This document shows, in pieces, positions 1-64,000 of a stretch of DNA of 64,000 nucleotides. The stretch covers positions 496,001-560,000 of the forward strand of contig NZ_RKLR01000003.1 in NCBI RefSeq assembly GCF_019599465.1, given 5' to 3'. The notes under the pieces are model-generated. The model saw nothing but the letters and a program-made list of their open reading frames with translations. It was not told the DNA's origin and made no database searches. A program made the position numbers and the translations under genes. Each line of letters starts with the position of its first letter. Within the stretch, counting starts at the first letter, position 1. The stretch is from Haloarcula rubra. Lineage in GTDB: Archaea > Halobacteriota > Halobacteria > Halobacteriales > Haloarculaceae.

Positions 1-1145
1 GCTTCGGCGACCACTACCGTCGCGCGTCGATAGTGCCGCCGCCGGCCGCCAACGAGCGTGAGTGGGGCTTCATCCCGTGGACCGAAGGCCCCGGAGAGAC
101 GATGGTGCGCCACCGCTCGCTGCTCGACCTCGGCGACATCGAGGACTTCCTCGGTCGGAAGAAACCGCGACACGTCTACTTCTCTGCAGGCCGCTACGAC
201 GACCCGAGCGCCTCGTCGATGAGCGAGAAGGGGTGGCGCTCCTCGGACCTCGTCTTCGACTTAGACGCCGACCACCTCCCCGCCGTGGTCCTCGGCGAGG
301 ACACCTACGCCGAGATGCTGGCGAAGTGCAAGGACGCGTTACTCCGCCTCCTGGACTTTCTGGAGGACGACTTCGACTTCGACGACCTGACCGTCGTCTT
401 CTCGGGCGGCCGGGGCTACCACGTCCACGTCCGCGACGAGTCGATACGCGGCCTCGAACGGGACGCCAGACGGGAGATAGTCGACTACGTCCGCGGCATC
501 GGACTGGAGTTCGAGGAACTGGTAGAGATAGAGACGGTCGCCGGCACCGCCGGCCGGTCCAGCCCCGCCGAGAAGCGGACGCTCACCACCGAAGGCGGGT
601 GGAGCGCGCGCGCCCACCGCCACATCATGTCGGAGGTCGACGCGTTGCTGGAGATGGACGACACCGACGCGCTCGAACGGTTACAGCAGTACGAGGGTAT
701 CGGCGAGGGGAAGGCGACGGCCGCCCTCAACGCCGCCCGGACCAACTACGACGAGTTGGCCGCGGGCAACATCGACGTCCACTCGGCGTTCTACCAGATC
801 TCGAAGGTGCTGGTCCACGAGGTGGTGGCCAACGACAACGCCCCCATCGACGAACCGGTGACGACGGACACGAACCGGCTCATCCGCTTGCCCGGGTCGC
901 TCCACGGCGGGAGCGGCCTCGAAGTCCAGCGCATCGACCGCGACGCGCTCGACGCGTTCGACCCGCTGGTCGACGCCGTGCCCGACACCTTCCGGGGCCA
1001 CGAGATTACCGTCGAGGTGACCGACGGCGGCCTCGTCGAACTGGGTGGGGATAGCTTTACAGTGGAGGCGGGTAATCACACAGTACCAGAGCACGTGGGC
1101 GTGTTCCTCATGGCCCGCAGCCGCGCAGAGAAGGGAGCAGAATGA
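1..1145 (+). CDS. priS: DNA primase small (catalytic) subunit PriS, 5' end outside window
   Basis: Small catalytic subunit of archaeal primase, which makes primers at the replication fork together with PriL. The frame is already open at base 3 (FGDHYRRAS...), so the true start lies upstream and the GTG at 33 is an internal codon. Family motifs seen: the metal-binding FDLDAD stretch at 255-272, SGGRGYHVHV at 402-431, and DTNRLIRLPGSLHGG near 868-912. The stop overlaps the next gene by 4 bp (ATGA), which indicates translational coupling to the GINS subunit, a usual haloarchaeal replication pairing. Nothing suggests damage; only the N-terminus is missing. Confidence 0.95.
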   Translation, partial: FGDHYRRASIVPPPAANEREWGFIPWTEGPGETMVRHRSLLDLGDIEDFLGRKKPRHVYFSAGRYDDPSASSMSEKGWRSSDLVFDLDADHLPAVVLGEDTYAEMLAKCKDALLRLLDFLEDDFDFDDLTVVFSGGRGYHVHVRDESIRGLERDARREIVDYVRGIGLEFEELVEIETVAGTAGRSSPAEKRTLTTEGGWSARAHRHIMSEVDALLEMDDTDALERLQQYEGIGEGKATAALNAARTNYDELAAGNIDVHSAFYQISKVLVHEVVANDNAPIDEPVTTDTNRLIRLPGSLHGGSGLEVQRIDRDALDAFDPLVDAVPDTFRGHEITVEVTDGGLVELGGDSFTVEAGNHTVPEHVGVFLMARSRAEKGAE

Positions 1146-2041
1146 ATCTCGACGAACTCCAATCGGTCCAGTCACGCGAGCGCCAGACCGACCAGCTCCA
1201 GCAGTTGCGCTCGACGTTCTACGAGGAGGCCGGCCAGTTCGTCAACCAGCTCCGCGAGGAGCGAGAGCGCGCGGCCGACCGGGCGGACGACCCGTTCGAC
1301 TCGCCGGAGGTCAACCGTCTGACCGACGACATCAAGACCGCCGAGCAGACCGTCGAGGCCATCTACGAGCGCCGGGTCGGCAAAATCGTCAAGATGGCCT
1401 CGCTCGCGGCCGCCGACATGCCCACGGAGGACGACGGCCTGACACAGGAGGAACGTCATCTCTTCGAGACGATGGTCGAGGCCATCAAGGAGAACCGTCA
1501 GCACGTCCTGGACGTCATCGCGGGCGAAGCGCCGACCGGCGCCGTCGGCGACGGCGAGAGTTCGACGACGCAGCCATCGGCCGACGACGCCGGCACGGCG
1601 ACGGAGGACACGACGCCCGCCCCGCCGTCCGACGTAGCGCCCGACGCCCCCCAGCGGACCGCCGACGAAGCGGAGTCGGGCGTCGACGCCGCGGACCTGA
1701 TGGGTGGTGGCGGGACCGACTCGTCGGACGGGGCGGCGACACCGAGCGACGACGACGCGCCCGAGGCCCCGACTCCGCCGCCCGAGGAATCCGACCCCGA
1801 CCGACCACCGACCGAGGCCGCAGTGGCCGCCGACCGTGAGGACGCCCCGCCGACCGAGACGCAGGACGAGAGCGAGGCCGACGACGTGGCCAGAAAGACC
1901 GTCCGCATCACCGACGACGTGGGCGAGATATTCGGCGTCGACCAGCGCGAGTACGACCTCTCGGCCGACGACGTGGTGACGCTGCCGGCCGACAACGCCG
2001 ACCCGTTGGTCGAACGGGACGCCGCAGAACCGCTGGAGTGA
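1142..2041 (+). CDS. gins51: GINS complex subunit, Gins51-type
   Basis: Replicative helicase (CMG) component; archaeal GINS binds MCM and GAN/Cdc45-like proteins. The 299-residue product has a helical A domain (about 1-120), a long acidic low-complexity linker rich in D, E, A, P and T (about 125-235), and a C-terminal B-domain-like segment (about 240-290, with RITDDVGEIFGVD). A-domain before B-domain is the Gins51 order. It starts inside the priS stop (ATGA overlap), and priS-gins coupling is a known archaeal arrangement. The extended acidic linker is typical of halophilic versions. Family confidence is high; linker function is unknown. Confidence 0.88.
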   Translation: MNLDELQSVQSRERQTDQLQQLRSTFYEEAGQFVNQLREERERAADRADDPFDSPEVNRLTDDIKTAEQTVEAIYERRVGKIVKMASLAAADMPTEDDGLTQEERHLFETMVEAIKENRQHVLDVIAGEAPTGAVGDGESSTTQPSADDAGTATEDTTPAPPSDVAPDAPQRTADEAESGVDAADLMGGGGTDSSDGAATPSDDDAPEAPTPPPEESDPDRPPTEAAVAADREDAPPTETQDESEADDVARKTVRITDDVGEIFGVDQREYDLSADDVVTLPADNADPLVERDAAEPLE

Positions 2042-2125
2042 GCAGTCCCTCTCGTTTCTTCGAGCCCGGAACCGTCGCCGAGTGACGGGCGTAGCTATAC
2101 GTCACACTCCGTCGAATCGGTCCTC

Positions 2126-2614
2126 ATGAGTACGAAAACGGCACTCGGCCGCGGCGACCTGCCCGGCGCGCTCGCGGCAGTCGTCCTCGTCAACGTCGTC
2201 GGGGCCGCCCCTGCCGCCCTCGGCGGCCCGGACACCGCGTGGTTCCAGAGTCTCGTCAAGCCAGCTATCTACCCACCGCCGTGGCTGTTCGGCGTCGTCT
2301 GGACGACGCTGTTCACGCTCGCGGGCGTCGCGCTGTACCTCGTGTGGCGGGCGAACGCGGGCCGGTCCCGGACCATCGCGCTGGGCCTGTTCGTCGCGCA
2401 GATGGCGCTCAACGTGGCGTGGACGCCGACGTTCTTCCTGGCGCAGGACCTCACGCTCGCGCTCGGCGTCGTCCTCGCCCTGTTGGCCCTGTTGCTACCG
2501 ACCGTCGTCGCCTTCTCCCGGGTCAGTCGGCGGGCCGGCCTGCTGCTCGTCCCGTACCTGCTGTGGGTGGCGTTCGCCGCCGTGCTGAACTACCGCTTCG
2601 TCGTCGTCAACTGA
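2126..2614 (+). CDS. tspO: TspO/MBR family membrane protein
   Basis: Five-helix tryptophan-rich sensory or transport-like membrane protein (translocator protein family). The 162 residues are almost entirely hydrophobic and carry two family signatures: the proline/tryptophan block PPPWLFGVVWT near residues 50-60 and NVAWTPTFF near 97-105. Length matches the family (about 150-170). A TATA-like element (gctatac, about 2093) lies about 30 bp before the ATG, suggesting a leaderless transcript. In bacteria and mammals the family binds porphyrins and sterols; the haloarchaeal ligand is not established. Confidence 0.9.
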   Translation: MSTKTALGRGDLPGALAAVVLVNVVGAAPAALGGPDTAWFQSLVKPAIYPPPWLFGVVWTTLFTLAGVALYLVWRANAGRSRTIALGLFVAQMALNVAWTPTFFLAQDLTLALGVVLALLALLLPTVVAFSRVSRRAGLLLVPYLLWVAFAAVLNYRFVVVN

Positions 2615-2625
2615 CGGCCGACCGC

Positions 2626-3735
2626 TCAGGGCCGGGGTCGCCGGCCCAGTTCGAGTTCGACCGTCTCCGTCTGGCCGTCGCGCACGAGGGTCACGTCGAT
2701 GGTGTCGCCGGGGCTGGTCTCGAGTGCGAGGAACGTCGCGAGCGCCTGTCGGGTGGGCGTGCGCGTGTCGTCGAGCCGCCGGACGACGTCGCCGCCGACC
2801 GGGACCTGTGTGTTGTTGATGGTCTCGCTGTCGTCGCTGCCCTGCAGGACGCCCTCGGAGGGGCCGCCGTCGACTATCCTGTCGATGTAGACGCCGGAGG
2901 CACGCCGGAGCCCGTTCGCCTCCGCGACGAGCGGGTCGACGCTCTGGAGCGTGACGCCCATGTAGGAGTGGCGGTAGGTGCCGTCCTCGACGAGCGCCGG
3001 GACGACGCGGCGGGTGAGTGCGGCCGAGATCGCGAAGGCGACGTTGTCTCCGCCCCCGGCGTTGATGACCCCGAGGACGTTGCCGTCCAGATCGACGAGC
3101 GGGCCCCCGCTGTTCCCGGGGTTGACCGCCGCGTCCGTCTGGATGGCATCCGCGATGGAGAAGTTGTTCGCGCCCCGGAGCGTCCGGTCGACGCCGCTGA
3201 CGATACCCTCCGAGACGGACCCCGAGAGACCGAAGGGGTTGCCGATGGCGACGACTCGGGTGCCGACCGCCGGGTCGCCGTCGACGAACGAGAGCGGCGA
3301 CACGCCGTCGGGGACGTTCTGTGTCTCAAGTACGGCGAGGTCGCTGTAGACGTCGGTGCCCACGACCGACACCTCTCGCCAGCCGGTGTCGGCGAAACGA
3401 ACGTAGTACTCGCTGCCGGGCGCGACGACGTGTTGGTTGGTGACGAGGTACTCGTCGCTGACGAGGAAGCCGCTCCCCTGTGCGGCACGGCCCCTGTTGG
3501 AGAGGACCTGAATCGAGACGACCGAATCGGCCACCTCCCGGTAGACGTCGGTGTACACGCTGCCGCTCGACTGCGTCGCCTGCTGAGATTGCTGGAGGGC
3601 GGACTGGGACGAGGAGTTCGTGTCGGCCCCCGCAGAACTGTCCACCTGTCCCGGCGCCTGACAGCCCGCTGCCCCGGCGAGTGTGACCCCGAGAGCGCCG
3701 AGAAACCCCCGGCGCGAGAGTCTGTCGTTAGCCAT
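2626..3735 (-). CDS. HtrA/DegP-like serine protease, Tat lipoprotein
   Basis: Secreted trypsin-like protease with PDZ domain, likely for quality control of surface proteins. The N-terminus has a twin-arginine signal (SRRGFLGALG) followed by a lipobox-like AAGC, so the mature protein is probably a lipid-anchored exoprotein. The catalytic triad is visible: His in TNQHVVAPG, Asp in YSDLAVLE, Ser in GNSGGPL. The last 100 or so residues form a PDZ-type domain. A Ser/Gln-rich spacer separates the lipobox from the protease domain. It converges with tspO (11 bp apart), and a TATA-like gctttatt lies about 30 bp before the start. Confidence 0.9.
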   Translation of the reverse strand: MANDRLSRRGFLGALGVTLAGAAGCQAPGQVDSSAGADTNSSSQSALQQSQQATQSSGSVYTDVYREVADSVVSIQVLSNRGRAAQGSGFLVSDEYLVTNQHVVAPGSEYYVRFADTGWREVSVVGTDVYSDLAVLETQNVPDGVSPLSFVDGDPAVGTRVVAIGNPFGLSGSVSEGIVSGVDRTLRGANNFSIADAIQTDAAVNPGNSGGPLVDLDGNVLGVINAGGGDNVAFAISAALTRRVVPALVEDGTYRHSYMGVTLQSVDPLVAEANGLRRASGVYIDRIVDGGPSEGVLQGSDDSETINNTQVPVGGDVVRRLDDTRTPTRQALATFLALETSPGDTIDVTLVRDGQTETVELELGRRPRP

Positions 3736-3816
3736 ACCGACGTGTTAGGAGAGCGACCGAATAAAGCCACGGTCGGGGGGCACAAACTACTATATCTCGG
3801 CTACAAAATGGGACGT

Positions 3817-4077
3817 ATGGCAGACGCGTCACAGGACTCGACTCCCGCTCCCGGCTTCGTCCTCCCGGGGCTTCGGTGTGCGATGGAGATGGCGCTGGTC
3901 GGGACTATCGTCGCTCTCCTCGGTCTTCCGACTGACGAACCGATGGTGCTCGGCGTCGTCCTGCTGTCGACGCTCGTCGGGATGGTCGTGGTCCTCTTCT
4001 GGGCACTGAACCGACACATGCGTCGCTGGATTCGGTACGCACAGGGGAAGCCGACCACGCTGACTATCTTCGACTGA
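3817..4077 (+). CDS. small two-helix membrane protein, uncharacterised
   Basis: Product of 86 residues with two hydrophobic segments (about 13-40 and 45-63) and a basic C-terminal tail (NRHMRRWIRYAQGK). I do not recognise a family. The ATG at 3817 was chosen because a TATA-like ctatat box sits about 25 bp upstream, the spacing expected of a leaderless haloarchaeal transcript; an in-frame ATG at 3808 is the alternative. Codon use is high in G/C third positions, in line with real coding. It is divergent from the HtrA-like gene. The function cannot be inferred. Confidence 0.65.
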   Translation: MADASQDSTPAPGFVLPGLRCAMEMALVGTIVALLGLPTDEPMVLGVVLLSTLVGMVVVLFWALNRHMRRWIRYAQGKPTTLTIFD

Positions 4078-4134
4078 CCGTAATCAGTTGCGGTGTAGTC
4101 TTAAGTGCGAGCCACGAGTACCACTGGTCGACTC

Positions 4135-4854
4135 ATGGAACTCACATGGCACGGCCACTCAACGTGGCACGTCAGCGTCGACGACACGGACCTGCTCATC
4201 GACCCGTTCTTCGACAACCCGCACACCGACACCGACCCCGAGGAACTGGACCCGGACTACGTCCTGCTGACACACGGCCACGCCGACCACATCGGCGACG
4301 TGGACCGCTACGAGGGGAGCGGCCTCGTCGCGACGCCGGAGCTCGTGGAGTACTGCGAGGACAACTTCGGCGAGTTCGACGCCGTCGGCGGCATGGGGAT
4401 GAACCTCGGCGGCACCGTCGAAATCGGCGATGCTTTCGTCACGATGCACCGCGCCGACCACACCAACGGCATCGACACCTCGTACGGGACGAGCGCCGGG
4501 ATGCCCGCTGGATTCGTCATCTCCGACACGAAGCCCACACAGGTCAGCGACGAGGAGTCCACGACGTTCTACCACGCCGGCGACACCGGCCTGATGACCG
4601 AGATGCGCGAGGTCATCGGCCCGTACCTCGAACCGGACGCCGCGGCACTGCCCGTCGGCGACCACTTCACCATGGGCCCGATGCAGGCCGCCATCGCAGT
4701 CGACTGGCTAGACGTCGACACCGCGTTCCCCATGCACTACGACACGTTCCCACCCATCGAGATAGACACGGACGACTTCGTGAAAGAAGTGAAAGCGGCC
4801 GGGAGCGACACCGACGTCGTCGTCCTCGAGGGCGACGAGTCCTACGACCTGTAA
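4135..4854 (+). CDS. metal-dependent hydrolase, UPF0173 (MBL fold)
   Basis: Metallo-beta-lactamase-fold hydrolase of the UPF0173/YtkL group (239 residues, normal length). The zinc-binding HGHADH motif is near residues 46-51, with further metal ligands likely in [16 protein letters not shown] and PMHYDTFPP. The starting block [10 protein letters not shown] is characteristic of the family. The ATG at 4135 is preferred because a TATA-like cttaagtg lies about 30 bp upstream. The substrate is unknown for the family. Confidence 0.88.
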
Positions 4855-4863
4855 TCGCCGTCC

Positions 4864-5754
4864 TCAGTCCTCCCGGACGCGGACGTCGGCCACCTCTTCG
4901 AGCGGTTTCACGACCGCCGCGATGTCCTCGTCTCCGTAGCCACGGGCACGCGCCGCACTGAACGCCTCGCGGGCCGCGGCCGTCTGTGAGAGCGGGACCC
5001 CGACGTCGCCGGCGCGGGCGAGCGCCAGCGAGAGGTCCTTGTACTGGTAGTCGACCGGGAACCGGGCCTCGAAGTCGCCGTCGGCGATGGCCACCCCCTT
5101 GCCGGCGAACAGCGGACAGTGCAGGCCGCCGTTCTCGACGACGGTGCGCATGTCGGCGACGTCGAGGCCGTTCGCCCGGCCGAACACGAGCGCCTCGGCG
5201 AACGCGTTCATCGCGTTCCCCAGCAGGAGGTTGACGAACAGTTTCATGTTCGTCCCCTGCCCGACGTCGCCGCAGTGGACGACCGGGTCACACATCGCTT
5301 CGAGAACCGGGCGCACCGCCTCGACCGCCGCCTCGTCGCCGCCCACGAGGCCGACCAGCGTCCCCTCGCGGGCCGGCCCGACGGTCCCGGAGACGGGCGC
5401 GTCGACGAACCGACCGCCGGCCGCCGCGACCAGTTCGGCGGCGGCCACCGTCTCCTCGTAGGCGATGGTACTCATCTGGACGACCGTCGTCGCCTCGTCG
5501 AGGCCGTCTAAGACCCCGAGGTCGCGTTCGAGCACCTCACCGACGGCGTCCCCGTCGCTGACCATGAGACAGACGACGTCGGACCGTCTGGTCAGGTGTT
5601 TCGGCGAGTCGGCGACGGAGACGCCCGCCTCGGCGAACGGCTGTTCGCCGTCGGTCGTCCGGTTGTAGACGACGACGTCGAACCCCGCGTCGTCGAGGTT
5701 CCACGCCATCGGCGTTCCCATCGCGCCGAGACCGATGAAGCCAACGGTCGTCAT
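4864..5754 (-). CDS. 3-hydroxyisobutyrate dehydrogenase-family oxidoreductase
   Basis: NAD(P)-dependent beta-hydroxyacid dehydrogenase, 296 residues. It has an N-terminal Rossmann motif GFIGLGAMGTPMAWNL, the substrate-binding DAPVSGTVGPAREGTL block, and the catalytic lysine region GTNMKLFVNLLLGN. The start at MTTVGFIG places the Rossmann fold at the N-terminus as in the family; longer upstream starts would add an unsupported 24 residues. The family acts on 3-hydroxyisobutyrate, tartronate semialdehyde, glyoxylate or succinic semialdehyde; the substrate here cannot be fixed. It converges with the upstream hydrolase with 9 bp between. Confidence 0.88.
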   Translation of the reverse strand: MTTVGFIGLGAMGTPMAWNLDDAGFDVVVYNRTTDGEQPFAEAGVSVADSPKHLTRRSDVVCLMVSDGDAVGEVLERDLGVLDGLDEATTVVQMSTIAYEETVAAAELVAAAGGRFVDAPVSGTVGPAREGTLVGLVGGDEAAVEAVRPVLEAMCDPVVHCGDVGQGTNMKLFVNLLLGNAMNAFAEALVFGRANGLDVADMRTVVENGGLHCPLFAGKGVAIADGDFEARFPVDYQYKDLSLALARAGDVGVPLSQTAAAREAFSAARARGYGDEDIAAVVKPLEEVADVRVRED

Positions 5755-5861
5755 ACGCGACTGTTCGGGCGGCAGCGGCTTCAATCCGGTGTCGGTGCGC
5801 GACCGGCCGGAAACACTATCGGACAACGTTTACGGTGCCGGGCCGAGAGTTTCCGAGTGGT

Positions 5862-6257
5862 ATGGCAGACATCGAAGTCACCAGCACGTGCGAGGAAGGC
5901 TACACGACCGAGAGCGTCATCAACGGCGAGTGGGAACTCGTCGTCGACGCCCTGAGCAACGACGGCCCGTCGCCGAACGAGGTGCTGGCCGCGGACTACG
6001 CGTCCTGTTACATCCCGGCCCTGCGCGTGGCCGCCGACCAACACGGCTACGACGACATCGGAGCCGTCGAAGTCGAGGTAGAGGCCGACCTCGACGAGGA
6101 CGACGACCTCGAAGCCATCGCGTTCCACGTCGAAGTCGAGGAATCCCTCGGCGACGACGAACAGGAAATCGTCGAACTCGGCGAGGACATCTGTCACGTT
6201 CACTCTGCGCTTCGCGACGAACTCCACGCCGACATCGCTATCGAGTCCGGCGTCTGA
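5862..6257 (+). CDS. OsmC family protein
   Basis: OsmC/Ohr-fold protein, a thiol-dependent peroxide-reducing family. The 131 residues include the two conserved cysteines: one in ADYASCYIPALR (about residue 56) and one in EDICHVHSALRDEL (about 110). The ATG at 5862 gives the typical OsmC start (MADIEVTSTCEEGY). Normal family length is about 135-140. A second, sequence-divergent OsmC protein lies at 35949. Role in organic peroxide detoxification is the family expectation, not shown here. Confidence 0.85.
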   Translation: MADIEVTSTCEEGYTTESVINGEWELVVDALSNDGPSPNEVLAADYASCYIPALRVAADQHGYDDIGAVEVEVEADLDEDDDLEAIAFHVEVEESLGDDEQEIVELGEDICHVHSALRDELHADIAIESGV

Positions 6258-6329
6258 GACCGCCGACTGGCCCGGAATCACTCTGGTCGCCGGGAAACGC
6301 TCATGGGAGAGGCCCGCCAACGGTCACTC

Positions 6330-6776
6330 ATGAGCGACAACGACTGGACGGACCGCATCGCGGGGGAGCGGATGGAAGTAGACCGGTTGTTCAACGACCA
6401 GGTCACCGCCTCCTCTTTCTCGAGCCAACAGTGGGGCCTCGTCATGACGGCCGTCGAATTCGAAATCGAGGGTCCGGAAGACCCCGAGACGGCGCGCATC
6501 GTGGCCGACACGTCGAAACTCCCGAGCATCATGCCCGAACTCGACCGCATCGACCAGCAACCCGGGATGGGGCAGCAGTCCGGCGGTGGCGGGAGCGGAG
6601 GCGGTGGCGGCGGCCTCTTCTCCGGCGTCAAGGACGCACTGGGACTCGGCGGCGGCGGGGCGGACCAGAACACCGAGGAAGCGGAGGAACTCGCCCAGCG
6701 GTACGCCGAGAAGTTACAGGAGAAACTGGAGTCGAACGGACGCTGGCAGGCAATCTGTAAGCAAGCGACGGACTAG
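6330..6776 (+). CDS. DUF5799-type haloarchaeal protein
   Basis: Conserved halobacterial protein (148 residues) of unknown function. It has a folded N-terminal part (MSDNDWTDRIAGERM, SSQQWGLVMTAVEFEIE), a glycine-rich linker around residues 82-98, then a charged helical C-terminus. The ATG at 6330 gives the characteristic MSDNDWTDRI start; the ATG at 6303 would add nine unlikely residues. Its last 4 bp overlap the end of a convergent small gene. The Gly linker resembles a flexible tether between two domains. Confidence 0.78.
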   Translation: MSDNDWTDRIAGERMEVDRLFNDQVTASSFSSQQWGLVMTAVEFEIEGPEDPETARIVADTSKLPSIMPELDRIDQQPGMGQQSGGGGSGGGGGGLFSGVKDALGLGGGGADQNTEEAEELAQRYAEKLQEKLESNGRWQAICKQATD

Positions 6777-6922
6777 TACTCGTCGCCGCCGTGAAACAGC
6801 GTGAGTTCCTCGGCCTCGTAGATGTTGATGAGTTCGGTGACCAGTTCGTCGTAGGACTCGTCCTCGACGCGCAGGTCGTCGAGTCGCTGGACCGTGTCCT
6901 CGTCGAGTTCGACAGTCGGCAT
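6773..6922 (-). CDS. small conserved haloarchaeal protein (antitoxin-like)
   Basis: 49-residue acidic protein starting MPTVELDEDTVQRLDDLR and ending HGGDEY. The N-terminal beta strand followed by helices (ESYDELVTELINIYEAEE) resembles short ribbon-helix-helix or VapB-like antitoxin domains, and closely similar short proteins are frequent in haloarchaea (from memory). No toxin partner is adjacent, so a toxin-antitoxin role is not supported. A TATA-like gttaagtg lies about 28 bp before the ATG. Convergent 4-bp overlap with the DUF5799 gene. Confidence 0.7.
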   Translation of the reverse strand: MPTVELDEDTVQRLDDLRVEDESYDELVTELINIYEAEELTLFHGGDEY

Positions 6923-7039
6923 GGTCGCGGGTTCCCCTCGCGGACACTTAACGTTCGGGGACGTGCAGAAACGAACTCGGACAGTAGTAAAAAATCACAA
7001 CCGAAAACTGTTAATGTGCGTTCTGGGTAGCGTTTCGAT

Positions 7040-7822
7040 ATGCGACCTGTAGCAGACTCGCCGCTCGTTCGCAACGACAAGACGCTCGTGCTAGCCCACG
7101 ACCACGGCCTCGAACACGGGCCGAAGCAGTTCGGCGGCGTCGAGGAGCGCCTCGACCCCCGTGAGGTGTTCGAGATGGCGACCCACGACGCCGTCACCGC
7201 ACTCGCCGTCGGCAAGGGTCTCGCCGAGACGTACTACCCCAGTTACGAGGACGACGTGAACCTCCTCGCGAAACTCAACGGCGGGTCGGACCTCTGGATG
7301 GGCGACCCCTACTCCGCCCACAACTGGTCGGTCGACTACGCCGCCGACCTCGGGGCCGACGCCATCGGCTACACCATCTACCCCGGCGTGAACAAGGAGC
7401 CCGAGATGTTCGAGGACTTCCGGCCGGTACAGGAGGCGGCCCGCGACCACGACCTCCCCATCGCGATGTGGTCGTACCCGCGCGGGCAGGCCGTCAAGGA
7501 ACACCGGAGCCGGGACATCATCGCCTACGCGGCCCGCATCGGGCTGGAACTGGGCGCTGACTTCACGAAGGTGAAGTACCCACGCAGCAAGGAGGCGATG
7601 TCACACGCCGTCGACGCCGCCGCCGACAACCGCGTCCTGCTCTCCGGTGGGTCGAAGACCTCCGACCGCGACTTCCTCGAACTCGTCGCCGACTGTATGG
7701 ACGTCGGCGTCTCGGGGCTGGCCGTCGGCCGGAACGTCTGGCAGCGTGACGACCCCTACGACATCCTCGACAAACTCGACGAGGTCGTCTTCGAGGGTGC
7801 CAGCGCCGACGACGTCCTGTAG
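7040..7822 (+). CDS. fba: class I fructose-bisphosphate aldolase (DhnA type)
   Basis: Archaeal class I aldolase of the DhnA family, 260 residues. Signature regions: LVLAHDHGLEHGP at 17-29, AIGYTIYPG, and the Schiff-base lysine region FTKVKYPRSKEAM; the phosphate site is LSGGSKTSDRDF. The related enzyme 2-amino-3,7-dideoxy-hept-6-ulosonate synthase is an alternative, but the setting (a PfkB-type kinase 2 bp downstream, pfkB-glpR facing it) favours sugar phosphate metabolism. BRE/TATA-like aaccgaaaactgttaatg lies 25-35 bp before the ATG, so the message is probably leaderless. GlpR may control this promoter; that is inference. Confidence 0.85.
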   Translation: MRPVADSPLVRNDKTLVLAHDHGLEHGPKQFGGVEERLDPREVFEMATHDAVTALAVGKGLAETYYPSYEDDVNLLAKLNGGSDLWMGDPYSAHNWSVDYAADLGADAIGYTIYPGVNKEPEMFEDFRPVQEAARDHDLPIAMWSYPRGQAVKEHRSRDIIAYAARIGLELGADFTKVKYPRSKEAMSHAVDAAADNRVLLSGGSKTSDRDFLELVADCMDVGVSGLAVGRNVWQRDDPYDILDKLDEVVFEGASADDVL

Positions 7823-7824
7823 GT

Positions 7825-8952
7825 ATGGACGAGGCTACACGCCGGGCGGTCACGGACGCCCGCGAGCAGTTCCCCGACGCCGAGGCGCTCCCAGAGGCCG
7901 TCGACCGTGGCCGGGTCGTCTTCGGCTTCGACGGCTACCTCGACCGGGTTAGAGAGGTCGTCGCCGACCGAATCGACCCGGACACCTACGAGCGACTGCC
8001 GACGATAGCCGCGTTCGGCGAACGGGTCGACGACTCGGTGGCGGCCGACAGTTCCCTCACGTTCGAGTGGCTCGAGAACGGTCGACGGACCGGCGGCCAC
8101 ACCTGCCACCTCGCCCGTGCCTTCGGGGCCTGGGCGTTCGACCCCACGCTCGTCGGGATGTACGGCGACCCCGTGCACGATGCGTTCGAGGCGGAGTTCG
8201 GCGAGTACGACCTCAACTCGATGGGTGCCCCCGGCGTCACCGACGCCGTCGAGTTCGACGACGGCAAACTGATGCTGAGCGAGATCGGCGACACGATGCG
8301 ACTGGACTGGGCCGCCCTCGACGAGCGGTTCGGCCACGACCGGTTGGTCCAGCGTCTCGACGGTGCCGACCTGCTGGGGATGGGTTACTGGTCCGAAGCG
8401 CCGAACCTCCCCGACATCCTCGACGGCCTCCGTGACGTCTGGGACGACGTCGAGTCCCCACCGGGCCACGTCCTCGTGGACCCGGGCGACGTGCGGAAAC
8501 TCGACGCCGACCGCCTGCGTGCGGGGCGTGACGCCATCGGTCGGCTGGACGCGGTGACCGACGTGGTCGTCTCCTCGAACCGCGCCGAGACGGGCGTGCT
8601 GGCCGACGCCTTCGCGGGCGAGGCCGAGCGAACCTTCGAGGCGGCCGCCGAGGCCGTCCACGAGGCACTCGACCCGACGTGGTTCGTCGGCCACGGCGTC
8701 GACCGCTCGGTCGTCGTCTCCCCGGCCGGGACCGACAGCGTCTCCGTGCCGGCGGTCGAGGACCCCGAACTGACGACGAGTTCCGGCGACCACTTCAACG
8801 CCGGCCTCGGCCTCGGTCTCGTGACGGACCTCTCGCCGGCGGCGGCCGTCGTCGTCGGGAACGCCGTCGCTGGACACTTCGTCCGCACGGCCGACCAGCC
8901 CTCGCTCGGCGAGGTCCGGTCGTTCGTCGACACCTACGACGAGAAGTTCTGA
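7825..8952 (+). CDS. PfkB-family carbohydrate kinase, divergent
   Basis: Ribokinase/PfkB-fold sugar kinase (375 residues, longer than the usual 300-320). Seen: early FGFDGYLDRVREV, the dinucleotide-like RTGGHTCHLARAFGAWA, and near the C-terminus TTSSGDHFNAGLGLGL, which corresponds to the family's DTxGAGDxFxAG anion-hole motif. The catalytic Asp is kept but the GAG is replaced by SSG and the residue after Asp is His. It follows the aldolase by 2 bp, so they are one operon. Substrate unknown; a sugar or sugar phosphate feeding the aldolase is plausible. Confidence 0.78.
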   Translation: MDEATRRAVTDAREQFPDAEALPEAVDRGRVVFGFDGYLDRVREVVADRIDPDTYERLPTIAAFGERVDDSVAADSSLTFEWLENGRRTGGHTCHLARAFGAWAFDPTLVGMYGDPVHDAFEAEFGEYDLNSMGAPGVTDAVEFDDGKLMLSEIGDTMRLDWAALDERFGHDRLVQRLDGADLLGMGYWSEAPNLPDILDGLRDVWDDVESPPGHVLVDPGDVRKLDADRLRAGRDAIGRLDAVTDVVVSSNRAETGVLADAFAGEAERTFEAAAEAVHEALDPTWFVGHGVDRSVVVSPAGTDSVSVPAVEDPELTTSSGDHFNAGLGLGLVTDLSPAAAVVVGNAVAGHFVRTADQPSLGEVRSFVDTYDEKF

Positions 8953-8958
8953 CTCGGG

Positions 8959-9873
8959 TCAGGCGTCCAGTTCTCGGACGCTGACTCGTTCGCGTAGCCC
9001 GTCGAGGTCCGCGAACGACGGCACCGCCGTCCCGGCTTGTTCGACGAGACGCGACGAGACGGCGACGCCGTTCTGGAGTGCCGCGGCGTCGTCGGCACCC
9101 GCCTCCCACGCCGCGAGGACGCCCGAGAGGAGGGCGTCGCCCGCACCGACCGTGCCGACCACGTCGACGTCCAGCGCCTCGGCGTGCAGCAGTTTCGACC
9201 CGGTGGCGAACACCGCGCCATCCCCGCCCATCGACGCCAGTACGCGGTCGAACCCGCGGTCACGGAACGCGTCGGCCGCGCGGGCGCACCCCTCGACGGT
9301 CGAGACGTCTGCGCCCGTCGCCTCGCCGAGTTCCTCGCGATTGGGCTTGCACAGCGCGTACTGCTCGTCGAGTTCGCGGAGGGCGCGCCCCTCCATGTCG
9401 ACCACGGTGTCCCACTCGCCCGCCGCGGCGACGGCGTCGACGTCGGCCAGCGACACGCCCGGCGTGAGACTGCCGCTGACGACGACCTGGTCGGGGTCCT
9501 TCGCCCGAATCCGGTCGACGGTGGCGTCGACGGCCGCGGCGTCCACCTCGGGGCCGTCGTGGTTGAGTTTGTACTCCGCGTCGGTGGCGATCGCGGCGGT
9601 GTTCAACCGGGTCGTCCCCTCGACGTCGACGAAGGCCGTCTCGACGCCGTCGGCCGCGAGTTCGTCCCGGATGAAGTCGCCCGTGAACCCGCCGAGGACG
9701 CCGGTCGCGACACAGGGCGTCTCCAGCGCCGTGAGATACTGGGCGACGTTGATACCCTTCCCGGCCGCGTCGAACCGCGCGTCGGTGGCCCGCATGACGC
9801 GGTCTGGTGTCATCGGTTCGTCGAACTGAATCGTCTGGTCGACTGCTGGGTTGAACGTGACTGTGACTATCAT
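8959..9873 (-). CDS. pfkB: 1-phosphofructokinase (PfkB)
   Basis: Converts fructose 1-phosphate to fructose 1,6-bisphosphate. The 304-residue product has all family marks: N-terminal MIVTVTFNPAVDQTI, the AAGKGINVAQYL substrate motif, CKPNREELGE, and the catalytic VGTVGAGDALLSG near residue 245. It starts 4 bp inside glpR, so the two are co-translated; glpR-pfkB is a conserved haloarchaeal pair in which GlpR represses the sugar kinase. It converges with the aldolase-kinase operon, whose stop lies 6 bp away. Confidence 0.92.
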   Translation of the reverse strand: MIVTVTFNPAVDQTIQFDEPMTPDRVMRATDARFDAAGKGINVAQYLTALETPCVATGVLGGFTGDFIRDELAADGVETAFVDVEGTTRLNTAAIATDAEYKLNHDGPEVDAAAVDATVDRIRAKDPDQVVVSGSLTPGVSLADVDAVAAAGEWDTVVDMEGRALRELDEQYALCKPNREELGEATGADVSTVEGCARAADAFRDRGFDRVLASMGGDGAVFATGSKLLHAEALDVDVVGTVGAGDALLSGVLAAWEAGADDAAALQNGVAVSSRLVEQAGTAVPSFADLDGLRERVSVRELDA

Positions 9874-10631
9874 GTACTCACTCCTTCGACGACGACGTCG
9901 GCCTCCGCGAACGCGTCCGCGAGGGCGCTCGGCAGGTCACCGTCCGTGACCACCATGTCCACGTCGTCTAGGTCCGCGAACGAGACGAAACTCCGCTCCC
10001 CGAACTTCGAACTGTCCGCGACGAGCACCACGCGGCCGGCCTGTTCGACCATCTGACGCTTGACCTCGGCCTCGTCCTCGTTCGGCGTCGACAGGCCCGC
10101 CTCGGCGTCTAGGGCGTTCGTCCCGAGGAAGAGCAGGTCGAAGTTCGTCCGCTCTAAGAACGACTCCGCGGTCGGCCCGACGAGCGCCTTCGTCCGGGCC
10201 CGGAGCGTCCCGCCGGTCGACTTGACCTCTACCTCCCGGTTCGAGAGTTCCATGGCGAGTTCGGGCATGTTGGTCGCCGCGACGTAGCCGCTGTCGGGCG
10301 CGGCGCGCGCGACCTCCATGGTGGTCGTCCCCGCGTCGAAGAAGACGACCTGCCCGTCGCGTATCTCGTCGCTGGCCCGCGCGGCGATGGCCTGTTTGGC
10401 GTCGAGTCGCTCCACCTCTCGCTGGTCGTAGGACCGTTCTGTACCGACCGACGACGCCGGGACGGCCCCACCGTGAGACCGCTCGATGCGGCCTTCGGCT
10501 TCGAGGTCACGGAGGTCACGTCGGATGGTCGCCTTCGAGAACTCCAGTTCGTCGGCGAGGACCGCGACCGAACAGCCGTCTCGCTCTGTCACTAACTGGA
10601 CGATGGTCCGCTTGCGTTCGGCCGGGAGCAT
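9870..10631 (-). CDS. glpR: GlpR, DeoR-family transcriptional regulator
   Basis: Repressor of sugar and glycerol metabolism genes known in Haloferax. The 253 residues include an N-terminal winged helix (CSVAVLADELEFSKATIRRDLRDLEAEG, about residues 20-47) and a DeoR sensor domain with VFFDAGTTTMEVAR and LGTNALDAEAGLSTPN. First gene of the glpR-pfkB operon with 4-bp overlap. The region before the start contains aaaaccgaa and aatcac words that also occur before the facing aldolase gene, which could reflect shared control (inference). Confidence 0.92.
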   Translation of the reverse strand: MLPAERKRTIVQLVTERDGCSVAVLADELEFSKATIRRDLRDLEAEGRIERSHGGAVPASSVGTERSYDQREVERLDAKQAIAARASDEIRDGQVVFFDAGTTTMEVARAAPDSGYVAATNMPELAMELSNREVEVKSTGGTLRARTKALVGPTAESFLERTNFDLLFLGTNALDAEAGLSTPNEDEAEVKRQMVEQAGRVVLVADSSKFGERSFVSFADLDDVDMVVTDGDLPSALADAFAEADVVVEGVST

Positions 10632-10716
10632 GCTGTTTCCCGTGATTGTTTCGCTTCGGTTTTACCACTTTCTATCGACTGGTGTGCGTTTGTGCGCGAA
10701 AAGGCGTGGTCGACCG

Positions 10717-11700
10717 CTACAGTTCGTCGACGATGGCCGCCGTGACCGCCTCGGTCGACGCGTCGCCGCCGAGGTCCGGGGTCCGCGGCCCGGACTCGAG
10801 GACGGTCTCGACGGCGTCGCGAACGCGGGTGCCCTCCTCGTCGTAGCCCAGATGGTCCAGTAGCATCGCCGCAGAGAGAATCATCGCCGAGGGGTTGGCG
10901 ATGCCCTCCCCCGCGATGTCGGGGGCAGAGCCGTGGACTGGTTCGAACAGCGCGTTCTCCTCGCCGACGTTGGCCGACGGGAGCAGGCCGAGTCCGCCGA
11001 CGAGACCGGCCGCGAGGTCCGACAGCATGTCGCCCGCGAGGTTCGGGCAGACGACCACGTCGTACGCCTCGGGCGTCATCACGAGGTGCATCGCCAGCGC
11101 GTCCATCAGCGCCGTGTCGTACTCCGCACCGCGGTCCTCGGCGACGGCCTCTGCGGTTTCGAGGAACAGGCCGTCCGTCTCGCGCATGACGTTGGCCTTG
11201 TGCGCGATGGTGACGTCGTCGTAGTCGTTCTGCTTCGCGTAGTCGAAGCCGAACTCGGCGATGTCGCGGGAGGCCTCCTCGGTGACGACGCGGGTCAGCG
11301 TCGTCACGCCGTCGACGATTTCGTCCTCGATACCGGCGTAGACGCCCTCGGTGTTCTCGCGGATGAACACGATGTCGGTGTCCGGTTGGACCGCGTCCAG
11401 TCCGGGGTACGAGCGCGCCGGCCGGACGTTGGCGAACGACCCGACGACGTCGCGAAGCGGGAGGATGACGTCAGCGGCCGTCTCGCCGGCCGCGCCGAAC
11501 AGCGTCGCGTCGGCGTCGGCGGCGATGTCACGGGTCTCTTGTGGGAGCGCCTCGCCGGTCTCGGCCTTCACGGCGTCGCCGGCGTCGGCCTCGACGAAGT
11601 CGAAGTCGACCGTCTCCAGCGCCTCCAGTACCTCGACGGCGGCGGGCGTGACTTCCTGCCCGATACCGTCGCCGGGGATGACTGCAATCTCGTGTGTCAT
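10717..11700 (-). CDS. leuB: 3-isopropylmalate dehydrogenase
   Basis: Third enzyme of leucine synthesis, oxidative decarboxylation of 3-isopropylmalate. The product (327 residues) starts [13 protein letters not shown] and contains ENTEGVYAG, the NAD/Mg region [30 protein letters not shown], and [14 protein letters not shown]. Isocitrate and homoisocitrate dehydrogenases share the fold, but the leuC-leuD neighbourhood supports LeuB. It is the last gene of the leftward ilv-leu block, separated from leuD by a membrane protein gene. A small TATA-like motif is not obvious before the start. Confidence 0.9.
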
Positions 11701-11776
11701 GTGCGCCGAGAGGCGGGCACTCGGTGAAAGTGGTTCGGTTCGCGGGCGTCTGACGGCCGGCGTCCCGTGGTCGTGC

Positions 11777-12418
11777 TCAGCCCTGTCGGGCCAGCGTCAC
11801 GCCGATGTCGTGTTCGACGAGCAAGAACACACCGAGCGCCGCGAGACCGACCGCCGCCGGGTCGACGCCACCGAATCCGAGCGTCGCCAGCAGGTCGGTG
11901 AACTGCTGGCCCTCGAACACGAGCAACAGCCACACCGTCGCGCCGACACCCTCGACGAGGCTGAATCCGACCGTGTCGAGGTTGAGCGTCTCGGAGAGCG
12001 GCGCCTCACCGCGGAGGACGTTGTCCTCTACGCTGTGCTGGGGGACGAGCAACACCGTCAGGACGACGCCAGCGACGAGGATGCCGTCGACGCCGCCGAG
12101 TTGGTCGGCGATGCCCAACCAGAGCCCCCAGAGCAGTGCCTCGGAGACGCTGACGCCCGCGATGCGCGTCACCGGGAACGACAGGGAGAGGCCGTTCACG
12201 GTGGCGTCGGTCAGTACGTGTTCGACCACGAGGCCGAGCGTCAACACGGCGAGGCCGATAGCCGCCGGGCGAGAGATGACCGGCGCCCCCTCTACGAGCG
12301 CCAACCAGAGCCCGAGCGTCAGTGTCTCGACGACGGTGAACCCGACCATGAGGAACGTCCGGGCCGTGGCCTGAAGCCCTGTCAGCGATTGCATCTGCTT
12401 GGCATCGAACGTGGCCAT
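11777..12418 (-). CDS. polytopic membrane protein between leuB and leuD
   Basis: 213-residue hydrophobic protein with about six predicted membrane segments (for example around residues 22-42, 53-70, 85-105, 112-130, 150-172, 180-205). It begins [23 protein letters not shown] recognise no family. A TATA-like aactaaacc precedes the start by about 30 bp, so it can have its own promoter, although it lies between leuD and leuB on the same strand. Transport or sensing of a branched-chain metabolite is possible but not shown. Confidence 0.7.
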
Positions 12419-12740
12419 AGCGCTCGTCTAGTCGGTCAGGGTTTAGTTAGACGTCTGCTAAGGCGGGGGAAAGGGGTGGAGCGACGTCGGCGTGTCGACC
12501 CGCAGGCCGGTCGCGTATCGGCGTACCAACTCCGGGTACAGCGAACCGAGCGAGCGGGGAGCCGTGCAGTATTCCGGCGTTACTGCCGACTGTCGAGAAC
12601 GGTGACGGCGCCGTTCAATACGAGGGTAGTCTCGGCCTGTTCGGACTACACGCTCGCGCCGAAGCGACGAAACGCTCCGTAGTCAATCGTCCGCTTCTGC
12701 GAACCGGACGCTCGCGCCGAAGCGACGAAACGCTCCGTAG
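12419..12740. other. intergenic stretch downstream of leuD
   Basis: About 320 bp without a supported gene. It holds the upstream copy of a 48-bp repeat (12650-12697), the promoter region of the membrane protein gene and otherwise no recognisable signal. Confidence 0.5.
12650..12697. repeat. 48-bp direct repeat, copy 1
   Basis: Exact copy of 12708-12755, 58 bp away (10-bp spacer). Copy 2 includes the last codons and stop of leuD, so this copy is a duplicated remnant of the leuD 3' end and its trailer. Within it agcg-acgaaa-cgct could form a short hairpin. Confidence 0.9.
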
Positions 12741-12755
12741 TCAATCGTCCGCTTC
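12708..12755. repeat. 48-bp direct repeat, copy 2 (end of leuD)
   Basis: Identical to 12650-12697 over all 48 bases. On the minus strand it contains the final EADD codons and TGA of leuD followed by 33 bases of trailer. The arrangement looks like a tandem duplication with a 58-bp period. Confidence 0.9.
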
Positions 12756-13385
12756 GACGTCCGACCGGGTCTGGTCGAGGTACGGCAACTGCGCCGCCGT
12801 CTCCTCGATGGCGTTCCGGTTGGCCTTCATCAGGGCCGTCGTGTCCCAGATGCCCTCGACGAGCGCCTGTCGCTGCGCGTCGTCGACGGAGACGGAGATC
12901 TCGTTGCCCCCGTACCGGACGGTCTCGGCCGCCACGTCGACCTCGATGTCGCCGTCGGGGTTGTCGTCGACCCACTGCTGGAGCGCGTTGATGCTCTCGT
13001 GGTCGGCGGTCACCGTCGGGATGCCCAGCGCGAGACAGTTCCCGGCGAAGATCTCGGCGAAGCCCTCGCCGATGATGGCGTCGATGCCCCAGCGCATCAG
13101 CGCCTGCGGGGCGTGCTCGCGGGAGGAGCCACAGCCGAAGTTGTTGTTGACCACCATGACGTTGGCGTCCTGGAACCGCTCCTCGTTCATCGGGTGGTCC
13201 TTCTGGTTGTCCTCGTCGTCGAACCGCAGGTCGAAGAAGGCGAACTCGCCCAACCCGTCGAAGGTGACGACCTTCATGAACCGGGCCGGGATAATCTGGT
13301 CCGTGTCGATGTCGTTCCCACGGATGGGGATACCGGTCCCCTCGACGTAGTCGACCTCGGGAATCTCCTCGGTGGGGTCGCTCAT
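12741..13385 (-). CDS. leuD: 3-isopropylmalate dehydratase small subunit
   Basis: Swivel subunit of isopropylmalate isomerase, which pairs with LeuC to interconvert 2- and 3-isopropylmalate. The 214 residues contain [15 protein letters not shown] near the start, [17 protein letters not shown] and [14 protein letters not shown]. The length is on the bacterial-like long side for LeuD (about 200). It overlaps leuC by 4 bp. The stop and last four codons lie inside a 48-bp direct repeat, so the 3' end has been duplicated once downstream. Confidence 0.93.
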
Positions 13386-14803
13386 TGCAGTGCCACCTCC
13401 TTCAGGTCGCGTACGTCGGAGACCTCGCCGGTGATGGCCGCGGCGGCCACCATCCGGGGGTTCATCAGGACCGTGCGGCCGTCCTTCGAGCCCTGCCGGC
13501 CGACGAAGTTACGGTTCGACGAGGAGGCACAGGCCTCGTCGCCCTCTAGCTGGTCCTCGTTCATGCCCAGACACATCGAACACCCGGCGTTACGCCACTC
13601 GAAGCCGGCCTCCTCGAAGATGTCTTTCAGCCCTTCCTCCTCGGCGGCGCGCTGGACGCGCTGACTGCCGGGGACGACGAACGCGCGCACGTCGTCGTCG
13701 ACCTGCCGGCCCTTGACGATGCGGGCCGCACGGCGCAGGTCGGGGAGGCGAGCGTTGGTACAGGAGCCGAGGAAGGCCACGTCGATGTCGTACCCCTCCA
13801 TCGACTCGCCGGGATCGACGCGCATGTGTTTCTGGGCGCGTCGAGCGGTGTCCTGTTTGTCGTCGGCGAGGTCCTCGGGCGCCGGAATCGGGTCGTCGAT
13901 ACCGATGCCCTGTCCGGGCGTGGTCCCCCACGTGACGACGGGGTCGAGTTCGCTCGCGTCGATTTCGACGACGTCGTCGTACTCGGCGTCCTCGTCGCTC
14001 CGGATGGACTCCCAGTACGGCTTCAGTTCTGCGAACTTCTCGGGGTGCTCCTGGAAGTAGTCCGTGTCTTTCAGCCACTCGAAGGTGGTCTCGTCGGGGT
14101 TGACGTAGCCCGCGCGAGCGCCGCCCTCGATGGACATGTTACAGATAGACATCCGCCCCTCCATGTCGAGATTCTCGATGGCCTCGCCGGCGTACTCGTA
14201 GACGTAGCCGACCCCGCCCTCGGTACCCAGACGGCGGATGATTTCGAGGATGATGTCCTTGGCCTCGACGCCCTCGCCGAGTTCGCCGTTGACCTCGATC
14301 TTGCGAACCTTCTGTTTCTCCATCGCGATGGTCTGGGTCGCCAGCACGTCGCGAATCTGGCTGGTCCCGATACCGAACGCCAGCGCGCCGAACGCGCCGT
14401 GTGTGGAGGTGTGGCTGTCACCGCAGACGATGGTCTTGCCGGGTTGGGTGATGCCCTGCTCCGGCCCGATGACGTGGACGATGCCCTGGTCACCGGTCGT
14501 CGGGTCCGAGAACTGGATGCCCGCGTCGCGGACGTTCTCCTCGAGTTCGGCCATCATCCGCTCGGCGGCGTCGTCGGCGTAGGGGCGGTCCTGGTTCGCC
14601 GTCGGGACGATGTGGTCGACCGTCGCGTGGGTCAGGTCCGGTCGCGCGACTTCGAGGCCGCGCTCCTGGAGCATCCCGAACGCTTGCGGACTGGTGACCT
14701 CGTGGATGAGGTGGAGGCCGACGAACAACTGGTCCTGCCCGTTGGGCAGCGTGGTGACTTTGTGCCGGTCCCATACCTTGTCGTACAGGGTGCCTTCACT
14801 CAT
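13382..14803 (-). CDS. leuC: 3-isopropylmalate dehydratase large subunit
   Basis: Aconitase-family large subunit, 473 residues. Motifs: [24 protein letters not shown], and the [4Fe-4S] cysteines in [15 protein letters not shown] and [14 protein letters not shown]. The N-terminus [16 protein letters not shown] and the full length match bacterial-type LeuC. It overlaps orf83 at its start and leuD at its stop by 4 bp each, indicating a tightly coupled operon. Confidence 0.94.
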
Positions 14804-15051
14804 ACTGTCTCGTCCCGCCCTTCGGTACCGCGCTCGTAGGCACGAGAGACGCCCTCGCCGGGCGCCTCGTGGTCGACGTCCTCCATCGTCTCCTCGTCGT
14901 CTTCGGCGTCGTCGCGTGCGTCACGCGCACCGCCGTCGGCGGCCACTGCTGGGCCGCGCTTGAACGCGGTGCCGAAGGTGTCGTTCGTGTGTGGGTGCGT
15001 GTGATCCACGTCGCCCATCGTGTCGTTGCTGTCGGTATCGTTGTCAGTCAT
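14800..15051 (-). CDS. small acidic protein orf83 in the ilv-leu operon
   Basis: 83-residue hydrophilic acidic protein, [24 protein letters not shown]..., ending [10 protein letters not shown]. It has no hydrophobic core and looks disordered; DVDH occurs twice ([10 protein letters not shown] and [10 protein letters not shown]) and FKRGP/YERGT suggest two halves of a repeat. It overlaps ilvC by 8 bp and leuC by 4 bp, so it must be translated with the pathway enzymes. I recognise no family; a role as a coupling or assembly peptide is only a guess. Confidence 0.75.
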
Positions 15052-16075
15052 CTGCTGGTGCTTCCTCTTTCTGCTCGCCGGCGTCCTCGCCCCACGCGAA
15101 CAGGTCGCGCAGGCCGGCGCCGACTTCCTCTATCTGGTGGTTCTGTTCTGCGTTCCGGTACTGCTTGTAGGCGGGCCGGTTGGCCTGGTTCTCGTTGATC
15201 CACTCGCGAGCGAACTCGCCGTTCTGGACCTCTTCGAGAATCTTCTCCATCCCCTCGCGGTCGATGACCTCCTCACCGCGGGTCAGACCGCCGTACTCGG
15301 CGGTGTCGGAGACGGAGTTCCACATCTCCATGTGGCCGCCTTCGTACATCAGGTCGACGATGAGTTTGAGTTCGTTCAGACACTCGAAGTAGGCCATCTC
15401 CGGGGCGTAGCCCGCGTCGACGAGCGTCTCGAAGCCGGCCTTGACCATCTCGGTGACGCCGCCGCACAGAACCGCCTGCTCGCCGAACAGGTCGGTCTCG
15501 ACCTCCTCCTGGAACGTCGTCTCGATGACGCCGGCGCGCGTACAGCCGACGCCCTTCGCGTAGGCCAGCGCCTCTTCTTTGGCGTCGCCGGTCGCGTCCT
15601 GGTAGACGGCGATGAGGCCGGGGGTCCCTTCGCCGCGCTCGTAGGTCCGGCGGACGAGGTGGCCGGGAGATTTGGGCGCGACCATCGTCACGTCGACGTC
15701 TGCCGGCGGCTCTATCTGCCCGTAGTGGATGTTGAACCCGTGGGCGAACTGGAGCGTGTCGCCGGCGTCGAGTTCGTCCTCGATGGCCTCGTAGACGGCC
15801 GGCTGGACCGTGTCGGGCACCAGCAGGACGACGCGGTCGGCCTCGCTGGCGGCGTTGTCAGGCGTGGCCACCCGCAGCCCGGCGTCCTGGGCCGCCTCGC
15901 GGGACGCGGAGCCCTTCCGGAGGCCGACGACGACGTCGACGCCGGACTCGTGGAGGTTCAGCGCGTGGGCGTGGCCCTGTGAACCGTAGCCGAGTACGGC
16001 AACTGTCTCGTCGTCGAGTGTCGATACGTCTGCGTCGTCGTCGTAGTAGACGGTCGTCGTGAGTTCGTCAGTCAT
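15044..16075 (-). CDS. ilvC: ketol-acid reductoisomerase
   Basis: Second common enzyme of valine/isoleucine synthesis: isomerises and reduces acetolactate or acetohydroxybutyrate with NAD(P)H and Mg. The 343 residues are the class I (short) form: Rossmann motif [17 protein letters not shown], cofactor loop [34 protein letters not shown], and the metal-binding [17 protein letters not shown]. It overlaps ilvN by 8 bp at its start and orf83 by 8 bp at its stop. The C-terminal tail is acidic and glutamine-rich. Confidence 0.94.
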
Positions 16076-16667
16076 CTTTGTCGAGTGTCTTGGGGCCTCG
16101 TTCCAGTGCGGCGGCCCCCGTCCGCACTATCTCTTGCACGTCGAACTGCCGGAACGCCTCGACGGCAGCGTCTATCTTCTGCTTGCTACCCGTAATTTCG
16201 ACGGTCACCGAGTCGGTGGAGGCGTCGACGGCCTGCCCGCCGTACATCTCCGCGACGGCGTTGACGTCGTCGGGTTTCTCGCCACCGACCTTGATGAGCG
16301 CGAGTTCGCGCCGGACCGCTTCCGGCTCCAGTTCCATCACCGAGATGACGGGCACGAGCTTCTGCAACTGCTTTTTGGCCTGCTCGATGCCCGGTTCCGG
16401 TTCCTCGATGAGGATGGTCATCCGGGCCGTATCCTCCTCACTCGTCGGCCCGACGGTGAGGCTTTCGATGTTGAACTGGCGACGGCTGAACAGCCCGGAC
16501 ACTTCCGAGAGCACGCCCGGCCGGTGTTTGACCAGCGCCGACAGCACCGCCTGTCGCGGTTCGTGGGTCACTTCGGCCTCGGGGTCGACGCGAATCCCTT
16601 GCGAGTTGCGTCGGCCCTCGGGGCGCATCCGTTCGTCGGGTGCGGGACCTGGCATTCCTCCGGTCAT
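16068..16667 (-). CDS. ilvN: acetolactate synthase regulatory subunit
   Basis: Small subunit that activates IlvB and confers valine feedback inhibition. The 199 residues have an N-terminal ACT domain (about 37-105, with [28 protein letters not shown]) and the C-terminal ALS_ss_C region ([20 protein letters not shown]). The stretch before the ACT domain ([19 protein letters not shown]) is unusually long and polar. The gene starts 2 bp after ilvB ends. Strong family call. Confidence 0.93.
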
Positions 16668-16669
16668 GG

Positions 16670-18433
16670 TTAGAGCATCTCCAGATGGTCTTCTTCCAGT
16701 GCGAACAAGCCGTTGTCACCGCCGCTCGGGACCATCGGGAAGACGTTCTCCCCGGGGTCGATGTGGGCGTCGATGACGCTCGGCCCGTCGTAGTCGCGCG
16801 CGGCCTGAATCGTGTCCTCGACGTCGTCGGCCTCTTCGAGGCGGAAGCCACGGGCACCGAAGGCCTCGGCGAGTTTGTCGAACTGCGGAATCCACGGGTA
16901 CTCCGAGGCCATGCGACGGCCCTCGTAGAACCCGTCCTGCCACTGGCGGACCATCCCGACGGCCTCGTTGTTGAGGATGACGTAGGTGATGTCGAGGTTC
17001 TCCCGGACCGCCACCGAGAGCCCCTGGACCGTCATCAGGAAGGAACCGTCGCCGTCGAAGCAGACGACCTCCTGGTCGGGGGCGGCGAGTTTCGCGCCGA
17101 TTGCGGCGGGGACGCCGTACCCCATCGTGCCCAGACCGTGCGAGGAGACCCACGTCCGAGGTTCGGTGTACTCCCAGAACTGGGAGGCCCACATCTGGTG
17201 TTGGCCGACGCCGGTACAGACGATTGTGTCGTCCGGCGTCACGTCCGAGAACGTCTCGACGACGTACTGCGGTTTCAGCGGTTCGTCGTCGGGCATCTCG
17301 TAGGACATCGGATACTCGTCTTTCCAGTCCTGACACTGCTCGCGCCACTCGTCGACGTCGGGCGCGCGCGGCATCGCGTCGAACAACTGGCGCAGGACCG
17401 CGCGAGCGTCCCCGATGAGCGGGTAGTCCGCGTAGACGTTCTTGCTGATTTCGGCGGGGTCGATGTCGACGTGGACGATGTCGGCGTCGGGGGCGAACGA
17501 GTCGACGCCGCCGGTCAGGCGGTCGTCGAACCGCGTCCCGATGGCCAGCATGCAGTCGGTGTTCGTGATGGCCATGTTGGCGTAGCCGGTGCCGTGCATC
17601 CCGGCCCATTCGAGCGAGAGTTCGTGGTCCTCGGGGAAACTCCCGATGCCGGGCATCGTCGTGATGACCGGAATCTCGTACTCCATGGCGAACTCCCGCA
17701 GGGCGTTGGAGGCGTCGGCCTTGATGACGCCGCCACCGGCGAGGACGACCGGTCGGTCGGCGTCGGCCAACACGTCGGCGGCCTCCTGCACGTCCTCGTC
17801 GTCGGCCTCCTCGGGCACGTCGTAGGTGTCGGGCGTGCTCGGTGCCGCCGGTTCGACGTCCGTCTCGCCCTGCGTGACGTCCTTCGGGAGGTCCACGAGC
17901 GTCGGGCCCTGTCGACCGGCGTCGGCCAGCGCGAACGCCTCGCTGACGTCGTTGCCGACCGTGTCGGAGTGGCTCGCGAAGTAGCTCTCCTTGGTGATGG
18001 GCTGAGTGATGCCGACGGTGTCGGTCTCCTGGAACGCGTCGTTGCCGACGAAGTCCGTCGGGACCTGTCCCGTCAGCGCTATCATGGGGTCCGAGTCCAT
18101 CGACGCGTCGGCGATGCCGGTCACGAGGTTGGTCGCGCCCGGCCCCGACGTGGCGAAACAGACCCCGGGGTCGCCGGTGACGATGCCGTACGCGTCGGCG
18201 GCGTGAGAGGCCCCCTGCTCGTGGGCCATCGTCACGTGGGTGATGTCCGAGTCGTACAGCGCGTCGTAGACGGGCATGATGGCGCCGCCCTGAACGCCGA
18301 AGATGTACTCGGCGCCCGCGTTCTCTAACGCGCGGACGACGGACTGCGCGCCCGTGGTGATCGGTTCTTGTTCCTCCGTCGGTTCCTCGTCTGTCTGTTC
18401 CTCTTCCGCGGGAACGGACGCACGTTCGCTCAT
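16670..18433 (-). CDS. ilvB: acetolactate synthase catalytic subunit
   Basis: Thiamine-diphosphate enzyme forming acetolactate and acetohydroxybutyrate, first common step of branched-chain amino acid synthesis. The 587 residues include the TPP-activating Glu in MAHEQGASHAADAYG, the FAD region, and the TPP/Mg motif CFDGDGSFLMTVQGLSVAVRENLDITYVILNN. The first 20 or so residues are acidic (EEEQTDEEPTEEQEP). It leads the ilvB-ilvN-ilvC operon. A perfect palindrome containing a TATA-like core lies about 110 bp upstream. Confidence 0.94.
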   Translation of the reverse strand: MSERASVPAEEEQTDEEPTEEQEPITTGAQSVVRALENAGAEYIFGVQGGAIMPVYDALYDSDITHVTMAHEQGASHAADAYGIVTGDPGVCFATSGPGATNLVTGIADASMDSDPMIALTGQVPTDFVGNDAFQETDTVGITQPITKESYFASHSDTVGNDVSEAFALADAGRQGPTLVDLPKDVTQGETDVEPAAPSTPDTYDVPEEADDEDVQEAADVLADADRPVVLAGGGVIKADASNALREFAMEYEIPVITTMPGIGSFPEDHELSLEWAGMHGTGYANMAITNTDCMLAIGTRFDDRLTGGVDSFAPDADIVHVDIDPAEISKNVYADYPLIGDARAVLRQLFDAMPRAPDVDEWREQCQDWKDEYPMSYEMPDDEPLKPQYVVETFSDVTPDDTIVCTGVGQHQMWASQFWEYTEPRTWVSSHGLGTMGYGVPAAIGAKLAAPDQEVVCFDGDGSFLMTVQGLSVAVRENLDITYVILNNEAVGMVRQWQDGFYEGRRMASEYPWIPQFDKLAEAFGARGFRLEEADDVEDTIQAARDYDGPSVIDAHIDPGENVFPMVPSGGDNGLFALEEDHLEML

Positions 18434-18766
18434 GCTGTCGTCCCCCCGTGTGTCGGTCGCGATGGTGTGTGTCCTGCGTGCATAGCTGGCGTCTCTGCTG
18501 TGTGGTGGAAAGTCGGTACGGCCGGCGACGAAAGTGAGGTGTGAGGGGCTATACAGCCCCTACAATACGCACGTCGCGAAGAAGGTCCGCGCCGCTGGCG
18601 ATGGGTCGAACCCGAACTCCAGCGTGCGCTGTCATCACGTCGAGAATCTGTTTGCCACGGGTAATAAACGTTCTGTGAGAGGTGCTGGCGCACGTCCCGG
18701 TCGCGAACACGCGACACTGCGCGCCGCTGGTGGCTGTTCGTCGCGGCCGGAGGTCCGGTCATCGGC
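18434..18766. other. regulatory intergenic region upstream of ilvB
   Basis: 333 bp between the leuA stop and the ilvB start. It contains the 18544-18561 palindrome and a second TATA-like gtttattacc word (minus strand, about 18663-18672). No convincing coding sequence; the leader peptide frames are short and of poor codon use. Confidence 0.5.
18544..18561. promoter_or_regulatory. perfect palindrome with TATA-like core upstream of ilvB
   Basis: AGGGGCT-atac-AGCCCCT, 7-bp arms and 4-bp centre. Read on the minus strand the centre is gtat within ctgtatag, which resembles a TATA box, 110-128 bp before the ilvB start. It could be an operator over the ilvB promoter or an RNA hairpin in the leader. 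Confidence 0.5.
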
Positions 18767-19988
18767 CTACGCGCGGACCTCCTCGGTCTCCTCGTCGACG
18801 CCGACTTCGGTGGCGAACCGCTCCAGTTCGCTCATCGTGACCTGCTGTTTCTCCGCGCCGTAGTCCTTGACGCGGCGGGTCACTTCCCGCACTTCGGCGT
18901 CGGTCGGCGCGTAGCCCGCGTCGACCAACCGCTCGCGTACCGAGTGTGCACCGGTGTGTTTCCCCAGCACGAGTTCGCGCTCGGCGCCGACCATCTCGGG
19001 GGTCATGACGCCGGGTTCGAACGTGTCGGAGTTCTCGATGACGCCGGCCGCGTGGATGCCGCTCTCGTGGGAGAAGGCGTTGCGTCCCACGATGGGCTTG
19101 TTCGCCGGCACCGGGATGTCGGACTTCTCCTCGACCAGCCGTGACAGCTCCGTGATACGGGTGGTGTCGATGCCGGTGTCGACGTCGTACAGCGACTCCA
19201 GCGTCATGACGACCTCTTCGTAGGCCGCGTTCCCGGCCCGTTCGCCGATGCCGTTGACAGACACCTGCGACTGACTCGCACCCGCCTCGAAACCGGAGAT
19301 GGCGTTGGCGGAGGCCAGTCCGAAGTCGTCGTGCGTGTGGACGTCGATGCGGGCGTCCGTGTGCCCGTCGACCTTCTCGATGAGGTCGTAGAACCGTCGC
19401 GGTGTCGCGACGCCGCACGTGTCCGGGATGTTTATCCAGTCCGCACCCGCCTCGGACGTCGCCTCGATGACCTCCAAGAGGAACCCCTCGTCGGTCCGGG
19501 TGGCGTCCATCGGCGAGAACATGCACTCGGCACCGGCCTCGACGATGCGCTCGACGCTCTCGACGGCGCTGTCGAGCGCCTCCTGCCGGGTCGCGTGCAT
19601 GGAGTCTTGCAACTGTACGTCCGACGTCGAGACGAAGGTGTGGACCATGTCCACACCCGAATCCAGAGCCGCCTCGATGTCTTTCTCTACCACACGCGCC
19701 AGACCGCAGGTCGTCACGTTCGTGGACTCGGCGATGTCGCGCACTGCCTCGAACTCCGCGTCGGAGTTGACGGGGAACCCGGCCTCGATGACGTGGGTCC
19801 CCATCTCGTCGAGTACAGCGGCTATCTCGCGTTTGTCCTCGTAGTTGAACGACGTGCGGGGCGACTGCTCGCCGTCACGCAGCGTGGTGTCGAAAATCCG
19901 TGCGTCTGTTATCTCAGACGTGGAATCCAGTGTGCCCTGGAAGAACTCGATCCGCCGGAGATTCCGACGTGCCCTCGTTGTTGGACAT
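18767..19988 (-). CDS. leuA: 2-isopropylmalate (or citramalate) synthase, N-terminal frameshift apparent
   Basis: DRE-TIM metallolyase for the first leucine step; (R)-citramalate synthase is the main alternative. The body shows FDTTLRDGEQSPRTSF, the metal site HTHDDFGLA, and SVNGIGERAGNAA. It ends after the linker/subdomain and lacks the usual C-terminal LeuA dimer (feedback) domain, giving about 410 residues. A strong TATA box (20015-20022) sits about 30 bp before an ATG at 19988, but that ATG reads MSNNEGTSESPADR and then leaves the enzyme frame (stop after 24 codons); the enzyme frame is only open back to a GTG at 20008, which is upstream of the expected transcription start. This implies an indel near 19945-19950. 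Confidence 0.82.
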
Positions 19989-20014
19989 AAGCACCTATAT
20001 CTGGACACTTCCAG

Positions 20015-20022
20015 TATTTATA
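20015..20022 (-). promoter_or_regulatory. TATA box of leuA with flanking TGGACA words
   Basis: TATAAATA on the minus strand, centred about 30 bp before the ATG at 19988. TGGACA occurs at 19982-19987 and 20002-20007 (20 bp apart) and inverted (TGTCCA) at 20025-20030, so the promoter is bracketed by copies of one word. Possible operator half-sites. Confidence 0.6.
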
Positions 20023-20125
20023 CTTGTCCATCGGGGTCGTTCTGGGCGGTCGGGCACCCCCGGCGGATGCCACGCGTCAGACGCCGGGCCGAGGATTTTT
20101 GCCGTCGCCGCGTCTCTACGCGGGC

Positions 20126-20425
20126 ATGAGTGATTTCGAGGGGCTGGACCTGCAGGCCGTCGAGGACCAGATGGAGGCCGACGCCGACGCGGGCGGGAGC
20201 AACCGCGTCGTCCTCGGCGTCCTCGACGGGTCGACGGCGGACGACGAGTGGTTAGAGATGGTCGAGAACGGCGTCGTCCTCGTCCTGAACGTCGACGGCG
20301 ACCTGAACGAACTCGCGTCGGGGTTCGCCCGGCCGGTCAAGGAGTCCGGCGGCGAACTGATGCACTTCCGCGGCTTCCTCGTCGTCACCCCGCCCGGCGT
20401 CAGCATCGACACAGACCGCCTCTGA
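20126..20425 (+). CDS. DUF5779-type haloarchaeal protein
   Basis: 99-residue conserved halobacterial protein of unknown function. Beta-rich core: NRVVLGVLDGSTADDEWLEMVENGVVLVLNV, then HFRGFLVVTPPGVSIDTDRL. No catalytic or binding motif is visible. ATG at 20126 with a weak TATA-like gatttttg about 30 bp upstream. Divergent from leuA; the two promoters share a 110-bp gap. Confidence 0.8.
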   Translation: MSDFEGLDLQAVEDQMEADADAGGSNRVVLGVLDGSTADDEWLEMVENGVVLVLNVDGDLNELASGFARPVKESGGELMHFRGFLVVTPPGVSIDTDRL

Positions 20426-20440
20426 GCCGCGTTCTCGCGG

Positions 20441-21133
20441 TTAGTTCCCCTCGCTCACGAGCGTCAGGTAGTGCCCGTCCGGGTCCCGGATTCGGACGCC
20501 CTCGTCGACGGACGTGACCGCCAGCGCGTCGTCGGCCACCTCGCGGGCGACCGACTTCGGGTCCGCGGCGGCGACACCGAAGTCGACGTGGACGCCGCCC
20601 CGGGCGTCGGCGATGCCGAGGCGTGGCGACCAGAGTTCGAGGTCCAGTTCGCCCGTCGTCAACCGCACGCGGCCCGCGTCGCGCCCGTCGTCGACCATCT
20701 CGAACCCGAGCGTCCGGTAGAACTCGACAGCGGGGTCGAGGGCCTCGACTTCGAGGACGAGTTCGAACAGGCCGGTGACCCCGTGGCCGTCGTGCGAACG
20801 CTCGCCCAGTTCGACGCAGTTCCCTTCGGGGTCGTAGAAGTACAGCGAGCGCTTGTCGCCGAACGTCTCCTCGACGAGGTCGAACCGCTCGTCGAGGCGG
20901 TCCCACCAGTCGTCGTACTCCGATTCGGGAATCGTCATCGCGTAGTGGGTGTGCAGGCCGCCGCGCGGGACCGGCCCCGGCGACCGCAGACGGAGTTCGG
21001 TGTCGCCCGCGGTCAGCACGGCCGACTGTTCGGTCTCTCTGACCACGTCCATCTCGAGGAAGGCGTCGTAGAACGCCGTCATCCGGTCCGTGTACTTCAC
21101 TTCGAGGGTGAGCCACTCCGGGTGGGAGACCAT
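20441..21133 (-). CDS. VOC (glyoxalase/dioxygenase-like) protein, two modules
   Basis: 230-residue protein of the vicinal oxygen chelate fold with two tandem betaalphabetabetabeta modules (about 1-110 and 120-230). Motifs typical of the fold: SLYFYDPEGNCVELGE at the end of module 1 and RIRDPDGHYLTLVSEG at the end of module 2; candidate metal ligands are the His of LHTHYAM, Glu of CVELGE, and His of GVHVDFG. Such two-module proteins include extradiol dioxygenases and glyoxalases; substrate is unknown. The ATG at 21133 begins MVSHPEWLTLEVKYTDRM. It ends 15 bp from the convergent DUF5779 gene. Confidence 0.82.
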   Translation of the reverse strand: MVSHPEWLTLEVKYTDRMTAFYDAFLEMDVVRETEQSAVLTAGDTELRLRSPGPVPRGGLHTHYAMTIPESEYDDWWDRLDERFDLVEETFGDKRSLYFYDPEGNCVELGERSHDGHGVTGLFELVLEVEALDPAVEFYRTLGFEMVDDGRDAGRVRLTTGELDLELWSPRLGIADARGGVHVDFGVAAADPKSVAREVADDALAVTSVDEGVRIRDPDGHYLTLVSEGN

Positions 21134-21254
21134 ACGACGACGTTCGTCGCCGAGGGTCAAAACTGTCGGTCCTCCCGGTCGGTCCGAGACCGACACCGTG
21201 TGCTCGATACCCGCAGTTCGAGCATTTATCCACACCGAGGGCCTACGATGCGGT

Positions 21255-21935
21255 ATGCCTATGAAAGGTTCTGGGTCGGCGACAGGGTGGGAGGAGACGA
21301 ACCGCTGGGACAGAGGCGCCAGTTGGCTCGCATATCCGGAAGAGACGATGCAACGGGCGAGCCACGCTCTCGACACCGACGCGGGCGTCGTCGTCGTCGA
21401 CCCGGTCGACGTCGACGGTATCGACGACCTGTTCGCCGAGTTCGACGAGGTGGCCGGCGTCGCGGTCCTGCTGGACCGGCACAAGCGCGACAGCGCCGCC
21501 GTCGCGAACCGCCACGACGTGCCGGTGTACGTCCCCGAGTGGATGTCCGGCGTCGCGTCCGACCTCGACGCCGACGTCGAACGCGTCCGTCGGCAGATTC
21601 CCGGCACCGACTACGGCGTCCACAAACTCGTCGAGAACCCCGTCTGGCAGGAAGCGGCGCTGTACGGTGACGACGACGACACGCTGGTGGTCCCAGAAGC
21701 GGTCGGGACGGCCGACTACTTCCTCGCCGGCGACGAGCGGTTGGGCGTCCACCCGATGCTCCGCCTGACGCCGCCGTCGAGACTCGAGCGGCTGGACCCG
21801 GACCGTCTGCTCGTCGGTCACGGCCACGGCATCATGGCGGACGCGACGGAGGCGCTCACGTACGCGCTCCGTGGGTCTCGGTCGCGGACGCCGAGCCTCT
21901 ACGCGAAGAACGTCAAGTCGCTCGTCTTCGGCTGA
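21255..21935 (+). CDS. MBL-fold-like haloarchaeal protein with degenerate metal site
   Basis: 226-residue protein. The stretch AGVAVLLDRHKRDSAAVANRHDVPVYVPEWM aligns by eye with the metallo-beta-lactamase block VLLTHxHxDHxxG...VYxPE, but the HxHxDH ligands are replaced (DRHKRDS). A late GHGHG fits the final conserved His of that fold. It may be a structural relative without hydrolase activity. The ATG at 21255 lies about 28 bp after a TATA-like atttat; ATG 21261 is an alternative. The next gene on the same strand (21997) is also a hydrolase-fold protein with lost residues. Confidence 0.7.
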   Translation: MPMKGSGSATGWEETNRWDRGASWLAYPEETMQRASHALDTDAGVVVVDPVDVDGIDDLFAEFDEVAGVAVLLDRHKRDSAAVANRHDVPVYVPEWMSGVASDLDADVERVRRQIPGTDYGVHKLVENPVWQEAALYGDDDDTLVVPEAVGTADYFLAGDERLGVHPMLRLTPPSRLERLDPDRLLVGHGHGIMADATEALTYALRGSRSRTPSLYAKNVKSLVFG

Positions 21936-21996
21936 GCCGGGCGACGCCGGCACTCGCCGGCGACGGGGTTATACGCGCACCGCGACAAGTGTGACC

Positions 21997-22407
21997 GTGG
22001 TATACGTCACACGCGGCCTCGTCGAGACGCTGTTACGGCTTGCGCGGGAGGCAGAGCCCGACGACGTGACGATATCGCTGGCTGTCACGGCGGCCGGGGA
22101 CCTGCCCGAGGCGGACCTCGATCCCGAGACGCCGGTGTTCACGGACTTCTACCTCCCGTCCGCGGGCGGGTCGGTCAACGCCGTCTTCGGGATGGACCTC
22201 GGGACGCCCGCCGGCCAGACCCACGGCCGGTTCGTCTCGCATCCCGACGGCTACATGGGCGTCAGCAAGACGGACGACCTGCACGCGGTGGTGTTCGTCG
22301 CCATCCCGCCGTGGGAGGAGGAGACGTTCGCCGCGTTCGACCGGTCGGGCCGGAGACAGGACGTGACGGTTCTCGACGTGGAACCGCCCGAAGAGTCGCT
22401 GGCCTGA
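21997..22407 (+). CDS. JAMM/MPN-like protein lacking the first zinc histidine
   Basis: 136-residue protein starting with GTG (VVYVTRGLVETLL). A FVSHPDGYMGVSKTDDLHAV segment fits the JAMM core (HxHPxGxxxxSxxD), but the first His is Val (V-S-H-P) and no matching N-terminal Glu is evident. True JAMM proteases need Glu, two His and Asp, so this one may be inactive or use another role, as in MPN-minus proteasome lid proteins. A TATA-like ggttatac 25-30 bp before GTG 21997 decides the start. Family assignment is moderate. Confidence 0.6.
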   Translation: MVYVTRGLVETLLRLAREAEPDDVTISLAVTAAGDLPEADLDPETPVFTDFYLPSAGGSVNAVFGMDLGTPAGQTHGRFVSHPDGYMGVSKTDDLHAVVFVAIPPWEEETFAAFDRSGRRQDVTVLDVEPPEESLA

Positions 22408-22617
22408 CTACTCCAGGTAGCCGAGGTCCCGCAACTGGTCGGCGATGTCCTGAAACTCGGCCTCGGTCAGTTCGCCCTCTCGCTGGTGCTGGACGACGAT
22501 ACTGCGAAGGAGGAACCGGACGAGGTCCGACGTACTGGAGAAACTGGTCCCCTCGATAGTGCCCTCGACGCGTTCGGCGAGGTCTTTCGGTATCGAGACG
22601 GTCGTGTATTCGGCCAT
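22408..22617 (-). CDS. ribbon-helix-helix DNA-binding protein
   Basis: 69-residue CopG/Arc-like protein. MAEYTTVSIPKDLAERVEGTIEG gives the beta strand and first helix and SSTSDLVRFLLRSIVVQ the second helix of the fold; the C-terminus (EGELTEAEFQDIADQLRDLGYLE) is helical and acidic. Such proteins bind DNA as dimers and often regulate their own gene or a toxin; no toxin is next to it. It converges with the JAMM-like gene with no gap (stop to stop). Confidence 0.8.
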   Translation of the reverse strand: MAEYTTVSIPKDLAERVEGTIEGTSFSSTSDLVRFLLRSIVVQHQREGELTEAEFQDIADQLRDLGYLE

Positions 22618-22662
22618 ATCTGAAGGGATGCCGGCCGGCAGGAAAACGGTTGTGTCCCGTCG

Positions 22663-22830
22663 TCAGCGGGGCTCGTCGGCTTCGGTGTCGAACTGCCCGG
22701 CCGTCGCGGAGCTGGTCGGTGAGAACATCATCTGGGCGCGGTCGGAACCGGACCGGTGCGCGCCGTCGAAGGTGGGGTTGGTGGTCGGATACGCGTCGTC
22801 GTCGGTGGGTGTCGTGATTCGTGTGGTCAT
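22663..22830 (-). CDS. possible small protein (55 aa), second of an overlapping pair
   Basis: Product MTTRITTPTDDDAYPTTNPT... ending FDTEADEPR. Third codon positions are nearly all G or C, unlike random frames here. Its ATG overlaps (ATGA) the stop of a 28-codon frame starting at ATG 22913, which follows a TATA-like catttatg by about 33 bp; a GGAGGTG word also lies before 22913. The single in-frame ATG at 22938 is only about 10 bp from the TATA and so is unlikely to be the start. Function unknown; possibly not a gene. Confidence 0.35.
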   Translation of the reverse strand: MTTRITTPTDDDAYPTTNPTFDGAHRSGSDRAQMMFSPTSSATAGQFDTEADEPR

Positions 22831-23030
22831 CCTGGGGGTCGTGTGGGTCGTCTGGAGTAGTCGTCTGTGTGGGCTGAGCGTGCGTGTGCGGCGCGTGCTT
22901 TGGGTACAAGCATAGGCTACCACCTCCTTTTGCCCCATCTATCATAAATGTTCATGTTTAATTCGCAGAGTGACGCTGCAGTGACAAGAACTTTGGTAAT
23001 CCACGTGGTACGTTACCGTGGAGGACACCA

Positions 23031-23180
23031 ATGGGCCTCCTCTCACGCCTCACAGGCATCGGCGGGAACGACACGGACGAAGCGGTCGAGATGGGCTACG
23101 AATGCGTCGTCTGCGGGAAACAGACGGAACTGCCGGAAGCCGCGTGTCCGAACTGCGGCGGGCAGATGGAGCAGTTGTAG
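23031..23180 (+). CDS. small zinc-ribbon protein (49 aa)
   Basis: MGLLSRLTGIGGNDTD... followed by YECVVCGKQTELPEAACPNCGGQMEQL: two CxxC knuckles (VCG and NCG types) 14 residues apart, forming a rubredoxin-like zinc ribbon. An SD-like ggagga sits 7 bp before the ATG. Such one-knuckle-pair mini-proteins are numerous in haloarchaea, where they are thought to bind zinc and possibly nucleic acid or partner proteins. No partner is evident; the next gene is the convergent M24 peptidase. Confidence 0.78.
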   Translation: MGLLSRLTGIGGNDTDEAVEMGYECVVCGKQTELPEAACPNCGGQMEQL

Positions 23181-23190
23181 GACTGCCCGC

Positions 23191-24366
23191 CTACACCACC
23201 AGCCGTTTTCGGTACTCCGTGAGGTTCTCGTAGCCGTCTTCGGTGACGACGGCGATGTCCTCGATGCGGATACCGCCCACGTCGGGGTCGTAGAGGCCGG
23301 GTTCGATAGTGACGACGTGACCCGGTTCGAGTTCCCCGCCGTTCGGCGAGAGACGGGGGAGTTCGTGGACGTCGAGGCCGACGCCGTGGCCGGTGCTGTG
23401 GATGAACCCCGTCTCCGTCCGGTCGTCGCTCCGTAACGTCGGGTGACCGGCGTCCTCGTAGACGTCGCAGACGGCGTCGTGGACGTCCTCGCCGGTCGCG
23501 CCGGGTTCCAGCGCTTCGAACGCCGCGTCCATCGCTCGTTCCGTCAGGTCGTACCACTCCCGGACGGTGTCGCTCGGCGTCCCCTTGCAGAACGTCCGGG
23601 TCATGTCGGCGTGGTACTTCGTCGTCTTGTCCCGCGGGAAGATGTCCACGATAATCGGCTCGTCGGCCGTCAGCGGGCCACTCCCGCGGTCGTGGGGGTC
23701 GGCGGCGTCGGCCCCACAGGCGACGATAGTCTCGTCGAGCGAACAGCCGTTTCGCAGCAGCGTCACCTCTATCTCCTCTTTGACGCGCTCGCTGGTCAGC
23801 GTCTCGCCGTCGTGTTCGAGCGTGCCGTCGTCTGCGACGGTGGCGTCCGCGAGTAGTTCCTCGGCGGCGGCCATCGCCCGTTCGTTCGCCCGCTGGGCGA
23901 CGCGGACGTGTTCGACTTCCTCGTCGGTTTTGGTCGCTCGAATCTCGGTGACGACACCGTCGGTGTCGGCGGCCACCTCGACACCACGGGCCCGGAGGCC
24001 GTCGGCCGTCTTGAGCGGGAACCGCGGCGGAACGGCGACGCTGTCGACGCCGTAGGAGTCGAGGAACCTCGCGAGGACGTGCGAGACGGCTTCGTCCGAG
24101 CCGTACTCGTCGACCAGTTCGGCGTGGTCGAAGTCGACGTAGCGCTGGACGGACTCGGCGCGTGCCTCACGCTTCGCCCGGCCGAACTCCAGACTGCGTG
24201 GGAACAGCAGGTGCGTCTCCCCGTCGTACAGCGTGACGAACGGGTCCGGCGCGTCGAAGCCAGAGAGGTAGTACTGGTCGGAGTCCTCCGAGTCCGCGTC
24301 CAGCAGATACCCGTCGGTGTCCGTCTCGTCGAGGTACTCGTCAAGTGCCGAGAGGTCCGGGTCCAT
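23191..24366 (-). CDS. M24 family peptidase (Xaa-Pro aminopeptidase-like)
   Basis: Metallopeptidase of the pita-bread fold, 391 residues. The five metal ligands are visible: Asp in IIVDIFPRD and in YHADMTRTF, His in STGHGVGLDVHELP, Glu in VTIEPGLYD, and Glu in RIEDIAVV. The N-terminal third is a creatinase/prolidase-like domain. The ATG at 24366 (MDPDLSALDEYLDE) is the conserved-looking start; upstream extensions are basic and unlike the protein. It should cleave N-terminal residues before proline. Confidence 0.9.
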   Translation of the reverse strand: MDPDLSALDEYLDETDTDGYLLDADSEDSDQYYLSGFDAPDPFVTLYDGETHLLFPRSLEFGRAKREARAESVQRYVDFDHAELVDEYGSDEAVSHVLARFLDSYGVDSVAVPPRFPLKTADGLRARGVEVAADTDGVVTEIRATKTDEEVEHVRVAQRANERAMAAAEELLADATVADDGTLEHDGETLTSERVKEEIEVTLLRNGCSLDETIVACGADAADPHDRGSGPLTADEPIIVDIFPRDKTTKYHADMTRTFCKGTPSDTVREWYDLTERAMDAAFEALEPGATGEDVHDAVCDVYEDAGHPTLRSDDRTETGFIHSTGHGVGLDVHELPRLSPNGGELEPGHVVTIEPGLYDPDVGGIRIEDIAVVTEDGYENLTEYRKRLVV

Positions 24367-24610
24367 ACGCAGGCGTCCGGGCGGCGATGGCAAAGGGCTA
24401 CCGACGCACACCAGCAGTGGCGGTGGCGAACCCGCAGATACGCGGGCCCCGGGGGAATCTCCCCGCCGAGCGACTCTACTGCATGGCATCCGATAGAACG
24501 GCAATCGAACAGACCGTCACGCCCCGTCGAGGCGGTGAGTGCGTGACAATCGCACAGTAACCGCGCCCTCAGTGTCTGGTATAAGTACTGAGGCAGCGTC
24601 TAGTGTCGGT

Positions 24611-24931
24611 ATGGCGACAATCACGTCGCGGTACCCGATGGCACAGAGCGCCGGTGAACTCACCCGCAGGACCACGCTCGGCGCCCTCACGGCCGTCGTC
24701 GTCGCGCTGGTGGTCCTCGCTATCGTCGACGCGCTCGCCCGCCTGACCGACCGTCCGGTCCGTAACTTCGTCGCCGTCTCGGCGCTCGTGTTCGTCGGGA
24801 TGCTCGTGCCGGTGCTCGTCGTCGCCCCCAGTCTGGGGGTCACCGGGGTCGGACAGGCCGTGCTCGTCGCGTTGCACGTCGTCGTCGCCGTCCCGCTCGT
24901 GGCGTTCGTCGTCGGCGCGGTTCGGCTCTGA
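24611..24931 (+). CDS. small three-helix membrane protein
   Basis: 106 residues with hydrophobic segments at about 25-45, 53-75 and 82-104, and a short N-terminal polar region MATITSRYPMAQSAGELTRRT. It resembles short haloarchaeal DUF6069-type proteins, without certainty. A TATA-like tataagta box centred 27-30 bp upstream of ATG 24611 supports a leaderless message and this start. Function unknown. Confidence 0.68.
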   Translation: MATITSRYPMAQSAGELTRRTTLGALTAVVVALVVLAIVDALARLTDRPVRNFVAVSALVFVGMLVPVLVVAPSLGVTGVGQAVLVALHVVVAVPLVAFVVGAVRL

Positions 24932-25006
24932 ACGAGCCCTCACGTCCGTTCTCGCTCGGTCTCGCAGAGCGGTAGCCTCTTGTCGCCCGCCCGCAATCGC
25001 CCGGAC

Positions 25007-26293
25007 ATGGACGTCACGATACGCGAGTCTGCGGTCGCCGGGACCACGCAGGCCCCGCCGTCGAAGAGTTACACGCACCGGGCCATCCTCGCCGCCGGAT
25101 ACGCCGGCGGCGCGACGGTTCACGACCCACTCGTCAGCGCCGACACGAAGGCGACGATGCGCGCCGTCAGCGCCTACGGCGGCACCGTCGACCGGAGCGA
25201 CGAGAGCGCCATCGCCGTCGAAGGGTTCGACGGCCGCCCCGAGACGCCCGACGACGTAATCGACTGCGCCAACAGCGGCACGACGATGCGGCTGGTGACG
25301 GCGACGGCCGCCCTACAGGACGAACTGACGGTCCTCACCGGCGACGACTCGCTCCGCTCACGTCCGCAGGGCCCCCTGCTGGACGCCGTCGGGCAACTCG
25401 GTGGGCGCGCCGACAGCACGCGCTCGAACGGGCAGGCTCCCCTCGTCGTCGGCGGCGGTATCGACGGCGGCACCGTCGCCATCCCCGGCGACGTCTCCTC
25501 GCAGTACATCACCGCCCTCCTGATGGCCGGCGCCGTCACGGAGTCGGGCATCGACGTGGACCTGACGACCGAACTCAAGTCCTCCCCGTACGTCGACATT
25601 ACGCTCGAAGTCCTCGAGGACTTCGGCGTCACCGCCGAACAGACCCACGACGGCTACACCGTCGCCGGCGGCCAGTCCTACGACCCGGCGGACGGCACCT
25701 ACCACGTCCCCGGCGACTTCTCGTCGATGAGCTACCTGCTCGCGATGGGCGCGCTGGCCGGCGACGATTCCGTGACGGTCACCTCGGCGTTCCCGAGCGC
25801 ACAGGGCGACTCCGCCATCGTCGACATCCTCGACCGGATGGGCGCGACGCTCGACTGGGACCGCGAGGACGGCGAAATTACCGTCGAACGGTCGGCGCTG
25901 TCGGGTATCGAAGTCGGCGTCGAGGACACGCCGGACCTCCTGCCGACCATCGCGACGCTCGGCGCGGCCGCCGACGGCGTCACCCGCATCACCGACGCCG
26001 AACACGTCCGCTACAAGGAGACGGACCGCGTGAGCGCCATGGCCGAGGAACTGACGAAGATGGGCGCCGAAGTCGAGGAGAAACAGGACGAACTGGTCGT
26101 CTACGGCGAGGACACCAGCCTGCACGGCGCGACCGTCGACGGGAAAGCCGACCACCGCATCATCATGTCGCTGGCCGTCGCCGGCCTCGTCGCCGACGGC
26201 GAGACCACCGTCACGGGCACCGAACACGTCGACGTCTCGTTCCCGAACTTCTTCGAGGTGCTGTCGGACCTCGGGGCGGCAGTCGAGCGGTAG
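25007..26293 (+). CDS. aroA: 3-phosphoshikimate 1-carboxyvinyltransferase (EPSP synthase)
   Basis: Sixth step of the shikimate pathway, joining shikimate 3-phosphate and PEP. The 428 residues show [14 protein letters not shown] near the start, [39 protein letters not shown], the catalytic Asp in [27 protein letters not shown], and [13 protein letters not shown]. The ATG at 25007 gives the conserved [12 protein letters not shown] start. Aromatic genes aroA and aroC lie on the same strand about 1.2 kb apart, separated by a DUF2891 gene in the opposite direction. Confidence 0.94.
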
Positions 26294-26311
26294 GGGCGTC
26301 TCCTCGCCCGT

Positions 26312-27382
26312 TCACTCCGGAGCGATGCCGCCGTCGTGGCGGGTCAGCAGGTAGAGCACGAACGACGAGAGCCAGTGCGCACCGGCGTAGTCGTCGGTGA
26401 AGGCGCGCCCGATACCGCTCTCGGCGTGACGGGCCGCGCGCTGGGACAGGGTATCCGCCGCCGGGTGGTCCTCGAGCGTCTCGGCCACCCCCGCCAGACA
26501 CCACGCCCGCGACAGGTTCAGGCCCACGAGATGCAGGGACAGGCCGTCCTCCTCCTCGATGCCGACTGGGTCCGGTAACACCCCGTCGGGGTCGCTCGCC
26601 AGCCCCGGCAGGAACCGGTCGAACCAATCGGCGAACTCGTCGCCGTCGAGGACGCGCCGGAGCAGGTCCGCCTCTGTCAGCGCCGGGGAGACGAAGTCCC
26701 AGCCGAGCGGTTCGTAGGCCAGTGGGTACTCCCGGTCGTCGCGGAAGCACTGCCGGGCAGTCGTCGCGACGCTGTCCGCGAGGTCGTCGTCGCCGGTCAC
26801 CCGCGCGTAGTCCAGGAACGCGGAGAGCGCGAACGCCGTGTTGCCGTGCGTCCCGACCCTGATGGGTCGCTCGACGGGTAGGTACTCGCGGTGGGTCAGG
26901 TCGACGACGAGCTCCTCCAACGGGCGCAGCGCCGCCCGCCAGTCGGCCGCGCGGTCGTGGGTCGACAGCTCGAGTTCCGCCGCGAGACGCAGGAGCCACG
27001 CCCAGCCGTAGGGCTGCTCGAAGCCGGGGTTCGCCTCGAGATGGTCGACCTCCGCGGCGACGTTCTCGGGCGTGAGCCGCTCGTCGAGCGTCGCCACGAT
27101 GTCGCCGGCCACGGGGTGGTCGTCGAACACCCGCAACTGCCGGACGAGCGTCCAGTGGCTGTGGACCGCCGAGTGCCAGTCGTAGCAGCCGTGGAACGTG
27201 GGGTGCTGCTCGGCGGGCTCCGGGACGTCGTCCGGGCCCTCGACGTCTCGAACGTAGTGCGGGTACTCCGTGTCGACGCAGTCGAGCGGGTGGCGGGCGA
27301 GGGCGGTTCGCAGGTCCGTCTCCACCCAGTCGCCGTGTCCACTCACGGCCGTCTCGGGGTCGAGGTCGGCCAGCGGTTCCAT
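26312..27382 (-). CDS. DUF2891 family protein
   Basis: 356-residue soluble protein of the DUF2891 family, an all-helical barrel-like fold related in appearance to glycoside-processing toroids. Features: QHPTFHGCYDWHSAVHSHW (family signature with conserved His and Trp residues, about 59-77), GWAWLLRLAAEL, GTHGNTAFALSAFLDYAR and GWDFVSPALTEADLLRRVL. Biochemical activity of the family is not known to me. The ATG at 27382 (MEPLADLDPETAV) is chosen because upstream in-frame residues are basic. It sits convergent to aroA and divergent from aroC. Confidence 0.82.
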   Translation of the reverse strand: MEPLADLDPETAVSGHGDWVETDLRTALARHPLDCVDTEYPHYVRDVEGPDDVPEPAEQHPTFHGCYDWHSAVHSHWTLVRQLRVFDDHPVAGDIVATLDERLTPENVAAEVDHLEANPGFEQPYGWAWLLRLAAELELSTHDRAADWRAALRPLEELVVDLTHREYLPVERPIRVGTHGNTAFALSAFLDYARVTGDDDLADSVATTARQCFRDDREYPLAYEPLGWDFVSPALTEADLLRRVLDGDEFADWFDRFLPGLASDPDGVLPDPVGIEEEDGLSLHLVGLNLSRAWCLAGVAETLEDHPAADTLSQRAARHAESGIGRAFTDDYAGAHWLSSFVLYLLTRHDGGIAPE

Positions 27383-27508
27383 ACTGACGCGTCCGCTGGG
27401 TCCGTTTTGAAAGGTACGGTTTCTGAACCGTGGGAGGACCGGCGTCGTCCACCGGTCCGTGGCCCGCATCTACAAGGTTCAAATGGCCCCGTCCCTCACA
27501 CATTCGTA

Positions 27509-28708
27509 ATGAACGGCAACGAGTTCGGTCGTCTCTTTCGGATGACGACCTACGGCGAATCGCACGGGGAGGCGATGGGGTGTACGGTGTCGGGCGTCCC
27601 GGCCGGCGTCGAACTCTCCGAGGAAGAGATTCAGAAGGACTTAGACCGGCGGAAACCCGGACAGTCGATGATTACGACCTCCCGGGGCGAACCGGACAAG
27701 GTGAAACTCAACTCCGGGGTGCAGGACGGCTACACGACGGGGACGCCCATCGGGATGGTCATCCAGAACAAGGACGCGCGTTCGGGGAAGTACGAACCGT
27801 TCATCACGGCGCCGCGGCCCTCCCACGGCGACTACACCTACTCGGCGAAGTTCGGGACGCGCAACTGGGGCGGTGGCGGCCGCTCCTCGGCCCGCGAGAC
27901 GGTCAACTGGGTCGCCGCCGGCGGCGTCGCCAAGCAGGTCTTAGAACAGTCCGACTACGACGTGACCATCAAGGCCCACGTCTGCCAGATCGGCGATGTG
28001 GTGGCCGACGACGTGACCTTCGAGGAGATTCTGGAGCACTCCGAGGAGAACGAGGTCCGGTGTGCCGACCCCGAGGCCGCCGAGGAGATGCGCGAACTGG
28101 CCGACCAGTACCAGACGGAGGGTGACTCCATCGGCGGCGCCATCTACTTCGAGTGTCGCGGGGTCCCGTCGGGTCTGGGCGCGCCGCGGTTCGACAGTTT
28201 CCCGTCCCGACTCGCACAGGCGATGTACTCCATCCCCGCGGTCAACGACTTCGAGTACGGCATCGGCCGCGAGGCCCGGACCACGGCCGGCAGCGAGTAC
28301 AACGAGGACTGGGCGTTCGACGACGACGGCAACCCAGTGCCGGAGGGGAACGACCACGGCGGCATCCAGGGCGGCATCACCACGGGCCAGCCGATATACG
28401 GCGAAGTTAGCTGGCATCCGCCAGTCTCTATCCCGAAGACCCAGACCACCGTCGACTGGGAGACGGGCGAGGAGAAAGAGATTACCGTTACCGGGCGTCA
28501 CGACCCCGTCCTGCCGCCGCGGGCCGTCCCCGTCGTCGAGGCGATGCTGTACTGCACCGTACTGGACTTCATGCTCCTCGCCGGCCGCATCAACCCGGAC
28601 CGCCTTGACGGGCGTCCCGGCGAGTACGACACCGACTACCACCCGTCCAGCCCGCAGAACGACCCCGAGGACGCGGAGACCCACGCCAAGACCGTCGACG
28701 AGGACTAG
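27509..28708 (+). CDS. aroC: chorismate synthase
   Basis: Last shikimate step: EPSP to chorismate with reduced FMN. The 399 residues include GESHGEAMGCTVSGVPAG, DLDRRKPGQS, RPSHGDYTYSAKFGTRNWGGGGRSSARETVNWVAAGGVAK, GIQGGITTGQPI and RHDPVLPPRAVPVVEAM. The usual RDYRGGGR loop reads RNWGGGGR here. The ATG at 27509 yields MNGNEFGRLFRMTTYGESHG, the standard start. Its stop is 1 bp before the next start, so the glycosylase-like gene is in the same operon. Confidence 0.94.
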   Translation: MNGNEFGRLFRMTTYGESHGEAMGCTVSGVPAGVELSEEEIQKDLDRRKPGQSMITTSRGEPDKVKLNSGVQDGYTTGTPIGMVIQNKDARSGKYEPFITAPRPSHGDYTYSAKFGTRNWGGGGRSSARETVNWVAAGGVAKQVLEQSDYDVTIKAHVCQIGDVVADDVTFEEILEHSEENEVRCADPEAAEEMRELADQYQTEGDSIGGAIYFECRGVPSGLGAPRFDSFPSRLAQAMYSIPAVNDFEYGIGREARTTAGSEYNEDWAFDDDGNPVPEGNDHGGIQGGITTGQPIYGEVSWHPPVSIPKTQTTVDWETGEEKEITVTGRHDPVLPPRAVPVVEAMLYCTVLDFMLLAGRINPDRLDGRPGEYDTDYHPSSPQNDPEDAETHAKTVDED

Positions 28709-28709
28709 C

Positions 28710-29336
28710 ATGGACGCCAATCAGGAGTCCATCTCGAACCCGTTCGGGATGGACGAGGACTGTCAGAACTGCCCCGAACTCTGTGACATCCGGGCGAACG
28801 TCGTCCACGGTTACGGCGACGTGGGCGCGGAGTTCGTCGTCCTCGGCGACTCGCCGAGTGCGGGCGCTGACGAGTCTGGCATCCCCTTCACCGGAGAGAC
28901 GGAGCGCGAACTACTCGACGTCCTCCACGCCGTCGACATGGTCGAGGACCCCGACGCCGCCGAACCCGAGATGAACAACGCCTTCCTCACCTACGTCACC
29001 CGGTGTCGCCACCCCGACCGGCCGGCGACCGAGGAGGAAGTCGTCAACTGCGAACCGTACCTCAACAGCGAGATACGGATGATAAACCCCGAGATTCTGC
29101 TCCCCGTCGGCCAGCGCCCCCTCGAAGAACTGGCCTTCGAGTACACGACGCTCTCGGAGGACGAGTTAGACGTCGCGGAGCGACACGCGACCACCATCCG
29201 CGGCCGTGGCTTCGAGATTCTGCCCATGATTCCGCCAGCCGAACAGACCGACGACGAACGCGAGGCGTTCCTGGAGCACTTCAGCGACGTCCTCGGGCAG
29301 GACTACCGCCAGACGAAGGGGCGGCGGGGCCGCTAG
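28710..29336 (+). CDS. uracil-DNA glycosylase superfamily protein (Fe-S type)
   Basis: 208 residues. It keeps the four cysteines of type-4 UDG (DCQNCPELCDIR and TRCRHPDRPATEEEVVNCEPYL), which bind a [4Fe-4S] cluster, and motif A as GDSPSAGADESGIPFTG. The C-terminal active-site segment usually carrying His-Pro reads ILPMIPPAEQ, so the catalytic His is not evident. It may be a non-canonical or inactive family member. Directly follows aroC with a 1-bp gap. Confidence 0.75.
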   Translation: MDANQESISNPFGMDEDCQNCPELCDIRANVVHGYGDVGAEFVVLGDSPSAGADESGIPFTGETERELLDVLHAVDMVEDPDAAEPEMNNAFLTYVTRCRHPDRPATEEEVVNCEPYLNSEIRMINPEILLPVGQRPLEELAFEYTTLSEDELDVAERHATTIRGRGFEILPMIPPAEQTDDEREAFLEHFSDVLGQDYRQTKGRRGR

Positions 29337-29393
29337 ACGCCCGGCAGGGCAGAGAACGCAACCGACTAACCCCGTCCGGTCACACAGTCGGAC

Positions 29394-30134
29394 ATGACCA
29401 CGGTCGCAGTCCTCGCGGACCCGCCTGTCGAGACGTTCGTCCTCCCCGAACTCGTCGGCGACTTGCTGGACGAGAGGGAAGTCACGGAACTGTACACCGC
29501 GATGCTCGGCGACGTCTGTCGCGCCGTCGAGGCCAGCGGCGCCGAGTTGCTCGTCAACTACCGCTCTCCAGAACAGGCCCCCGACGGCGTCGACCCCGAG
29601 GCGGCGGTCAGAGAACCGCTCGACGAGGCCCTCCAGAACCCCGACGACGTGCGCTACGAGGTGCAGGTCGGGTCGTCCTACGCGGCCCGCGTCGGCAACA
29701 CGGTCACGCACCTGCTGGACCGCGAGGGCGTGGCGACCGTCGCCGCCGTCGAACCCACCGCCGCACTGCTGGCCCGCCAGCAGATAGACAGCGCCGCGAT
29801 GAAACTCCGTTCGAGCGACGTCGTCCTCGGCCCGTCGACCGACGGCCGCGTCTACTACGCCGGGTTCGGCGAACCGATTGACTTCGAGGAGGCGTACACC
29901 ACGCCCGCCGTCGAGACTCTCGTCGACCGGGCCGCCGACGCCGACCACGGCGTCGACTTCATCCCGACGAACCCCGTCGTCGAGACGCTGGCCGACCTCC
30001 GGACGGTCGTCCCCCTGCTCCGGGCCCGTGTCCGGACCGGACGCGTGGTGCCGCCACGGACGACTGAACTCGTCGACGAGTTGGGCCTGCGCGTGCGAGA
30101 CGGCGACGGCGCTCCCGAGCTGGTTCGCGAGTAA
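29394..30134 (+). CDS. DUF2064-like (nucleotide-sugar transferase-fold) protein
   Basis: 246-residue protein with a Rossmann-like start (MTTVAVLADPPVE), then EVTELYTAMLGDVCRAVEASGAELLVNYR and LGPSTDGRVYYAGFGEPIDFEEAY. The last fits the family block LGPxxDGGYYLIG, a nucleotidyl/glycosyltransferase-fold signature (DUF2064), with GRVYYA in place of GGYYLI. Activity and substrate are unknown. The ATG at 29394 follows a 57-bp gap after the glycosylase-like gene. Confidence 0.68.
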   Translation: MTTVAVLADPPVETFVLPELVGDLLDEREVTELYTAMLGDVCRAVEASGAELLVNYRSPEQAPDGVDPEAAVREPLDEALQNPDDVRYEVQVGSSYAARVGNTVTHLLDREGVATVAAVEPTAALLARQQIDSAAMKLRSSDVVLGPSTDGRVYYAGFGEPIDFEEAYTTPAVETLVDRAADADHGVDFIPTNPVVETLADLRTVVPLLRARVRTGRVVPPRTTELVDELGLRVRDGDGAPELVRE

Positions 30135-30174
30135 TCGATAGGCCTTAGAGGAGTCGGTCGTTAGCACTGCCTGC

Positions 30175-30258
30175 GGTGGGGTGGCAGAGTGGCCTATTGC
30201 GCCGGTCTTGAAAACCGGTATCCTCACGGATTCCTGGGTTCAAATCCCAGCCCCACCG
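30175..30258 (+). tRNA. tRNA-Ser(UGA)
   Basis: Complete class II tRNA. Acceptor GGTGGGG pairs with CCCCACC; D arm GCA...TGC; anticodon stem CCGGT/ACCGG with loop CTTGAAA (anticodon TGA); long variable arm (TATCCTCACGGATTC); T arm CTGGG-TTCAAAT-CCCAG; discriminator G as expected for serine tRNA. CCA is not encoded. Confidence 0.96.
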
Positions 30259-30309
30259 CTTCTGAGGGGACGGCCGTGACCGAAGAGCGGTGCAACTGGG
30301 AGTTACGTC

Positions 30310-30363
30310 GTGGCAGACCGAACGCGGTGAAGTCTGGTGTCGGGTCCGAGTCCCGGCCCCACC
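30310..30363 (+). pseudogene. tRNA-Ser-like scar
   Basis: Fifty bases after tRNA-Ser, GTGGCAGA (as in the D-arm side of tRNA-Ser) is followed 30 bp later by CGGGTCCGAGTCCCGGCCCCACC, a T-arm and acceptor end like that of tRNA-Ser but with TCCGAGT in the loop. The intervening anticodon and variable arms are missing, so it is not a functional tRNA. It may be a decayed duplicate or an integration scar. Confidence 0.5.
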
Positions 30364-30472
30364 ACTTCGCTGTCGTCGTGTACTCCGAGCGTATTTTTCG
30401 GCGTCGATAGGTCAAAAAACCGTGGTAACGACCGGTCGGTTTTAAGCCGCTGGTACGGGACAGGACGACGTG

Positions 30473-31858
30473 ATGCAGCCAGATAGCTGGTCAGACTGGG
30501 ACGTCCGGAACCGCTGTGTTTCCGTGAGTCTCGTCGTCCTCCTCGTCGCCGGGGCGCTCGCGACACCCGCGGCGGCGGCACCGAGCATGTACCTCTCGAA
30601 CGCGAACGTACAGGAGTCGACGGTTCTCGTCGGCGAGAACGCCACGGTCACCGCCCGAGTGAAGAACCTCGGCGACGAGTCGGGCGGGTTCACGTTCGAG
30701 TTCAAGCGCAACGGCAGCGAGTTCGCCTCACAACGGGTCGTGGTCGCCGCCGACGAGTCTGTGAGAGTCTCCCAGACAGTGGCGTTCAGTTCGCCGGGGA
30801 CGTACAGAATCTCCGTCAACGACCGCCAGGCCGGACTCGTCGACGTCCAGCGCGCGACGGCGGCGGTCCAGAGCACCGACGACGTCCAGCGGACAGTCGA
30901 GGTCCGTGCGGGGTCGGTGCCGACGAACGAACCGTACACGCTGGACTTCCCGGACGCGGCGAACCGCTCGTTCGCCGTCGAGACGTGGACGGTCCAGACG
31001 GGCGAGGCGTCCTACACTCAGCAAATCGTCGAGTACACCGACCCGGCAGCGGCGACGGTAGCGGTCCCGTCCGGCAGGTCGGCGACGGTCGCCAGCGTCT
31101 TCACCGTCGACTCGACGGCGGACGTCGAACGGGCGACGGTCCGGTTCTCGCTCAATCGCTCCCGGCTCCGAGCGGTCGGGCTGGAACAGAGCGAGGTGAC
31201 CGTGTACCACCGTAACGGGTCCGCGTGGGAGCCACTCGAAACGGAAATCGTCGAGGAGCGGGTGAGTAGCGTCGTCTACGAAGCGACGGCGACGGACTTC
31301 TCGACGTTCGCTGTCGGCCGCATCGAACCCGAGTTCACCGTCGAAGACACGTCGCTCGGCACGTCGCAGGTCGAGAGCGGTCAGCGCCTCGTCCTCGAAG
31401 CCGTCGTGCGGAACAACGGGAGCGTCGCCGGCGACTACGAGGGTGCGATGGTGGTCGACGGCGAACGAGTGAACGAGACGACCGTGTCGATTCCGGCGGA
31501 GAGCGAGCGCACCCTCCGCCTCTCTCACGACGTCGATTCGGCCGGCACCTACGAGATTGCGTTGAACGACGAGGACGCCGGAAGCATCGTCATCACCGAA
31601 GGGCAGGTCGCAGACGACACGTCGGCGGCGACCGACACGGAGTCCACCGACAGTCAGTCTACGCCCGGGGAGACCCCGGCGACCGGTGACGGTCCGGACA
31701 TCCCGCTTCCCGCGGGCGTCCCCGCGACGGTGATGGGCATCGACACCGTCTACCTCGCTGGTGGCATCGGCGTCGCCCTGGTCGTCTTCTTCGGGCTCGT
31801 GTTGGTACTCCGCCGCGGGGGCGGCGGCAACGACAGCGGTGGGTTCGACCAACTGTGA
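30473..31858 (+). CDS. secreted CARDB-like surface protein, C-terminal anchor
   Basis: 461-residue exported protein. Sec-type signal near 16-40 (VSLVVLLVAGALATPAAAAPS), two CARDB-like beta modules (about 41-125 and 300-380, each with VxVGENATVTARVKNLG or QVESGQRLVLEAVVRNNG), a PGF-pre-PGF-like middle (TVYHRNGSAWEPLETEIV, YEATATDFSTFAVG), a Thr/Ser/Asp-rich stalk (about 385-420), and a membrane segment near 425-450 followed by RRGGGG. Such proteins are cell-surface adhesion or binding proteins. GTG 30470 is a 3-bp alternative start; the TATA-like ttttaag is about 27 bp upstream. Confidence 0.8.
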   Translation: MQPDSWSDWDVRNRCVSVSLVVLLVAGALATPAAAAPSMYLSNANVQESTVLVGENATVTARVKNLGDESGGFTFEFKRNGSEFASQRVVVAADESVRVSQTVAFSSPGTYRISVNDRQAGLVDVQRATAAVQSTDDVQRTVEVRAGSVPTNEPYTLDFPDAANRSFAVETWTVQTGEASYTQQIVEYTDPAAATVAVPSGRSATVASVFTVDSTADVERATVRFSLNRSRLRAVGLEQSEVTVYHRNGSAWEPLETEIVEERVSSVVYEATATDFSTFAVGRIEPEFTVEDTSLGTSQVESGQRLVLEAVVRNNGSVAGDYEGAMVVDGERVNETTVSIPAESERTLRLSHDVDSAGTYEIALNDEDAGSIVITEGQVADDTSAATDTESTDSQSTPGETPATGDGPDIPLPAGVPATVMGIDTVYLAGGIGVALVVFFGLVLVLRRGGGGNDSGGFDQL

Positions 31859-31974
31859 GGCCGAGTGGGGGGCCCGACTGCAGGAACCCCGCCGAATCGG
31901 ACCGCGGAACGGCGTCGCTTCGGAGCGGTCGCCGGAGAGCAATCCTTTTTGTGTCGCTGTACCCAGCGTCCAGT

Positions 31975-32274
31975 ATGGACTGGCCGCACGACCCAGACGG
32001 CGAAGAGGGCAGCGAAGGCCGACGGAAGTACGGACACGCTATCCTCGCGAAGAAGATAGACGAGGAGGAGGACTTCCCGCTCACGGCCGCGGAGTACGTC
32101 GACCAGTACGGTGACCACCCGGTCCGTATCGACTACGAGACGGTCGTCAGCGTCGAGGAAGTCTTCGAGTCCGTCGACCAGGACGAGTTCGAGGACTTCC
32201 CGGATTTCCACCGGGCCCTCGGTCGGGCACTCCGTGAGGCCGACCTGTGGCCGTACCGACTCGAACACGCCTGA
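31975..32274 (+). CDS. DUF5785-type haloarchaeal protein
   Basis: 99-residue conserved halobacterial protein (MDWPHDPDGEEGSEGRRKYGHAILAKK..., ending ALGRALREADLWPYRLEHA). Acidic, helix-rich, no motif that suggests activity. Function unknown. TATA-like ccttttt lies about 28 bp upstream of the ATG. Confidence 0.8.
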   Translation: MDWPHDPDGEEGSEGRRKYGHAILAKKIDEEEDFPLTAAEYVDQYGDHPVRIDYETVVSVEEVFESVDQDEFEDFPDFHRALGRALREADLWPYRLEHA

Positions 32275-32346
32275 ACAGCGGGGGAGATGTTCTGTGTGGT
32301 GTGAGTGCACGACACATACTTGTAGGGGACCGTCGTACGCTCCACT

Positions 32347-32685
32347 ATGGCGACACGAGGCACGGACGACGATTCGGACCCGGCGGCGCTACCCGATTCC
32401 GTCGTCGACGACCTGCTCGAAGCGGACAGTCGTCGGCTTGCCCTGTCGATTCTCGACGAACGCGACCGCCCGGTGGTCGTCGGCGACCTCGCGGCGGCCG
32501 TCGTCGCCCGTCGGCGAGGGGTACCGGAGTCGGCGGTCAGCGACGTCGACCGGGAAGCGATGCGAGAGGAACTGTTCACCGAGCACATCCCGAAGTTGAC
32601 GGCGACAGGGGTCGTCGAGTACGACTCGATGGTCGGGACCGTAGAGCTCCGGCGGCGAGGTATCGTCGGGCGAGGACGGGCCTGA
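32347..32685 (+). CDS. winged-helix regulator, DUF7344-like
   Basis: 112-residue protein resembling haloarchaeal HTH regulators: DSVVDDLLEADSRRLALSILDERDRPVVVGDLAAAVVARR is the start of a winged helix, and LFTEHIPKLTATGVVEYDSMVGTVEL fits the recognition helix and wing. Standalone HTH proteins of this type usually control nearby or redox-related genes. No operator identified. The neighbouring DUF5785 gene is on the same strand 72 bp upstream. Confidence 0.75.
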   Translation: MATRGTDDDSDPAALPDSVVDDLLEADSRRLALSILDERDRPVVVGDLAAAVVARRRGVPESAVSDVDREAMREELFTEHIPKLTATGVVEYDSMVGTVELRRRGIVGRGRA

Positions 32686-32892
32686 CTCGCCGCTCGAACC
32701 GTCCTCAGAGACACCGCCCAGCGGTTGCTCCGTCGGCTGGACTACCGGATGGGACGGCGGTCTGTCCGTTCTGAAGTCGGGTGGTCAGTACTACGACCCG
32801 TCCGCCGCCGAGAACTAGCCTTGGTCTTCGGTACCGCATGACATAAACGTGGTGGAGGTATCTTTTAGCCACCTCGGCAGATAGTGACACAC

Positions 32893-33465
32893 ATGAACGA
32901 CCCGGTCTCCGTACGGGAGGTGATGAACCGCGAGTACGTCGGCGCGAGCGAATCTGACGATCTCCTCGAGACGACCGAACTCATGGTTCGGGAAGACCAG
33001 ACGACCGCACTGGTCCTGCGCGGTAACGACCCCGTGGGCGTAATCACACAGGCGGACGTACTCGGCTATCTCGTCTCCGAAGGGAGCCTCGAATCGGCCA
33101 CCGTCGGCGAAGTGATGACGGAGTCGGTGCCGTCTATCTCTCCGGACGCTCGCCTCCCGGAAGCGCGCGACCAGATGGCCGCCTGGTCGTCGGACTGGGT
33201 ACTCGTCACCGAGGACGGCGACCCCCTCGGGACGCTGACCGAACACGACATACTCTCGACCGCCCGACTGGAGAGCGAGACGACCGAGCAAGTGGACCAG
33301 GAGGCCCAGATGGCGACCACCGGGCAGGGAGCGACGACGGACAGCGCGACGGCCGCCGAGGACTCCTTCGAGGAACAGGGTATCTGCTCGGCCTGCGGGA
33401 CCTTCGCCCGCAATCTCGCGTCGTTCAACGGCCAGTTGCTGTGTACCGACTGTCGAGACGTCTGA
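32893..33465 (+). CDS. CBS-domain protein with C-terminal zinc ribbon
   Basis: 190 residues: two CBS motifs (about 5-58 and 68-122, each with a VxxVMxxxxxxxxxxDxL-like start) make one Bateman module that can bind adenosyl nucleotides; the C-terminus has GICSACGTFARNLASFNGQLLCTDCRDV, a CxxC...CxxC zinc ribbon. A Gly/Thr/Ala-rich linker separates them. The ATG at 32893 is 27 bp from a TATA-like ttttag. Probably a nucleotide-sensing regulator; target unknown. Confidence 0.85.
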   Translation: MNDPVSVREVMNREYVGASESDDLLETTELMVREDQTTALVLRGNDPVGVITQADVLGYLVSEGSLESATVGEVMTESVPSISPDARLPEARDQMAAWSSDWVLVTEDGDPLGTLTEHDILSTARLESETTEQVDQEAQMATTGQGATTDSATAAEDSFEEQGICSACGTFARNLASFNGQLLCTDCRDV

Positions 33466-33511
33466 CGATCACGGCACGAACTGTTTTGCACTCGTACGCC
33501 CCAGATACGCC

Positions 33512-33979
33512 GTGGAGATAACGCTCGGGACAACGGCCGACGTGGACGCCGTCGTCGACCAGTGGGTCGACCTCGCAGGCGACCAGCAAGCGCACGGCTC
33601 GCACCTCCTCGCGTCGGAGAACCGGACCGCGATACGCGAAGCCGTCCTCCAGCGTGTCGTCGCCGACGGACTGCTCGTGGCCCGGGAGGGTGAGACGCTC
33701 GTCGGGTTCGCCATGGTCGCGATGGAGCGCGGTCGGTACGAACAACGGACCGCTCGCGGCCTCGTCGAGAACATCTACGTCCGCCCCGACTACCGCCGCG
33801 AGGGCATCGGTAGCGAACTCCTCCGCGCTGGCGAGGCAGCGCTAGCGGAGAAGGGTGCCGACGTCGTCGCACTGGAGGTGATGGCCGAGAACGAATCGGC
33901 TCGCGAGTTCTACGCCGACCACGGCTACGCCCCCCACCGAATCGAACTGGAGAAGTCGACCGAAAACGATACTCTCTAA
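33512..33979 (+). CDS. GNAT family N-acetyltransferase
   Basis: 155-residue acetyltransferase with GTG start (VEITLGTTADVDAVV). The acetyl-CoA site is VENIYVRPDYRREGIGSELLRAGEAAL (R-x-x-G-x-G-type loop), and the C-terminal ENESAREFYADHGYAPHRIELEKS is motif B. Substrate unknown; standalone GNATs may modify proteins, amines or drugs. TATA-like gttttgc is about 27 bp before the GTG. It ends 30 bp before tRNA-Thr. Confidence 0.85.
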   Translation: MEITLGTTADVDAVVDQWVDLAGDQQAHGSHLLASENRTAIREAVLQRVVADGLLVAREGETLVGFAMVAMERGRYEQRTARGLVENIYVRPDYRREGIGSELLRAGEAALAEKGADVVALEVMAENESAREFYADHGYAPHRIELEKSTENDTL

Positions 33980-34009
33980 ACAGTCCCCCTGCAACGGACG
34001 AACGCGAGC

Positions 34010-34083
34010 GCCAGGGGAGCTTGGGTGGTCCAAGCACTCGACTTGTAATCGAGAGTTCGTGGGTTCAAATCCCACCCCTGGCT
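34010..34083 (+). tRNA. tRNA-Thr(UGU)
   Basis: Complete tRNA: acceptor GCCAGGG/CCCTGGC, D arm GCTT...AAGC, anticodon stem CTCGA/TCGAG with loop CTTGTAA (anticodon TGT), T arm GTGGG-TTCAAAT-CCCAC, discriminator T. Marks the left edge of an accessory region; I see no second copy of its 3' end before 37.9 kb. Confidence 0.96.
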
Positions 34084-34261
34084 TAGCGCCTCGTGTTCGA
34101 AGCGGGGACATGTGACCCCCCGTAGCTGTCGACTTCTGCCGCGGGACTTTCTGGAAGTGTCGAGGCGTGAGTCCGCTGTGTGACAACCGCGGTGCACACG
34201 TCTCTGCGCGGTACTATCGCGTGCGTTCGGGCAACGACGGCGAACACCATAGAAGCCCGGA
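34084..34261. other. non-coding stretch after tRNA-Thr
   Basis: About 180 bp with no supported gene, repeat or clear promoter; a gaacaccatagaag word just upstream of 34262 is a weak TATA candidate. Confidence 0.4.
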
Positions 34262-34480
34262 GTGTGTGAACCCGACGCCGTCCGCGAGACCCACGTCGAC
34301 GCGTCCGGGTTGTTCATCCCGAGCGATGTTCGGGAGTTTCGCGGTCAGAACGTCTTTCGAACCCCGTGGGCGACGATCCAATACGTCGGCAGTGAGCCAC
34401 TGGAGGCATACTACGGCCTGATCGACGCGAGCCACTTCGGCGACGTCGACATAGAGCCCGCGGTTCGGTGTGACGGTTGA
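34262..34480 (+). CDS. hypothetical protein (72 aa), possibly a fragment
   Basis: GTG start; acidic 72-residue product with FIPSDVREFRGQNVFRTPWATIQYVG and EAYYGLIDASHFGDVDIEPAV. G/C-rich third positions support coding, but no family is recognised and it may be the tail of a longer lost gene. It lies in the variable region between tRNA-Thr and 37.9 kb. Confidence 0.4.
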   Translation: MCEPDAVRETHVDASGLFIPSDVREFRGQNVFRTPWATIQYVGSEPLEAYYGLIDASHFGDVDIEPAVRCDG

Positions 34481-34543
34481 CAGGTGTCTGGCGAGACTGC
34501 CCACCGTTCGCCGAACGCTGACGCGACGACCGGGGGGCTGGCC

Positions 34544-34666
34544 TTACTCGTCGACTAACGTCTCACCGCACGCAGGGCAGGCAGCGCCAGTATTTGTACT
34601 GTCGAGGTCGGACTGTTCTCCCGTCCAGCCACACATTGCACACTGCAGTAGGTTGGGTCCAGGCAC
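34544..34666 (-). CDS. mini zinc-ribbon protein (40 aa)
   Basis: GTG start; MPGPNLLQCAMCGWTGEQ...TGAACPACGETLVDE. Two CxxC knuckles 20 residues apart (CAMC and CPAC) form a tiny zinc ribbon. A TATA-like gttttttgat is about 28-35 bp upstream of the GTG and the upstream frame has no other start, supporting it. Similar mini zinc-finger proteins are abundant in haloarchaea and mostly uncharacterised. Confidence 0.6.
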   Translation of the reverse strand: MPGPNLLQCAMCGWTGEQSDLDSTNTGAACPACGETLVDE

Positions 34667-34780
34667 TGGACATTCGGACCGTCCGCCGCCGTATCAAAAA
34701 ACGTGGTGACGGGGCCGGGGAGTTTCGGATACCCAGCGAAGTCCGTAGCCTAGCTGCGGGTACTGACCGGAACAAGCAGA

Positions 34781-35042
34781 GTGGCAATGCGTAGCGCCGC
34801 AGAATTGACCGGTCCGAAGGCGATCGGCCTCGACGTCGAGGACCTCGTCGTCGTCGCCGTCGACAAACTCGCACCTGCCGAGGACGACGACGCCCGGCGA
34901 CGAGCGGGTGTTGGTCTCAGTCGCCGTGATCCCCGCGTCGCTCTTGGACGAACACGTGCGTGGACGGTGGCGCGAGACCGACCGTCGCGAGGGCACACTC
35001 GCGAAACTCGGCTGGCCACACGTGCTGGGAGATGCGTGGTAG
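34781..35042 (+). pseudogene. frameshifted acidic protein gene
   Basis: First frame (from GTG 34781 or ATG 34787) reads MRSAAELTGPKAIGLDVEDLVVVAVDKLAPAEDDDA; after about 34895 the sensible continuation is in the other frame (GDERVLVSVAVIPASLLDEH..., ending AKLGWPHVLGDAW then stop at 35042). One inserted or missing base in gacgacgacgccc would join them. Product family not recognised. Confidence 0.5.
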
Positions 35043-35053
35043 ATGTTGGACCT

Positions 35054-35167
35054 TCAGCCGTCGGGCCTGTGGTCTGCCCCATTTTCCCCGACGCCGTATA
35101 GAAACAGACAGAGAAGGATCGTCCCGACGAGCCAGACGACGACGGCGCTTACAGCCCATTCTAACAT
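35054..35167 (-). CDS. single-helix membrane mini-protein (37 aa)
   Basis: MLEWAVSAVVVWLVGTILLC... then LFLYGVGENGADHRPDG: one membrane helix (residues 4-25) and a short polar tail. A TATA-like cataataac is about 33 bp before the ATG. No family recognised; single-helix mini-proteins of this kind occur widely in haloarchaea. Confidence 0.45.
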   Translation of the reverse strand: MLEWAVSAVVVWLVGTILLCLFLYGVGENGADHRPDG

Positions 35168-35296
35168 ACCGGTCCCTAGAGAACGCGGATTACGTTATTA
35201 TGAGCGGCTTAAATCGCTCTGGAGAGGGAGCTTCGGGTCTGCTGCCGAGTTCCGAGTCGAGTCGAACGCCGGCGGCGCTTTGGCGGGTGATGCCTG

Positions 35297-35836
35297 ATGC
35301 CCTCGACACACCAGAGTGGCGAGTCAGGCGAGCGGTCGCGTTGTCTCGGTCTTGCAGAGCGCATCGGCGAGGACCCAGCGTGGTGGCTGGATCAGGACCT
35401 CATGGCACGCCCCGCAAAGCGCCAGATCGACCACGAGGGGACCGGGGCCCAGCAGGTACGCGTCGTCGAGAATCGGGCTGTGGCGACCGCGGCTGGGATG
35501 GTGTTCTCGCTCATCGACGGCAGCGACATCATTCGCCGGGTCCGGGCATGGGAAGCGGTCGAACGACGACTGGCGAACGACCGCTACGACTCTGCAGTCG
35601 ACCCAGCGGAACCGCGCGAGGCTATCGTGCGCCGGCTGGACCAGCGCGAAGAGTGGCCTGGGCTGCATGGCGAGCGGCCCGAGCGGCTTCCGCACGGGCC
35701 ACGGCGGCCCTGTGGGTGTTGCGAGGACGAGGGGGTGACGGCCGCCGACCTCCGTGAGCGTGATGCGGCGGCCGCCGAGCAACTCACGATGGGTACTCGC
35801 CCGATGGCATCGACACCAGCGAGACGTCGTCGGTGA
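35297..35836 (+). CDS. hypothetical protein, accessory region
   Basis: 179 residues starting MPSTHQSGESGERSR, with DPAWWLDQDLMARPAKRQIDHEG and VFSLIDGSDIIRRVRAWEAVERRL; the C-terminus has a CCEDEG cluster and a basic end. Codon third positions are high in G/C. The start overlaps the stop of an upstream short open frame (TGATG), but that frame has no start codon of its own. No family recognised. Probably a real but accessory gene. Confidence 0.5.
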   Translation: MPSTHQSGESGERSRCLGLAERIGEDPAWWLDQDLMARPAKRQIDHEGTGAQQVRVVENRAVATAAGMVFSLIDGSDIIRRVRAWEAVERRLANDRYDSAVDPAEPREAIVRRLDQREEWPGLHGERPERLPHGPRRPCGCCEDEGVTAADLRERDAAAAEQLTMGTRPMASTPARRRR

Positions 35837-35948
35837 ACTTCACGCAGGACGGCACTCAGCCGTCGGTCCGAAGGTCGTGGATGTATCGGTCCGTATCGAA
35901 ATCGGAACGGAAGAATCATGTTGGCGTACTAATAACTTCCGGACGGGC

Positions 35949-36455
35949 ATGCCAGACATTGACTTGCAAGAAGAACAGGAGCCGTTGAAAAACGAGTACG
36001 AGGAGAATCCGGAGGCAGCACAGATCTCGTTGACCGCGACCGGTGAGGAGCAGGACGACGTCCGGGCCTGTAGCGTGGATATCGGGCGAGCGATCTACGA
36101 GGCAGAGCTCCACGAGGGGGCGGGTGGGCCCGGTGTGGCAGCTTGTTCGGGAGACCTGTTGTTGGGGTCATTGGCGGCCTGCTCGCAGTTGACCGCACAG
36201 GCCGTAGCGGAGAACTTCGGCGTCAACGCCGACATCAGTGTGGAGGCCAGCGGAGACCTCGATCTTCGCGGGACACTGGGCATCGACGAGGATGCACCGG
36301 TCGGGTTCGAGGGTATCCGTCTGGACGTGTCTGTCGACGGCGACCTCGCTGAGGACACGCAGGCCGCGCTCCAGAAGTATACCGAACGATACTGCGTCGT
36401 GTACCAGACGCTGGCGGAGCCACCCGCGATCGAGACGGCCTGGTCGTTTGAGTAG
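35949..36455 (+). CDS. OsmC family protein, second copy
   Basis: 168-residue OsmC-type protein, distinct from the one at 5862. Both peroxidatic/resolving cysteine regions appear: AACSGDLLLGSLAACSQL (first Cys in GSLAAC) and TERYCVVYQTL. The N-terminal 40 residues (MPDIDLQEEQEPLKNEYEENP) are an added acidic lead. Codon use is slightly less G/C-rich than in core genes. ATG at 35949, with a weak taataac TATA-like word 20-25 bp upstream. Confidence 0.75.
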   Translation: MPDIDLQEEQEPLKNEYEENPEAAQISLTATGEEQDDVRACSVDIGRAIYEAELHEGAGGPGVAACSGDLLLGSLAACSQLTAQAVAENFGVNADISVEASGDLDLRGTLGIDEDAPVGFEGIRLDVSVDGDLAEDTQAALQKYTERYCVVYQTLAEPPAIETAWSFE

Positions 36456-36762
36456 GTGGGTTTGGGCTGCGGAGGTCGGCAGCGGCGGTTGGTAGGAATC
36501 GGCTGGGAACAAGTCGGCCAGTCGACGACATCGTGGGAGACGTCGCGTTCGAGCCGTGGCTCCGGCGGCCGATCGAGAACGCCTCTCGGTGAAGGGATAG
36601 GATGTGGCTTGCGTGGATGGAACAGAGGGACGTCGCTGTGGTCACCGCTTTAGTGGAATATCGCTCCCGAGCACTTCGATATCCACATCGCGCTACCAAC
36701 GACAGAGAGGATCCGAACAGAGCGGGACCGACTACCGCATCGCGACGTCGGTATCAGGTCAG
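36456..36762. other. intergenic stretch, no supported gene
   Basis: 307 bp. A 22-codon frame ending at 36592 (VGDVAFEPWLRRPIENASR) has good codon use but no clear start and may be a gene remnant. An imperfect inverted repeat, GTGGAATATCG (36653-36663) and CGATATCCAC (36677-36686), is present. Confidence 0.4.
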
Positions 36763-37386
36763 TCACTTCCCCGTGACGAGCACTGCTCCCCGCATCCCAA
36801 AGAGATTTTCTCGGATAGGATCTAGCCCCATTTTGACGAGGAACGCATCGAACGCTGGATACGGCGTGCCGTGGGGATGGCAGAAGTAGAGATACGTACC
36901 ACTCTCCTCGAACGTGTACGTGAACGAGTTCGGCGCTGCCGCATGCTCGTCGAAGAGCATCCCATGGTCACCCGTAGTCGCCGGATCAGACGGGTCACCG
37001 GCAGCTTCGTTGTACGACGTCACGGAGTGATGCGCTGCTACCCACCGCCAGGTGATTTCGGTTCCAGGGGACACTTTGACTACCTGCGGGTCGAATGCGA
37101 AGGGGCCCTGCTCTTCTGGGAATGGCGCATCGATATTCGTGAAGGAACCCACCGAGATATCTACTTCAGATTCACCAGTTCGATTGGCTATGCCACCATC
37201 CCAGGGATCGTCGTTCCACTCCGCTTCGTCGTTCAGGAACGCACCGATACCGTTGCCCCGTCCGTATCCGTTGCCTCTATCGTCGTTGTTGCCAGCACTC
37301 GCGGTAGCTGTCCAAGTTAGACAGCCTACAGCGCCGGCTCCAATCGATTTAAGCACTGATCGTCTGCTTCTGTAAGATTCTATCAT
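36763..37386 (-). CDS. halocyanin-like blue copper protein, Tat-exported
   Basis: 207-residue plastocyanin-type protein. Tat signal SRRSVLKSIGAGAVG near the start; copper ligands in WVAAHHSVTSY (His), YLYFCHPHGTPY (Cys and His) and FGMRGAVLV (Met). A Gly/Asn-rich spacer (GNNDDRGNGYGRGNG) follows the signal. It should be a membrane-outside electron carrier. Codons such as ATA, AGA and CTA and lower GC distinguish it from neighbours, so it is likely acquired. ATG 37386 begins MIESYRSRR; the longer start is unsupported. Confidence 0.85.
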   Translation of the reverse strand: MIESYRSRRSVLKSIGAGAVGCLTWTATASAGNNDDRGNGYGRGNGIGAFLNDEAEWNDDPWDGGIANRTGESEVDISVGSFTNIDAPFPEEQGPFAFDPQVVKVSPGTEITWRWVAAHHSVTSYNEAAGDPSDPATTGDHGMLFDEHAAAPNSFTYTFEESGTYLYFCHPHGTPYPAFDAFLVKMGLDPIRENLFGMRGAVLVTGK

Positions 37387-37587
37387 ATGGCCAATACAAA
37401 TGTACGTTTGGGGTAATGAACGATAGTTATACGTTTGTTTTCTTGGAGCCGATTGATGGGTAGTCAGTGACTTCGTCACGGTGTTCGGGTTACAATGATT
37501 GTTGCTTTCTGTGTTCGATGGCGAAGGTTTCCACTGAATTAGTTGGTCGGCGGTTTTATTTCGCTAATAGTTCCCGTGGCCTAGAAC

Positions 37588-37935
37588 GTGGTTGGCATTG
37601 TCATCTTTACTGCGGGGCAGGAGGAGGGCTATCAGGGCTATCAACGGTCAGTGGCCGACGGCTACGAACCCGGTGAGGTCGCGGTTTTTCTCCCTACTGA
37701 GTTTATAGCTCGAGTTCGCGAGGATACACCGAGACGGCTGTGGGGGACCGCCGTCGTTGATACCTGGCGGAAGGTCGAACAGGGCGATATCGACATCGTC
37801 CATCGCGATGGCGGGTGCGTCGCTCAGGCGCGTGTGCTATCGACATCTGGACAACGTCGAATTACCGGCTCACTTGTACGACAGAGAAGGGGTTTCTTGG
37901 GACGCGGCGAACTTCTGGCTCTTCTCTCCGGGACT
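37588..37935 (+). pseudogene. frameshifted remnant of an unrecognised gene
   Basis: GTG frame from 37588 reads VVGIVIFTAGQ... YEPGEVAVFLPTEFIARVREDTPRRLWGTAVVDTWRKVEQGDIDIVHRDGG; after about 37810 the protein-like continuation (RHLDNVELPAHLYDREGVSWDAANFWLFSPGLP) is in another frame. No stop closes it before the YihY gene. Lower GC and codons like TTT, ATA and CTA suggest foreign origin. Family not recognised. Confidence 0.4.
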
Positions 37936-37944
37936 GCCACCCGT

Positions 37945-38979
37945 TCAGTCGTCGGGCCACCACCGGAGTGTCATCGCCACCGAGTCGTCCAGTCCGAACA
38001 CGCTCGGCTCTCGCTCGACGGTGGCGGTCTGTGGCGTGACCAGCACGATTGTCTCCTCGCCGACGGTTATCGTCACGGCTTCTTCGCCGTCGACGAGCCG
38101 GTCGGCGAGGCCGTCGAGGTCAGACAGCAACACGGCACGGTCGACGGCCGCGTGCTCGTCGGTTGCCCGTTCGGTGACGCCGCCGACGACCGGCGCGATG
38201 TCGACGTCCGCGGAGCGGTTCGAGAGGACGGCGTTGACGACGGCACCGAGCAACACGACGAGGCCGACGACGTAGAGCCACGTCAGGAGGACGAGGATGC
38301 TGGCGACGAGGTTGGACCCGGCGCCGCCGGATTTGAACGTGGTAAAGAGCGCCTGTGCGACGGTGAGGCCGACCGCAGCGAGGGCCGTTCCGGGGACTAC
38401 CTCGGCCACCGTGACGTCGGTGTCGGGGAAGACGTAGTACATCGGGTAGAACACGACGAACAGGCCGACGGCCGTCGTCGTCCCCCGGAACAGGGTGCCG
38501 AGGACGCCGTCGCCCGATACCGAGACGAAGTTTCCGACGAGGGAGACGCCGACGATGGCGACCGCGACGGTGGCGAGCAACAGCAACCCGTCCAGCAGTT
38601 GGTCGCCGAAGGTGTTCTCGCTGCTGGTCTCGTAGATATCCGAGAAGGCGGTGTCGAGGCCGCGAAAGATACGGAGCGCACCCCAGACGAGGAACGCGAG
38701 GCCGAGCAGGGAGACGGAGGCGTCCGCCTCGGTCAACCCCTGCTGGATGAGTTCGCTGGACTGCTCTGTCAGCACGGCCCGCATGATGCCGACGACGGAG
38801 TCGCGGAGGACGACGTTCTGCGTCCGCTGGACGAGGGTCAGGACGAGCAACAACAGCGGGAGGATAGAGAGGAACGCGTGGTAGGCGATAGAACCGGCCA
38901 TGAACGTTATCTTCTCTGTCCTCGCCTCGTGGATAATCGCCCGCAGTACCTCCGTCCCGCGGGCGGCGTCGACTCGCAT
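37945..38979 (-). CDS. YihY/virulence factor BrkB family membrane protein
   Basis: 344-residue polytopic membrane protein of the YihY/BrkB family. The start MRVDAARGTEVLRAIIHEARTEKITFMAGSIAYHAFLSILPLLLL is a family hallmark; further helices are at 135-155, 175-200, 210-230 and 245-265. The C-terminal 75 residues are hydrophilic, with GGVTERATDEHAAVDRAVLL. The role is not established; suggested links are to membrane integrity or transport. The ATG at 38979 is preferred over longer starts that add basic sequence. Confidence 0.88.
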   Translation of the reverse strand: MRVDAARGTEVLRAIIHEARTEKITFMAGSIAYHAFLSILPLLLLVLTLVQRTQNVVLRDSVVGIMRAVLTEQSSELIQQGLTEADASVSLLGLAFLVWGALRIFRGLDTAFSDIYETSSENTFGDQLLDGLLLLATVAVAIVGVSLVGNFVSVSGDGVLGTLFRGTTTAVGLFVVFYPMYYVFPDTDVTVAEVVPGTALAAVGLTVAQALFTTFKSGGAGSNLVASILVLLTWLYVVGLVVLLGAVVNAVLSNRSADVDIAPVVGGVTERATDEHAAVDRAVLLSDLDGLADRLVDGEEAVTITVGEETIVLVTPQTATVEREPSVFGLDDSVAMTLRWWPDD

Positions 38980-39118
38980 AGCCGGCCTTCGGTGCCCCCG
39001 CGCAAATAGCCGGCGTCCCGCGACTAATTGCCCACAAATGCCGCACGGCACGCCGACGCACGATTCGGCATACTCCGAACGGCCGGTTATTGCCGTACCG
39101 CGATTAGCTCCGGTCAGG

Positions 39119-40234
39119 ATGTTGTTCGACTCGACGACGCTGGGGACGCTATCGCTCGACAACCGGGTCGCGCTCGCGCCGATGACGCGGGTGAGCGCGA
39201 CTGCCGACGGACGGGCCACCGAAGCGATGGCCGAGTACTACGCGAAGTTCGCCGAAGGCGGGTTCTCGATGCTCGTCACGGAGGGCGTCTACACCGACGA
39301 CGCCTACAGTCAGGGCTATCTGAACCAGCCCGGACTGGTCACCGACGACCACGTCGACGCGTGGACGCAGGTCACCGAGGCCGTCCACGACGCCGGCGCA
39401 CCGGTCGTCGCTCAACTGATGCACGGCGGGGCACAGACTCAGGGGAACCCTCACGTAGACGGCGAGACGACGCTGGCACCGTCGACCGTCGGCCCCGACG
39501 CCGAGAAAGCCGATGCCTACGGCGGGAGCGGCGAGTTCCCGGAGCCGAAGCGAGCGACACGGGCAGACCTAGACACCGCTCGCGAGGGGTTCGTCGACGC
39601 CGCGACGAACGCGCACGAGGCCGGGTTCGACGGCGTCGAGATTCACGCCGCCAACGGCTACCTCCTCAACGAGTTCCTCGCGGCCGACATGAACCAACGT
39701 GACGACGAGTACGGCGGCGGCCCGGAAGCGCGGGTCCGGTACCCCGAGTCCGTCGTCTCCGCCGTCAGCGAGGCCGTCCCGGACGACTTCGTCGTCGGCG
39801 TCCGAATCTCGCAGACGCGAGTGACCGACGAGGAGTACGCGTGGCCCGAAGGCGAGGACGCCGCCTCGGTGTTCTTCGAGCGCCTCTCCGCCGCCGGCGC
39901 GGACTACGTCCACACGACGGAACCGGACGCGACCAGCCCCACGTTCGGTGACGACGGCCCGACGCTCGCCGAGGCCGCCGTCGAACACGTCACGGAAGGG
40001 ACGGTGGTCGTCGCCAACGGTGGCCTCGGTGACCCCGACGCCGCCCGGCAGGCAGTGGCCGACGGGGCCGACCTCGTGACGCTGGCGACGAGTGCGCTCG
40101 CGAATCCCGACTGGCCTCGCCGGGTCGCAGACGACGACGGGTTGACGGCGTTCGACCCCGCGCGGTTCCTCGCGCCGATGGCGACGATTTCGCCCCACGA
40201 ACGCCCCGGCGAAGCGTCGACAGCCGACGACTGA
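39119..40234 (+). CDS. NADH:flavin oxidoreductase (Old Yellow Enzyme family)
   Basis: FMN-dependent ene-reductase-like TIM barrel, 371 residues. Motifs: LDNRVALAPMTRVSA, VVAQLMHGGAQ, GFDGVEIHAANGYLLNEFLAADMNQRDDEYGG (substrate/FMN site), VVGVRISQTR and the phosphate site VVANGGLGDP. The product ends shortly after the barrel, so it lacks the C-terminal Fe-S and FAD domains of 2,4-dienoyl-CoA reductases. Substrate unknown. Confidence 0.9.
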   Translation: MLFDSTTLGTLSLDNRVALAPMTRVSATADGRATEAMAEYYAKFAEGGFSMLVTEGVYTDDAYSQGYLNQPGLVTDDHVDAWTQVTEAVHDAGAPVVAQLMHGGAQTQGNPHVDGETTLAPSTVGPDAEKADAYGGSGEFPEPKRATRADLDTAREGFVDAATNAHEAGFDGVEIHAANGYLLNEFLAADMNQRDDEYGGGPEARVRYPESVVSAVSEAVPDDFVVGVRISQTRVTDEEYAWPEGEDAASVFFERLSAAGADYVHTTEPDATSPTFGDDGPTLAEAAVEHVTEGTVVVANGGLGDPDAARQAVADGADLVTLATSALANPDWPRRVADDDGLTAFDPARFLAPMATISPHERPGEASTADD

Positions 40235-40284
40235 ACCCCGACCGCCGACGTGGGCTTATGCCGCTCCAGCCCATAGAACGTCCC

Positions 40285-40695
40285 ATGAGCGAACACGAGG
40301 GCGAGCTGCCGGACAACGACGAGGAGTGGCGGGAGATGCTGACCGAGGAAGAGTACCGTATCCTCCGCGAGGCCGGCACGGAACCGCGGTTCAGCAGCGA
40401 CCTACTGGACGTCAAGGAGTCGGGTGTGTTCACCTGCGCCGGGTGTGGGGCCGAACTGTTCGACAGCGACGAGAAGTTCGACTCCGAGACCGGGTGGCCG
40501 AGTTTCTGGGACGTCTACGACGAGGGGACCATCGAGACGCGACTGGACGAGAGTCACGGCATGCGCCGGACAGAAGTGGTCTGTGCCTCCTGTGAGGGGC
40601 ACCTCGGTCACGTCTTCGACGACGGCCCCGAACCGACCGGCAAGCGCTACTGTATCAACGGCGCGGCGCTCGACTTCGAACCCGACGAGGCGTAA
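40285..40695 (+). CDS. msrB: methionine-R-sulfoxide reductase B
   Basis: Reduces methionine-R-sulfoxide in oxidised proteins. The 136 residues have the full domain: two zinc CxxC pairs (TCAGCGAEL and VCASCEGHLG), ETGWPSFWD, HGMRRTEV, and catalytic Cys in KRYCINGAALDF. A TATA-like ttatgcc 27-30 bp upstream of ATG 40285 supports this start. A glutaredoxin gene lies 0.7 kb away, a plausible redox partner. Confidence 0.94.
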   Translation: MSEHEGELPDNDEEWREMLTEEEYRILREAGTEPRFSSDLLDVKESGVFTCAGCGAELFDSDEKFDSETGWPSFWDVYDEGTIETRLDESHGMRRTEVVCASCEGHLGHVFDDGPEPTGKRYCINGAALDFEPDEA

Positions 40696-40736
40696 CCACC
40701 ACCAGACTCATCTTCCGGGCGACGAGACGCTACGCA

Positions 40737-41417
40737 GTGACAACCGAACCCGACACCGACGCCAGCGTCGCCGACACAGGCGGACAGGACACGCCCCTGC
40801 TCTCTCCGGCCCTCGAGACGTTCCCGTGGCTCGAGGCGAGCACGGCGGCTCTCGGCACCTTCGTCGTCGAGTATCTGGCCGTCGCGGCGCTGTTCGTCGT
40901 CGGTCCCTCGTCGGTCGACCGGAGCGTGCCCGCCATCGACTCGACGGCGGCAGTGTTCGTCCAGTACGCCCACGTCCTCTTCAACGCCCACCACGTCCCG
41001 ACAGTGCTGAAAGCGTCGATACAGATAGCCGGGTCGCCGTTCGGGAACGACCTCTACCTCGCGCTGGCCAGCGGCGGGGCGAGCGTTCCCCCGGTCGTCT
41101 ACTTCCTGATTCCGATGGTCGCGTTGACCGTCGCCGGCGGCCTGTTCGAGGGCCGACGGCGGCCGAACCCGACCGGTGGGCGTCTCCGGGAGGCGGCGCT
41201 GGTGGGGGTCGGTTTCACCGTCGGCTACCTCGCCGTCGGCCTCGTCGGGGCGCTGACGCTGGTCCAGCGGTGGGACCTCACGACGGCCGAGGGCGTCGTC
41301 GGGTCGGCCAGCCAGCAGCCGGACCCTTACTTCACCGCCGTCCTCTTTCTCCTGTTCCCGATGGTGTTCTTGCCCATCGGCGCGGCGATGATGTACGGGC
41401 GGGGCGCTCAGGCGTAG
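40737..41417 (+). CDS. polytopic membrane protein, uncharacterised
   Basis: 226 residues, GTG start (VTTEPDTDASVADTGGQD). About four to five membrane helices: residues 38-58, 70-90, 118-138, 150-172 and 198-218. GNDLYLALASGGASVPPVVYFLIPM and the final MMYGRGAQA are the only distinctive parts. No family recognised. Its stop overlaps the convergent glutaredoxin gene by 10 bp. Confidence 0.7.
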   Translation: MTTEPDTDASVADTGGQDTPLLSPALETFPWLEASTAALGTFVVEYLAVAALFVVGPSSVDRSVPAIDSTAAVFVQYAHVLFNAHHVPTVLKASIQIAGSPFGNDLYLALASGGASVPPVVYFLIPMVALTVAGGLFEGRRRPNPTGGRLREAALVGVGFTVGYLAVGLVGALTLVQRWDLTTAEGVVGSASQQPDPYFTAVLFLLFPMVFLPIGAAMMYGRGAQA

Positions 41418-41647
41418 GTCTGTTCGGCGAACTCCAGAATACGGTCGGACTCGGCCATCGTGACGCCGTACTCGTCGTCGACGAGGACCGGCACGCCGCG
41501 CTGGCCCGAGACGCGTTTGACCTCGTCTCGGTCCGAGTGGAGTGCGTCGACCCAGATGCTCTCGTACTCGACGCCGAGTTCGTCCAGTCGGTCGGCCACT
41601 TTCTCACAGTAGGGACAGCCGTCCAGTTGATAGAGCGTTCGGCTCAC
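41408..41647 (-). CDS. glutaredoxin family protein
   Basis: 79-residue thioredoxin-fold protein beginning SRTLYQLDGCPYCEKVADRLDELGVEYE with active-site CPYC; the later GVPVLVDDEYGVTMAESDRILEFAEQTY holds the cis-proline (GVPVLV) and glutathione-site-like residues. Haloarchaea use gamma-glutamylcysteine rather than glutathione. The GTG at 41647 gives the standard start; ATG at 41674 would add nine residues. Confidence 0.88.
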   Translation of the reverse strand: MSRTLYQLDGCPYCEKVADRLDELGVEYESIWVDALHSDRDEVKRVSGQRGVPVLVDDEYGVTMAESDRILEFAEQTYA

Positions 41648-41710
41648 GGACGGCTCTAGCGGAGCGAGACGCAAAGAACGTGTGGTCGACGGCGACGAGG
41701 GACCGCCCGC

Positions 41711-42175
41711 TTACTCGTACAGCCAGGTCTCGTCGACCTGGTCCCAGTCGACGAGTTCCTCCTCGTCGAAGAAGAGCGCGATTTCGCGCTCGTTCGCGCC
41801 CTCGTCCTCGTGGTCGGAGCCGTGGATGACGTTCCGACCGAGGTCCAGCCCGTAGTCACCGCGGATGGTGCCGGGGGCGGACTCGGCGGGGTCCGTCTCG
41901 CCCATCATGTTGCGGACCTGTCGGGTCGCGTCCTGTCCCTCCCAGACCATCGCGAAGACCGGCCCGGACGTGATGAAGTCCACGAGGCCGTCGAAGAACG
42001 GCTTGTCCTCGTGCTCGCCGTAGTGTTCCTCGGCGAGGTCCTGGTCTATCTGCATGAACTTGCCGGCGACCATCTTCAGGCCGCGGTCCTCGAATCGGGA
42101 GACGATGTCACCGACGAGGCCGCGCTGGACGCCGTCCGGCTTGACCATCACGAAGGTTCGCTCGGCGTCGGACAT
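41711..42175 (-). CDS. ndk: nucleoside diphosphate kinase
   Basis: Exchanges the terminal phosphate between NTPs and NDPs via phospho-histidine. The 154 residues contain [24 protein letters not shown]-type [11 protein letters not shown], and the catalytic His in [25 protein letters not shown]. Last gene of the rpl7ae-rps28e-rpl24e-ndk operon, a conserved haloarchaeal order; its start overlaps the rpl24e stop by 1 bp. Confidence 0.95.
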
Positions 42176-42525
42176 CAGGCTTCGGCCTCCTCGGCTTCTT
42201 CCTCGTCCTCGTCTTCGGTGTCCTCGGCGTCGTCCGCGTCGGCCTCGTCGGGTTCGGCCTCCTCCTCGGCGGCTTCGAGGTCGGGAGCGGCGTCGGCCGC
42301 TTCCTCGTCGTCGGCCTCGGACTCCTCGGTGGTCTGCTTCTCGCCGCTCGCGTTGTAGCCGGACTCCGTCCAGCCGAGGTTGCGAGCTTCCCGACCGAGG
42401 TCGGCGTTGTTCTCACACTTCGAGGAGCAGAAGTGGATGGTCGTGCCGTCGTTCCGGACGAGCATCGTGCCCGTGCCGGGCTCGATGTCCGCGCCGCAGT
42501 AGTCACATTCGCGCGTCTGTGGCAT
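42175..42525 (-). CDS. rpl24e: 50S ribosomal protein L24e with acidic tail
   Basis: Zinc-ribbon ribosomal protein. The first 60 or so residues are the family domain: [19 protein letters not shown] and [23 protein letters not shown] with CxxC...CxxxC ligands. The rest (about 55 residues, [15 protein letters not shown]-like) is a long acidic low-complexity tail that other archaeal L24e proteins lack or have much shorter. Third gene of the operon, 2 bp downstream of rps28e. Confidence 0.92.
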
Positions 42526-42527
42526 CG

Positions 42528-42755
42528 TTACTGCCCCCCGATGGAGTCGGCTTCGCGGGCCGTCTCGCGGAGCTGGAGCACGTCGCCCTCCCGGACGGGA
42601 CCCAGGACGTTGCGCGTGATGATACGCCCCTGGTTCTCGCCCTCGCGGATGCGGCACTTGACCTGCATGGCCTCGCCGTGCATCCCCGTTTTGCCGACGA
42701 TCTCGATGACCTCGGCGGGCGTGGCGCCGTTGCCTTCGGATTCCTCAGCACTCAT
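42528..42755 (-). CDS. rps28e: 30S ribosomal protein S28e
   Basis: 75-residue OB-fold small-subunit protein: [50 protein letters not shown], ending [12 protein letters not shown], the diagnostic archaeal/eukaryotic S28e C-terminus. It lies 11 bp after rpl7ae and 2 bp before rpl24e. Confidence 0.96.
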
Positions 42756-42766
42756 CCGTCGTCACC

Positions 42767-43129
42767 TCACCGAAGCTCCTCGACCTTCGCGGCGATGTCC
42801 TCGACGTCGCCCTCGGCCTCGCCCGAATCGACGATGGCGGCGGCGGCCGAACCGACTTCGAGACCCGCGGCGTGGCCCAGGTCGTCCTGCTGTTCGACGA
42901 AGATGAAGGGGACACCCTTCTCGTCGGCCAGCTCGGGGATGTGCATGACGATCTCCTCGGGCTGGACGTCCTCGGCGACGTAGACGAGCTCTGCGGAGCC
43001 GCGCTCGACGGCCTTGGTCGTCTCGTTGGTTCCCTTCTTCACGCTGCCTGTGTCTCGTGCGACTTCCAGCGCCTCGAGGGCGTCGTCCTCGAGGTCCGCC
43101 GGAACGTCGAAATCTACGTATACTGGCAT
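42767..43129 (-). CDS. rpl7ae: 50S ribosomal protein L7Ae
   Basis: K-turn RNA-binding protein found in the ribosome, box C/D and H/ACA RNPs and RNase P. The 120 residues include [46 protein letters not shown], the canonical RNA-contact and fold residues. Start ATG 43129 ([13 protein letters not shown]) is preceded by a strong SD-like ggaggtga, unusual in this mostly leaderless genome, and by a structured leader. Leads the operon rpl7ae-rps28e-rpl24e-ndk. Confidence 0.96.
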
Positions 43130-43225
43130 TTGTATGGTCACCTCCTGCGCGCGGGCTCAGGCTCCCCCGCCGTCGCGGGCGTTCCCGCGGCGCACCGCGG
43201 CGGTGCGCGTAGTCCTAAAAGGGCT
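43130..43225 (-). promoter_or_regulatory. rpl7ae promoter and structured leader
   Basis: TATA-like ccttttagga (about 43213-43222) predicts a start near 43191 and a leader of about 60 nt. Perfect inverted repeats: 43190-43208 (8-bp arms) and 43174-43189 (6-bp arms, 4-base loop), then a GC stem around gcggg...cccgc enclosing GGA and TGA, and the SD ggaggtga. Archaeal L7Ae can bind K-turn-like elements in its own leader, so autoregulation is plausible. Confidence 0.55.
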
Positions 43226-43400
43226 GGGAGCATCATCAACCCGGCACAGGCTGTACCCCATTCTGTGCCACCGGCCCTAAAAGCGCTTTCGAAGCCGAAA
43301 CGGCGTGCGAACGCGGTGCACAGCCATCGTCCGGGGACCGTCCGTGACCACGGTCGAGGGAACCGTCACGCCCATGCCTCCGCCGGTGCCACTCGTCAGT

Positions 43401-45650
43401 ATGGACCTCGCACGGTCGCTCCGCGCGGAAGCCCGCCGCTCGAACGAGCGCCGACTGCTCGTGCTGGCAGGCGACCGCGAGCGGACCCACGACCGTGCCG
43501 CCGACGCCCTAGACGCCGCCGGCGTCGCCCGGGACGAGACGACGCTGCTCGGCCCGGATTCGTTCGTAGACTCCGAGCAACACGAACAGTCACGCGCCGG
43601 CGAACTACTCGGCCGGACCCGGACCGCCGTCGTCCTCGACGCCCACGACGAACTCCGACCGAACGCGCTCGGAACCGCCGTCGGGGCCGTCGACGGGGGT
43701 GGCCTCCTCGTCCTCCTGACGCCGGCGCTCGACGAGTGGCCCGACCGACGGGACGCCTTCGACGAGACGCTGGCGGTGCCACCGTTCGACGTGGACGACG
43801 TGACCGGCTACTTCCGGCGACGACTGGTCGAGACGCTTCGGGCCCATCGTGGCGTGGCCATCGTCCACGTCGAATCGGACGGCGAGACAGTCGAAGCGGA
43901 CGGCCTGACGGACCCACCGCCGCGACGCCCGGCCGACCCGCCGGCCCCGCCCGCCGAGACCACTTTCCGCCCGGCGACGTACGAGGCCTGTCTCACGGGG
44001 GACCAGCGCGATGCCGTACACGCGTTGGAGTCGCTGCGGGACTCCGGCCACGCCGTCGTCGTGGAGGCCGACCGGGGCCGCGGGAAGTCCAGCGCCGCGG
44101 GGCTGGCCGCGGCCAACCTCGCACTCGACGGAAAGGACGTCCTCGTGACCGCACCGCAGTACCGGAGCGCCGCCGAAGCGTTCGTCCGTGCGGCGGCGCT
44201 GTTCGAGACGCTCGGGGTCGACGCGGAGCGAGACAGGCCGGAGACACCCCACGAACTCGCCGTCGGTGGCGAGGACGGCGGCCGGATACGGTTCGCGGAA
44301 CCGGCCGTCGCCGTCGAACTGCCGGCGGACCCCGACGTGGTCGTCGTCGACGAGGCCGCCGCGCTCCCCGTCCGGCGTCTCGAATCCTTGCTCGACGCGC
44401 CGGCCGTCGCGTTCACGACGACGGTCCACGGCTACGAGGGGGCCGGTCGCGGCTTCTCCGTTCGGTTCCGCGACCGACTCGCAGAGAGCGACCACACGGT
44501 GACGGACGTGACGATGACGGCACCCATCCGCTACGCCGACGCCGACCCGGTCGAGGTGTGGGCCTTCCGGGCGCTGTTGCTCGACGCCCGACCACCCGTC
44601 GACCAGTTGGTCGCCGACGCCACGCCGGAGACTGTCGAGTACCGCCGCCTATCGACGGCGGACTTGCTGGCCGACGAGCACCGCTTGCGGGAGGTGTTCG
44701 GGTTGCTCGTGCTGGCGCACTACCGCACCGAACCGGCCGACCTCGCGCGACTGCTCGACGCCCCGAACCTCTCGGTGCGGGCGCTGACCCGAGACGGCCA
44801 CGTCGTCGCCGTCGCACTGCTCGCACGGGAGGGCGGCCTCCCGGCCGAGACGCGGGCGACCATGTACGAGGGCGGGCGCATCCGCGGGAACATGGTGCCG
44901 GACGTGCTGACGACGCAGTTGCGCGACGAGGACGCCGGGGTTCCGGTCGGCCAGCGAGTCCTCCGCATCGCGACCCACGCCGCCGTCCGGTCGCGGGGCC
45001 TCGGGTCGCGCCTCCTCGGAGACGTCCGCGCGGAGTTCGGCGACGCGATGGACTGGGTCGGCGTGGGCTACGGCGCGACGCCGGAACTCGTCCGGTTCTG
45101 GCGCGAGAACGGCTACGGCACCGTTCACCTCTCCACCTCGCGCAACGACACCAGCGGGGAGTACTCGGCCGTGATGGTCGACCCCTGCTCAGAGGCCGGC
45201 GCGGAACTGGCGGCCCGGCACGCCGGGTGGTTCTGTGACCGCGCCGCCGCGGTGCTGTCGGACACGCTGGACGACTGCGACCCGGACGTGATTCGGGAGG
45301 TGCTTCGGGCCGTCGACGCCACGCCGGACCCGGACCTCTCCGACTGGGAGTGGCGACTCGTCGCCGGCGTCCCGGGCGGTGCCGCCATCCTCGACACGAA
45401 CCCCGCGCCGTTCCGCGCGCTGACGGTGCGCCATCTGGTCGCGCCGGACGACGAGAGCGCCCTCGGCGACCGAGCGGAGCGACTGCTCGTCCGGAAGGTG
45501 TTGCAGGCCCGACCGTGGGACGAGGTGACCGCGGAACTCGACTTCGTCTCGCGCCGGCAGTGCATGCGCGCACTCGGCGGAGCCGTCGAAAGATTGACAC
45601 GGCTATACGGCGAGGAGTGGGTACAGGAGGAACTGGACCGACACACATGA
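43401..45650 (+). CDS. tmcA: tRNA(Met) cytidine acetyltransferase TmcA
   Basis: Makes N4-acetylcytidine in RNA (in some archaea very broadly). The 749 residues hold an N-terminal RecD-like helicase domain with P-loop EADRGRGKSSAAG and Walker B VVVDEAAALPV, a GNAT domain with LRIATHAAVRSRGLGSRLL, and the C-terminal tRNA-binding part. Start at MDLARSLRAEARRSN; upstream in-frame residues are unlike the family. It overlaps the next gene by 4 bp (ATGA). Confidence 0.93.
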   Translation: MDLARSLRAEARRSNERRLLVLAGDRERTHDRAADALDAAGVARDETTLLGPDSFVDSEQHEQSRAGELLGRTRTAVVLDAHDELRPNALGTAVGAVDGGGLLVLLTPALDEWPDRRDAFDETLAVPPFDVDDVTGYFRRRLVETLRAHRGVAIVHVESDGETVEADGLTDPPPRRPADPPAPPAETTFRPATYEACLTGDQRDAVHALESLRDSGHAVVVEADRGRGKSSAAGLAAANLALDGKDVLVTAPQYRSAAEAFVRAAALFETLGVDAERDRPETPHELAVGGEDGGRIRFAEPAVAVELPADPDVVVVDEAAALPVRRLESLLDAPAVAFTTTVHGYEGAGRGFSVRFRDRLAESDHTVTDVTMTAPIRYADADPVEVWAFRALLLDARPPVDQLVADATPETVEYRRLSTADLLADEHRLREVFGLLVLAHYRTEPADLARLLDAPNLSVRALTRDGHVVAVALLAREGGLPAETRATMYEGGRIRGNMVPDVLTTQLRDEDAGVPVGQRVLRIATHAAVRSRGLGSRLLGDVRAEFGDAMDWVGVGYGATPELVRFWRENGYGTVHLSTSRNDTSGEYSAVMVDPCSEAGAELAARHAGWFCDRAAAVLSDTLDDCDPDVIREVLRAVDATPDPDLSDWEWRLVAGVPGGAAILDTNPAPFRALTVRHLVAPDDESALGDRAERLLVRKVLQARPWDEVTAELDFVSRRQCMRALGGAVERLTRLYGEEWVQEELDRHT

Positions 45651-46141
45651 CGCCGGGACTGGAACTGCTGTTGGTCGTTCTCGCGTTCGCCTTGCTGGTC
45701 GCCGGCGTCGTCGGCAGTCTGATTCCACAGATGCCCGGTGCCCCGGTGTCGCTCGCCGGCGTCTATCTGTACTGGTTCGCGACCGGCACGACCGAACCCG
45801 GCGTGTTCCTGCTGGCCGTGTTGACTGTCGTGGGCGTGCTGACGTGGGTCGTCGACTTCGTCGGCGGGGCCGTCGCCGCCCGCGTCGGCGGCGCTTCGAA
45901 CACGACGGCCGTCCTCGCCGGACTCGTCGGACTGGTCCTCCTCTTCGTGACGGGACCGCTGGGTATCGTCCTCGGCGTCGCCGCGACGGTGTTCGCCGTC
46001 GAGTTCTACCGGCAGGAGGACGCCCGGAAGGGGTTGAAAGCCGCACTCGTGACGACGGCCGGGATGCTCGCCTCCGGCGTCGTACAGGCGATGCTCACCG
46101 GGTCGATACTGGTGACGATGCTGGTGGTCGCGCTCGTATGA
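45647..46141 (+). CDS. DUF456 domain membrane protein
   Basis: 164-residue hydrophobic protein: GLELLLVVLAFALLVAGVVGSLIPQMPGAPVSLAGV is the DUF456 start; about four to five membrane helices follow, including GLKAALVTTAGMLASGVVQAML near the end. Function unknown. It is translationally coupled to tmcA (ATGA) and to the next small gene (ATGA). Confidence 0.85.
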   Translation: MTPGLELLLVVLAFALLVAGVVGSLIPQMPGAPVSLAGVYLYWFATGTTEPGVFLLAVLTVVGVLTWVVDFVGGAVAARVGGASNTTAVLAGLVGLVLLFVTGPLGIVLGVAATVFAVEFYRQEDARKGLKAALVTTAGMLASGVVQAMLTGSILVTMLVVALV

Positions 46142-46302
46142 CCACCTGTGAGGAGACGGACTGCGAGAACGAGGCCGCGGTGGAGCTACACGTTCCGTGG
46201 TCCGACAACATGCTCGTCTGTACCGCCCACGCCCGCGTCTGGGCACAGAAGGACGGCGTCGTCCCCGAGCCACTCGACGAGGCGGCGGACGACTGGCGTT
46301 AG
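46138..46302 (+). CDS. small Cys/His protein (54 aa)
   Basis: MTTCEETDCENEAAVELHVPWSDNMLVCTAHARVWAQ...: three Cys and two His (CxxxxxC, CTAH) suggest a compact zinc site. Third gene of the tmcA cluster, starting in the preceding stop. Its last 4 bp overlap the convergent wHTH-GNAT gene. No family recognised with certainty. Confidence 0.72.
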   Translation: MTTCEETDCENEAAVELHVPWSDNMLVCTAHARVWAQKDGVVPEPLDEAADDWR

Positions 46303-47030
46303 AGTTCCTTCGCCAGCATCACCTCGTCGGCGTAGTCGTCGTCGAACTTGTAGTGGTCCTCGCGGACGGCCTCGGTCTCCCAGCCGTGGTCGTGCAGGAA
46401 GTCGATGGCGTCCTGGTTCATCGACGGAACCGAGTTGTACAGTTTCTCGTAACCGTGTTCTCTCGCCCACTCGGTGCCGCGTTCGAGGAGATGCGAACCG
46501 ATGCCCTGCCCGCGGTACTGGACGAGGGTCCCCAGCGTCAGTTCGGCCGTGTGGCTGAGCTTCTCGATTTCCGGGTGCTTGAGGTGGACCCAGCCGACGA
46601 CGTCGTCGTCGACGCAGGCGACGAAGAAGATGCGCGACTCGAGTTCGTTGTGCCGTAAGAGGACGCCCTCGCTGTCGATGATGTCGGCGAGTGTCTCCGC
46701 GTCGACGTAGGCCCCGCTCCCGATGGCCGCGCGGATGGCCCCGACGAGGCCTTTCAGGTCTTCCTGCCGGGCCTGTCGGATGGTGTACTCCACCTCCTCC
46801 GTCTCGAACTCCTGTTCGGCCACGTCCTCGTAGGCGACGCGGAGTCGCCCGTCGTCTCGCTCCAGCATCCCCTGTCGCTGGAGGATAGCGACGTGGTGAC
46901 CGAACGGCCGTGGCTCCATCTGCAGGCCGTTGCGCACCTTCTCGGCGTCGACGCGGCCGTGGGACTCGACGTACTCGTAGATGTCCTGTCGGTCTACGTG
47001 GTCGAACTGCAGCGGCTCTGTGAGCTCCAT
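46299..47030 (-). CDS. winged-helix and GNAT acetyltransferase fusion
   Basis: 243 residues. The first 70 or so form a winged-helix domain (VDRQDIYEYVESHGRVDAEKVRNGL, HHVAILQRQGMLERDDGRLRVAY); residues 90-240 are a GNAT domain with acetyl-CoA loop LGTLVQYRGQGIGSHLLERG and motif B NQDAIDFLHDHGWE. So it may be a DNA-bound acetyltransferase or a regulator tuned by acetyl-CoA. Start ATG 47030 is 26 bp from a TATA-like ttaaata; an upstream in-frame GTG would fall before the transcription start. Confidence 0.85.
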   Translation of the reverse strand: MELTEPLQFDHVDRQDIYEYVESHGRVDAEKVRNGLQMEPRPFGHHVAILQRQGMLERDDGRLRVAYEDVAEQEFETEEVEYTIRQARQEDLKGLVGAIRAAIGSGAYVDAETLADIIDSEGVLLRHNELESRIFFVACVDDDVVGWVHLKHPEIEKLSHTAELTLGTLVQYRGQGIGSHLLERGTEWAREHGYEKLYNSVPSMNQDAIDFLHDHGWETEAVREDHYKFDDDYADEVMLAKEL

Positions 47031-47107
47031 GGGTTCTGTTACCACACACCAGTATTTAATTGTTTGTCACGTAGGAACTGAGAACACACTTCCGAACACG
47101 TCGGTGC

Positions 47108-47467
47108 TTACCGGTCGGGAACGCCGGTCAGTACCGTCGCGACGTCGCGGACGTCGTGGGTGTCCACGAGCAGTTCTGCGGCCGTGCGGACGGAGTAGGT
47201 CCCGTCGAGGTCGACCCCGTAGCAGGCGGCGTACAGCCCCAGCCACTGGTTCAGCGTCGCTTCGAGCCGGTCGAACGTCGCCTCGTCGAAGCGGACCCAC
47301 TGTCCACCGGTCCGGGCCTCGCAGTACAGCGACACCGTCGGGCCGACGCCCTCCCTGAGGAGGGCCATCGCTCGCTCCTCGTCGGGCGGGTCCGGGTCGA
47401 AGTCCGCGGCGGCCTCGTCGGCCCGGCGTTCGAGCGCCCGAACCCGGTCGCGGTACTGGTGGCTCAT
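47108..47467 (-). CDS. uncharacterised protein coupled to fixCX
   Basis: 119-residue soluble helical protein beginning MSHQYRDRVRALERRADEAAADFD, with WVRFDEATFDRLEATLNQWLGLYAACYGVDLDGTYSVRTAAELLVDTHDVRDVATVL. The start overlaps the fixCX stop by one base (TGATG), so it is made with the electron-transfer proteins. No cofactor motif is visible. I recognise no family; it is a candidate accessory or assembly factor for the Fix complex. Confidence 0.72.
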   Translation of the reverse strand: MSHQYRDRVRALERRADEAAADFDPDPPDEERAMALLREGVGPTVSLYCEARTGGQWVRFDEATFDRLEATLNQWLGLYAACYGVDLDGTYSVRTAAELLVDTHDVRDVATVLTGVPDR

Positions 47468-49125
47468 CAGCCTTGCTCGAACTCGACGCCCTTGCCCCCG
47501 GCGGGGTGTTCCCAGTCGGTGTCGGCGACGACGGCGCAGGTGCCACACTCGACGCAGGGCTGGGTGTCCAGACTGACGAGGTGTTCCTCGTGGCCGTTGG
47601 TCTGGACCATCTCGTCGCGGTAACACCCGCCGCCGAAGTCCTTCGCGCTGACCGGGCACGCCGTCACCGCGGTGCCGGACGCCTCGAAGGAGTTGTCGAC
47701 GAGTTCGATGTGCGGGTCGCCCACGTCGTAGGTCAGGTCGCCGATGCGGTCGTCGAGTTCCGGCGGTTGGACGTGGTTCTCGTCGGTCACGCGCTCGCCC
47801 AGTTCCTCGCCGAGTATCGTCGGGAGCGTGACGTAGGGGAGTTTGGTGTCGGGAATCATCGAGACGAGCGTCGGCGAGTTGTAGGCCCGTTCGACCAGTC
47901 CCTCCGCCGCGCGCACGCCGAAGCGACCGACCGCCGACTCCGCGACGGCGTTCGCGACGCCGTCTATCGGCCCGAGTTCGCCGATTTTCCCGACCGCCCG
48001 GTAACTGGTCGGCCGGAGTTTGTCCATCACACCCTCGTCGTGGAGTTTCTTCTCGTAGAACTCGCCGGCGCGGTGCGGGTCGCCCCGAGAGCGGGCGTCG
48101 GCGAACGCCTCGGCGGCCAGCGCTCCGGCCGTGACGGCGTGGTTCATCCCCTTGATGATGGGGCCCTGTGCCTGCATCTGTCCGGCGGCGTCGCCGACGA
48201 CGACGAGTCGGTCCTGATGCGGGGCGGTGAGCGCCGCCTTCTTCGAGTCCGGCACGAGTTTCGCGCTGTACTCGACTTCGTGGTAGTCGTCGCCCAGCCA
48301 CTGGGCCATGAGCGGGTGGGTCAGCAGACTGTCGAGCAGTTCCTGCGGTTCAGCGCGTTCCTCGGCGATGGAGTCCAGGTGGAACACCGTCCCGATGGAC
48401 AGCGACGCCTCGTTCGTGTAGAGGAACCCGCCGCCCCGGACGCCATCGAACAGGTCCCCCGAGAACAGGTGTGCCTCGCCCTCGTCCTCGTCGATGTCGA
48501 ACCGCTCGTCGACGACGTCGGGGTCCATCTCCGCGACGGCCTTGACCCCCTGGAACCACTCGTCGGGGTCCTCCCAGTCCATCAGGCCGGCGTCGCGGGC
48601 CAGTTCCGAGTTGACGCCGTCGGCCGCGACGACGATGTCGGCCTCGATGGGGTCGAGTTCCTCGCAGGTGACGCCGACGATTTCACCCTTCTCTCGGAGG
48701 AGGCCGGTGACGTGGACTTCGGTCAGCAGCCCGCCGCCCGTCTCGCGGGTGAGTTCGTGCACCCGCCGAGCGAGCCACGAGTCCATCCGACGGCGGAGGA
48801 CCGAGTCGGCCCACGCCGTGTCGTGGTGGTGCAGGTCCCCGATGTCGAACGTCTTCACCTTGTCGCCGGCCACGTTGTGGATGTAGTTCTCGGTGACCGG
48901 GCGCTCGCTCGCTTCCTCGCGGAAGTCGGGGAACAGGCCGTCGATGGTGTAGGGGGCCGACTCCTCGGCGTAGATGAGCCCCCCGGAGACGTTCTTCGAC
49001 CCGGCGTCGACGCCGCGTTCGAGCACCAGCGTCTCGACACCGTTGCGCGCGAGGTTCGCCGCCGCGGCGGCCCCGCCGGGACCGCACCCGACGACGACGG
49101 CCTCGTACCGTTCGTGGTCAGTCAT
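47467..49125 (-). CDS. fixC: FixC-like ETF:quinone oxidoreductase fused to FixX-like ferredoxin
   Basis: 552 residues. N-terminal FAD site VVVGCGPGGAAAAANLARNG; NVSGGLIY, VVAADGVNSELARDAG, DRLVVVGDAAG complete the FixC flavoprotein (about 1-440). The C-terminal 100 residues resemble FixX: VTACPVSA, GGGCYRD, PCVECGTC, giving Cys ligands for an Fe-S cluster. FixC and FixX are normally separate genes. The protein should take electrons from FixAB and pass them to quinone. Overlaps fixB by 8 bp. Confidence 0.88.
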   Translation of the reverse strand: MTDHERYEAVVVGCGPGGAAAAANLARNGVETLVLERGVDAGSKNVSGGLIYAEESAPYTIDGLFPDFREEASERPVTENYIHNVAGDKVKTFDIGDLHHHDTAWADSVLRRRMDSWLARRVHELTRETGGGLLTEVHVTGLLREKGEIVGVTCEELDPIEADIVVAADGVNSELARDAGLMDWEDPDEWFQGVKAVAEMDPDVVDERFDIDEDEGEAHLFSGDLFDGVRGGGFLYTNEASLSIGTVFHLDSIAEERAEPQELLDSLLTHPLMAQWLGDDYHEVEYSAKLVPDSKKAALTAPHQDRLVVVGDAAGQMQAQGPIIKGMNHAVTAGALAAEAFADARSRGDPHRAGEFYEKKLHDEGVMDKLRPTSYRAVGKIGELGPIDGVANAVAESAVGRFGVRAAEGLVERAYNSPTLVSMIPDTKLPYVTLPTILGEELGERVTDENHVQPPELDDRIGDLTYDVGDPHIELVDNSFEASGTAVTACPVSAKDFGGGCYRDEMVQTNGHEEHLVSLDTQPCVECGTCAVVADTDWEHPAGGKGVEFEQG

Positions 49126-50770
49126 CGCTCGCCTCCACGGCCGCGGCCAGTTCGCCCCTCTCGACGGCCTCGGTCAGTCTCGGGAGCACCTCGAAGAGGT
49201 CGCCCTCGATGACGTAGTCCGAGAAGTCCCGGATGTCGGCCTCCGGGTCGGTGTTGATGGCGACGATGGTGTCTGCCTCGTCACAGCCGACCTTGTGCTG
49301 GATGGCCCCGGAGATGCCCGCGGCGATGTAGACGTCCGGTTCGACGACCTGCCCGCTCTCACCGATTTGGCGCTCCTCGGAGACGTACTGCTCGACGTGG
49401 CTGTCGAAGGCGTACGAGGAGGTGATGACGCCGCGCGAGAGGCCGAGGTCGGCGTCGTCGAAGGCGTCCACGAGGTCCAGTGCGAGTTCGATGCCCGTCG
49501 TCGGGTCGTCACCGATGCCGCGGCCGACGGCGACCACCACCTCGTTCCCGGTGAGGTCGACGCCGCCCGAGAGGCGGTCGAACTCCGTGACGCCCACCTC
49601 GAACCACTCGTCGTCGAGGTCCATCTCGTACTCGACGACCTCTGCCTCGCGGTCGTAGTCCGGGTCCGGAATCTCGAAACTGCCCGGAATCACGGACGCC
49701 CCCTGCGGGTGGAAGTCCCGGTTGGGCTTGTCGATACAGAGGATGGTCGAGTACTCGAACCCGGAGAAGTCCGGCCGCTTCATGTGGAGTACGCGCTCGA
49801 ACTCCTTCTTGTCGCCCGCGGTGCCGACCTTCGCGGGGTTCGAAATCATCGCCTCCTCGATGTACAGTCCCGAGCAGTCCGACGCGAGTCCCGAGTCCAG
49901 CGCCCCCTGTACGAGCGCCGAGAGGTCGCGGCCGTTGTTCGTCGCCGGGAAGACCGTGTACCGCGGTTCGTGGTAGTCCTTCCAGTCGACGTCCTCGTGG
50001 CCCTCGCTGGCGAGTTCGCCGCCGGCCCGCGACATGTCCGTGACTATCTCGGTGTAGGGCTTGTGGCGGAACCGTTCCAGTCTGTCGTCCTCGTGGTAGA
50101 GGACGAGGTCCGCGCCGTAGGCGGTGACGTCTTCGACGTAGTCGCCGGCCTCGTCACCGAGGAGGACGGCCACCACGCGTTCGTCGGCGTCGTAGTCCTC
50201 GTTGTACTGGTCCATCAGGTCGCGGGCCTTCCCCAGCATCTCCTTCGAGACGTCGACGAGTTCGCCGGCCTGAGTCTCGCAGAACACCCACATGTCGCGG
50301 TACTCCGCGCCGGCGGTTCCCTCGACCCACTGCTTGTCGTTGGTCGGGTGGTCGAGTTCGGGATACTTCTCCTCCGGCGGGACGTACTCGACGTCCTCGC
50401 CCTCGTCGTCGCTCCCTTCGACGGACTCGATACGGTTCTCTATCTGCGTGATAGCGCTCGACCGCTCTTTCCCCTCGCGTTCGCGTTCGAGGATGTCCCG
50501 CAACACGTCGGCGTCGTCGACGTCCCGGACCATGTTCGCGATGTCCGCGACGGTCATCTCGGTCAGGTCCACCGTCTCGGGGTCGAGTTCGCCCTCGTCC
50601 TCGGCCTCGACTTTCTCGATTCGGTCCTCGATGAGCGTCTTCACCGGGACGCGGTCCTCGCCGTCTTCCTCCAGTGCCAGCATCTCGCGCAACTCGTCGG
50701 CGTCGTCGACGTCCTTGATCTTCGGTCCGAGGTCGGCTATCTCGTGCTCTGTTGGGTCTATGTCTGGCAT
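49118..50770 (-). CDS. fixB: FixB / electron transfer flavoprotein alpha subunit with N-terminal repeat extension
   Basis: 550 residues, against about 320 for the usual ETF alpha. The first 118 or so are an acidic helical extension made of two copies of one unit (11-55 and 74-118; both with DVDDAD then, 27 residues on, IExRIExVE). The ETF part begins near 150 (YRDMWVFCETQAGELVDVSKEML) and ends with the FAD site SEERQIGESGQVVEPDVYIAAGISGAIQHKVG. It lies 2 bp after fixA. The extension is unknown in classical FixB. Confidence 0.9.
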   Translation of the reverse strand: MPDIDPTEHEIADLGPKIKDVDDADELREMLALEEDGEDRVPVKTLIEDRIEKVEAEDEGELDPETVDLTEMTVADIANMVRDVDDADVLRDILEREREGKERSSAITQIENRIESVEGSDDEGEDVEYVPPEEKYPELDHPTNDKQWVEGTAGAEYRDMWVFCETQAGELVDVSKEMLGKARDLMDQYNEDYDADERVVAVLLGDEAGDYVEDVTAYGADLVLYHEDDRLERFRHKPYTEIVTDMSRAGGELASEGHEDVDWKDYHEPRYTVFPATNNGRDLSALVQGALDSGLASDCSGLYIEEAMISNPAKVGTAGDKKEFERVLHMKRPDFSGFEYSTILCIDKPNRDFHPQGASVIPGSFEIPDPDYDREAEVVEYEMDLDDEWFEVGVTEFDRLSGGVDLTGNEVVVAVGRGIGDDPTTGIELALDLVDAFDDADLGLSRGVITSSYAFDSHVEQYVSEERQIGESGQVVEPDVYIAAGISGAIQHKVGCDEADTIVAINTDPEADIRDFSDYVIEGDLFEVLPRLTEAVERGELAAAVEASDD

Positions 50771-50772
50771 GG

Positions 50773-51627
50773 TCAGTCACCTGCTGCGAACGGGGTCAGT
50801 TCGTCGAGGACCGGTTCCAGCGACGACGGGTCGTCGCCGTCGACGACGGTCGCCTCGCGTTCGGAGGGCGCCTTCGGGATGGGGTCGACGCCGGCCACGA
50901 TGGTCGGCGACCCGTCGAGGCCGATGTAGTCCGGGTCGAGGTTCAGGTCTTCGTGGTCCCAGACCGTCAGGACGTCCTCGTAGTCCTCGGCCCGTTCCTG
51001 AGTCTCCTCGCGCAACTGCTTGTGTTCGAGACGGTGGCTGGCCTTCCGGTAGGTCGGTTCGAACTCCGGGTCGGCGACGACGAAACACGGCATCGGGGCC
51101 TCGACGGTCTCTATCTCGGTGACGTCGCCGTCGACCAGTCGCTTCGCTCGCAACAACCCCGCCTCTTCGTCGATGTCCAGCGAGACGACGTGAGTGACCA
51201 TCGGCCAGTCCAGACAGTACGCGGTCTGTGGCCCGGTGTGGCCCGTCTCCCCGTCGGCGGTCTTGAACCCCGCGAACACGAGGTCGGGTTGCGTCTCCAG
51301 GTTCTCGATGCCGGTGGCGACGGTCATCGCCGTCGCCCACGTGTCGGCCGCGCCCATCTCCCGGTCCGAGAGGAGATACAGGTCGTCGGCGTACACGTCG
51401 CGCATCCCCTCCTGTAACACCTCCTGATAGCCCGGCGGCCCCATGCTCATCAGCGAGACGTGGCCGCCGTTTCGCACTCGGGTCTGGAACGCCGCCCTGA
51501 GTGCGTGCTTGTCGTTTGGGTTCATCACCGTCGGCGTCTTCCCCCGTTCGAGGTGACCGTCCTCGTCGAAGGACACCTGCCCCTCGCGGAAGTCGGGGAC
51601 GCCCTTTGTCAGAACTACAGTGTGCAT
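50773..51627 (-). CDS. fixA: FixA / electron transfer flavoprotein beta subunit
   Basis: 284 residues: MHTVVLTKGVPDFREG..., NPNDKHALRAAF, VSLMSMGPPGYQEVLQEGM and the AMP/FAD region ATAMTVATGIENL, GFKTADGETGHTGPQTAYCLDWPMVTHV. First gene of fixA-fixB-fixCX-orf119. The C-terminal tail is acidic and longer than in bacterial FixA. Whether it performs flavin-based bifurcation or plain transfer cannot be decided from sequence alone. A perfect palindrome covers the TATA-like element about 45 bp upstream. Confidence 0.9.
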   Translation of the reverse strand: MHTVVLTKGVPDFREGQVSFDEDGHLERGKTPTVMNPNDKHALRAAFQTRVRNGGHVSLMSMGPPGYQEVLQEGMRDVYADDLYLLSDREMGAADTWATAMTVATGIENLETQPDLVFAGFKTADGETGHTGPQTAYCLDWPMVTHVVSLDIDEEAGLLRAKRLVDGDVTEIETVEAPMPCFVVADPEFEPTYRKASHRLEHKQLREETQERAEDYEDVLTVWDHEDLNLDPDYIGLDGSPTIVAGVDPIPKAPSEREATVVDGDDPSSLEPVLDELTPFAAGD

Positions 51628-51666
51628 ATTTGTCACGACCCTCGTCAACGTACCTCATCCCGGGTC

Positions 51667-51684
51667 GAACATAAATGTATGTTC
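51667..51684. promoter_or_regulatory. perfect palindrome over fixA promoter
   Basis: GAACATA-aatg-TATGTTC, 7-bp arms. On the minus strand it contains catttatg, the likely TATA element of fixA about 45 bp upstream of its ATG. A protein bound here would block the basal promoter factors; candidate operator. Confidence 0.6.
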
Positions 51685-51776
51685 ACAATAACGGGTGACA
51701 CGTCTCCGTGGAGGCCCGACACCTATCGTCGCCACTGGAGAGCACGGAAGCGTCGCGAAAAAGTCTCGGACTGGAG

Positions 51777-52112
<336 letters not shown>

Positions 52113-52156
52113 CTAACACCACTCGGCGGTGATACTTAAACTTTCGACCGGCGACG

Positions 52157-53074
52157 TCAGAAACGAGGGTCGTCCGGCCCGCCGGCCGGGCCACCGCCGG
52201 GCGGTTTGCCGCCGCCGAGGCCCTCGTCCAGCGAGGGTTCGCCCGCCCCCTCCACGTCCGCCGTCGTCCCGACGTGTCGCTGGAGGAACTCGGCGGTCCG
52301 CTCGTAGACGTCGTCGTAGAACGCCCCGTTGAACGGGAAGGCGTGACCGCCGGGGACCGGGTCGTACGTCACCTCTGTCAGCGGGTCGAGCGTCCGGGCC
52401 AGCAGTTCCGACTGGGCCGGCGGGAGCACGTCGTCGTCCTCGCCGTGGAGCAACAGCGTCGGCGGCATGGAGACGGTGGCCTGTGCGACCGGGGAGGCGA
52501 GTTCGTAGGCCTCGGGGACCTCCTCGGGGCCGCCGCCGAGGTACTGTCTGTCGATGTCCTCGTCTCCCGCCGCCGTCTCCGCCATCGCCCGGAAGTCGTA
52601 GACGCCCGCGTAGCCGACGACGGCCGACAGTTCCGAGGACGCGCCGGGGTAGAGGTCCGGTTCGAGGGCCGGGTCGTCGGCCGTCGCCGCGGCGAGTACC
52701 ACGAGGTTCGCGCCGGCCGAGTGGCCGACGGCGACGACTCGCTGTGGGTCCGCGCCGTAGGCGTCCGCCTCCGACCGACACCACTCGATGGCGGCCTTCA
52801 CGTCGACGAGTGCGGCCGGGAAGGTGTGTTCGGGTGCGAGGCGGTACTGCGGTTCGACGACGAGGTAGCCGTCCTCCGCGAGGTCGATAGCGTGCCGGGC
52901 GAACTCGCCCTTGTCGCCGACCGTGAACCCGCCACCGCGGACGAGGACGGCGACCGGTTTCGGCCCGCTACTGGCCGTCGACTCGTAGACGTCCAGCAGT
53001 AGCGTCTCGCCGCCCGCCTCGTGGAACGGGACGTCCCGGTCGACGGTGACCGTCGTCGGAGCGCGCTCTGTCAC
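52157..53074 (-). CDS. alpha/beta hydrolase (esterase-like, HSL group)
   Basis: 305 residues from GTG 53074 (VTERAPTTVTV), chosen because a TATA-like gtttttatt lies about 28 bp upstream. Nucleophile GHSAGANLVVLAA, Asp in LLHGEDDDVLPP, and His in PGGHAFPF form the triad. The oxyanion motif HGGG of the HSL group reads RGGG (VLVRGGGFTV). The C-terminal 25 residues are Gly/Pro-rich (GLGGGKPPGGGPAGG). Cytosolic; likely esterase, substrate unknown. A decayed hsp20 gene sits just upstream. Confidence 0.85.
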   Translation of the reverse strand: MTERAPTTVTVDRDVPFHEAGGETLLLDVYESTASSGPKPVAVLVRGGGFTVGDKGEFARHAIDLAEDGYLVVEPQYRLAPEHTFPAALVDVKAAIEWCRSEADAYGADPQRVVAVGHSAGANLVVLAAATADDPALEPDLYPGASSELSAVVGYAGVYDFRAMAETAAGDEDIDRQYLGGGPEEVPEAYELASPVAQATVSMPPTLLLHGEDDDVLPPAQSELLARTLDPLTEVTYDPVPGGHAFPFNGAFYDDVYERTAEFLQRHVGTTADVEGAGEPSLDEGLGGGKPPGGGPAGGPDDPRF

Positions 53075-53111
53075 GTCTCGTCCTGCGGTCGGCTGGAATA
53101 AAAACGCGTCG

Positions 53112-53433
53112 GGGTTCGCCCTCGGTTTCGATGCGCCTGCCGCGGGCGACGGCACCCTCGGAGACGGGCGGGCGGACTTCGAGGACACCGTTGGTGTAGC
53201 TCGCGGCGATGTCCTCGTCGTCCTCGTACTCTGCGGCGACGTTCAGCATCCCGTCGTCCCACGTCACGTCGATTTCCCCGACGCCGAACCCGGGCAGTTC
53301 GACGCTGAGGACGAACTCGCCGTCTTCCTCGTACAGTTCGTAGTCGTCGCTGCCTGTCTCGAACAGTTGGCTCGGGAGGTCGAGTCCTCGCGTCCACGAA
53401 CTCGGTGTCGTGGGCAGTGCCCTCGCTGTTCAC
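53112..53433 (-). pseudogene. decayed Hsp20 small heat-shock protein gene
   Basis: Starts at GTG 53433 (VNSEGTAHDTEFVDA); a frameshift follows, after which the Hsp20 frame reads GLDLPSQLFETGSDDYELYEEDGEFVL, SVELPGFGVGEIDVTWDDGMLNVAAEYEDDEDIAASYTNGVLEVRPPVSEGAVARGRRIETEGEP. The region normally between the WDDGMLNVAAE and IAASYTNGVLEV strands is shortened, removing part of the alpha-crystallin core. No stop ends the protein; it runs into the hydrolase promoter. So the gene is broken by at least two lesions. Confidence 0.65.
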
Positions 53434-53491
53434 CTCGATTCACTAGATGCTTGTTCGCGGTTCGGAAGAAATGTTTATAACCACGATACAT

Positions 53492-53506
53492 TGTTACAAA
53501 GTAACA
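53492..53506. promoter_or_regulatory. palindrome upstream of the hsp20 remnant
   Basis: TGTTAC-aaa-GTAACA, 6-bp perfect arms, about 15 bp upstream of a TATA-like ttataaac (minus strand, about 53474-53481). Likely an operator left from the heat-shock gene; it also lies about 110 bp before the sensor kinase on the other strand. Confidence 0.55.
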
Positions 53507-53613
53507 TATCAAATTCAGTGACTTCGTGTCGTCATTCCGGCACCATTTCGCCCCGAGACGCCGAATCTCGACCGGTAAAACAAAGTTGTCTTTTCGCATA
53601 CCCGTAGTCGACT

Positions 53614-55992
53614 ATGTACGGCTTCTTCGTGGCGTCACTGTACGCTACGGCCGTCATATCGCTCCTCTTTGCCGGCGTCGCGTGGCGCAAGCGGGGCGAC
53701 CCGGGCGGGACGCCGATGGTCGTGTTCCACCTCGCTCTGGCGGTGGGAGCGGCGGCGTACGCCCGCGACATCGTCGCGACGACGCTCGCGGCACAACTCC
53801 CGTGGGCGATGGTCTCGGCGGTCGCACAGGGCGTCACCGCCATCGCTTGGCTCTACGCGGCACTCCAGTACTCCGGGTTCGAGCGGACGCTGACGCGCCG
53901 TGTCGTCGGGCTCCTGTCGCTCGAACCCGTCTTGCTCGCCCTCGGGTTCCTCACGCCGGCGGTGACCATCGCCGAGTGGCCCAGTACGGGACTGACCGGG
54001 TCGCTCCTGCAAGCGGGCGAGACCACGTTGACGACGCTGTTCTTCTTCCACTCCGTGACGATACTGCTCGCCGCACTGGCCGGGACGATTCTGCTGATTC
54101 GGCTGTTCGTCCGGTCGCGCCACCTCTACCGGACCCAGTCCGCCGCCGTCCTCGTCGCCGCGCTGACACCGTGGACGGTCGGGCTGACGCAGAACTTCTT
54201 CGTCAATCTCCCGGAGGACGCGAGCATCTTCGCGTGGGGCCTCTCCGGGATGGCACTCACCGCCGGTCTGTACACGTTCAAGAAACTGGACCCGGTGCCG
54301 GCGGCGCAGGCGGCCATCGTCGAGAACATGGGTGACGGCGCAGTCGTTCTCGACGTGGACGGGGTCGTCGGCGACGCGAACCCCGCCGCACGGCGACTGC
54401 TCGGGTTCGAGAGCGAGTCACTCGTAGGCCGGCACATCGCCGACGTGGTCGACGGCTGGGACGGCCTCGACTGGGACGACCCTGACGCCTCCGGCTGGCA
54501 AGAACTTCCCCTCACAGGCGACGGCGACCCCCGCTTCGTCGAGGTCGAGGTGTCGCCGTTCACCGACCGGTTCGACGACGTCGTCGGGCGCCTCGTCGTC
54601 CTCCGGGACGTCACCGAACGAAAGCGCCGCGAACAGCGACTCGCACAGTACAAGACCATCTTCGACGCGGTGAACGAACCCGTCTACGTCCTCGACGAGA
54701 ACGACAACTTCGTTCGATACAACGCGCCCTTCGCCGACCTCGTGGGATACGACGAGTCGGCCCTCGTCGGCAGTCCGTTCGCCGCCGTCCTCGCCGGTGG
54801 CGAGACGGCCACGGACGGCGACGGGGTGACGGAGGTCACTATCACTACGGCCTCGGGCGAAGAGGTGCCCTGCGAGGCCGACCTCGCGGCGGTGGAGTTG
54901 GCCAGCGGTGCGACGGGCCGGGTCGGCATCGTCCGCGACATCTCCCAGCGGAAGGCCATGGAGTCGGAACTGGCACAGACGACCGAGCGCCTGGAGACGC
55001 TGGTCGAAGCGTCGCCGCTCGCCATCGTCGCCCACGATACCGAGGGCGTCGTCGACGTCTGGAACCCCGCGGCGGAGTCGCTGTTCGGGTGGCGCGCCGA
55101 GGCGGTCCGCGGCGAACCACTCCCGATAGTGCCCGACGACAGAGAGACGGAACTGATGGAGCGTCACCGGGAGGTCCAGTCCGGAAACCGGCTCACCGGC
55201 TACGAAACCGAACTCGAACGCGAGGACGGGAGTCTATTCAGTGCCGCCGTCTCGGCGGCCCCCATCACCGACACGAACGGCACCGTCGTCGGCACCGTCT
55301 CCGTCATCGCGGACATCAGCGAGCGGAAGGCCCAGCAACGGCTGCTCGAACGCCAGAACGAGCGCCTCGACGAGTTCGCGAGTCTGGTCAGTCACGACCT
55401 CCGGAATCCGCTACAGGTGGCGACTGGCAACCTCGAACTGGCCCGCGCCGACGCGACGGGGACGGTACGCGACCGAATCGACGCGGCCGGGGACGCGCTC
55501 GAACGGATGGAGGCGCTCGTCGACAAGACACTGTCGCTCGCTCGGGAGGGCCGCGACATCGGCGCGACCGAACGCACCGACATCGGCGCTCTCGCCGAGC
55601 GAGCGTGGCGAACGGTCCAGACCGAGGGCCACTCGCTCTCGGTCGACGCCTCACCGACGGTTGAGTGTGACCCCGACCGCGTCGCGGAACTGTTCGAGAA
55701 CCTGTTTCGGAACGCCGTCGAACACGGTCAGAACGGTACAGACGCTCCACTCACGCTCACCGTCGGCGAGTTGCCCGACGGGTTCTACGTCGCGGACGAC
55801 GGCGTCGGCGTCCCGGCCGACGTCCGTGACCGCGTGTTCGAGTCGGGGTACACCACCTCGCCGGACGGCACCGGGTTCGGCCTCGCCATCGTGCAGACCA
55901 TCGCCGACGCCCACGGGTGGGACGTGACGCTCACCGAGAGCGAGTCCGGCGGCGCGCGCTTCGAGTTCGCCGGCGTGGAACGGACGACCTGA
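53614..55992 (+). CDS. membrane sensor histidine kinase with three PAS domains
   Basis: 792 residues. A seven-helix N-terminal membrane module (about 1-220, MYGFFVASLYATAVISLLFAGVAW..., ending before LDPVPAAQAAIVE) of the HisKA_7TM type, then three PAS domains (about 230-345, 350-455, 465-570), a HisKA helix with SHDLRNPLQVATGNL (phospho-His), and a HATPase (N box LFRNAVEHG, G boxes DDGVGVPADV and DGTGFGLAIV). No response regulator is adjacent, as is usual for haloarchaea, so its partner is unknown. It meets gltX end to end with no gap. Confidence 0.9.
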   Translation: MYGFFVASLYATAVISLLFAGVAWRKRGDPGGTPMVVFHLALAVGAAAYARDIVATTLAAQLPWAMVSAVAQGVTAIAWLYAALQYSGFERTLTRRVVGLLSLEPVLLALGFLTPAVTIAEWPSTGLTGSLLQAGETTLTTLFFFHSVTILLAALAGTILLIRLFVRSRHLYRTQSAAVLVAALTPWTVGLTQNFFVNLPEDASIFAWGLSGMALTAGLYTFKKLDPVPAAQAAIVENMGDGAVVLDVDGVVGDANPAARRLLGFESESLVGRHIADVVDGWDGLDWDDPDASGWQELPLTGDGDPRFVEVEVSPFTDRFDDVVGRLVVLRDVTERKRREQRLAQYKTIFDAVNEPVYVLDENDNFVRYNAPFADLVGYDESALVGSPFAAVLAGGETATDGDGVTEVTITTASGEEVPCEADLAAVELASGATGRVGIVRDISQRKAMESELAQTTERLETLVEASPLAIVAHDTEGVVDVWNPAAESLFGWRAEAVRGEPLPIVPDDRETELMERHREVQSGNRLTGYETELEREDGSLFSAAVSAAPITDTNGTVVGTVSVIADISERKAQQRLLERQNERLDEFASLVSHDLRNPLQVATGNLELARADATGTVRDRIDAAGDALERMEALVDKTLSLAREGRDIGATERTDIGALAERAWRTVQTEGHSLSVDASPTVECDPDRVAELFENLFRNAVEHGQNGTDAPLTLTVGELPDGFYVADDGVGVPADVRDRVFESGYTTSPDGTGFGLAIVQTIADAHGWDVTLTESESGGARFEFAGVERTT

Positions 55993-57726
55993 TCAGGGGT
56001 GCGCGAAGTACGCGACGGACTCGCCCTCGGGCGCGATATCGTCTATCCGAGCGAAGCCGATGCGCTCGAACTGGAGCATCTCGTCGGCCTCGTAGTCGAG
56101 CACGCCCGGTTCTGCGACGCCGGTCACGTCGCCGTCCATCGTCCGGAGGCGGAGTTCGGGACCGTCGGCCGGTGCCCAGTGGACCACGTCGACGCCCTCC
56201 TCGCGGACCGCCGAGATGTCGTCGCCGACGTACTCGAAGGCGTCGCGAGTGTGACGGACACAGCCGTAGCCCTTCAGCCAGACTCGCTCGCCGTGGCCCG
56301 GCAGGTCGTCGCCCTCGACGGCGACGCCGGCCGCGACCGGAATCTCGCGTCGGCCTCGGTCCTCGTGGTCCGGGTGGTAGGGTGGTTCGCCCGCGTCGGG
56401 GCCACCCACTATCTGTCGCTCGACGAGGCCGCCGTGGTCCTCGCTGTCCCGGACGAAGAAGGCGCGGTCGGTGTCGTCGTCTATCAGCTCGCGGTTGTTG
56501 GCGTACACCGACGACATCGCGAGGTCGACGTTCGACGTGGAGGTGCCGAGTTCGACCATCGCGTCGACCAGCGCCTCGCCCCGGATGCCGCGCCGCTCGA
56601 GACTCGCCACCGTCGGCGCACGCGGGTCGTCCCAGCCGTCGAGTTCGCCCTCGGCTATCAACTCGGCGATGGTCGAGGTCGACATCTGCACGTCGTAGGC
56701 GTCGACCTGCACGTGGCCCCAGTGGACGACTTCGGGGTACTCCCAGCCGAAGTAGTCGTAGACGAACTGCTGGCGCTTCGCGGAGTCCTGCAGGTCGATA
56801 CCGCGGATGATGTGTGTGATGCCCAGCAGGTGGTCGTCGACGCCGCTCTGGAAGTCCAGCATCGGCCAGCAGCGGTAGTCGGCGGCCGCCTCGCGCGGAT
56901 GGGGCGTATCTATCATCCGGAAGGCGACGAAGTCACGCAGGGCCGGGTTCTTGTGGGTGATGTCGGTGCGGACCCGGAGGACCATCTCGCCGCTGTCGTA
57001 CTCGCCGTCGACCATCGCGTCGAACTCCTCGTGGACGGTGGCGACGTCCTTCTCGCGGTGCGGACAGGCCTCGCCGCTGTTCTTCATGTCGGAGAACTCC
57101 CCCTGCGGGCACGAGCAGGTGTAGGCACCCTCGGCGTCGATGAGGTCACGGGCGTAGTCGTAGTAGGTCTCGACCCGGTCGCTCGCTTTGAACACGTCGT
57201 CGGGTTCGAAGCCGAGGTAGTCGATGGCGTCCAGAATCTGGTCGTAGGCGTCTAAGTCCGGCCGCTTCGTCTCGGGGTCGGTGTCGTCGAACCGGCAGAC
57301 GAACTCGCCGTCGTAGCGCTCCTTGTACGTGCCGATGACAGCGGCCATCCGGGCGTGGCCGACGTGCCACGGGCCGTTGGGGTTCGGCGCGACGCGCATC
57401 CGCACGGTGTCGTACTCCTCGACGTTTGGCAGGTCGGGGAGCGGGTGGTCCTCGCCTTCGTCCTCGGCCTCTAGTTCTTCGAGTTTCTCGGGCGCGAGTT
57501 CCGAGAGACGCTCGCGGCGTTCCTCTGCGTCCATGCCGTTGACTCGGTCGACGACCGGTGCTATGACGCCCGGAATCTCGTCGCCGTACTCCCGGAACTT
57601 CGGGTTCTCGCCCATGAGCGGCCCCATGATGGCCCCGACCTGTGCCTCGCTGTCGTGTTTGACCGCGTTGAGGAGGGCGTTCGTCTCGGCGGCCTCCTCG
57701 ATACGCTGGCGCAACGCGTCGTCCAT
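55993..57726 (-). CDS. gltX: glutamate-tRNA ligase (archaeal type)
   Basis: Class I aminoacyl-tRNA synthetase of the archaeal GlxRS type, 577 residues. N-terminal helical part (1-100, including an acidic EDEGEDH run), then HIGH box as PWHVGHARM, zinc-site-like CSCPQGEFSDMKNSGEACPHR, DYRCWPMLDFQSGVDDHLLGITHI, and KMSKS equivalent QMSTSTI. Archaeal GltX usually charges both tRNA-Glu and, indirectly, tRNA-Gln. Start at MDDALRQRIEEAAETNALLNA. Downstream kinase meets it without spacing. Confidence 0.93.
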   Translation of the reverse strand: MDDALRQRIEEAAETNALLNAVKHDSEAQVGAIMGPLMGENPKFREYGDEIPGVIAPVVDRVNGMDAEERRERLSELAPEKLEELEAEDEGEDHPLPDLPNVEEYDTVRMRVAPNPNGPWHVGHARMAAVIGTYKERYDGEFVCRFDDTDPETKRPDLDAYDQILDAIDYLGFEPDDVFKASDRVETYYDYARDLIDAEGAYTCSCPQGEFSDMKNSGEACPHREKDVATVHEEFDAMVDGEYDSGEMVLRVRTDITHKNPALRDFVAFRMIDTPHPREAAADYRCWPMLDFQSGVDDHLLGITHIIRGIDLQDSAKRQQFVYDYFGWEYPEVVHWGHVQVDAYDVQMSTSTIAELIAEGELDGWDDPRAPTVASLERRGIRGEALVDAMVELGTSTSNVDLAMSSVYANNRELIDDDTDRAFFVRDSEDHGGLVERQIVGGPDAGEPPYHPDHEDRGRREIPVAAGVAVEGDDLPGHGERVWLKGYGCVRHTRDAFEYVGDDISAVREEGVDVVHWAPADGPELRLRTMDGDVTGVAEPGVLDYEADEMLQFERIGFARIDDIAPEGESVAYFAHP

Positions 57727-57771
57727 GGTCGAAGCGTGCGGCGGGAGGCCCCAAAACGGCGTCGGGTTCGG

Positions 57772-58701
57772 TCAGACGTCGAGATGAGCGCCGACCCGAC
57801 GCAGTGCGTCGAGGCCGGTCACCTCGCCGGATTCGTCCGGGACGGTCCACAGGTCGAGGTCTGGTAGCGACTCGCCGAGCGTCTCGAGCGCCGCCTCCTG
57901 TACGGCCCGTTTCCCGCGACAGCGCTCGCAGTCCCCCGCGTCCTCGATCAGTTTGTTCACCACGAGCGTCGTCACCGGCACCTCGAACTCGCGCAACTGG
58001 TCGACCAATCGCTCGCTCTCCCGGACCGCCATCGTCTCCGGTATCGTGACGACGCGGAACTCGGTCCGGTCGGGGTCTCTGAGGACTCCACCGACCCGCT
58101 CCATCCGGTCGCGCATCGCCGCGAAGTCGTCGCGCCCCTCGTCTCGACGACTCGCCATCGGTCCGAACAGCATCGTCCGGGTCGTGTTCACCTTGCGTCG
58201 GACCTGGTCGCGCAGGTCCAGCGCCGTCCGCATCCCCCGGTCCACGACGCGCGGGAGGTCCAGCAGTCTGAGCGTGTGCCCCGTCGGCGCGGTGTCGAAC
58301 ACCACCCGGTCCCACCGGTCGCCGTCGACGTACGTCGCCAGCCCCTCGAGCGCGGCCAGTTCGTCGCTCCCGGGCATCACGCCCGAGGTGAAGAGCTCCG
58401 TTATCTCGTCCTCGTCGAGGCGGATGCCGGCACTCGAGAACTCCTCGGCCAGCGCCTCGAACAGCGCCCGGTAGCGGTCGACGCCCGCCTGCGGGTCGAC
58501 TTCGACGCCCCAGAGGTTCTCGCGTATCTCGACAGGAGCCCCACCGATTGTCGTCTCGACGGCGTCGCCAAGCGAGTGGGCCGGGTCCGTCGAGACGACG
58601 AGCGTCTCGTGGCCCCGTCTGGCGAGCGAGAGCCCCGTCGCCGCCGCGATGGTCGTCTTGCCGACCCCGCCTTTGCCGCCGTAGAGGACGAACGCAGTCA
58701 C
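57772..58701 (-). CDS. ArsA/Get3 (TRC40) family ATPase
   Basis: Anion-transporting or tail-anchored-protein targeting ATPase, 309 residues. P-loop GGKGGVGKTTIAAATG, switch I STDPAHSLGD, switch II FDTAPTGHTLRLLDLP, and a CERC pair near 265 (CGEC-like, as in Get3 zinc sites). GTG 58701 (VTAFVLYGG) is supported by a TATA-like gttaagcc about 28 bp upstream. A single nucleotide-binding domain favours Get3-like over the two-domain ArsA; client proteins unknown. Confidence 0.88.
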   Translation of the reverse strand: MTAFVLYGGKGGVGKTTIAAATGLSLARRGHETLVVSTDPAHSLGDAVETTIGGAPVEIRENLWGVEVDPQAGVDRYRALFEALAEEFSSAGIRLDEDEITELFTSGVMPGSDELAALEGLATYVDGDRWDRVVFDTAPTGHTLRLLDLPRVVDRGMRTALDLRDQVRRKVNTTRTMLFGPMASRRDEGRDDFAAMRDRMERVGGVLRDPDRTEFRVVTIPETMAVRESERLVDQLREFEVPVTTLVVNKLIEDAGDCERCRGKRAVQEAALETLGESLPDLDLWTVPDESGEVTGLDALRRVGAHLDV

Positions 58702-58763
58702 GGCTACGCGTAGGTGTCAGACTGGCTTAACGCTCGGGTCGGCCGCGTGAAAAGGCGGTGAGG

Positions 58764-59804
58764 TCAGTACTCGCGTTCGACGAGGTAGTTCGCGATGCCG
58801 TCCAGCAGGTCGCGGGCCTCGTTGTCCGGGAGTACTTCGAGGTTCTCTTTCCCGCTCGTGACGAGTTCCTGCGCTCGGTCACGGGCGTACTCGATAGAGC
58901 CGGCCTCGCGGAGCGTCGCGACCGCCTCGTCGATTTCGGCCTCGGACACCTCGTCGACCGAGTCGGTGTCGACGAGGTTCTCGACGTCGACGCCCTGCTG
59001 GCGGGCGTGCAACGTCACGAGGGTCTGCTTGTTCTCGACGAGGTCCGACCCGCGCTGCTTGCCCAGTTTCTCCGAGGGCGTCGTCAGGTCCAGCAGGTCG
59101 TCCTGAATCTGGAAGGCCCGGCCCACGTCCAGTCCGTGGTTGTACAGGGCCTCGACCGTCTCCTCGTCGGCCCCGAGCAGCGTCGCCGGGATGGCGGCGG
59201 CGGCGCCGTACAGCACCGCCGTCTTCAGTTCGACCATCTCCAGGTACTCGTCGGGCGTGACCGCCTCGCGCTGTTCGAACTCGATGTCCAGCGACTGCCC
59301 CTCGCAGATGCGCGTACACGTCTTCGCGAGACGCTTGTTGGCGGCGACGCTCCTGTCGTGGGCGGCGCCGGTCTCGAGCAGGAACTCGAAGGCCTTCGAG
59401 TACAGCGTGTCGCCGGCGAGAATCGCCGTCGAGAGGTCGTACTCCTTGTGGACGGCCGGGACCCCGCGGCGGAGGTCGTCGTCGTCCATGATGTCGTCGT
59501 GGATGAGCGTGAACGTCTGGATGACCTCGATGGCCAGCGCCGCCGAGAGCACGTCGACCTGCCCGCCGTCGAGTCTCGGGAAGTCACGGTAGTCGACCGA
59601 GAGCGGGTCGACGTCCAGCAGGGACTCCGCGACCAGCAACAGCACGGTCGGCCGGAGTCGCTTGCCGCCGGCGTCCAGCAGGTAGCGAGTCGCCTCGTAG
59701 AGATGCTCGGGCCGCGTCACTGGAAGCTCCTCGGGGAGGGCCTCGTTGACCCGCTCCCGGCGGGCGAGGATGGCTTCTTCGACCTGCTGATAACCTTCGG
59801 ACAT
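58764..59804 (-). CDS. idsA: polyprenyl (geranylgeranyl-type) diphosphate synthase
   Basis: Chain-elongating prenyltransferase for archaeal ether lipids, 346 residues. First Asp-rich motif LIHDDIMDDDDLRRG and second QIQDDLLDLTTPSEK; GGKRLRP near residue 50. C20 versus longer product cannot be read from sequence with certainty. It starts 4 bp after rnj stops, so the two are co-transcribed, and lies near ipk and mvk, which make its substrate. Confidence 0.9.
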   Translation of the reverse strand: MSEGYQQVEEAILARRERVNEALPEELPVTRPEHLYEATRYLLDAGGKRLRPTVLLLVAESLLDVDPLSVDYRDFPRLDGGQVDVLSAALAIEVIQTFTLIHDDIMDDDDLRRGVPAVHKEYDLSTAILAGDTLYSKAFEFLLETGAAHDRSVAANKRLAKTCTRICEGQSLDIEFEQREAVTPDEYLEMVELKTAVLYGAAAAIPATLLGADEETVEALYNHGLDVGRAFQIQDDLLDLTTPSEKLGKQRGSDLVENKQTLVTLHARQQGVDVENLVDTDSVDEVSEAEIDEAVATLREAGSIEYARDRAQELVTSGKENLEVLPDNEARDLLDGIANYLVEREY

Positions 59805-59808
59805 GTGG

Positions 59809-61155
59809 TTATTCCGTGAGCTGAATCATGTTGCCGTTACGCGTCACGTGCAGGTCGCGGCCGACCTTGTAGCCCATGTCCTCGGCGAGGTCCACGTACG
59901 GCGCGAACCCTTCGAGGCTCTGGTGGGCCGGGATGACGTGCTGGGGCTGGAGGGCGTCCAGCATCTCGTAGTGGCCCTCCTGTCGGAGGTGGCCGGAGAC
60001 GTGGATGTCGTCGTAGATGCGGGCGCCCTGCATGCCCAGCAGTTTCTCGGACTGGTAGCGCTGACCCTCGTTGGTCGGTTCCGGGATGACCCGGGCCGAG
60101 AACAGCACCTTGTCGCCGTCGTCTAGCTCGTAGGGCGTCTCGCCGCGGCCCATACGGGTGAGCATCGCGCGTGGTTCGCCCTGGTGGCCGGTGACGATGG
60201 GCAGGAAGTTCTCCTTGCCCTCGTTCATGATGCGCTTGAACGTGCGGTCGACGGACTTGCGGTGGCCGTACATCCCGAGGTCCTCCGGGAAGTCGACGAA
60301 GTCCAGTCGTTCGGCGGTCCCGGAGTACTTCTCCATCGAGCGACCCAACAGGACTGGCTGGCGGCCCATGTCCTCGGCGAACTCGACGAGCGACTTCACA
60401 CGTGCGATGTGCGAGGAGAACGTGGTGGCGACGATACCGCCGTCGTAGTCCTCGATACTCGTCATGACGTCCTTGAGGTGGCGACGCGCGACGGACTCGG
60501 AGGGCGTGCGGCCCTTCCGGCCGGCGTTCGTACAGTCCTCGATGTAACAGAGGACGCCGTTGCCCTCGCGGCTGATCTCTCGGAACCGCTTCATGTCGAT
60601 GGGGTCGCCGATGACCGGCGTGTGGTCCATCCGCTTGTCGAGGCCGTAGACGACCGACCCCTCCGGCGTGTGGAGGACCGGGTTGATGGCGTCGATGATG
60701 GAGTGAGTGACGTTGACGAACTCCAGTTCGTTGCGCTCGCCGATGTTCATCGTCTCGCCGGCCTCCATCTTGACGAGGTCGTTCTGGACCCCGAACTTCT
60801 CCTCGCCCTTGATCTGCTGTTTGACGAGTTCGATGGTGAACGGCGTCGCGACGATGGGGGCGTCGTATCGGTGCGCGAGTTTCGAGATGGCGCCGATGTG
60901 GTCGAGGTGGCCGTGTGTCGGCACGATGGCCTTCACGTCACCTTCGAGGTCGGACATCACCCGGTCGTCCGGGATAGCGCCCATGTCGATGAGGTCGAGC
61001 GAGTGCATGCGCTCGGTCTCGACGTTGTCGTGAATCAGTACCTTCGAGAGGTTCAGTCCCATGTCGAAGATGACGACGTCGTCACCTGCACGGACGGCCG
61101 TCATCTGACGGCCAACTGCCTCGTATCCGCCGATTGTTGCGATTTCGACTTCCAT
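59809..61155 (-). CDS. rnj: ribonuclease J
   Basis: 5'-3' exoribonuclease of the MBL/beta-CASP family, 448 residues. MBL zinc site [12 protein letters not shown], later ligand [10 protein letters not shown], and beta-CASP parts [31 protein letters not shown] and HVIPAHQ. Conserved next to idsA in archaea (an isoprenoid-RNA decay neighbourhood). Start ATG 61155 is followed upstream by a long leader of about 220 nt. Confidence 0.92.
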
Positions 61156-61421
61156 GGTTGTAGGTCCGAGTGAAAGCCGTCCGCTGGCCCGCGGTTGGTG
61201 CTGGCGACGACGGTAACTGCCGAAGCGGCGTCTCGATTCCCGTGGGCGTCGAGGCCGGCCGGGGAGACCCGTAGCCTCGCTGCCCGAAGTGGAAGGGACT
61301 CGCGTCCCGACGACTCTAGCCGTCGTCTGCCGGCCGCCGAACCGCGGTCCGCGGGCGGCCGTGCGCTCGGTTACGCGGAGTTACAACCCCGCTTCTTAAA
61401 ACGATGTGGGTTCCGGGGCGC
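61156..61421 (-). promoter_or_regulatory. long leader or promoter region of rnj-idsA
   Basis: A TATA-like gttttaag (minus strand, about 61393-61402) is about 240 bp before the rnj ATG and no nearer TATA is seen, implying a leader of about 220 nt. It starts with a possible hairpin gcgggg-ttgtaa-ctccgc. No coding frame is convincing. RNase enzymes often regulate their own messages, so control via the leader is possible. Confidence 0.45.
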
Positions 61422-62813
61422 TCACTCGTCGTCTAGCGCGTCAGAGAGTGGGTCGCTGTCCGAATCAACGTCGAACCCAGTGACGCCTTCGTCGGCTAGC
61501 GTCGCGTCGTCGTCTTCGTCGTCTAACTCGTCGGTGGTCGACTCCGCTGTCCCCTCGTCGTCCTCGACGACACGCGTCTCCCGGGACTCGATACTCCCGA
61601 ACAAGTCCTCGTCGCTCTCCTCGGTTCCCGTGTCACCGAAGAGGTCGTCGGCGGTCCGTGGTCCGTCGGCGTCGGTCCTGTCACCGTGCTCGTCCGGTCC
61701 GGTCTCGGAATCTTCGTCCCAGTCGGTCTGTGCCTCGGTCGTGGACTGGTCGTCGGCCGCCATCGACTCGGCCGCGTCCGACTGGTCGTCGTCCGACGAG
61801 GCGGGCTGTGGCCCCTGAAACTCCGACGGGTCCGGGGGCGACCACTCCTGCGGTTCGGTCGCCGGTGCGTCGTCGCCGGTCTGTCGGTCCGAAGCCGTAG
61901 AGTCCGTCGCCTCGGCGTCGTCCGCCGGACCGCCGAAGATGTCGGCCCCGTCTGGCGACGACTCCTCGGCCGGGGGACTGTGGGCCGCCGGTTCGGGCTC
62001 GCTCACCGTCTCGGACGAGTCGTCGGCGGCCTCGGTCGGGGGCTGGGTGTCCGCGTCGTCTGCCGGCCCGCCGAAGATTTCGTCGGGTGACGCCGACGAG
62101 TCGTCCCCCTCGGTCTCCGAACTGGGCGCTGGTTCCGCCGCCGGTTCGGGCACGGACTCGTCCTCGCGTTCGGGGCGCTCTTCCGCCGGGTCGTCGGCCG
62201 CGATAAGGTCCGCGTCGTCCCGACCCGTGTCGTCCTCGGCAGGCGTCGCCGTCTCCGCTACGTCCTCGGACGGCGACGCCTCGGCGACTGCGTCGGTCTC
62301 GGCCGCCTCGCCGTCGGGGTCCGTCTCGGCCGACGTGGCCGTCTCTGCCGTCGGTTCGAGCGGGTCGCCGTCCGTCGTCTCGTCGGACTCTCCGTCCGCC
62401 GTCTCGGTCCGGCCTTCGTCGGGAGATTCCGCGGTCGCACCGGCGGCCGCTACGCCAGCGGCCGCCCCGTCCTCGCCCGCCTCTCGGGACTCGCTGTCGG
62501 GTGCCGCTGATTGGGCCGGCACGGTCCCGTCGTCCGTCTTCGCGACGGCCGCGGCCGTCCCGACCATCGTCGCGTCGGCGACGAGTTTGTGCAGGAGTCC
62601 GAACACGCCCGAGAGCGTGAGCAGGACCCCGATGGCGGCGACGGCGACGCCGAGCATGGCTCGGTTCGTCGTGACGGAGGGCGACGCACTGGGCGAGGCA
62701 CCGAGGACCACGCCGATGCCGACGAACAACCCACCGACGATAGCGACGACGAGGACGTACCCGACGTACCGAGCACCGTAGCGGTAGACGTCGGGCAAGC
62801 TAACAGCAGACAT
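61422..62813 (-). CDS. two-helix membrane protein with long acidic repeat tail
   Basis: 463 residues. Two membrane helices near the N-terminus (about 17-39 and 50-72), then about 370 residues of low complexity rich in D, E, S, T, A and P. The tail has spaced copies of a short motif: DEIFGGPADDA, ADIFGGPADDA, DDLFGDTG, EDLFGSIE. Such repeated D/E-[IL]-F-G peptides look like docking sites. No family name is claimed. ATG at 62813 is preceded by a weak TATA (taacctatt) about 30 bp upstream. Confidence 0.75.
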   Translation of the reverse strand: MSAVSLPDVYRYGARYVGYVLVVAIVGGLFVGIGVVLGASPSASPSVTTNRAMLGVAVAAIGVLLTLSGVFGLLHKLVADATMVGTAAAVAKTDDGTVPAQSAAPDSESREAGEDGAAAGVAAAGATAESPDEGRTETADGESDETTDGDPLEPTAETATSAETDPDGEAAETDAVAEASPSEDVAETATPAEDDTGRDDADLIAADDPAEERPEREDESVPEPAAEPAPSSETEGDDSSASPDEIFGGPADDADTQPPTEAADDSSETVSEPEPAAHSPPAEESSPDGADIFGGPADDAEATDSTASDRQTGDDAPATEPQEWSPPDPSEFQGPQPASSDDDQSDAAESMAADDQSTTEAQTDWDEDSETGPDEHGDRTDADGPRTADDLFGDTGTEESDEDLFGSIESRETRVVEDDEGTAESTTDELDDEDDDATLADEGVTGFDVDSDSDPLSDALDDE

Positions 62814-62856
62814 GAATTTACAATCAGCAACAGCGGTCAAATAGGTTACGACGGGG

Positions 62857-63603
62857 TCACACTCGCTGTTGGGACCCGATAGTCGTCCCCGGCGCGTCTC
62901 CGTCGAGGAACGCCGACAGCGCGTCGGGACCGAACACCGAGGCGGGGCTCTCGAGTTCGAGCAGGGCACGCACTTTCGCGGCCATCCCGCCGGAGACGTC
63001 CGTTGTGTCGCTGCCGCCGAGCGCCGCCGCGACGTCCTCGAAGGCGTCGATACGGTCGATTACCTCGCCTTCCTCGTCTAACACGCCGGGTACCGTCGAG
63101 CAGACGCCGACCCGGTCGGCGTCGATGGCCGGGGCCAGTTCGACCACCAGTTCGTCGCCGCTGAGGACCGTCACCCCTTCTCCCGCGTGGGCGACGAGGT
63201 CGCCGTGCAACACCGGCACGAACCCCTCTGCGAGGAGCGTCCGCACCTGCCCGGTCGGGAGCGTGAGCGCCCCGTCGGCGTCGCGGTGGGCCGCCGAGAA
63301 GGGGTGAACCGGGACGGCGGGGACGCCGCGCTCGGTCAGCGCCGCCACGACGGCGTCGTTCAGTCGCGTCATCGCACCGTGGATGGCCTGTACGCCGGCC
63401 ACGTCGTGGGTGCCCTCGGTAGTACTGACCCCGTACTCGGCGGCGTGGTGGTGGCCGAAGCTCCCGCCGCCGTGAACCACGACGACGTCGTCGTCGCCGG
63501 CCGCGACGGCGTCCGCGGCGGCGGCGAGTGCGTCCTCGTCGACCGTCTCCGGCGTGTCCTTCTCAGTGACGACGCTCCCGCCGAGTTTGAGGACGACGGT
63601 CAT
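62857..63603 (-). CDS. isopentenyl phosphate kinase
   Basis: Amino-acid-kinase-fold enzyme making isopentenyl diphosphate in the archaeal mevalonate pathway, 248 residues. MTVVLKLGGSVVTEKD, and the substrate/catalytic loop VVVHGGGSFGHHHAAEYG with the key His; later VLSGDELVVELA and DVSGGMAAKVRALLEL (kinase Lys loop). It overlaps mvk by 4 bp (ATGA), giving the order mvk-ipk. Confidence 0.93.
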   Translation of the reverse strand: MTVVLKLGGSVVTEKDTPETVDEDALAAAADAVAAGDDDVVVVHGGGSFGHHHAAEYGVSTTEGTHDVAGVQAIHGAMTRLNDAVVAALTERGVPAVPVHPFSAAHRDADGALTLPTGQVRTLLAEGFVPVLHGDLVAHAGEGVTVLSGDELVVELAPAIDADRVGVCSTVPGVLDEEGEVIDRIDAFEDVAAALGGSDTTDVSGGMAAKVRALLELESPASVFGPDALSAFLDGDAPGTTIGSQQRV

Positions 63604-64000
63604 TCCTGCCGGACTCCGTCAGTGTCCAGTTCGGCACGGAAGACCGACTCACAGCCCGGCGTGTACTTCAGTGCGGTGAGCGCGTCCTCGGTGTCGTCCA
63701 GCGCGACGATACACCCACCGCCGCCGGCCCCGGTGAGTTTCGCGCCCATCGCCCCGGCGTCGCGGGCGGCCCAGACCATTGAGTCCAGCGACCGGGAGGA
63801 GACACCCAGCGCCGACAGCAGGCCGTGGTTGAAGTCCATCAGGTCGCCCAGCGTCTCGTAGTCGTCGGTCCCGAGCACCGACTCGCCCTCGCGGACGACG
63901 TCGCCGATGGCGCGAACCGTGTCGGCCGCGAAGTCGTACTCCTCGCGGAGACTCCTGACGCCCGCGACCAGTGTCCCGGTGTCGCCGGCGCCGCCGTCGT
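63600..64000 (-). CDS. mvk: mevalonate kinase, 3' part only
   Basis: C-terminal 133 codons of a GHMP kinase; the frame is open to the window edge. The GHMP motif 3 reads GAMGAKLTGAGGGGCIVAL (residues near 63700-63755 on the minus strand), and LMDFNHGLLSALGVSSRSLDSMVWAARDAG fits mevalonate kinases. Coupled to the kinase ipk downstream. Start lies outside the window. Confidence 0.9.
   Translation of the reverse strand, partial: DGGAGDTGTLVAGVRSLREEYDFAADTVRAIGDVVREGESVLGTDDYETLGDLMDFNHGLLSALGVSSRSLDSMVWAARDAGAMGAKLTGAGGGGCIVALDDTEDALTALKYTPGCESVFRAELDTDGVRQE

Follow-up and report, generated by a model that had tools for sequence, protein, structure and literature searches.

Remains of an hsp5-type hsp20 gene in Haloarcula rubra and the perfect palindrome upstream of it

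A 64,000-nucleotide stretch of Haloarcula rubra DNA (the window; contig NZ_RKLR01000003.1, positions 496,001 to 560,000) carries a damaged hsp20 gene and, between it and a divergent histidine kinase gene, a perfect palindrome. The locus raises two linked questions: whether the gene is dead, and whether the palindrome is a heat-shock operator, a site belonging to hsp20 alone, the operator of the kinase gene, or none of these. The genome carrying the remnant was 4.67 Mb in 37 contigs and contained seven other hsp20 genes and three thermosome genes. Across 32 genomes of the genus the order at the locus was gltX-[kinase]-hsp20-esterase, the kinase gene being present or absent depending on the genome. 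The genes of the locus and the marks left on the hsp20 remnant were as follows.

52157..53074, minus strand: alpha/beta hydrolase (BD-FAE type esterase) gene, adjoining the hsp20 remnant
53095-53108: CGCGTTTTTATTCC, probable own promoter of the esterase gene, present likewise in G030 and almost unchanged in G002
53115..53117, minus strand: old stop codon of hsp20, now a sense codon
53118..53423, minus strand: body of the hsp20 (hsp5-type) remnant, in all likelihood a pseudogene, placed by alignment to intact orthologs
junction within 53211-53231, minus strand: 60-nt in-frame deletion (20 codons, alpha-crystallin core)
within 53403-53414, minus strand: 3-nt in-frame deletion (one codon, near the N-terminus)
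53421-53423, minus strand: altered start codon, placed by alignment to intact orthologs
53430..53436, minus strand: GAGGTGA, likely Shine-Dalgarno sequence of the old gene, conserved in most orthologs
53614..55992, plus strand: 7TM-PAS histidine kinase gene, divergent from the remnant
55993..57726, minus strand: presumably gltX (glutamyl-tRNA synthetase), anchor of the conserved locus

The Hsp20 body was recognized on the minus strand between 53423 and 53118, as the first-pass annotation had described, and alignment to intact orthologs bore out the shortened core (20 codons missing) and the absence of a stop (the codon being altered). The N-terminal frameshift that it had also proposed was not found; a single frame was open from the old start site to the old stop site with no internal stop, and the lesions consisted instead of an altered start codon, deletions of 3 and 60 nt that both kept the frame, and the altered stop codon. 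The translation after the altered start codon (53420 to 53118, minus strand) was ALPTTPSSWTRGLDLPSQLFETGSDDYELYEEDGEFVLSVELPGFGVGEIDVTWDDGMLNVAAEYEDDEDIAASYTNGVLEVRPPVSEGAVARGRRIETEG. With the stop lost, the remnant's frame extended into the beginning of the esterase gene, which is read in a different frame. The remnant matched only positions 3-40 of the 102 positions of the Pfam HSP20 profile (PF00011), and an intact ortholog matched positions 3-101; the complete alpha-crystallin domain expected of a functional Hsp20 was lacking, as were a start and a stop codon in one frame, both being altered. The deleted core segment included the HRRF stretch that is common to the intact ortholog and the low-molecular-weight heat-shock protein 3gla, whose structure is solved. 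When this genome (G000) was compared with the fragment in its sister G030, dN/dS was 0.77 (47 codons), and five intact pairs gave 0.09-0.22; against three intact genes the ratio for G000 was only mildly raised, at 0.18-0.42. Replacements at positions invariant in the eight intact orthologs did not set the remnant apart (7/69), because the intact gene of G002, left out in turn, had a similar share (10/97). By its lesions the remnant is almost certainly a pseudogene. Continued expression of a shortened protein from a later or non-standard start is highly improbable: CTG codons do occur early in the open frame, from codon 3, but no in-frame GTG occurs before codon 53 and no ATG before codon 59, a stop stands three codons before the lost start, and the product would lack 20 core codons and a terminal stop and would depend on a promoter with a changed TATA position. 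Sequencing error was also considered as the cause of the damage and was thought unlikely, since four separate lesions would be required in one gene and the same gene was damaged repeatedly in relatives.

The intact protein of G024 was 69.9% identical over 123 aa to an Hsp20 encoded on pNRC200 of Halobacterium salinarum NRC-1, the gene for which adjoins a CDC48 gene. Over residues 2-123, with gaps counted, the remnant shared 67.2% identity with the G024 protein, and it lay at the same locus as eight intact copies, so that best sequence match and shared locus place it by descent in the hsp5 orthologous group. The record of the pNRC200 gene does not carry the name hsp5; we infer this identity from its location on the plasmid beside a CDC48 gene and from the tables of PMC1971269, in which hsp5 is placed on pNRC200, 6201 hsp5 is 3.05-fold up on heat shock and 6199 is listed as cdc48d. 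A passage on hsp5 in a review (PMC9133787) states that the BRE and TATA of its promoter are sufficient for the heat-shock response. The Halobacterium gene and the remnant had in common a similar TATA-GAA..GC promoter layout and a GGTGA leader; they differed in that the remnant was damaged in its start, core, stop and TATA position, and in that the Halobacterium promoter had no close TGTTAC dyad. In Haloferax mediterranei the intact hsp5 ortholog was followed, after about 420 bp, by a PadR-family regulator gene (L254 2293-2577). PadR sites are TGT...ACA dyads, and the promoter of the H. mediterranei ortholog was checked for the dyad and had none.

Full-length hsp20 was present at the locus in 8 of the 32 genus genomes (G002, G003, G009, G012, G015, G019, G024 and G028) and a damaged gene in another 8 (G000, G006, G011, G020, G022, G025, G029 and G030). 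Only traces of the leader or tail were seen in 3/32 (G005, G007 and G008; by eye, at kinase-bearing loci only), and no hsp20 was detected at the locus at E 0.001 in 13. The assemblies of G007, G011 and G025 were at most 80% complete, and G018 and G025 had another hsp20 copy elsewhere in the genome. A tree was built from the esterase and the gltX end; 30 of 32 rows had the esterase, three rows were filled to less than half, and 14 of the 29 inner branches were weak. On it the intact state required 8 changes, at least 6 of them forced by starred branches, and it showed no stronger clustering than labels assigned by shuffling. The lesions of the hsp20 fragments differed between G000 and G030, which were sisters (98/98). 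The count of changes on the tree cannot by itself separate loss from gain; loss was favoured because relics were found at the same place. Judged from these alignments and the tree, loss of hsp20 at this locus is recurrent and ordinary in the genus, which often sheds this chaperone gene, and the remnant is an ordinary pseudogene. One small-chaperone gene is thus missing or damaged at its usual site in 24/32 genomes, and seven other hsp20 genes persist here. A literature search for a Haloarcula small heat shock protein pseudogene returned no paper, and related searches showed nothing relevant by title or abstract opening among the matches listed.

Two further observations were made at the same locus. 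The kinase gene beside gltX was likewise truncated or fragmentary in several relatives, with residues 333/340-792 only in G027 and G001 and small pieces in G017 and G023. One contig, G015:C1, carried two hsp20 copies (L105 and L131), both in the gltX-esterase setting and near 35 kb and 3,299 kb; these copies, near opposite contig ends, are probably the uncut overlap of a circular assembly.

The stretch upstream of the old start held the remains of the promoter, the palindrome and an element belonging to the kinase gene.

53452..53463, minus strand: GAACCGCGAACA element, unchanged, following the TATA position immediately on its 3' side and like the element in thermosome promoters
53465..53472, minus strand: position homologous to the TATA of intact orthologs, changed, now ATTTCTTC
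53473..53480, minus strand: TTATAAAC, the TATA of the first-pass annotation, beside the homologous position and not at it
53492..53506, no strand: TGTTACaaaGTAACA, the palindrome (TGTTAC-N3-GTAACA, a perfect inverted repeat); the old hsp20 start lies 83 nt downstream of its far edge
53571-53585: promoter-like element of the kinase gene itself, ACCGGTAAAACAAAG here, conserved, 29-43 nt before the kinase ATG

In intact orthologs the start was preceded, at a distance of about 40 nt (28 in one), by GAACCGC or a near variant of it; 16/18 intact entries had this element by four strict spellings and 18/18 by a looser pattern. A TATA-like stretch directly before the element was seen by eye, the TATA position of intact genes reading, for example, ATTTATTA or ATTTATTC. 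At the remnant GAACCGC was kept and the TATA position was changed, leaving the BRE/TATA-type heat-shock core promoter (TATA directly before GAAYCRC) incomplete. The earlier statement that the TATA of the gene persists was not confirmed, since TTATAAAC adjoins the homologous position. The three thermosome genes of this genome carried TTTATATAGAAYCRC, in which TATA is followed directly by GAAYCRC; in this layout haloarchaeal thermosome (cct) promoters resembled those of intact hsp20 orthologs and differed from the remnant with its changed TATA position. The pattern TTWWTWNNGAAYCRC gave 24 matches in 6 genomes and 1 in the control, and of the 24, 16 preceded thermosome genes, 3 this hsp20 (G015 contributing two) and 5 other genes; the pattern was written after the thermosome and hsp20 promoters had been viewed, and 19/24 matches at those genes are therefore partly by construction, so that its added information is how few further sites (5) match in the 6 genomes. 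Neither G003 nor G024 was picked up at its intact hsp20 promoter, and in this genome the matches were those at the three thermosome genes and a single further site, with none at the promoter of the remnant. When intact, the gene would have drawn its heat response from the core promoter (BRE/TATA with the GAACC element next to it), in line with what is reported for Halobacterium hsp5, without need of a palindromic operator.

The palindrome TGTTAC-aaa-GTAACA itself was present and perfect, as first described. The window contained 560 perfect inverted repeats with arms of 6 bp and spacers of 0-10, 50 of them with spacer 3, and 34% of letter shuffles of the intergenic stretch (n = 500) contained such a repeat, with 0.044 per shuffle at spacer 3. 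The symmetry alone means little, because such repeats are common both in the window and in the shuffles. The exact palindrome was rare, occurring at 2 sites in the 4.67-Mb genome and at 11 sites in 8/32 genomes genus-wide, with none for the reversed control; no common function was found among these genus-wide sites. When up to 2 mismatches were allowed, this genome had 49 sites versus 30 control sites. The exact palindrome preceded none of 18 intact ortholog entries, which comprised 16 distinct promoters and two repeats (L130 being the same gene as L023, and L131 and L019 the two copies of G015; L017 was excluded here and included in the test of 17 promoters below). Halobacterium hsp5 and the H. 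mediterranei ortholog had nothing close to it, the best match over 250 nt having 5 mismatches, and the sister genome G030 had lost the stretch that holds the palindrome. The palindrome is most likely a chance occurrence or a lineage-specific repeat with no heat-shock role, and we regard it as slightly more likely than not that it has no role at hsp5.

The palindrome could instead be a relic that outlived the gene: Haloarculaceae would have a degenerate site specific to hsp5 promoters, of which this is the most complete copy. On the comparisons that follow we rate this reading as less likely than not. Among the 18 entries, 2 had a copy with 2 mismatches and 3 a copy with 3, where letter shuffles, which control neither local A+T nor kinship, gave fractions of 0.7% and 5.8%. 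Across 17 promoters from -130 to -50 relative to the ATG, a region chosen after the 18-entry result, the dyad ranked 2 (<=2 mismatches), 6 (<=3), 36 (<=4) and 5 (sum) of 960. In a 48-base region preceding the TATA stretch, the summed mismatches of 12 representatives ranked 1-8 of 960 palindromes of the same composition, the spread reflecting which of six close relatives represented their clade; this test left out L028, the broken G041 and this genome itself. None of 2000 letter permutations of the 48-base region did as well (two clade representatives tried). The same rank test elsewhere gave 68 of 960 for thermosome genes (6 genomes), 336 for the kinase, 896 for the esterase and 601 for the hsp5 leader, so the high rank was not seen at other genes, and the thermosome promoters differed from this locus in having no comparable dyad upstream. 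The best copies before intact hsp20 were those of G003 and G033 (2 mismatches each) and of G015 and G028 (3 each), and that of G033, from another genus, was at the same distance as the palindrome here.

However, the 48-base region had been picked after the positions of the matches were visible, and by threshold counts the ranks within it ranged over 1-26 for <=2 mismatches and 5-27 for <=3. Over whole upstream stretches, which include the conserved TATA and leader and may thereby favour other patterns, the dyad ranked lower, its place among the 960 being 18-71 for 250 nt, 67-240 for 150 nt and 89-265 for 100 nt. Its distance from the promoter varied (-35, -43, -50), and in G009, G018, G032, Halobacterium and H. 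mediterranei the dyad was absent from the 48-base region (5-6 mismatches). When five intact loci were tested singly, only G003 stood out against shuffles, and the loss of the stretch in the sister G030 also counts against the relic reading. Column conservation of six sequences picked for their common spacing would be circular and was not used, nor was a five-sequence subset picked afterwards (rank 1). The whole-stretch ranks lowered our estimate for an hsp5-specific relic from evenly balanced to its present tentative standing. The first-pass annotation stands as regards the broken gene; its suggestion that the palindrome may simply be a relic is less likely than not to be right, the degenerate copies being enriched in a region chosen afterwards and weakly or not at all over whole stretches. 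The palindrome is a weak candidate site at hsp5-type promoters, a haloarchaeal heat-shock promoter which, going by the passages cited above, has already been studied experimentally.

A stronger form of the relic reading would give hsp5 of Haloarculaceae a second, gene-specific switch, a dyad of the TGT-N9-ACA type placed just ahead of BRE/TATA, to which an undescribed regulator would bind. We consider this unlikely, having earlier rated it somewhat higher and marked it down because of the same whole-upstream-stretch ranks. Such a switch would supplement the TFB-directed heat response of the core promoter, and the relic here would be its best-formed copy. A bacterial-type regulator at an hsp20 promoter would resemble in idea the Phr and HSR1 heat-shock repressor sites of Pyrococcus and Archaeoglobus; Phr requires TTTA, TGGTAA and AAAA around the transcription start.

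It had also been suggested that the palindrome now serves the divergent histidine kinase gene. The palindrome does lie between both genes, 107 bases before the kinase ATG, but the kinase has the conserved element of its own described above, and the rank of 336 gives no preference for the pattern in kinase upstream stretches. None of six tested kinase-bearing genomes without a complete hsp20 (G005, G006, G007, G008, G026 and G031) kept the dyad within 2 mismatches; G021, in which the kinase begins differently, was left out of this comparison. At loci with intact hsp20 the dyad was found within 2 mismatches in 1/5 tested (G003 only), and the contrast between the two kinds of locus is weak because the other 4/5 lacked it as well. 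The dyad thus gave no sign of association with the kinase and a faint one with hsp20, and we consider it very unlikely that the palindrome is the operator of the kinase gene in this lineage.

The first-pass annotation had seen in the palindrome the likely heat-shock operator of the lineage, and a search before intact hsp20 genes and other heat-shock genes, as it proposed, found none: the exact palindrome was missing from all 18 intact entries, and copies within 2 mismatches were missing, by coordinate comparison, from the promoters of the seven other hsp20 genes and the three thermosome genes of this genome. Judged by the criterion that the annotation itself had set, this refutes the proposal. 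The tolerant site nearest to any hsp20 (C11:9371) lay behind that gene. A general operator is suggested by the position upstream of the hsp20 relic and by an exact copy before a tfb-like gene in G005 and G019, but the absence from those ten promoters and the rank of 68 at thermosome promoters of six genomes leave it extremely improbable, and the palindrome is very probably not a general heat-shock operator.

Two of the palindrome sites elsewhere in the genus may be conserved between genomes. In L093 (G019) and L096 (G005), the exact TGTTACNNNGTAACA at 1501-1515 was located about 385 nt upstream of near-identical tfb-like genes, presumably TFIIB-like, and it is possibly a conserved site near a general transcription factor gene. 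In L090 (G026) and L097 (G008), an identical TGTTACCCGGTAACA at 1501-1515 was located between a regulator gene, presumably of the ArsR-like type, and a divergent gene for a 218-aa protein; this site looks like the conserved operator of a different system.
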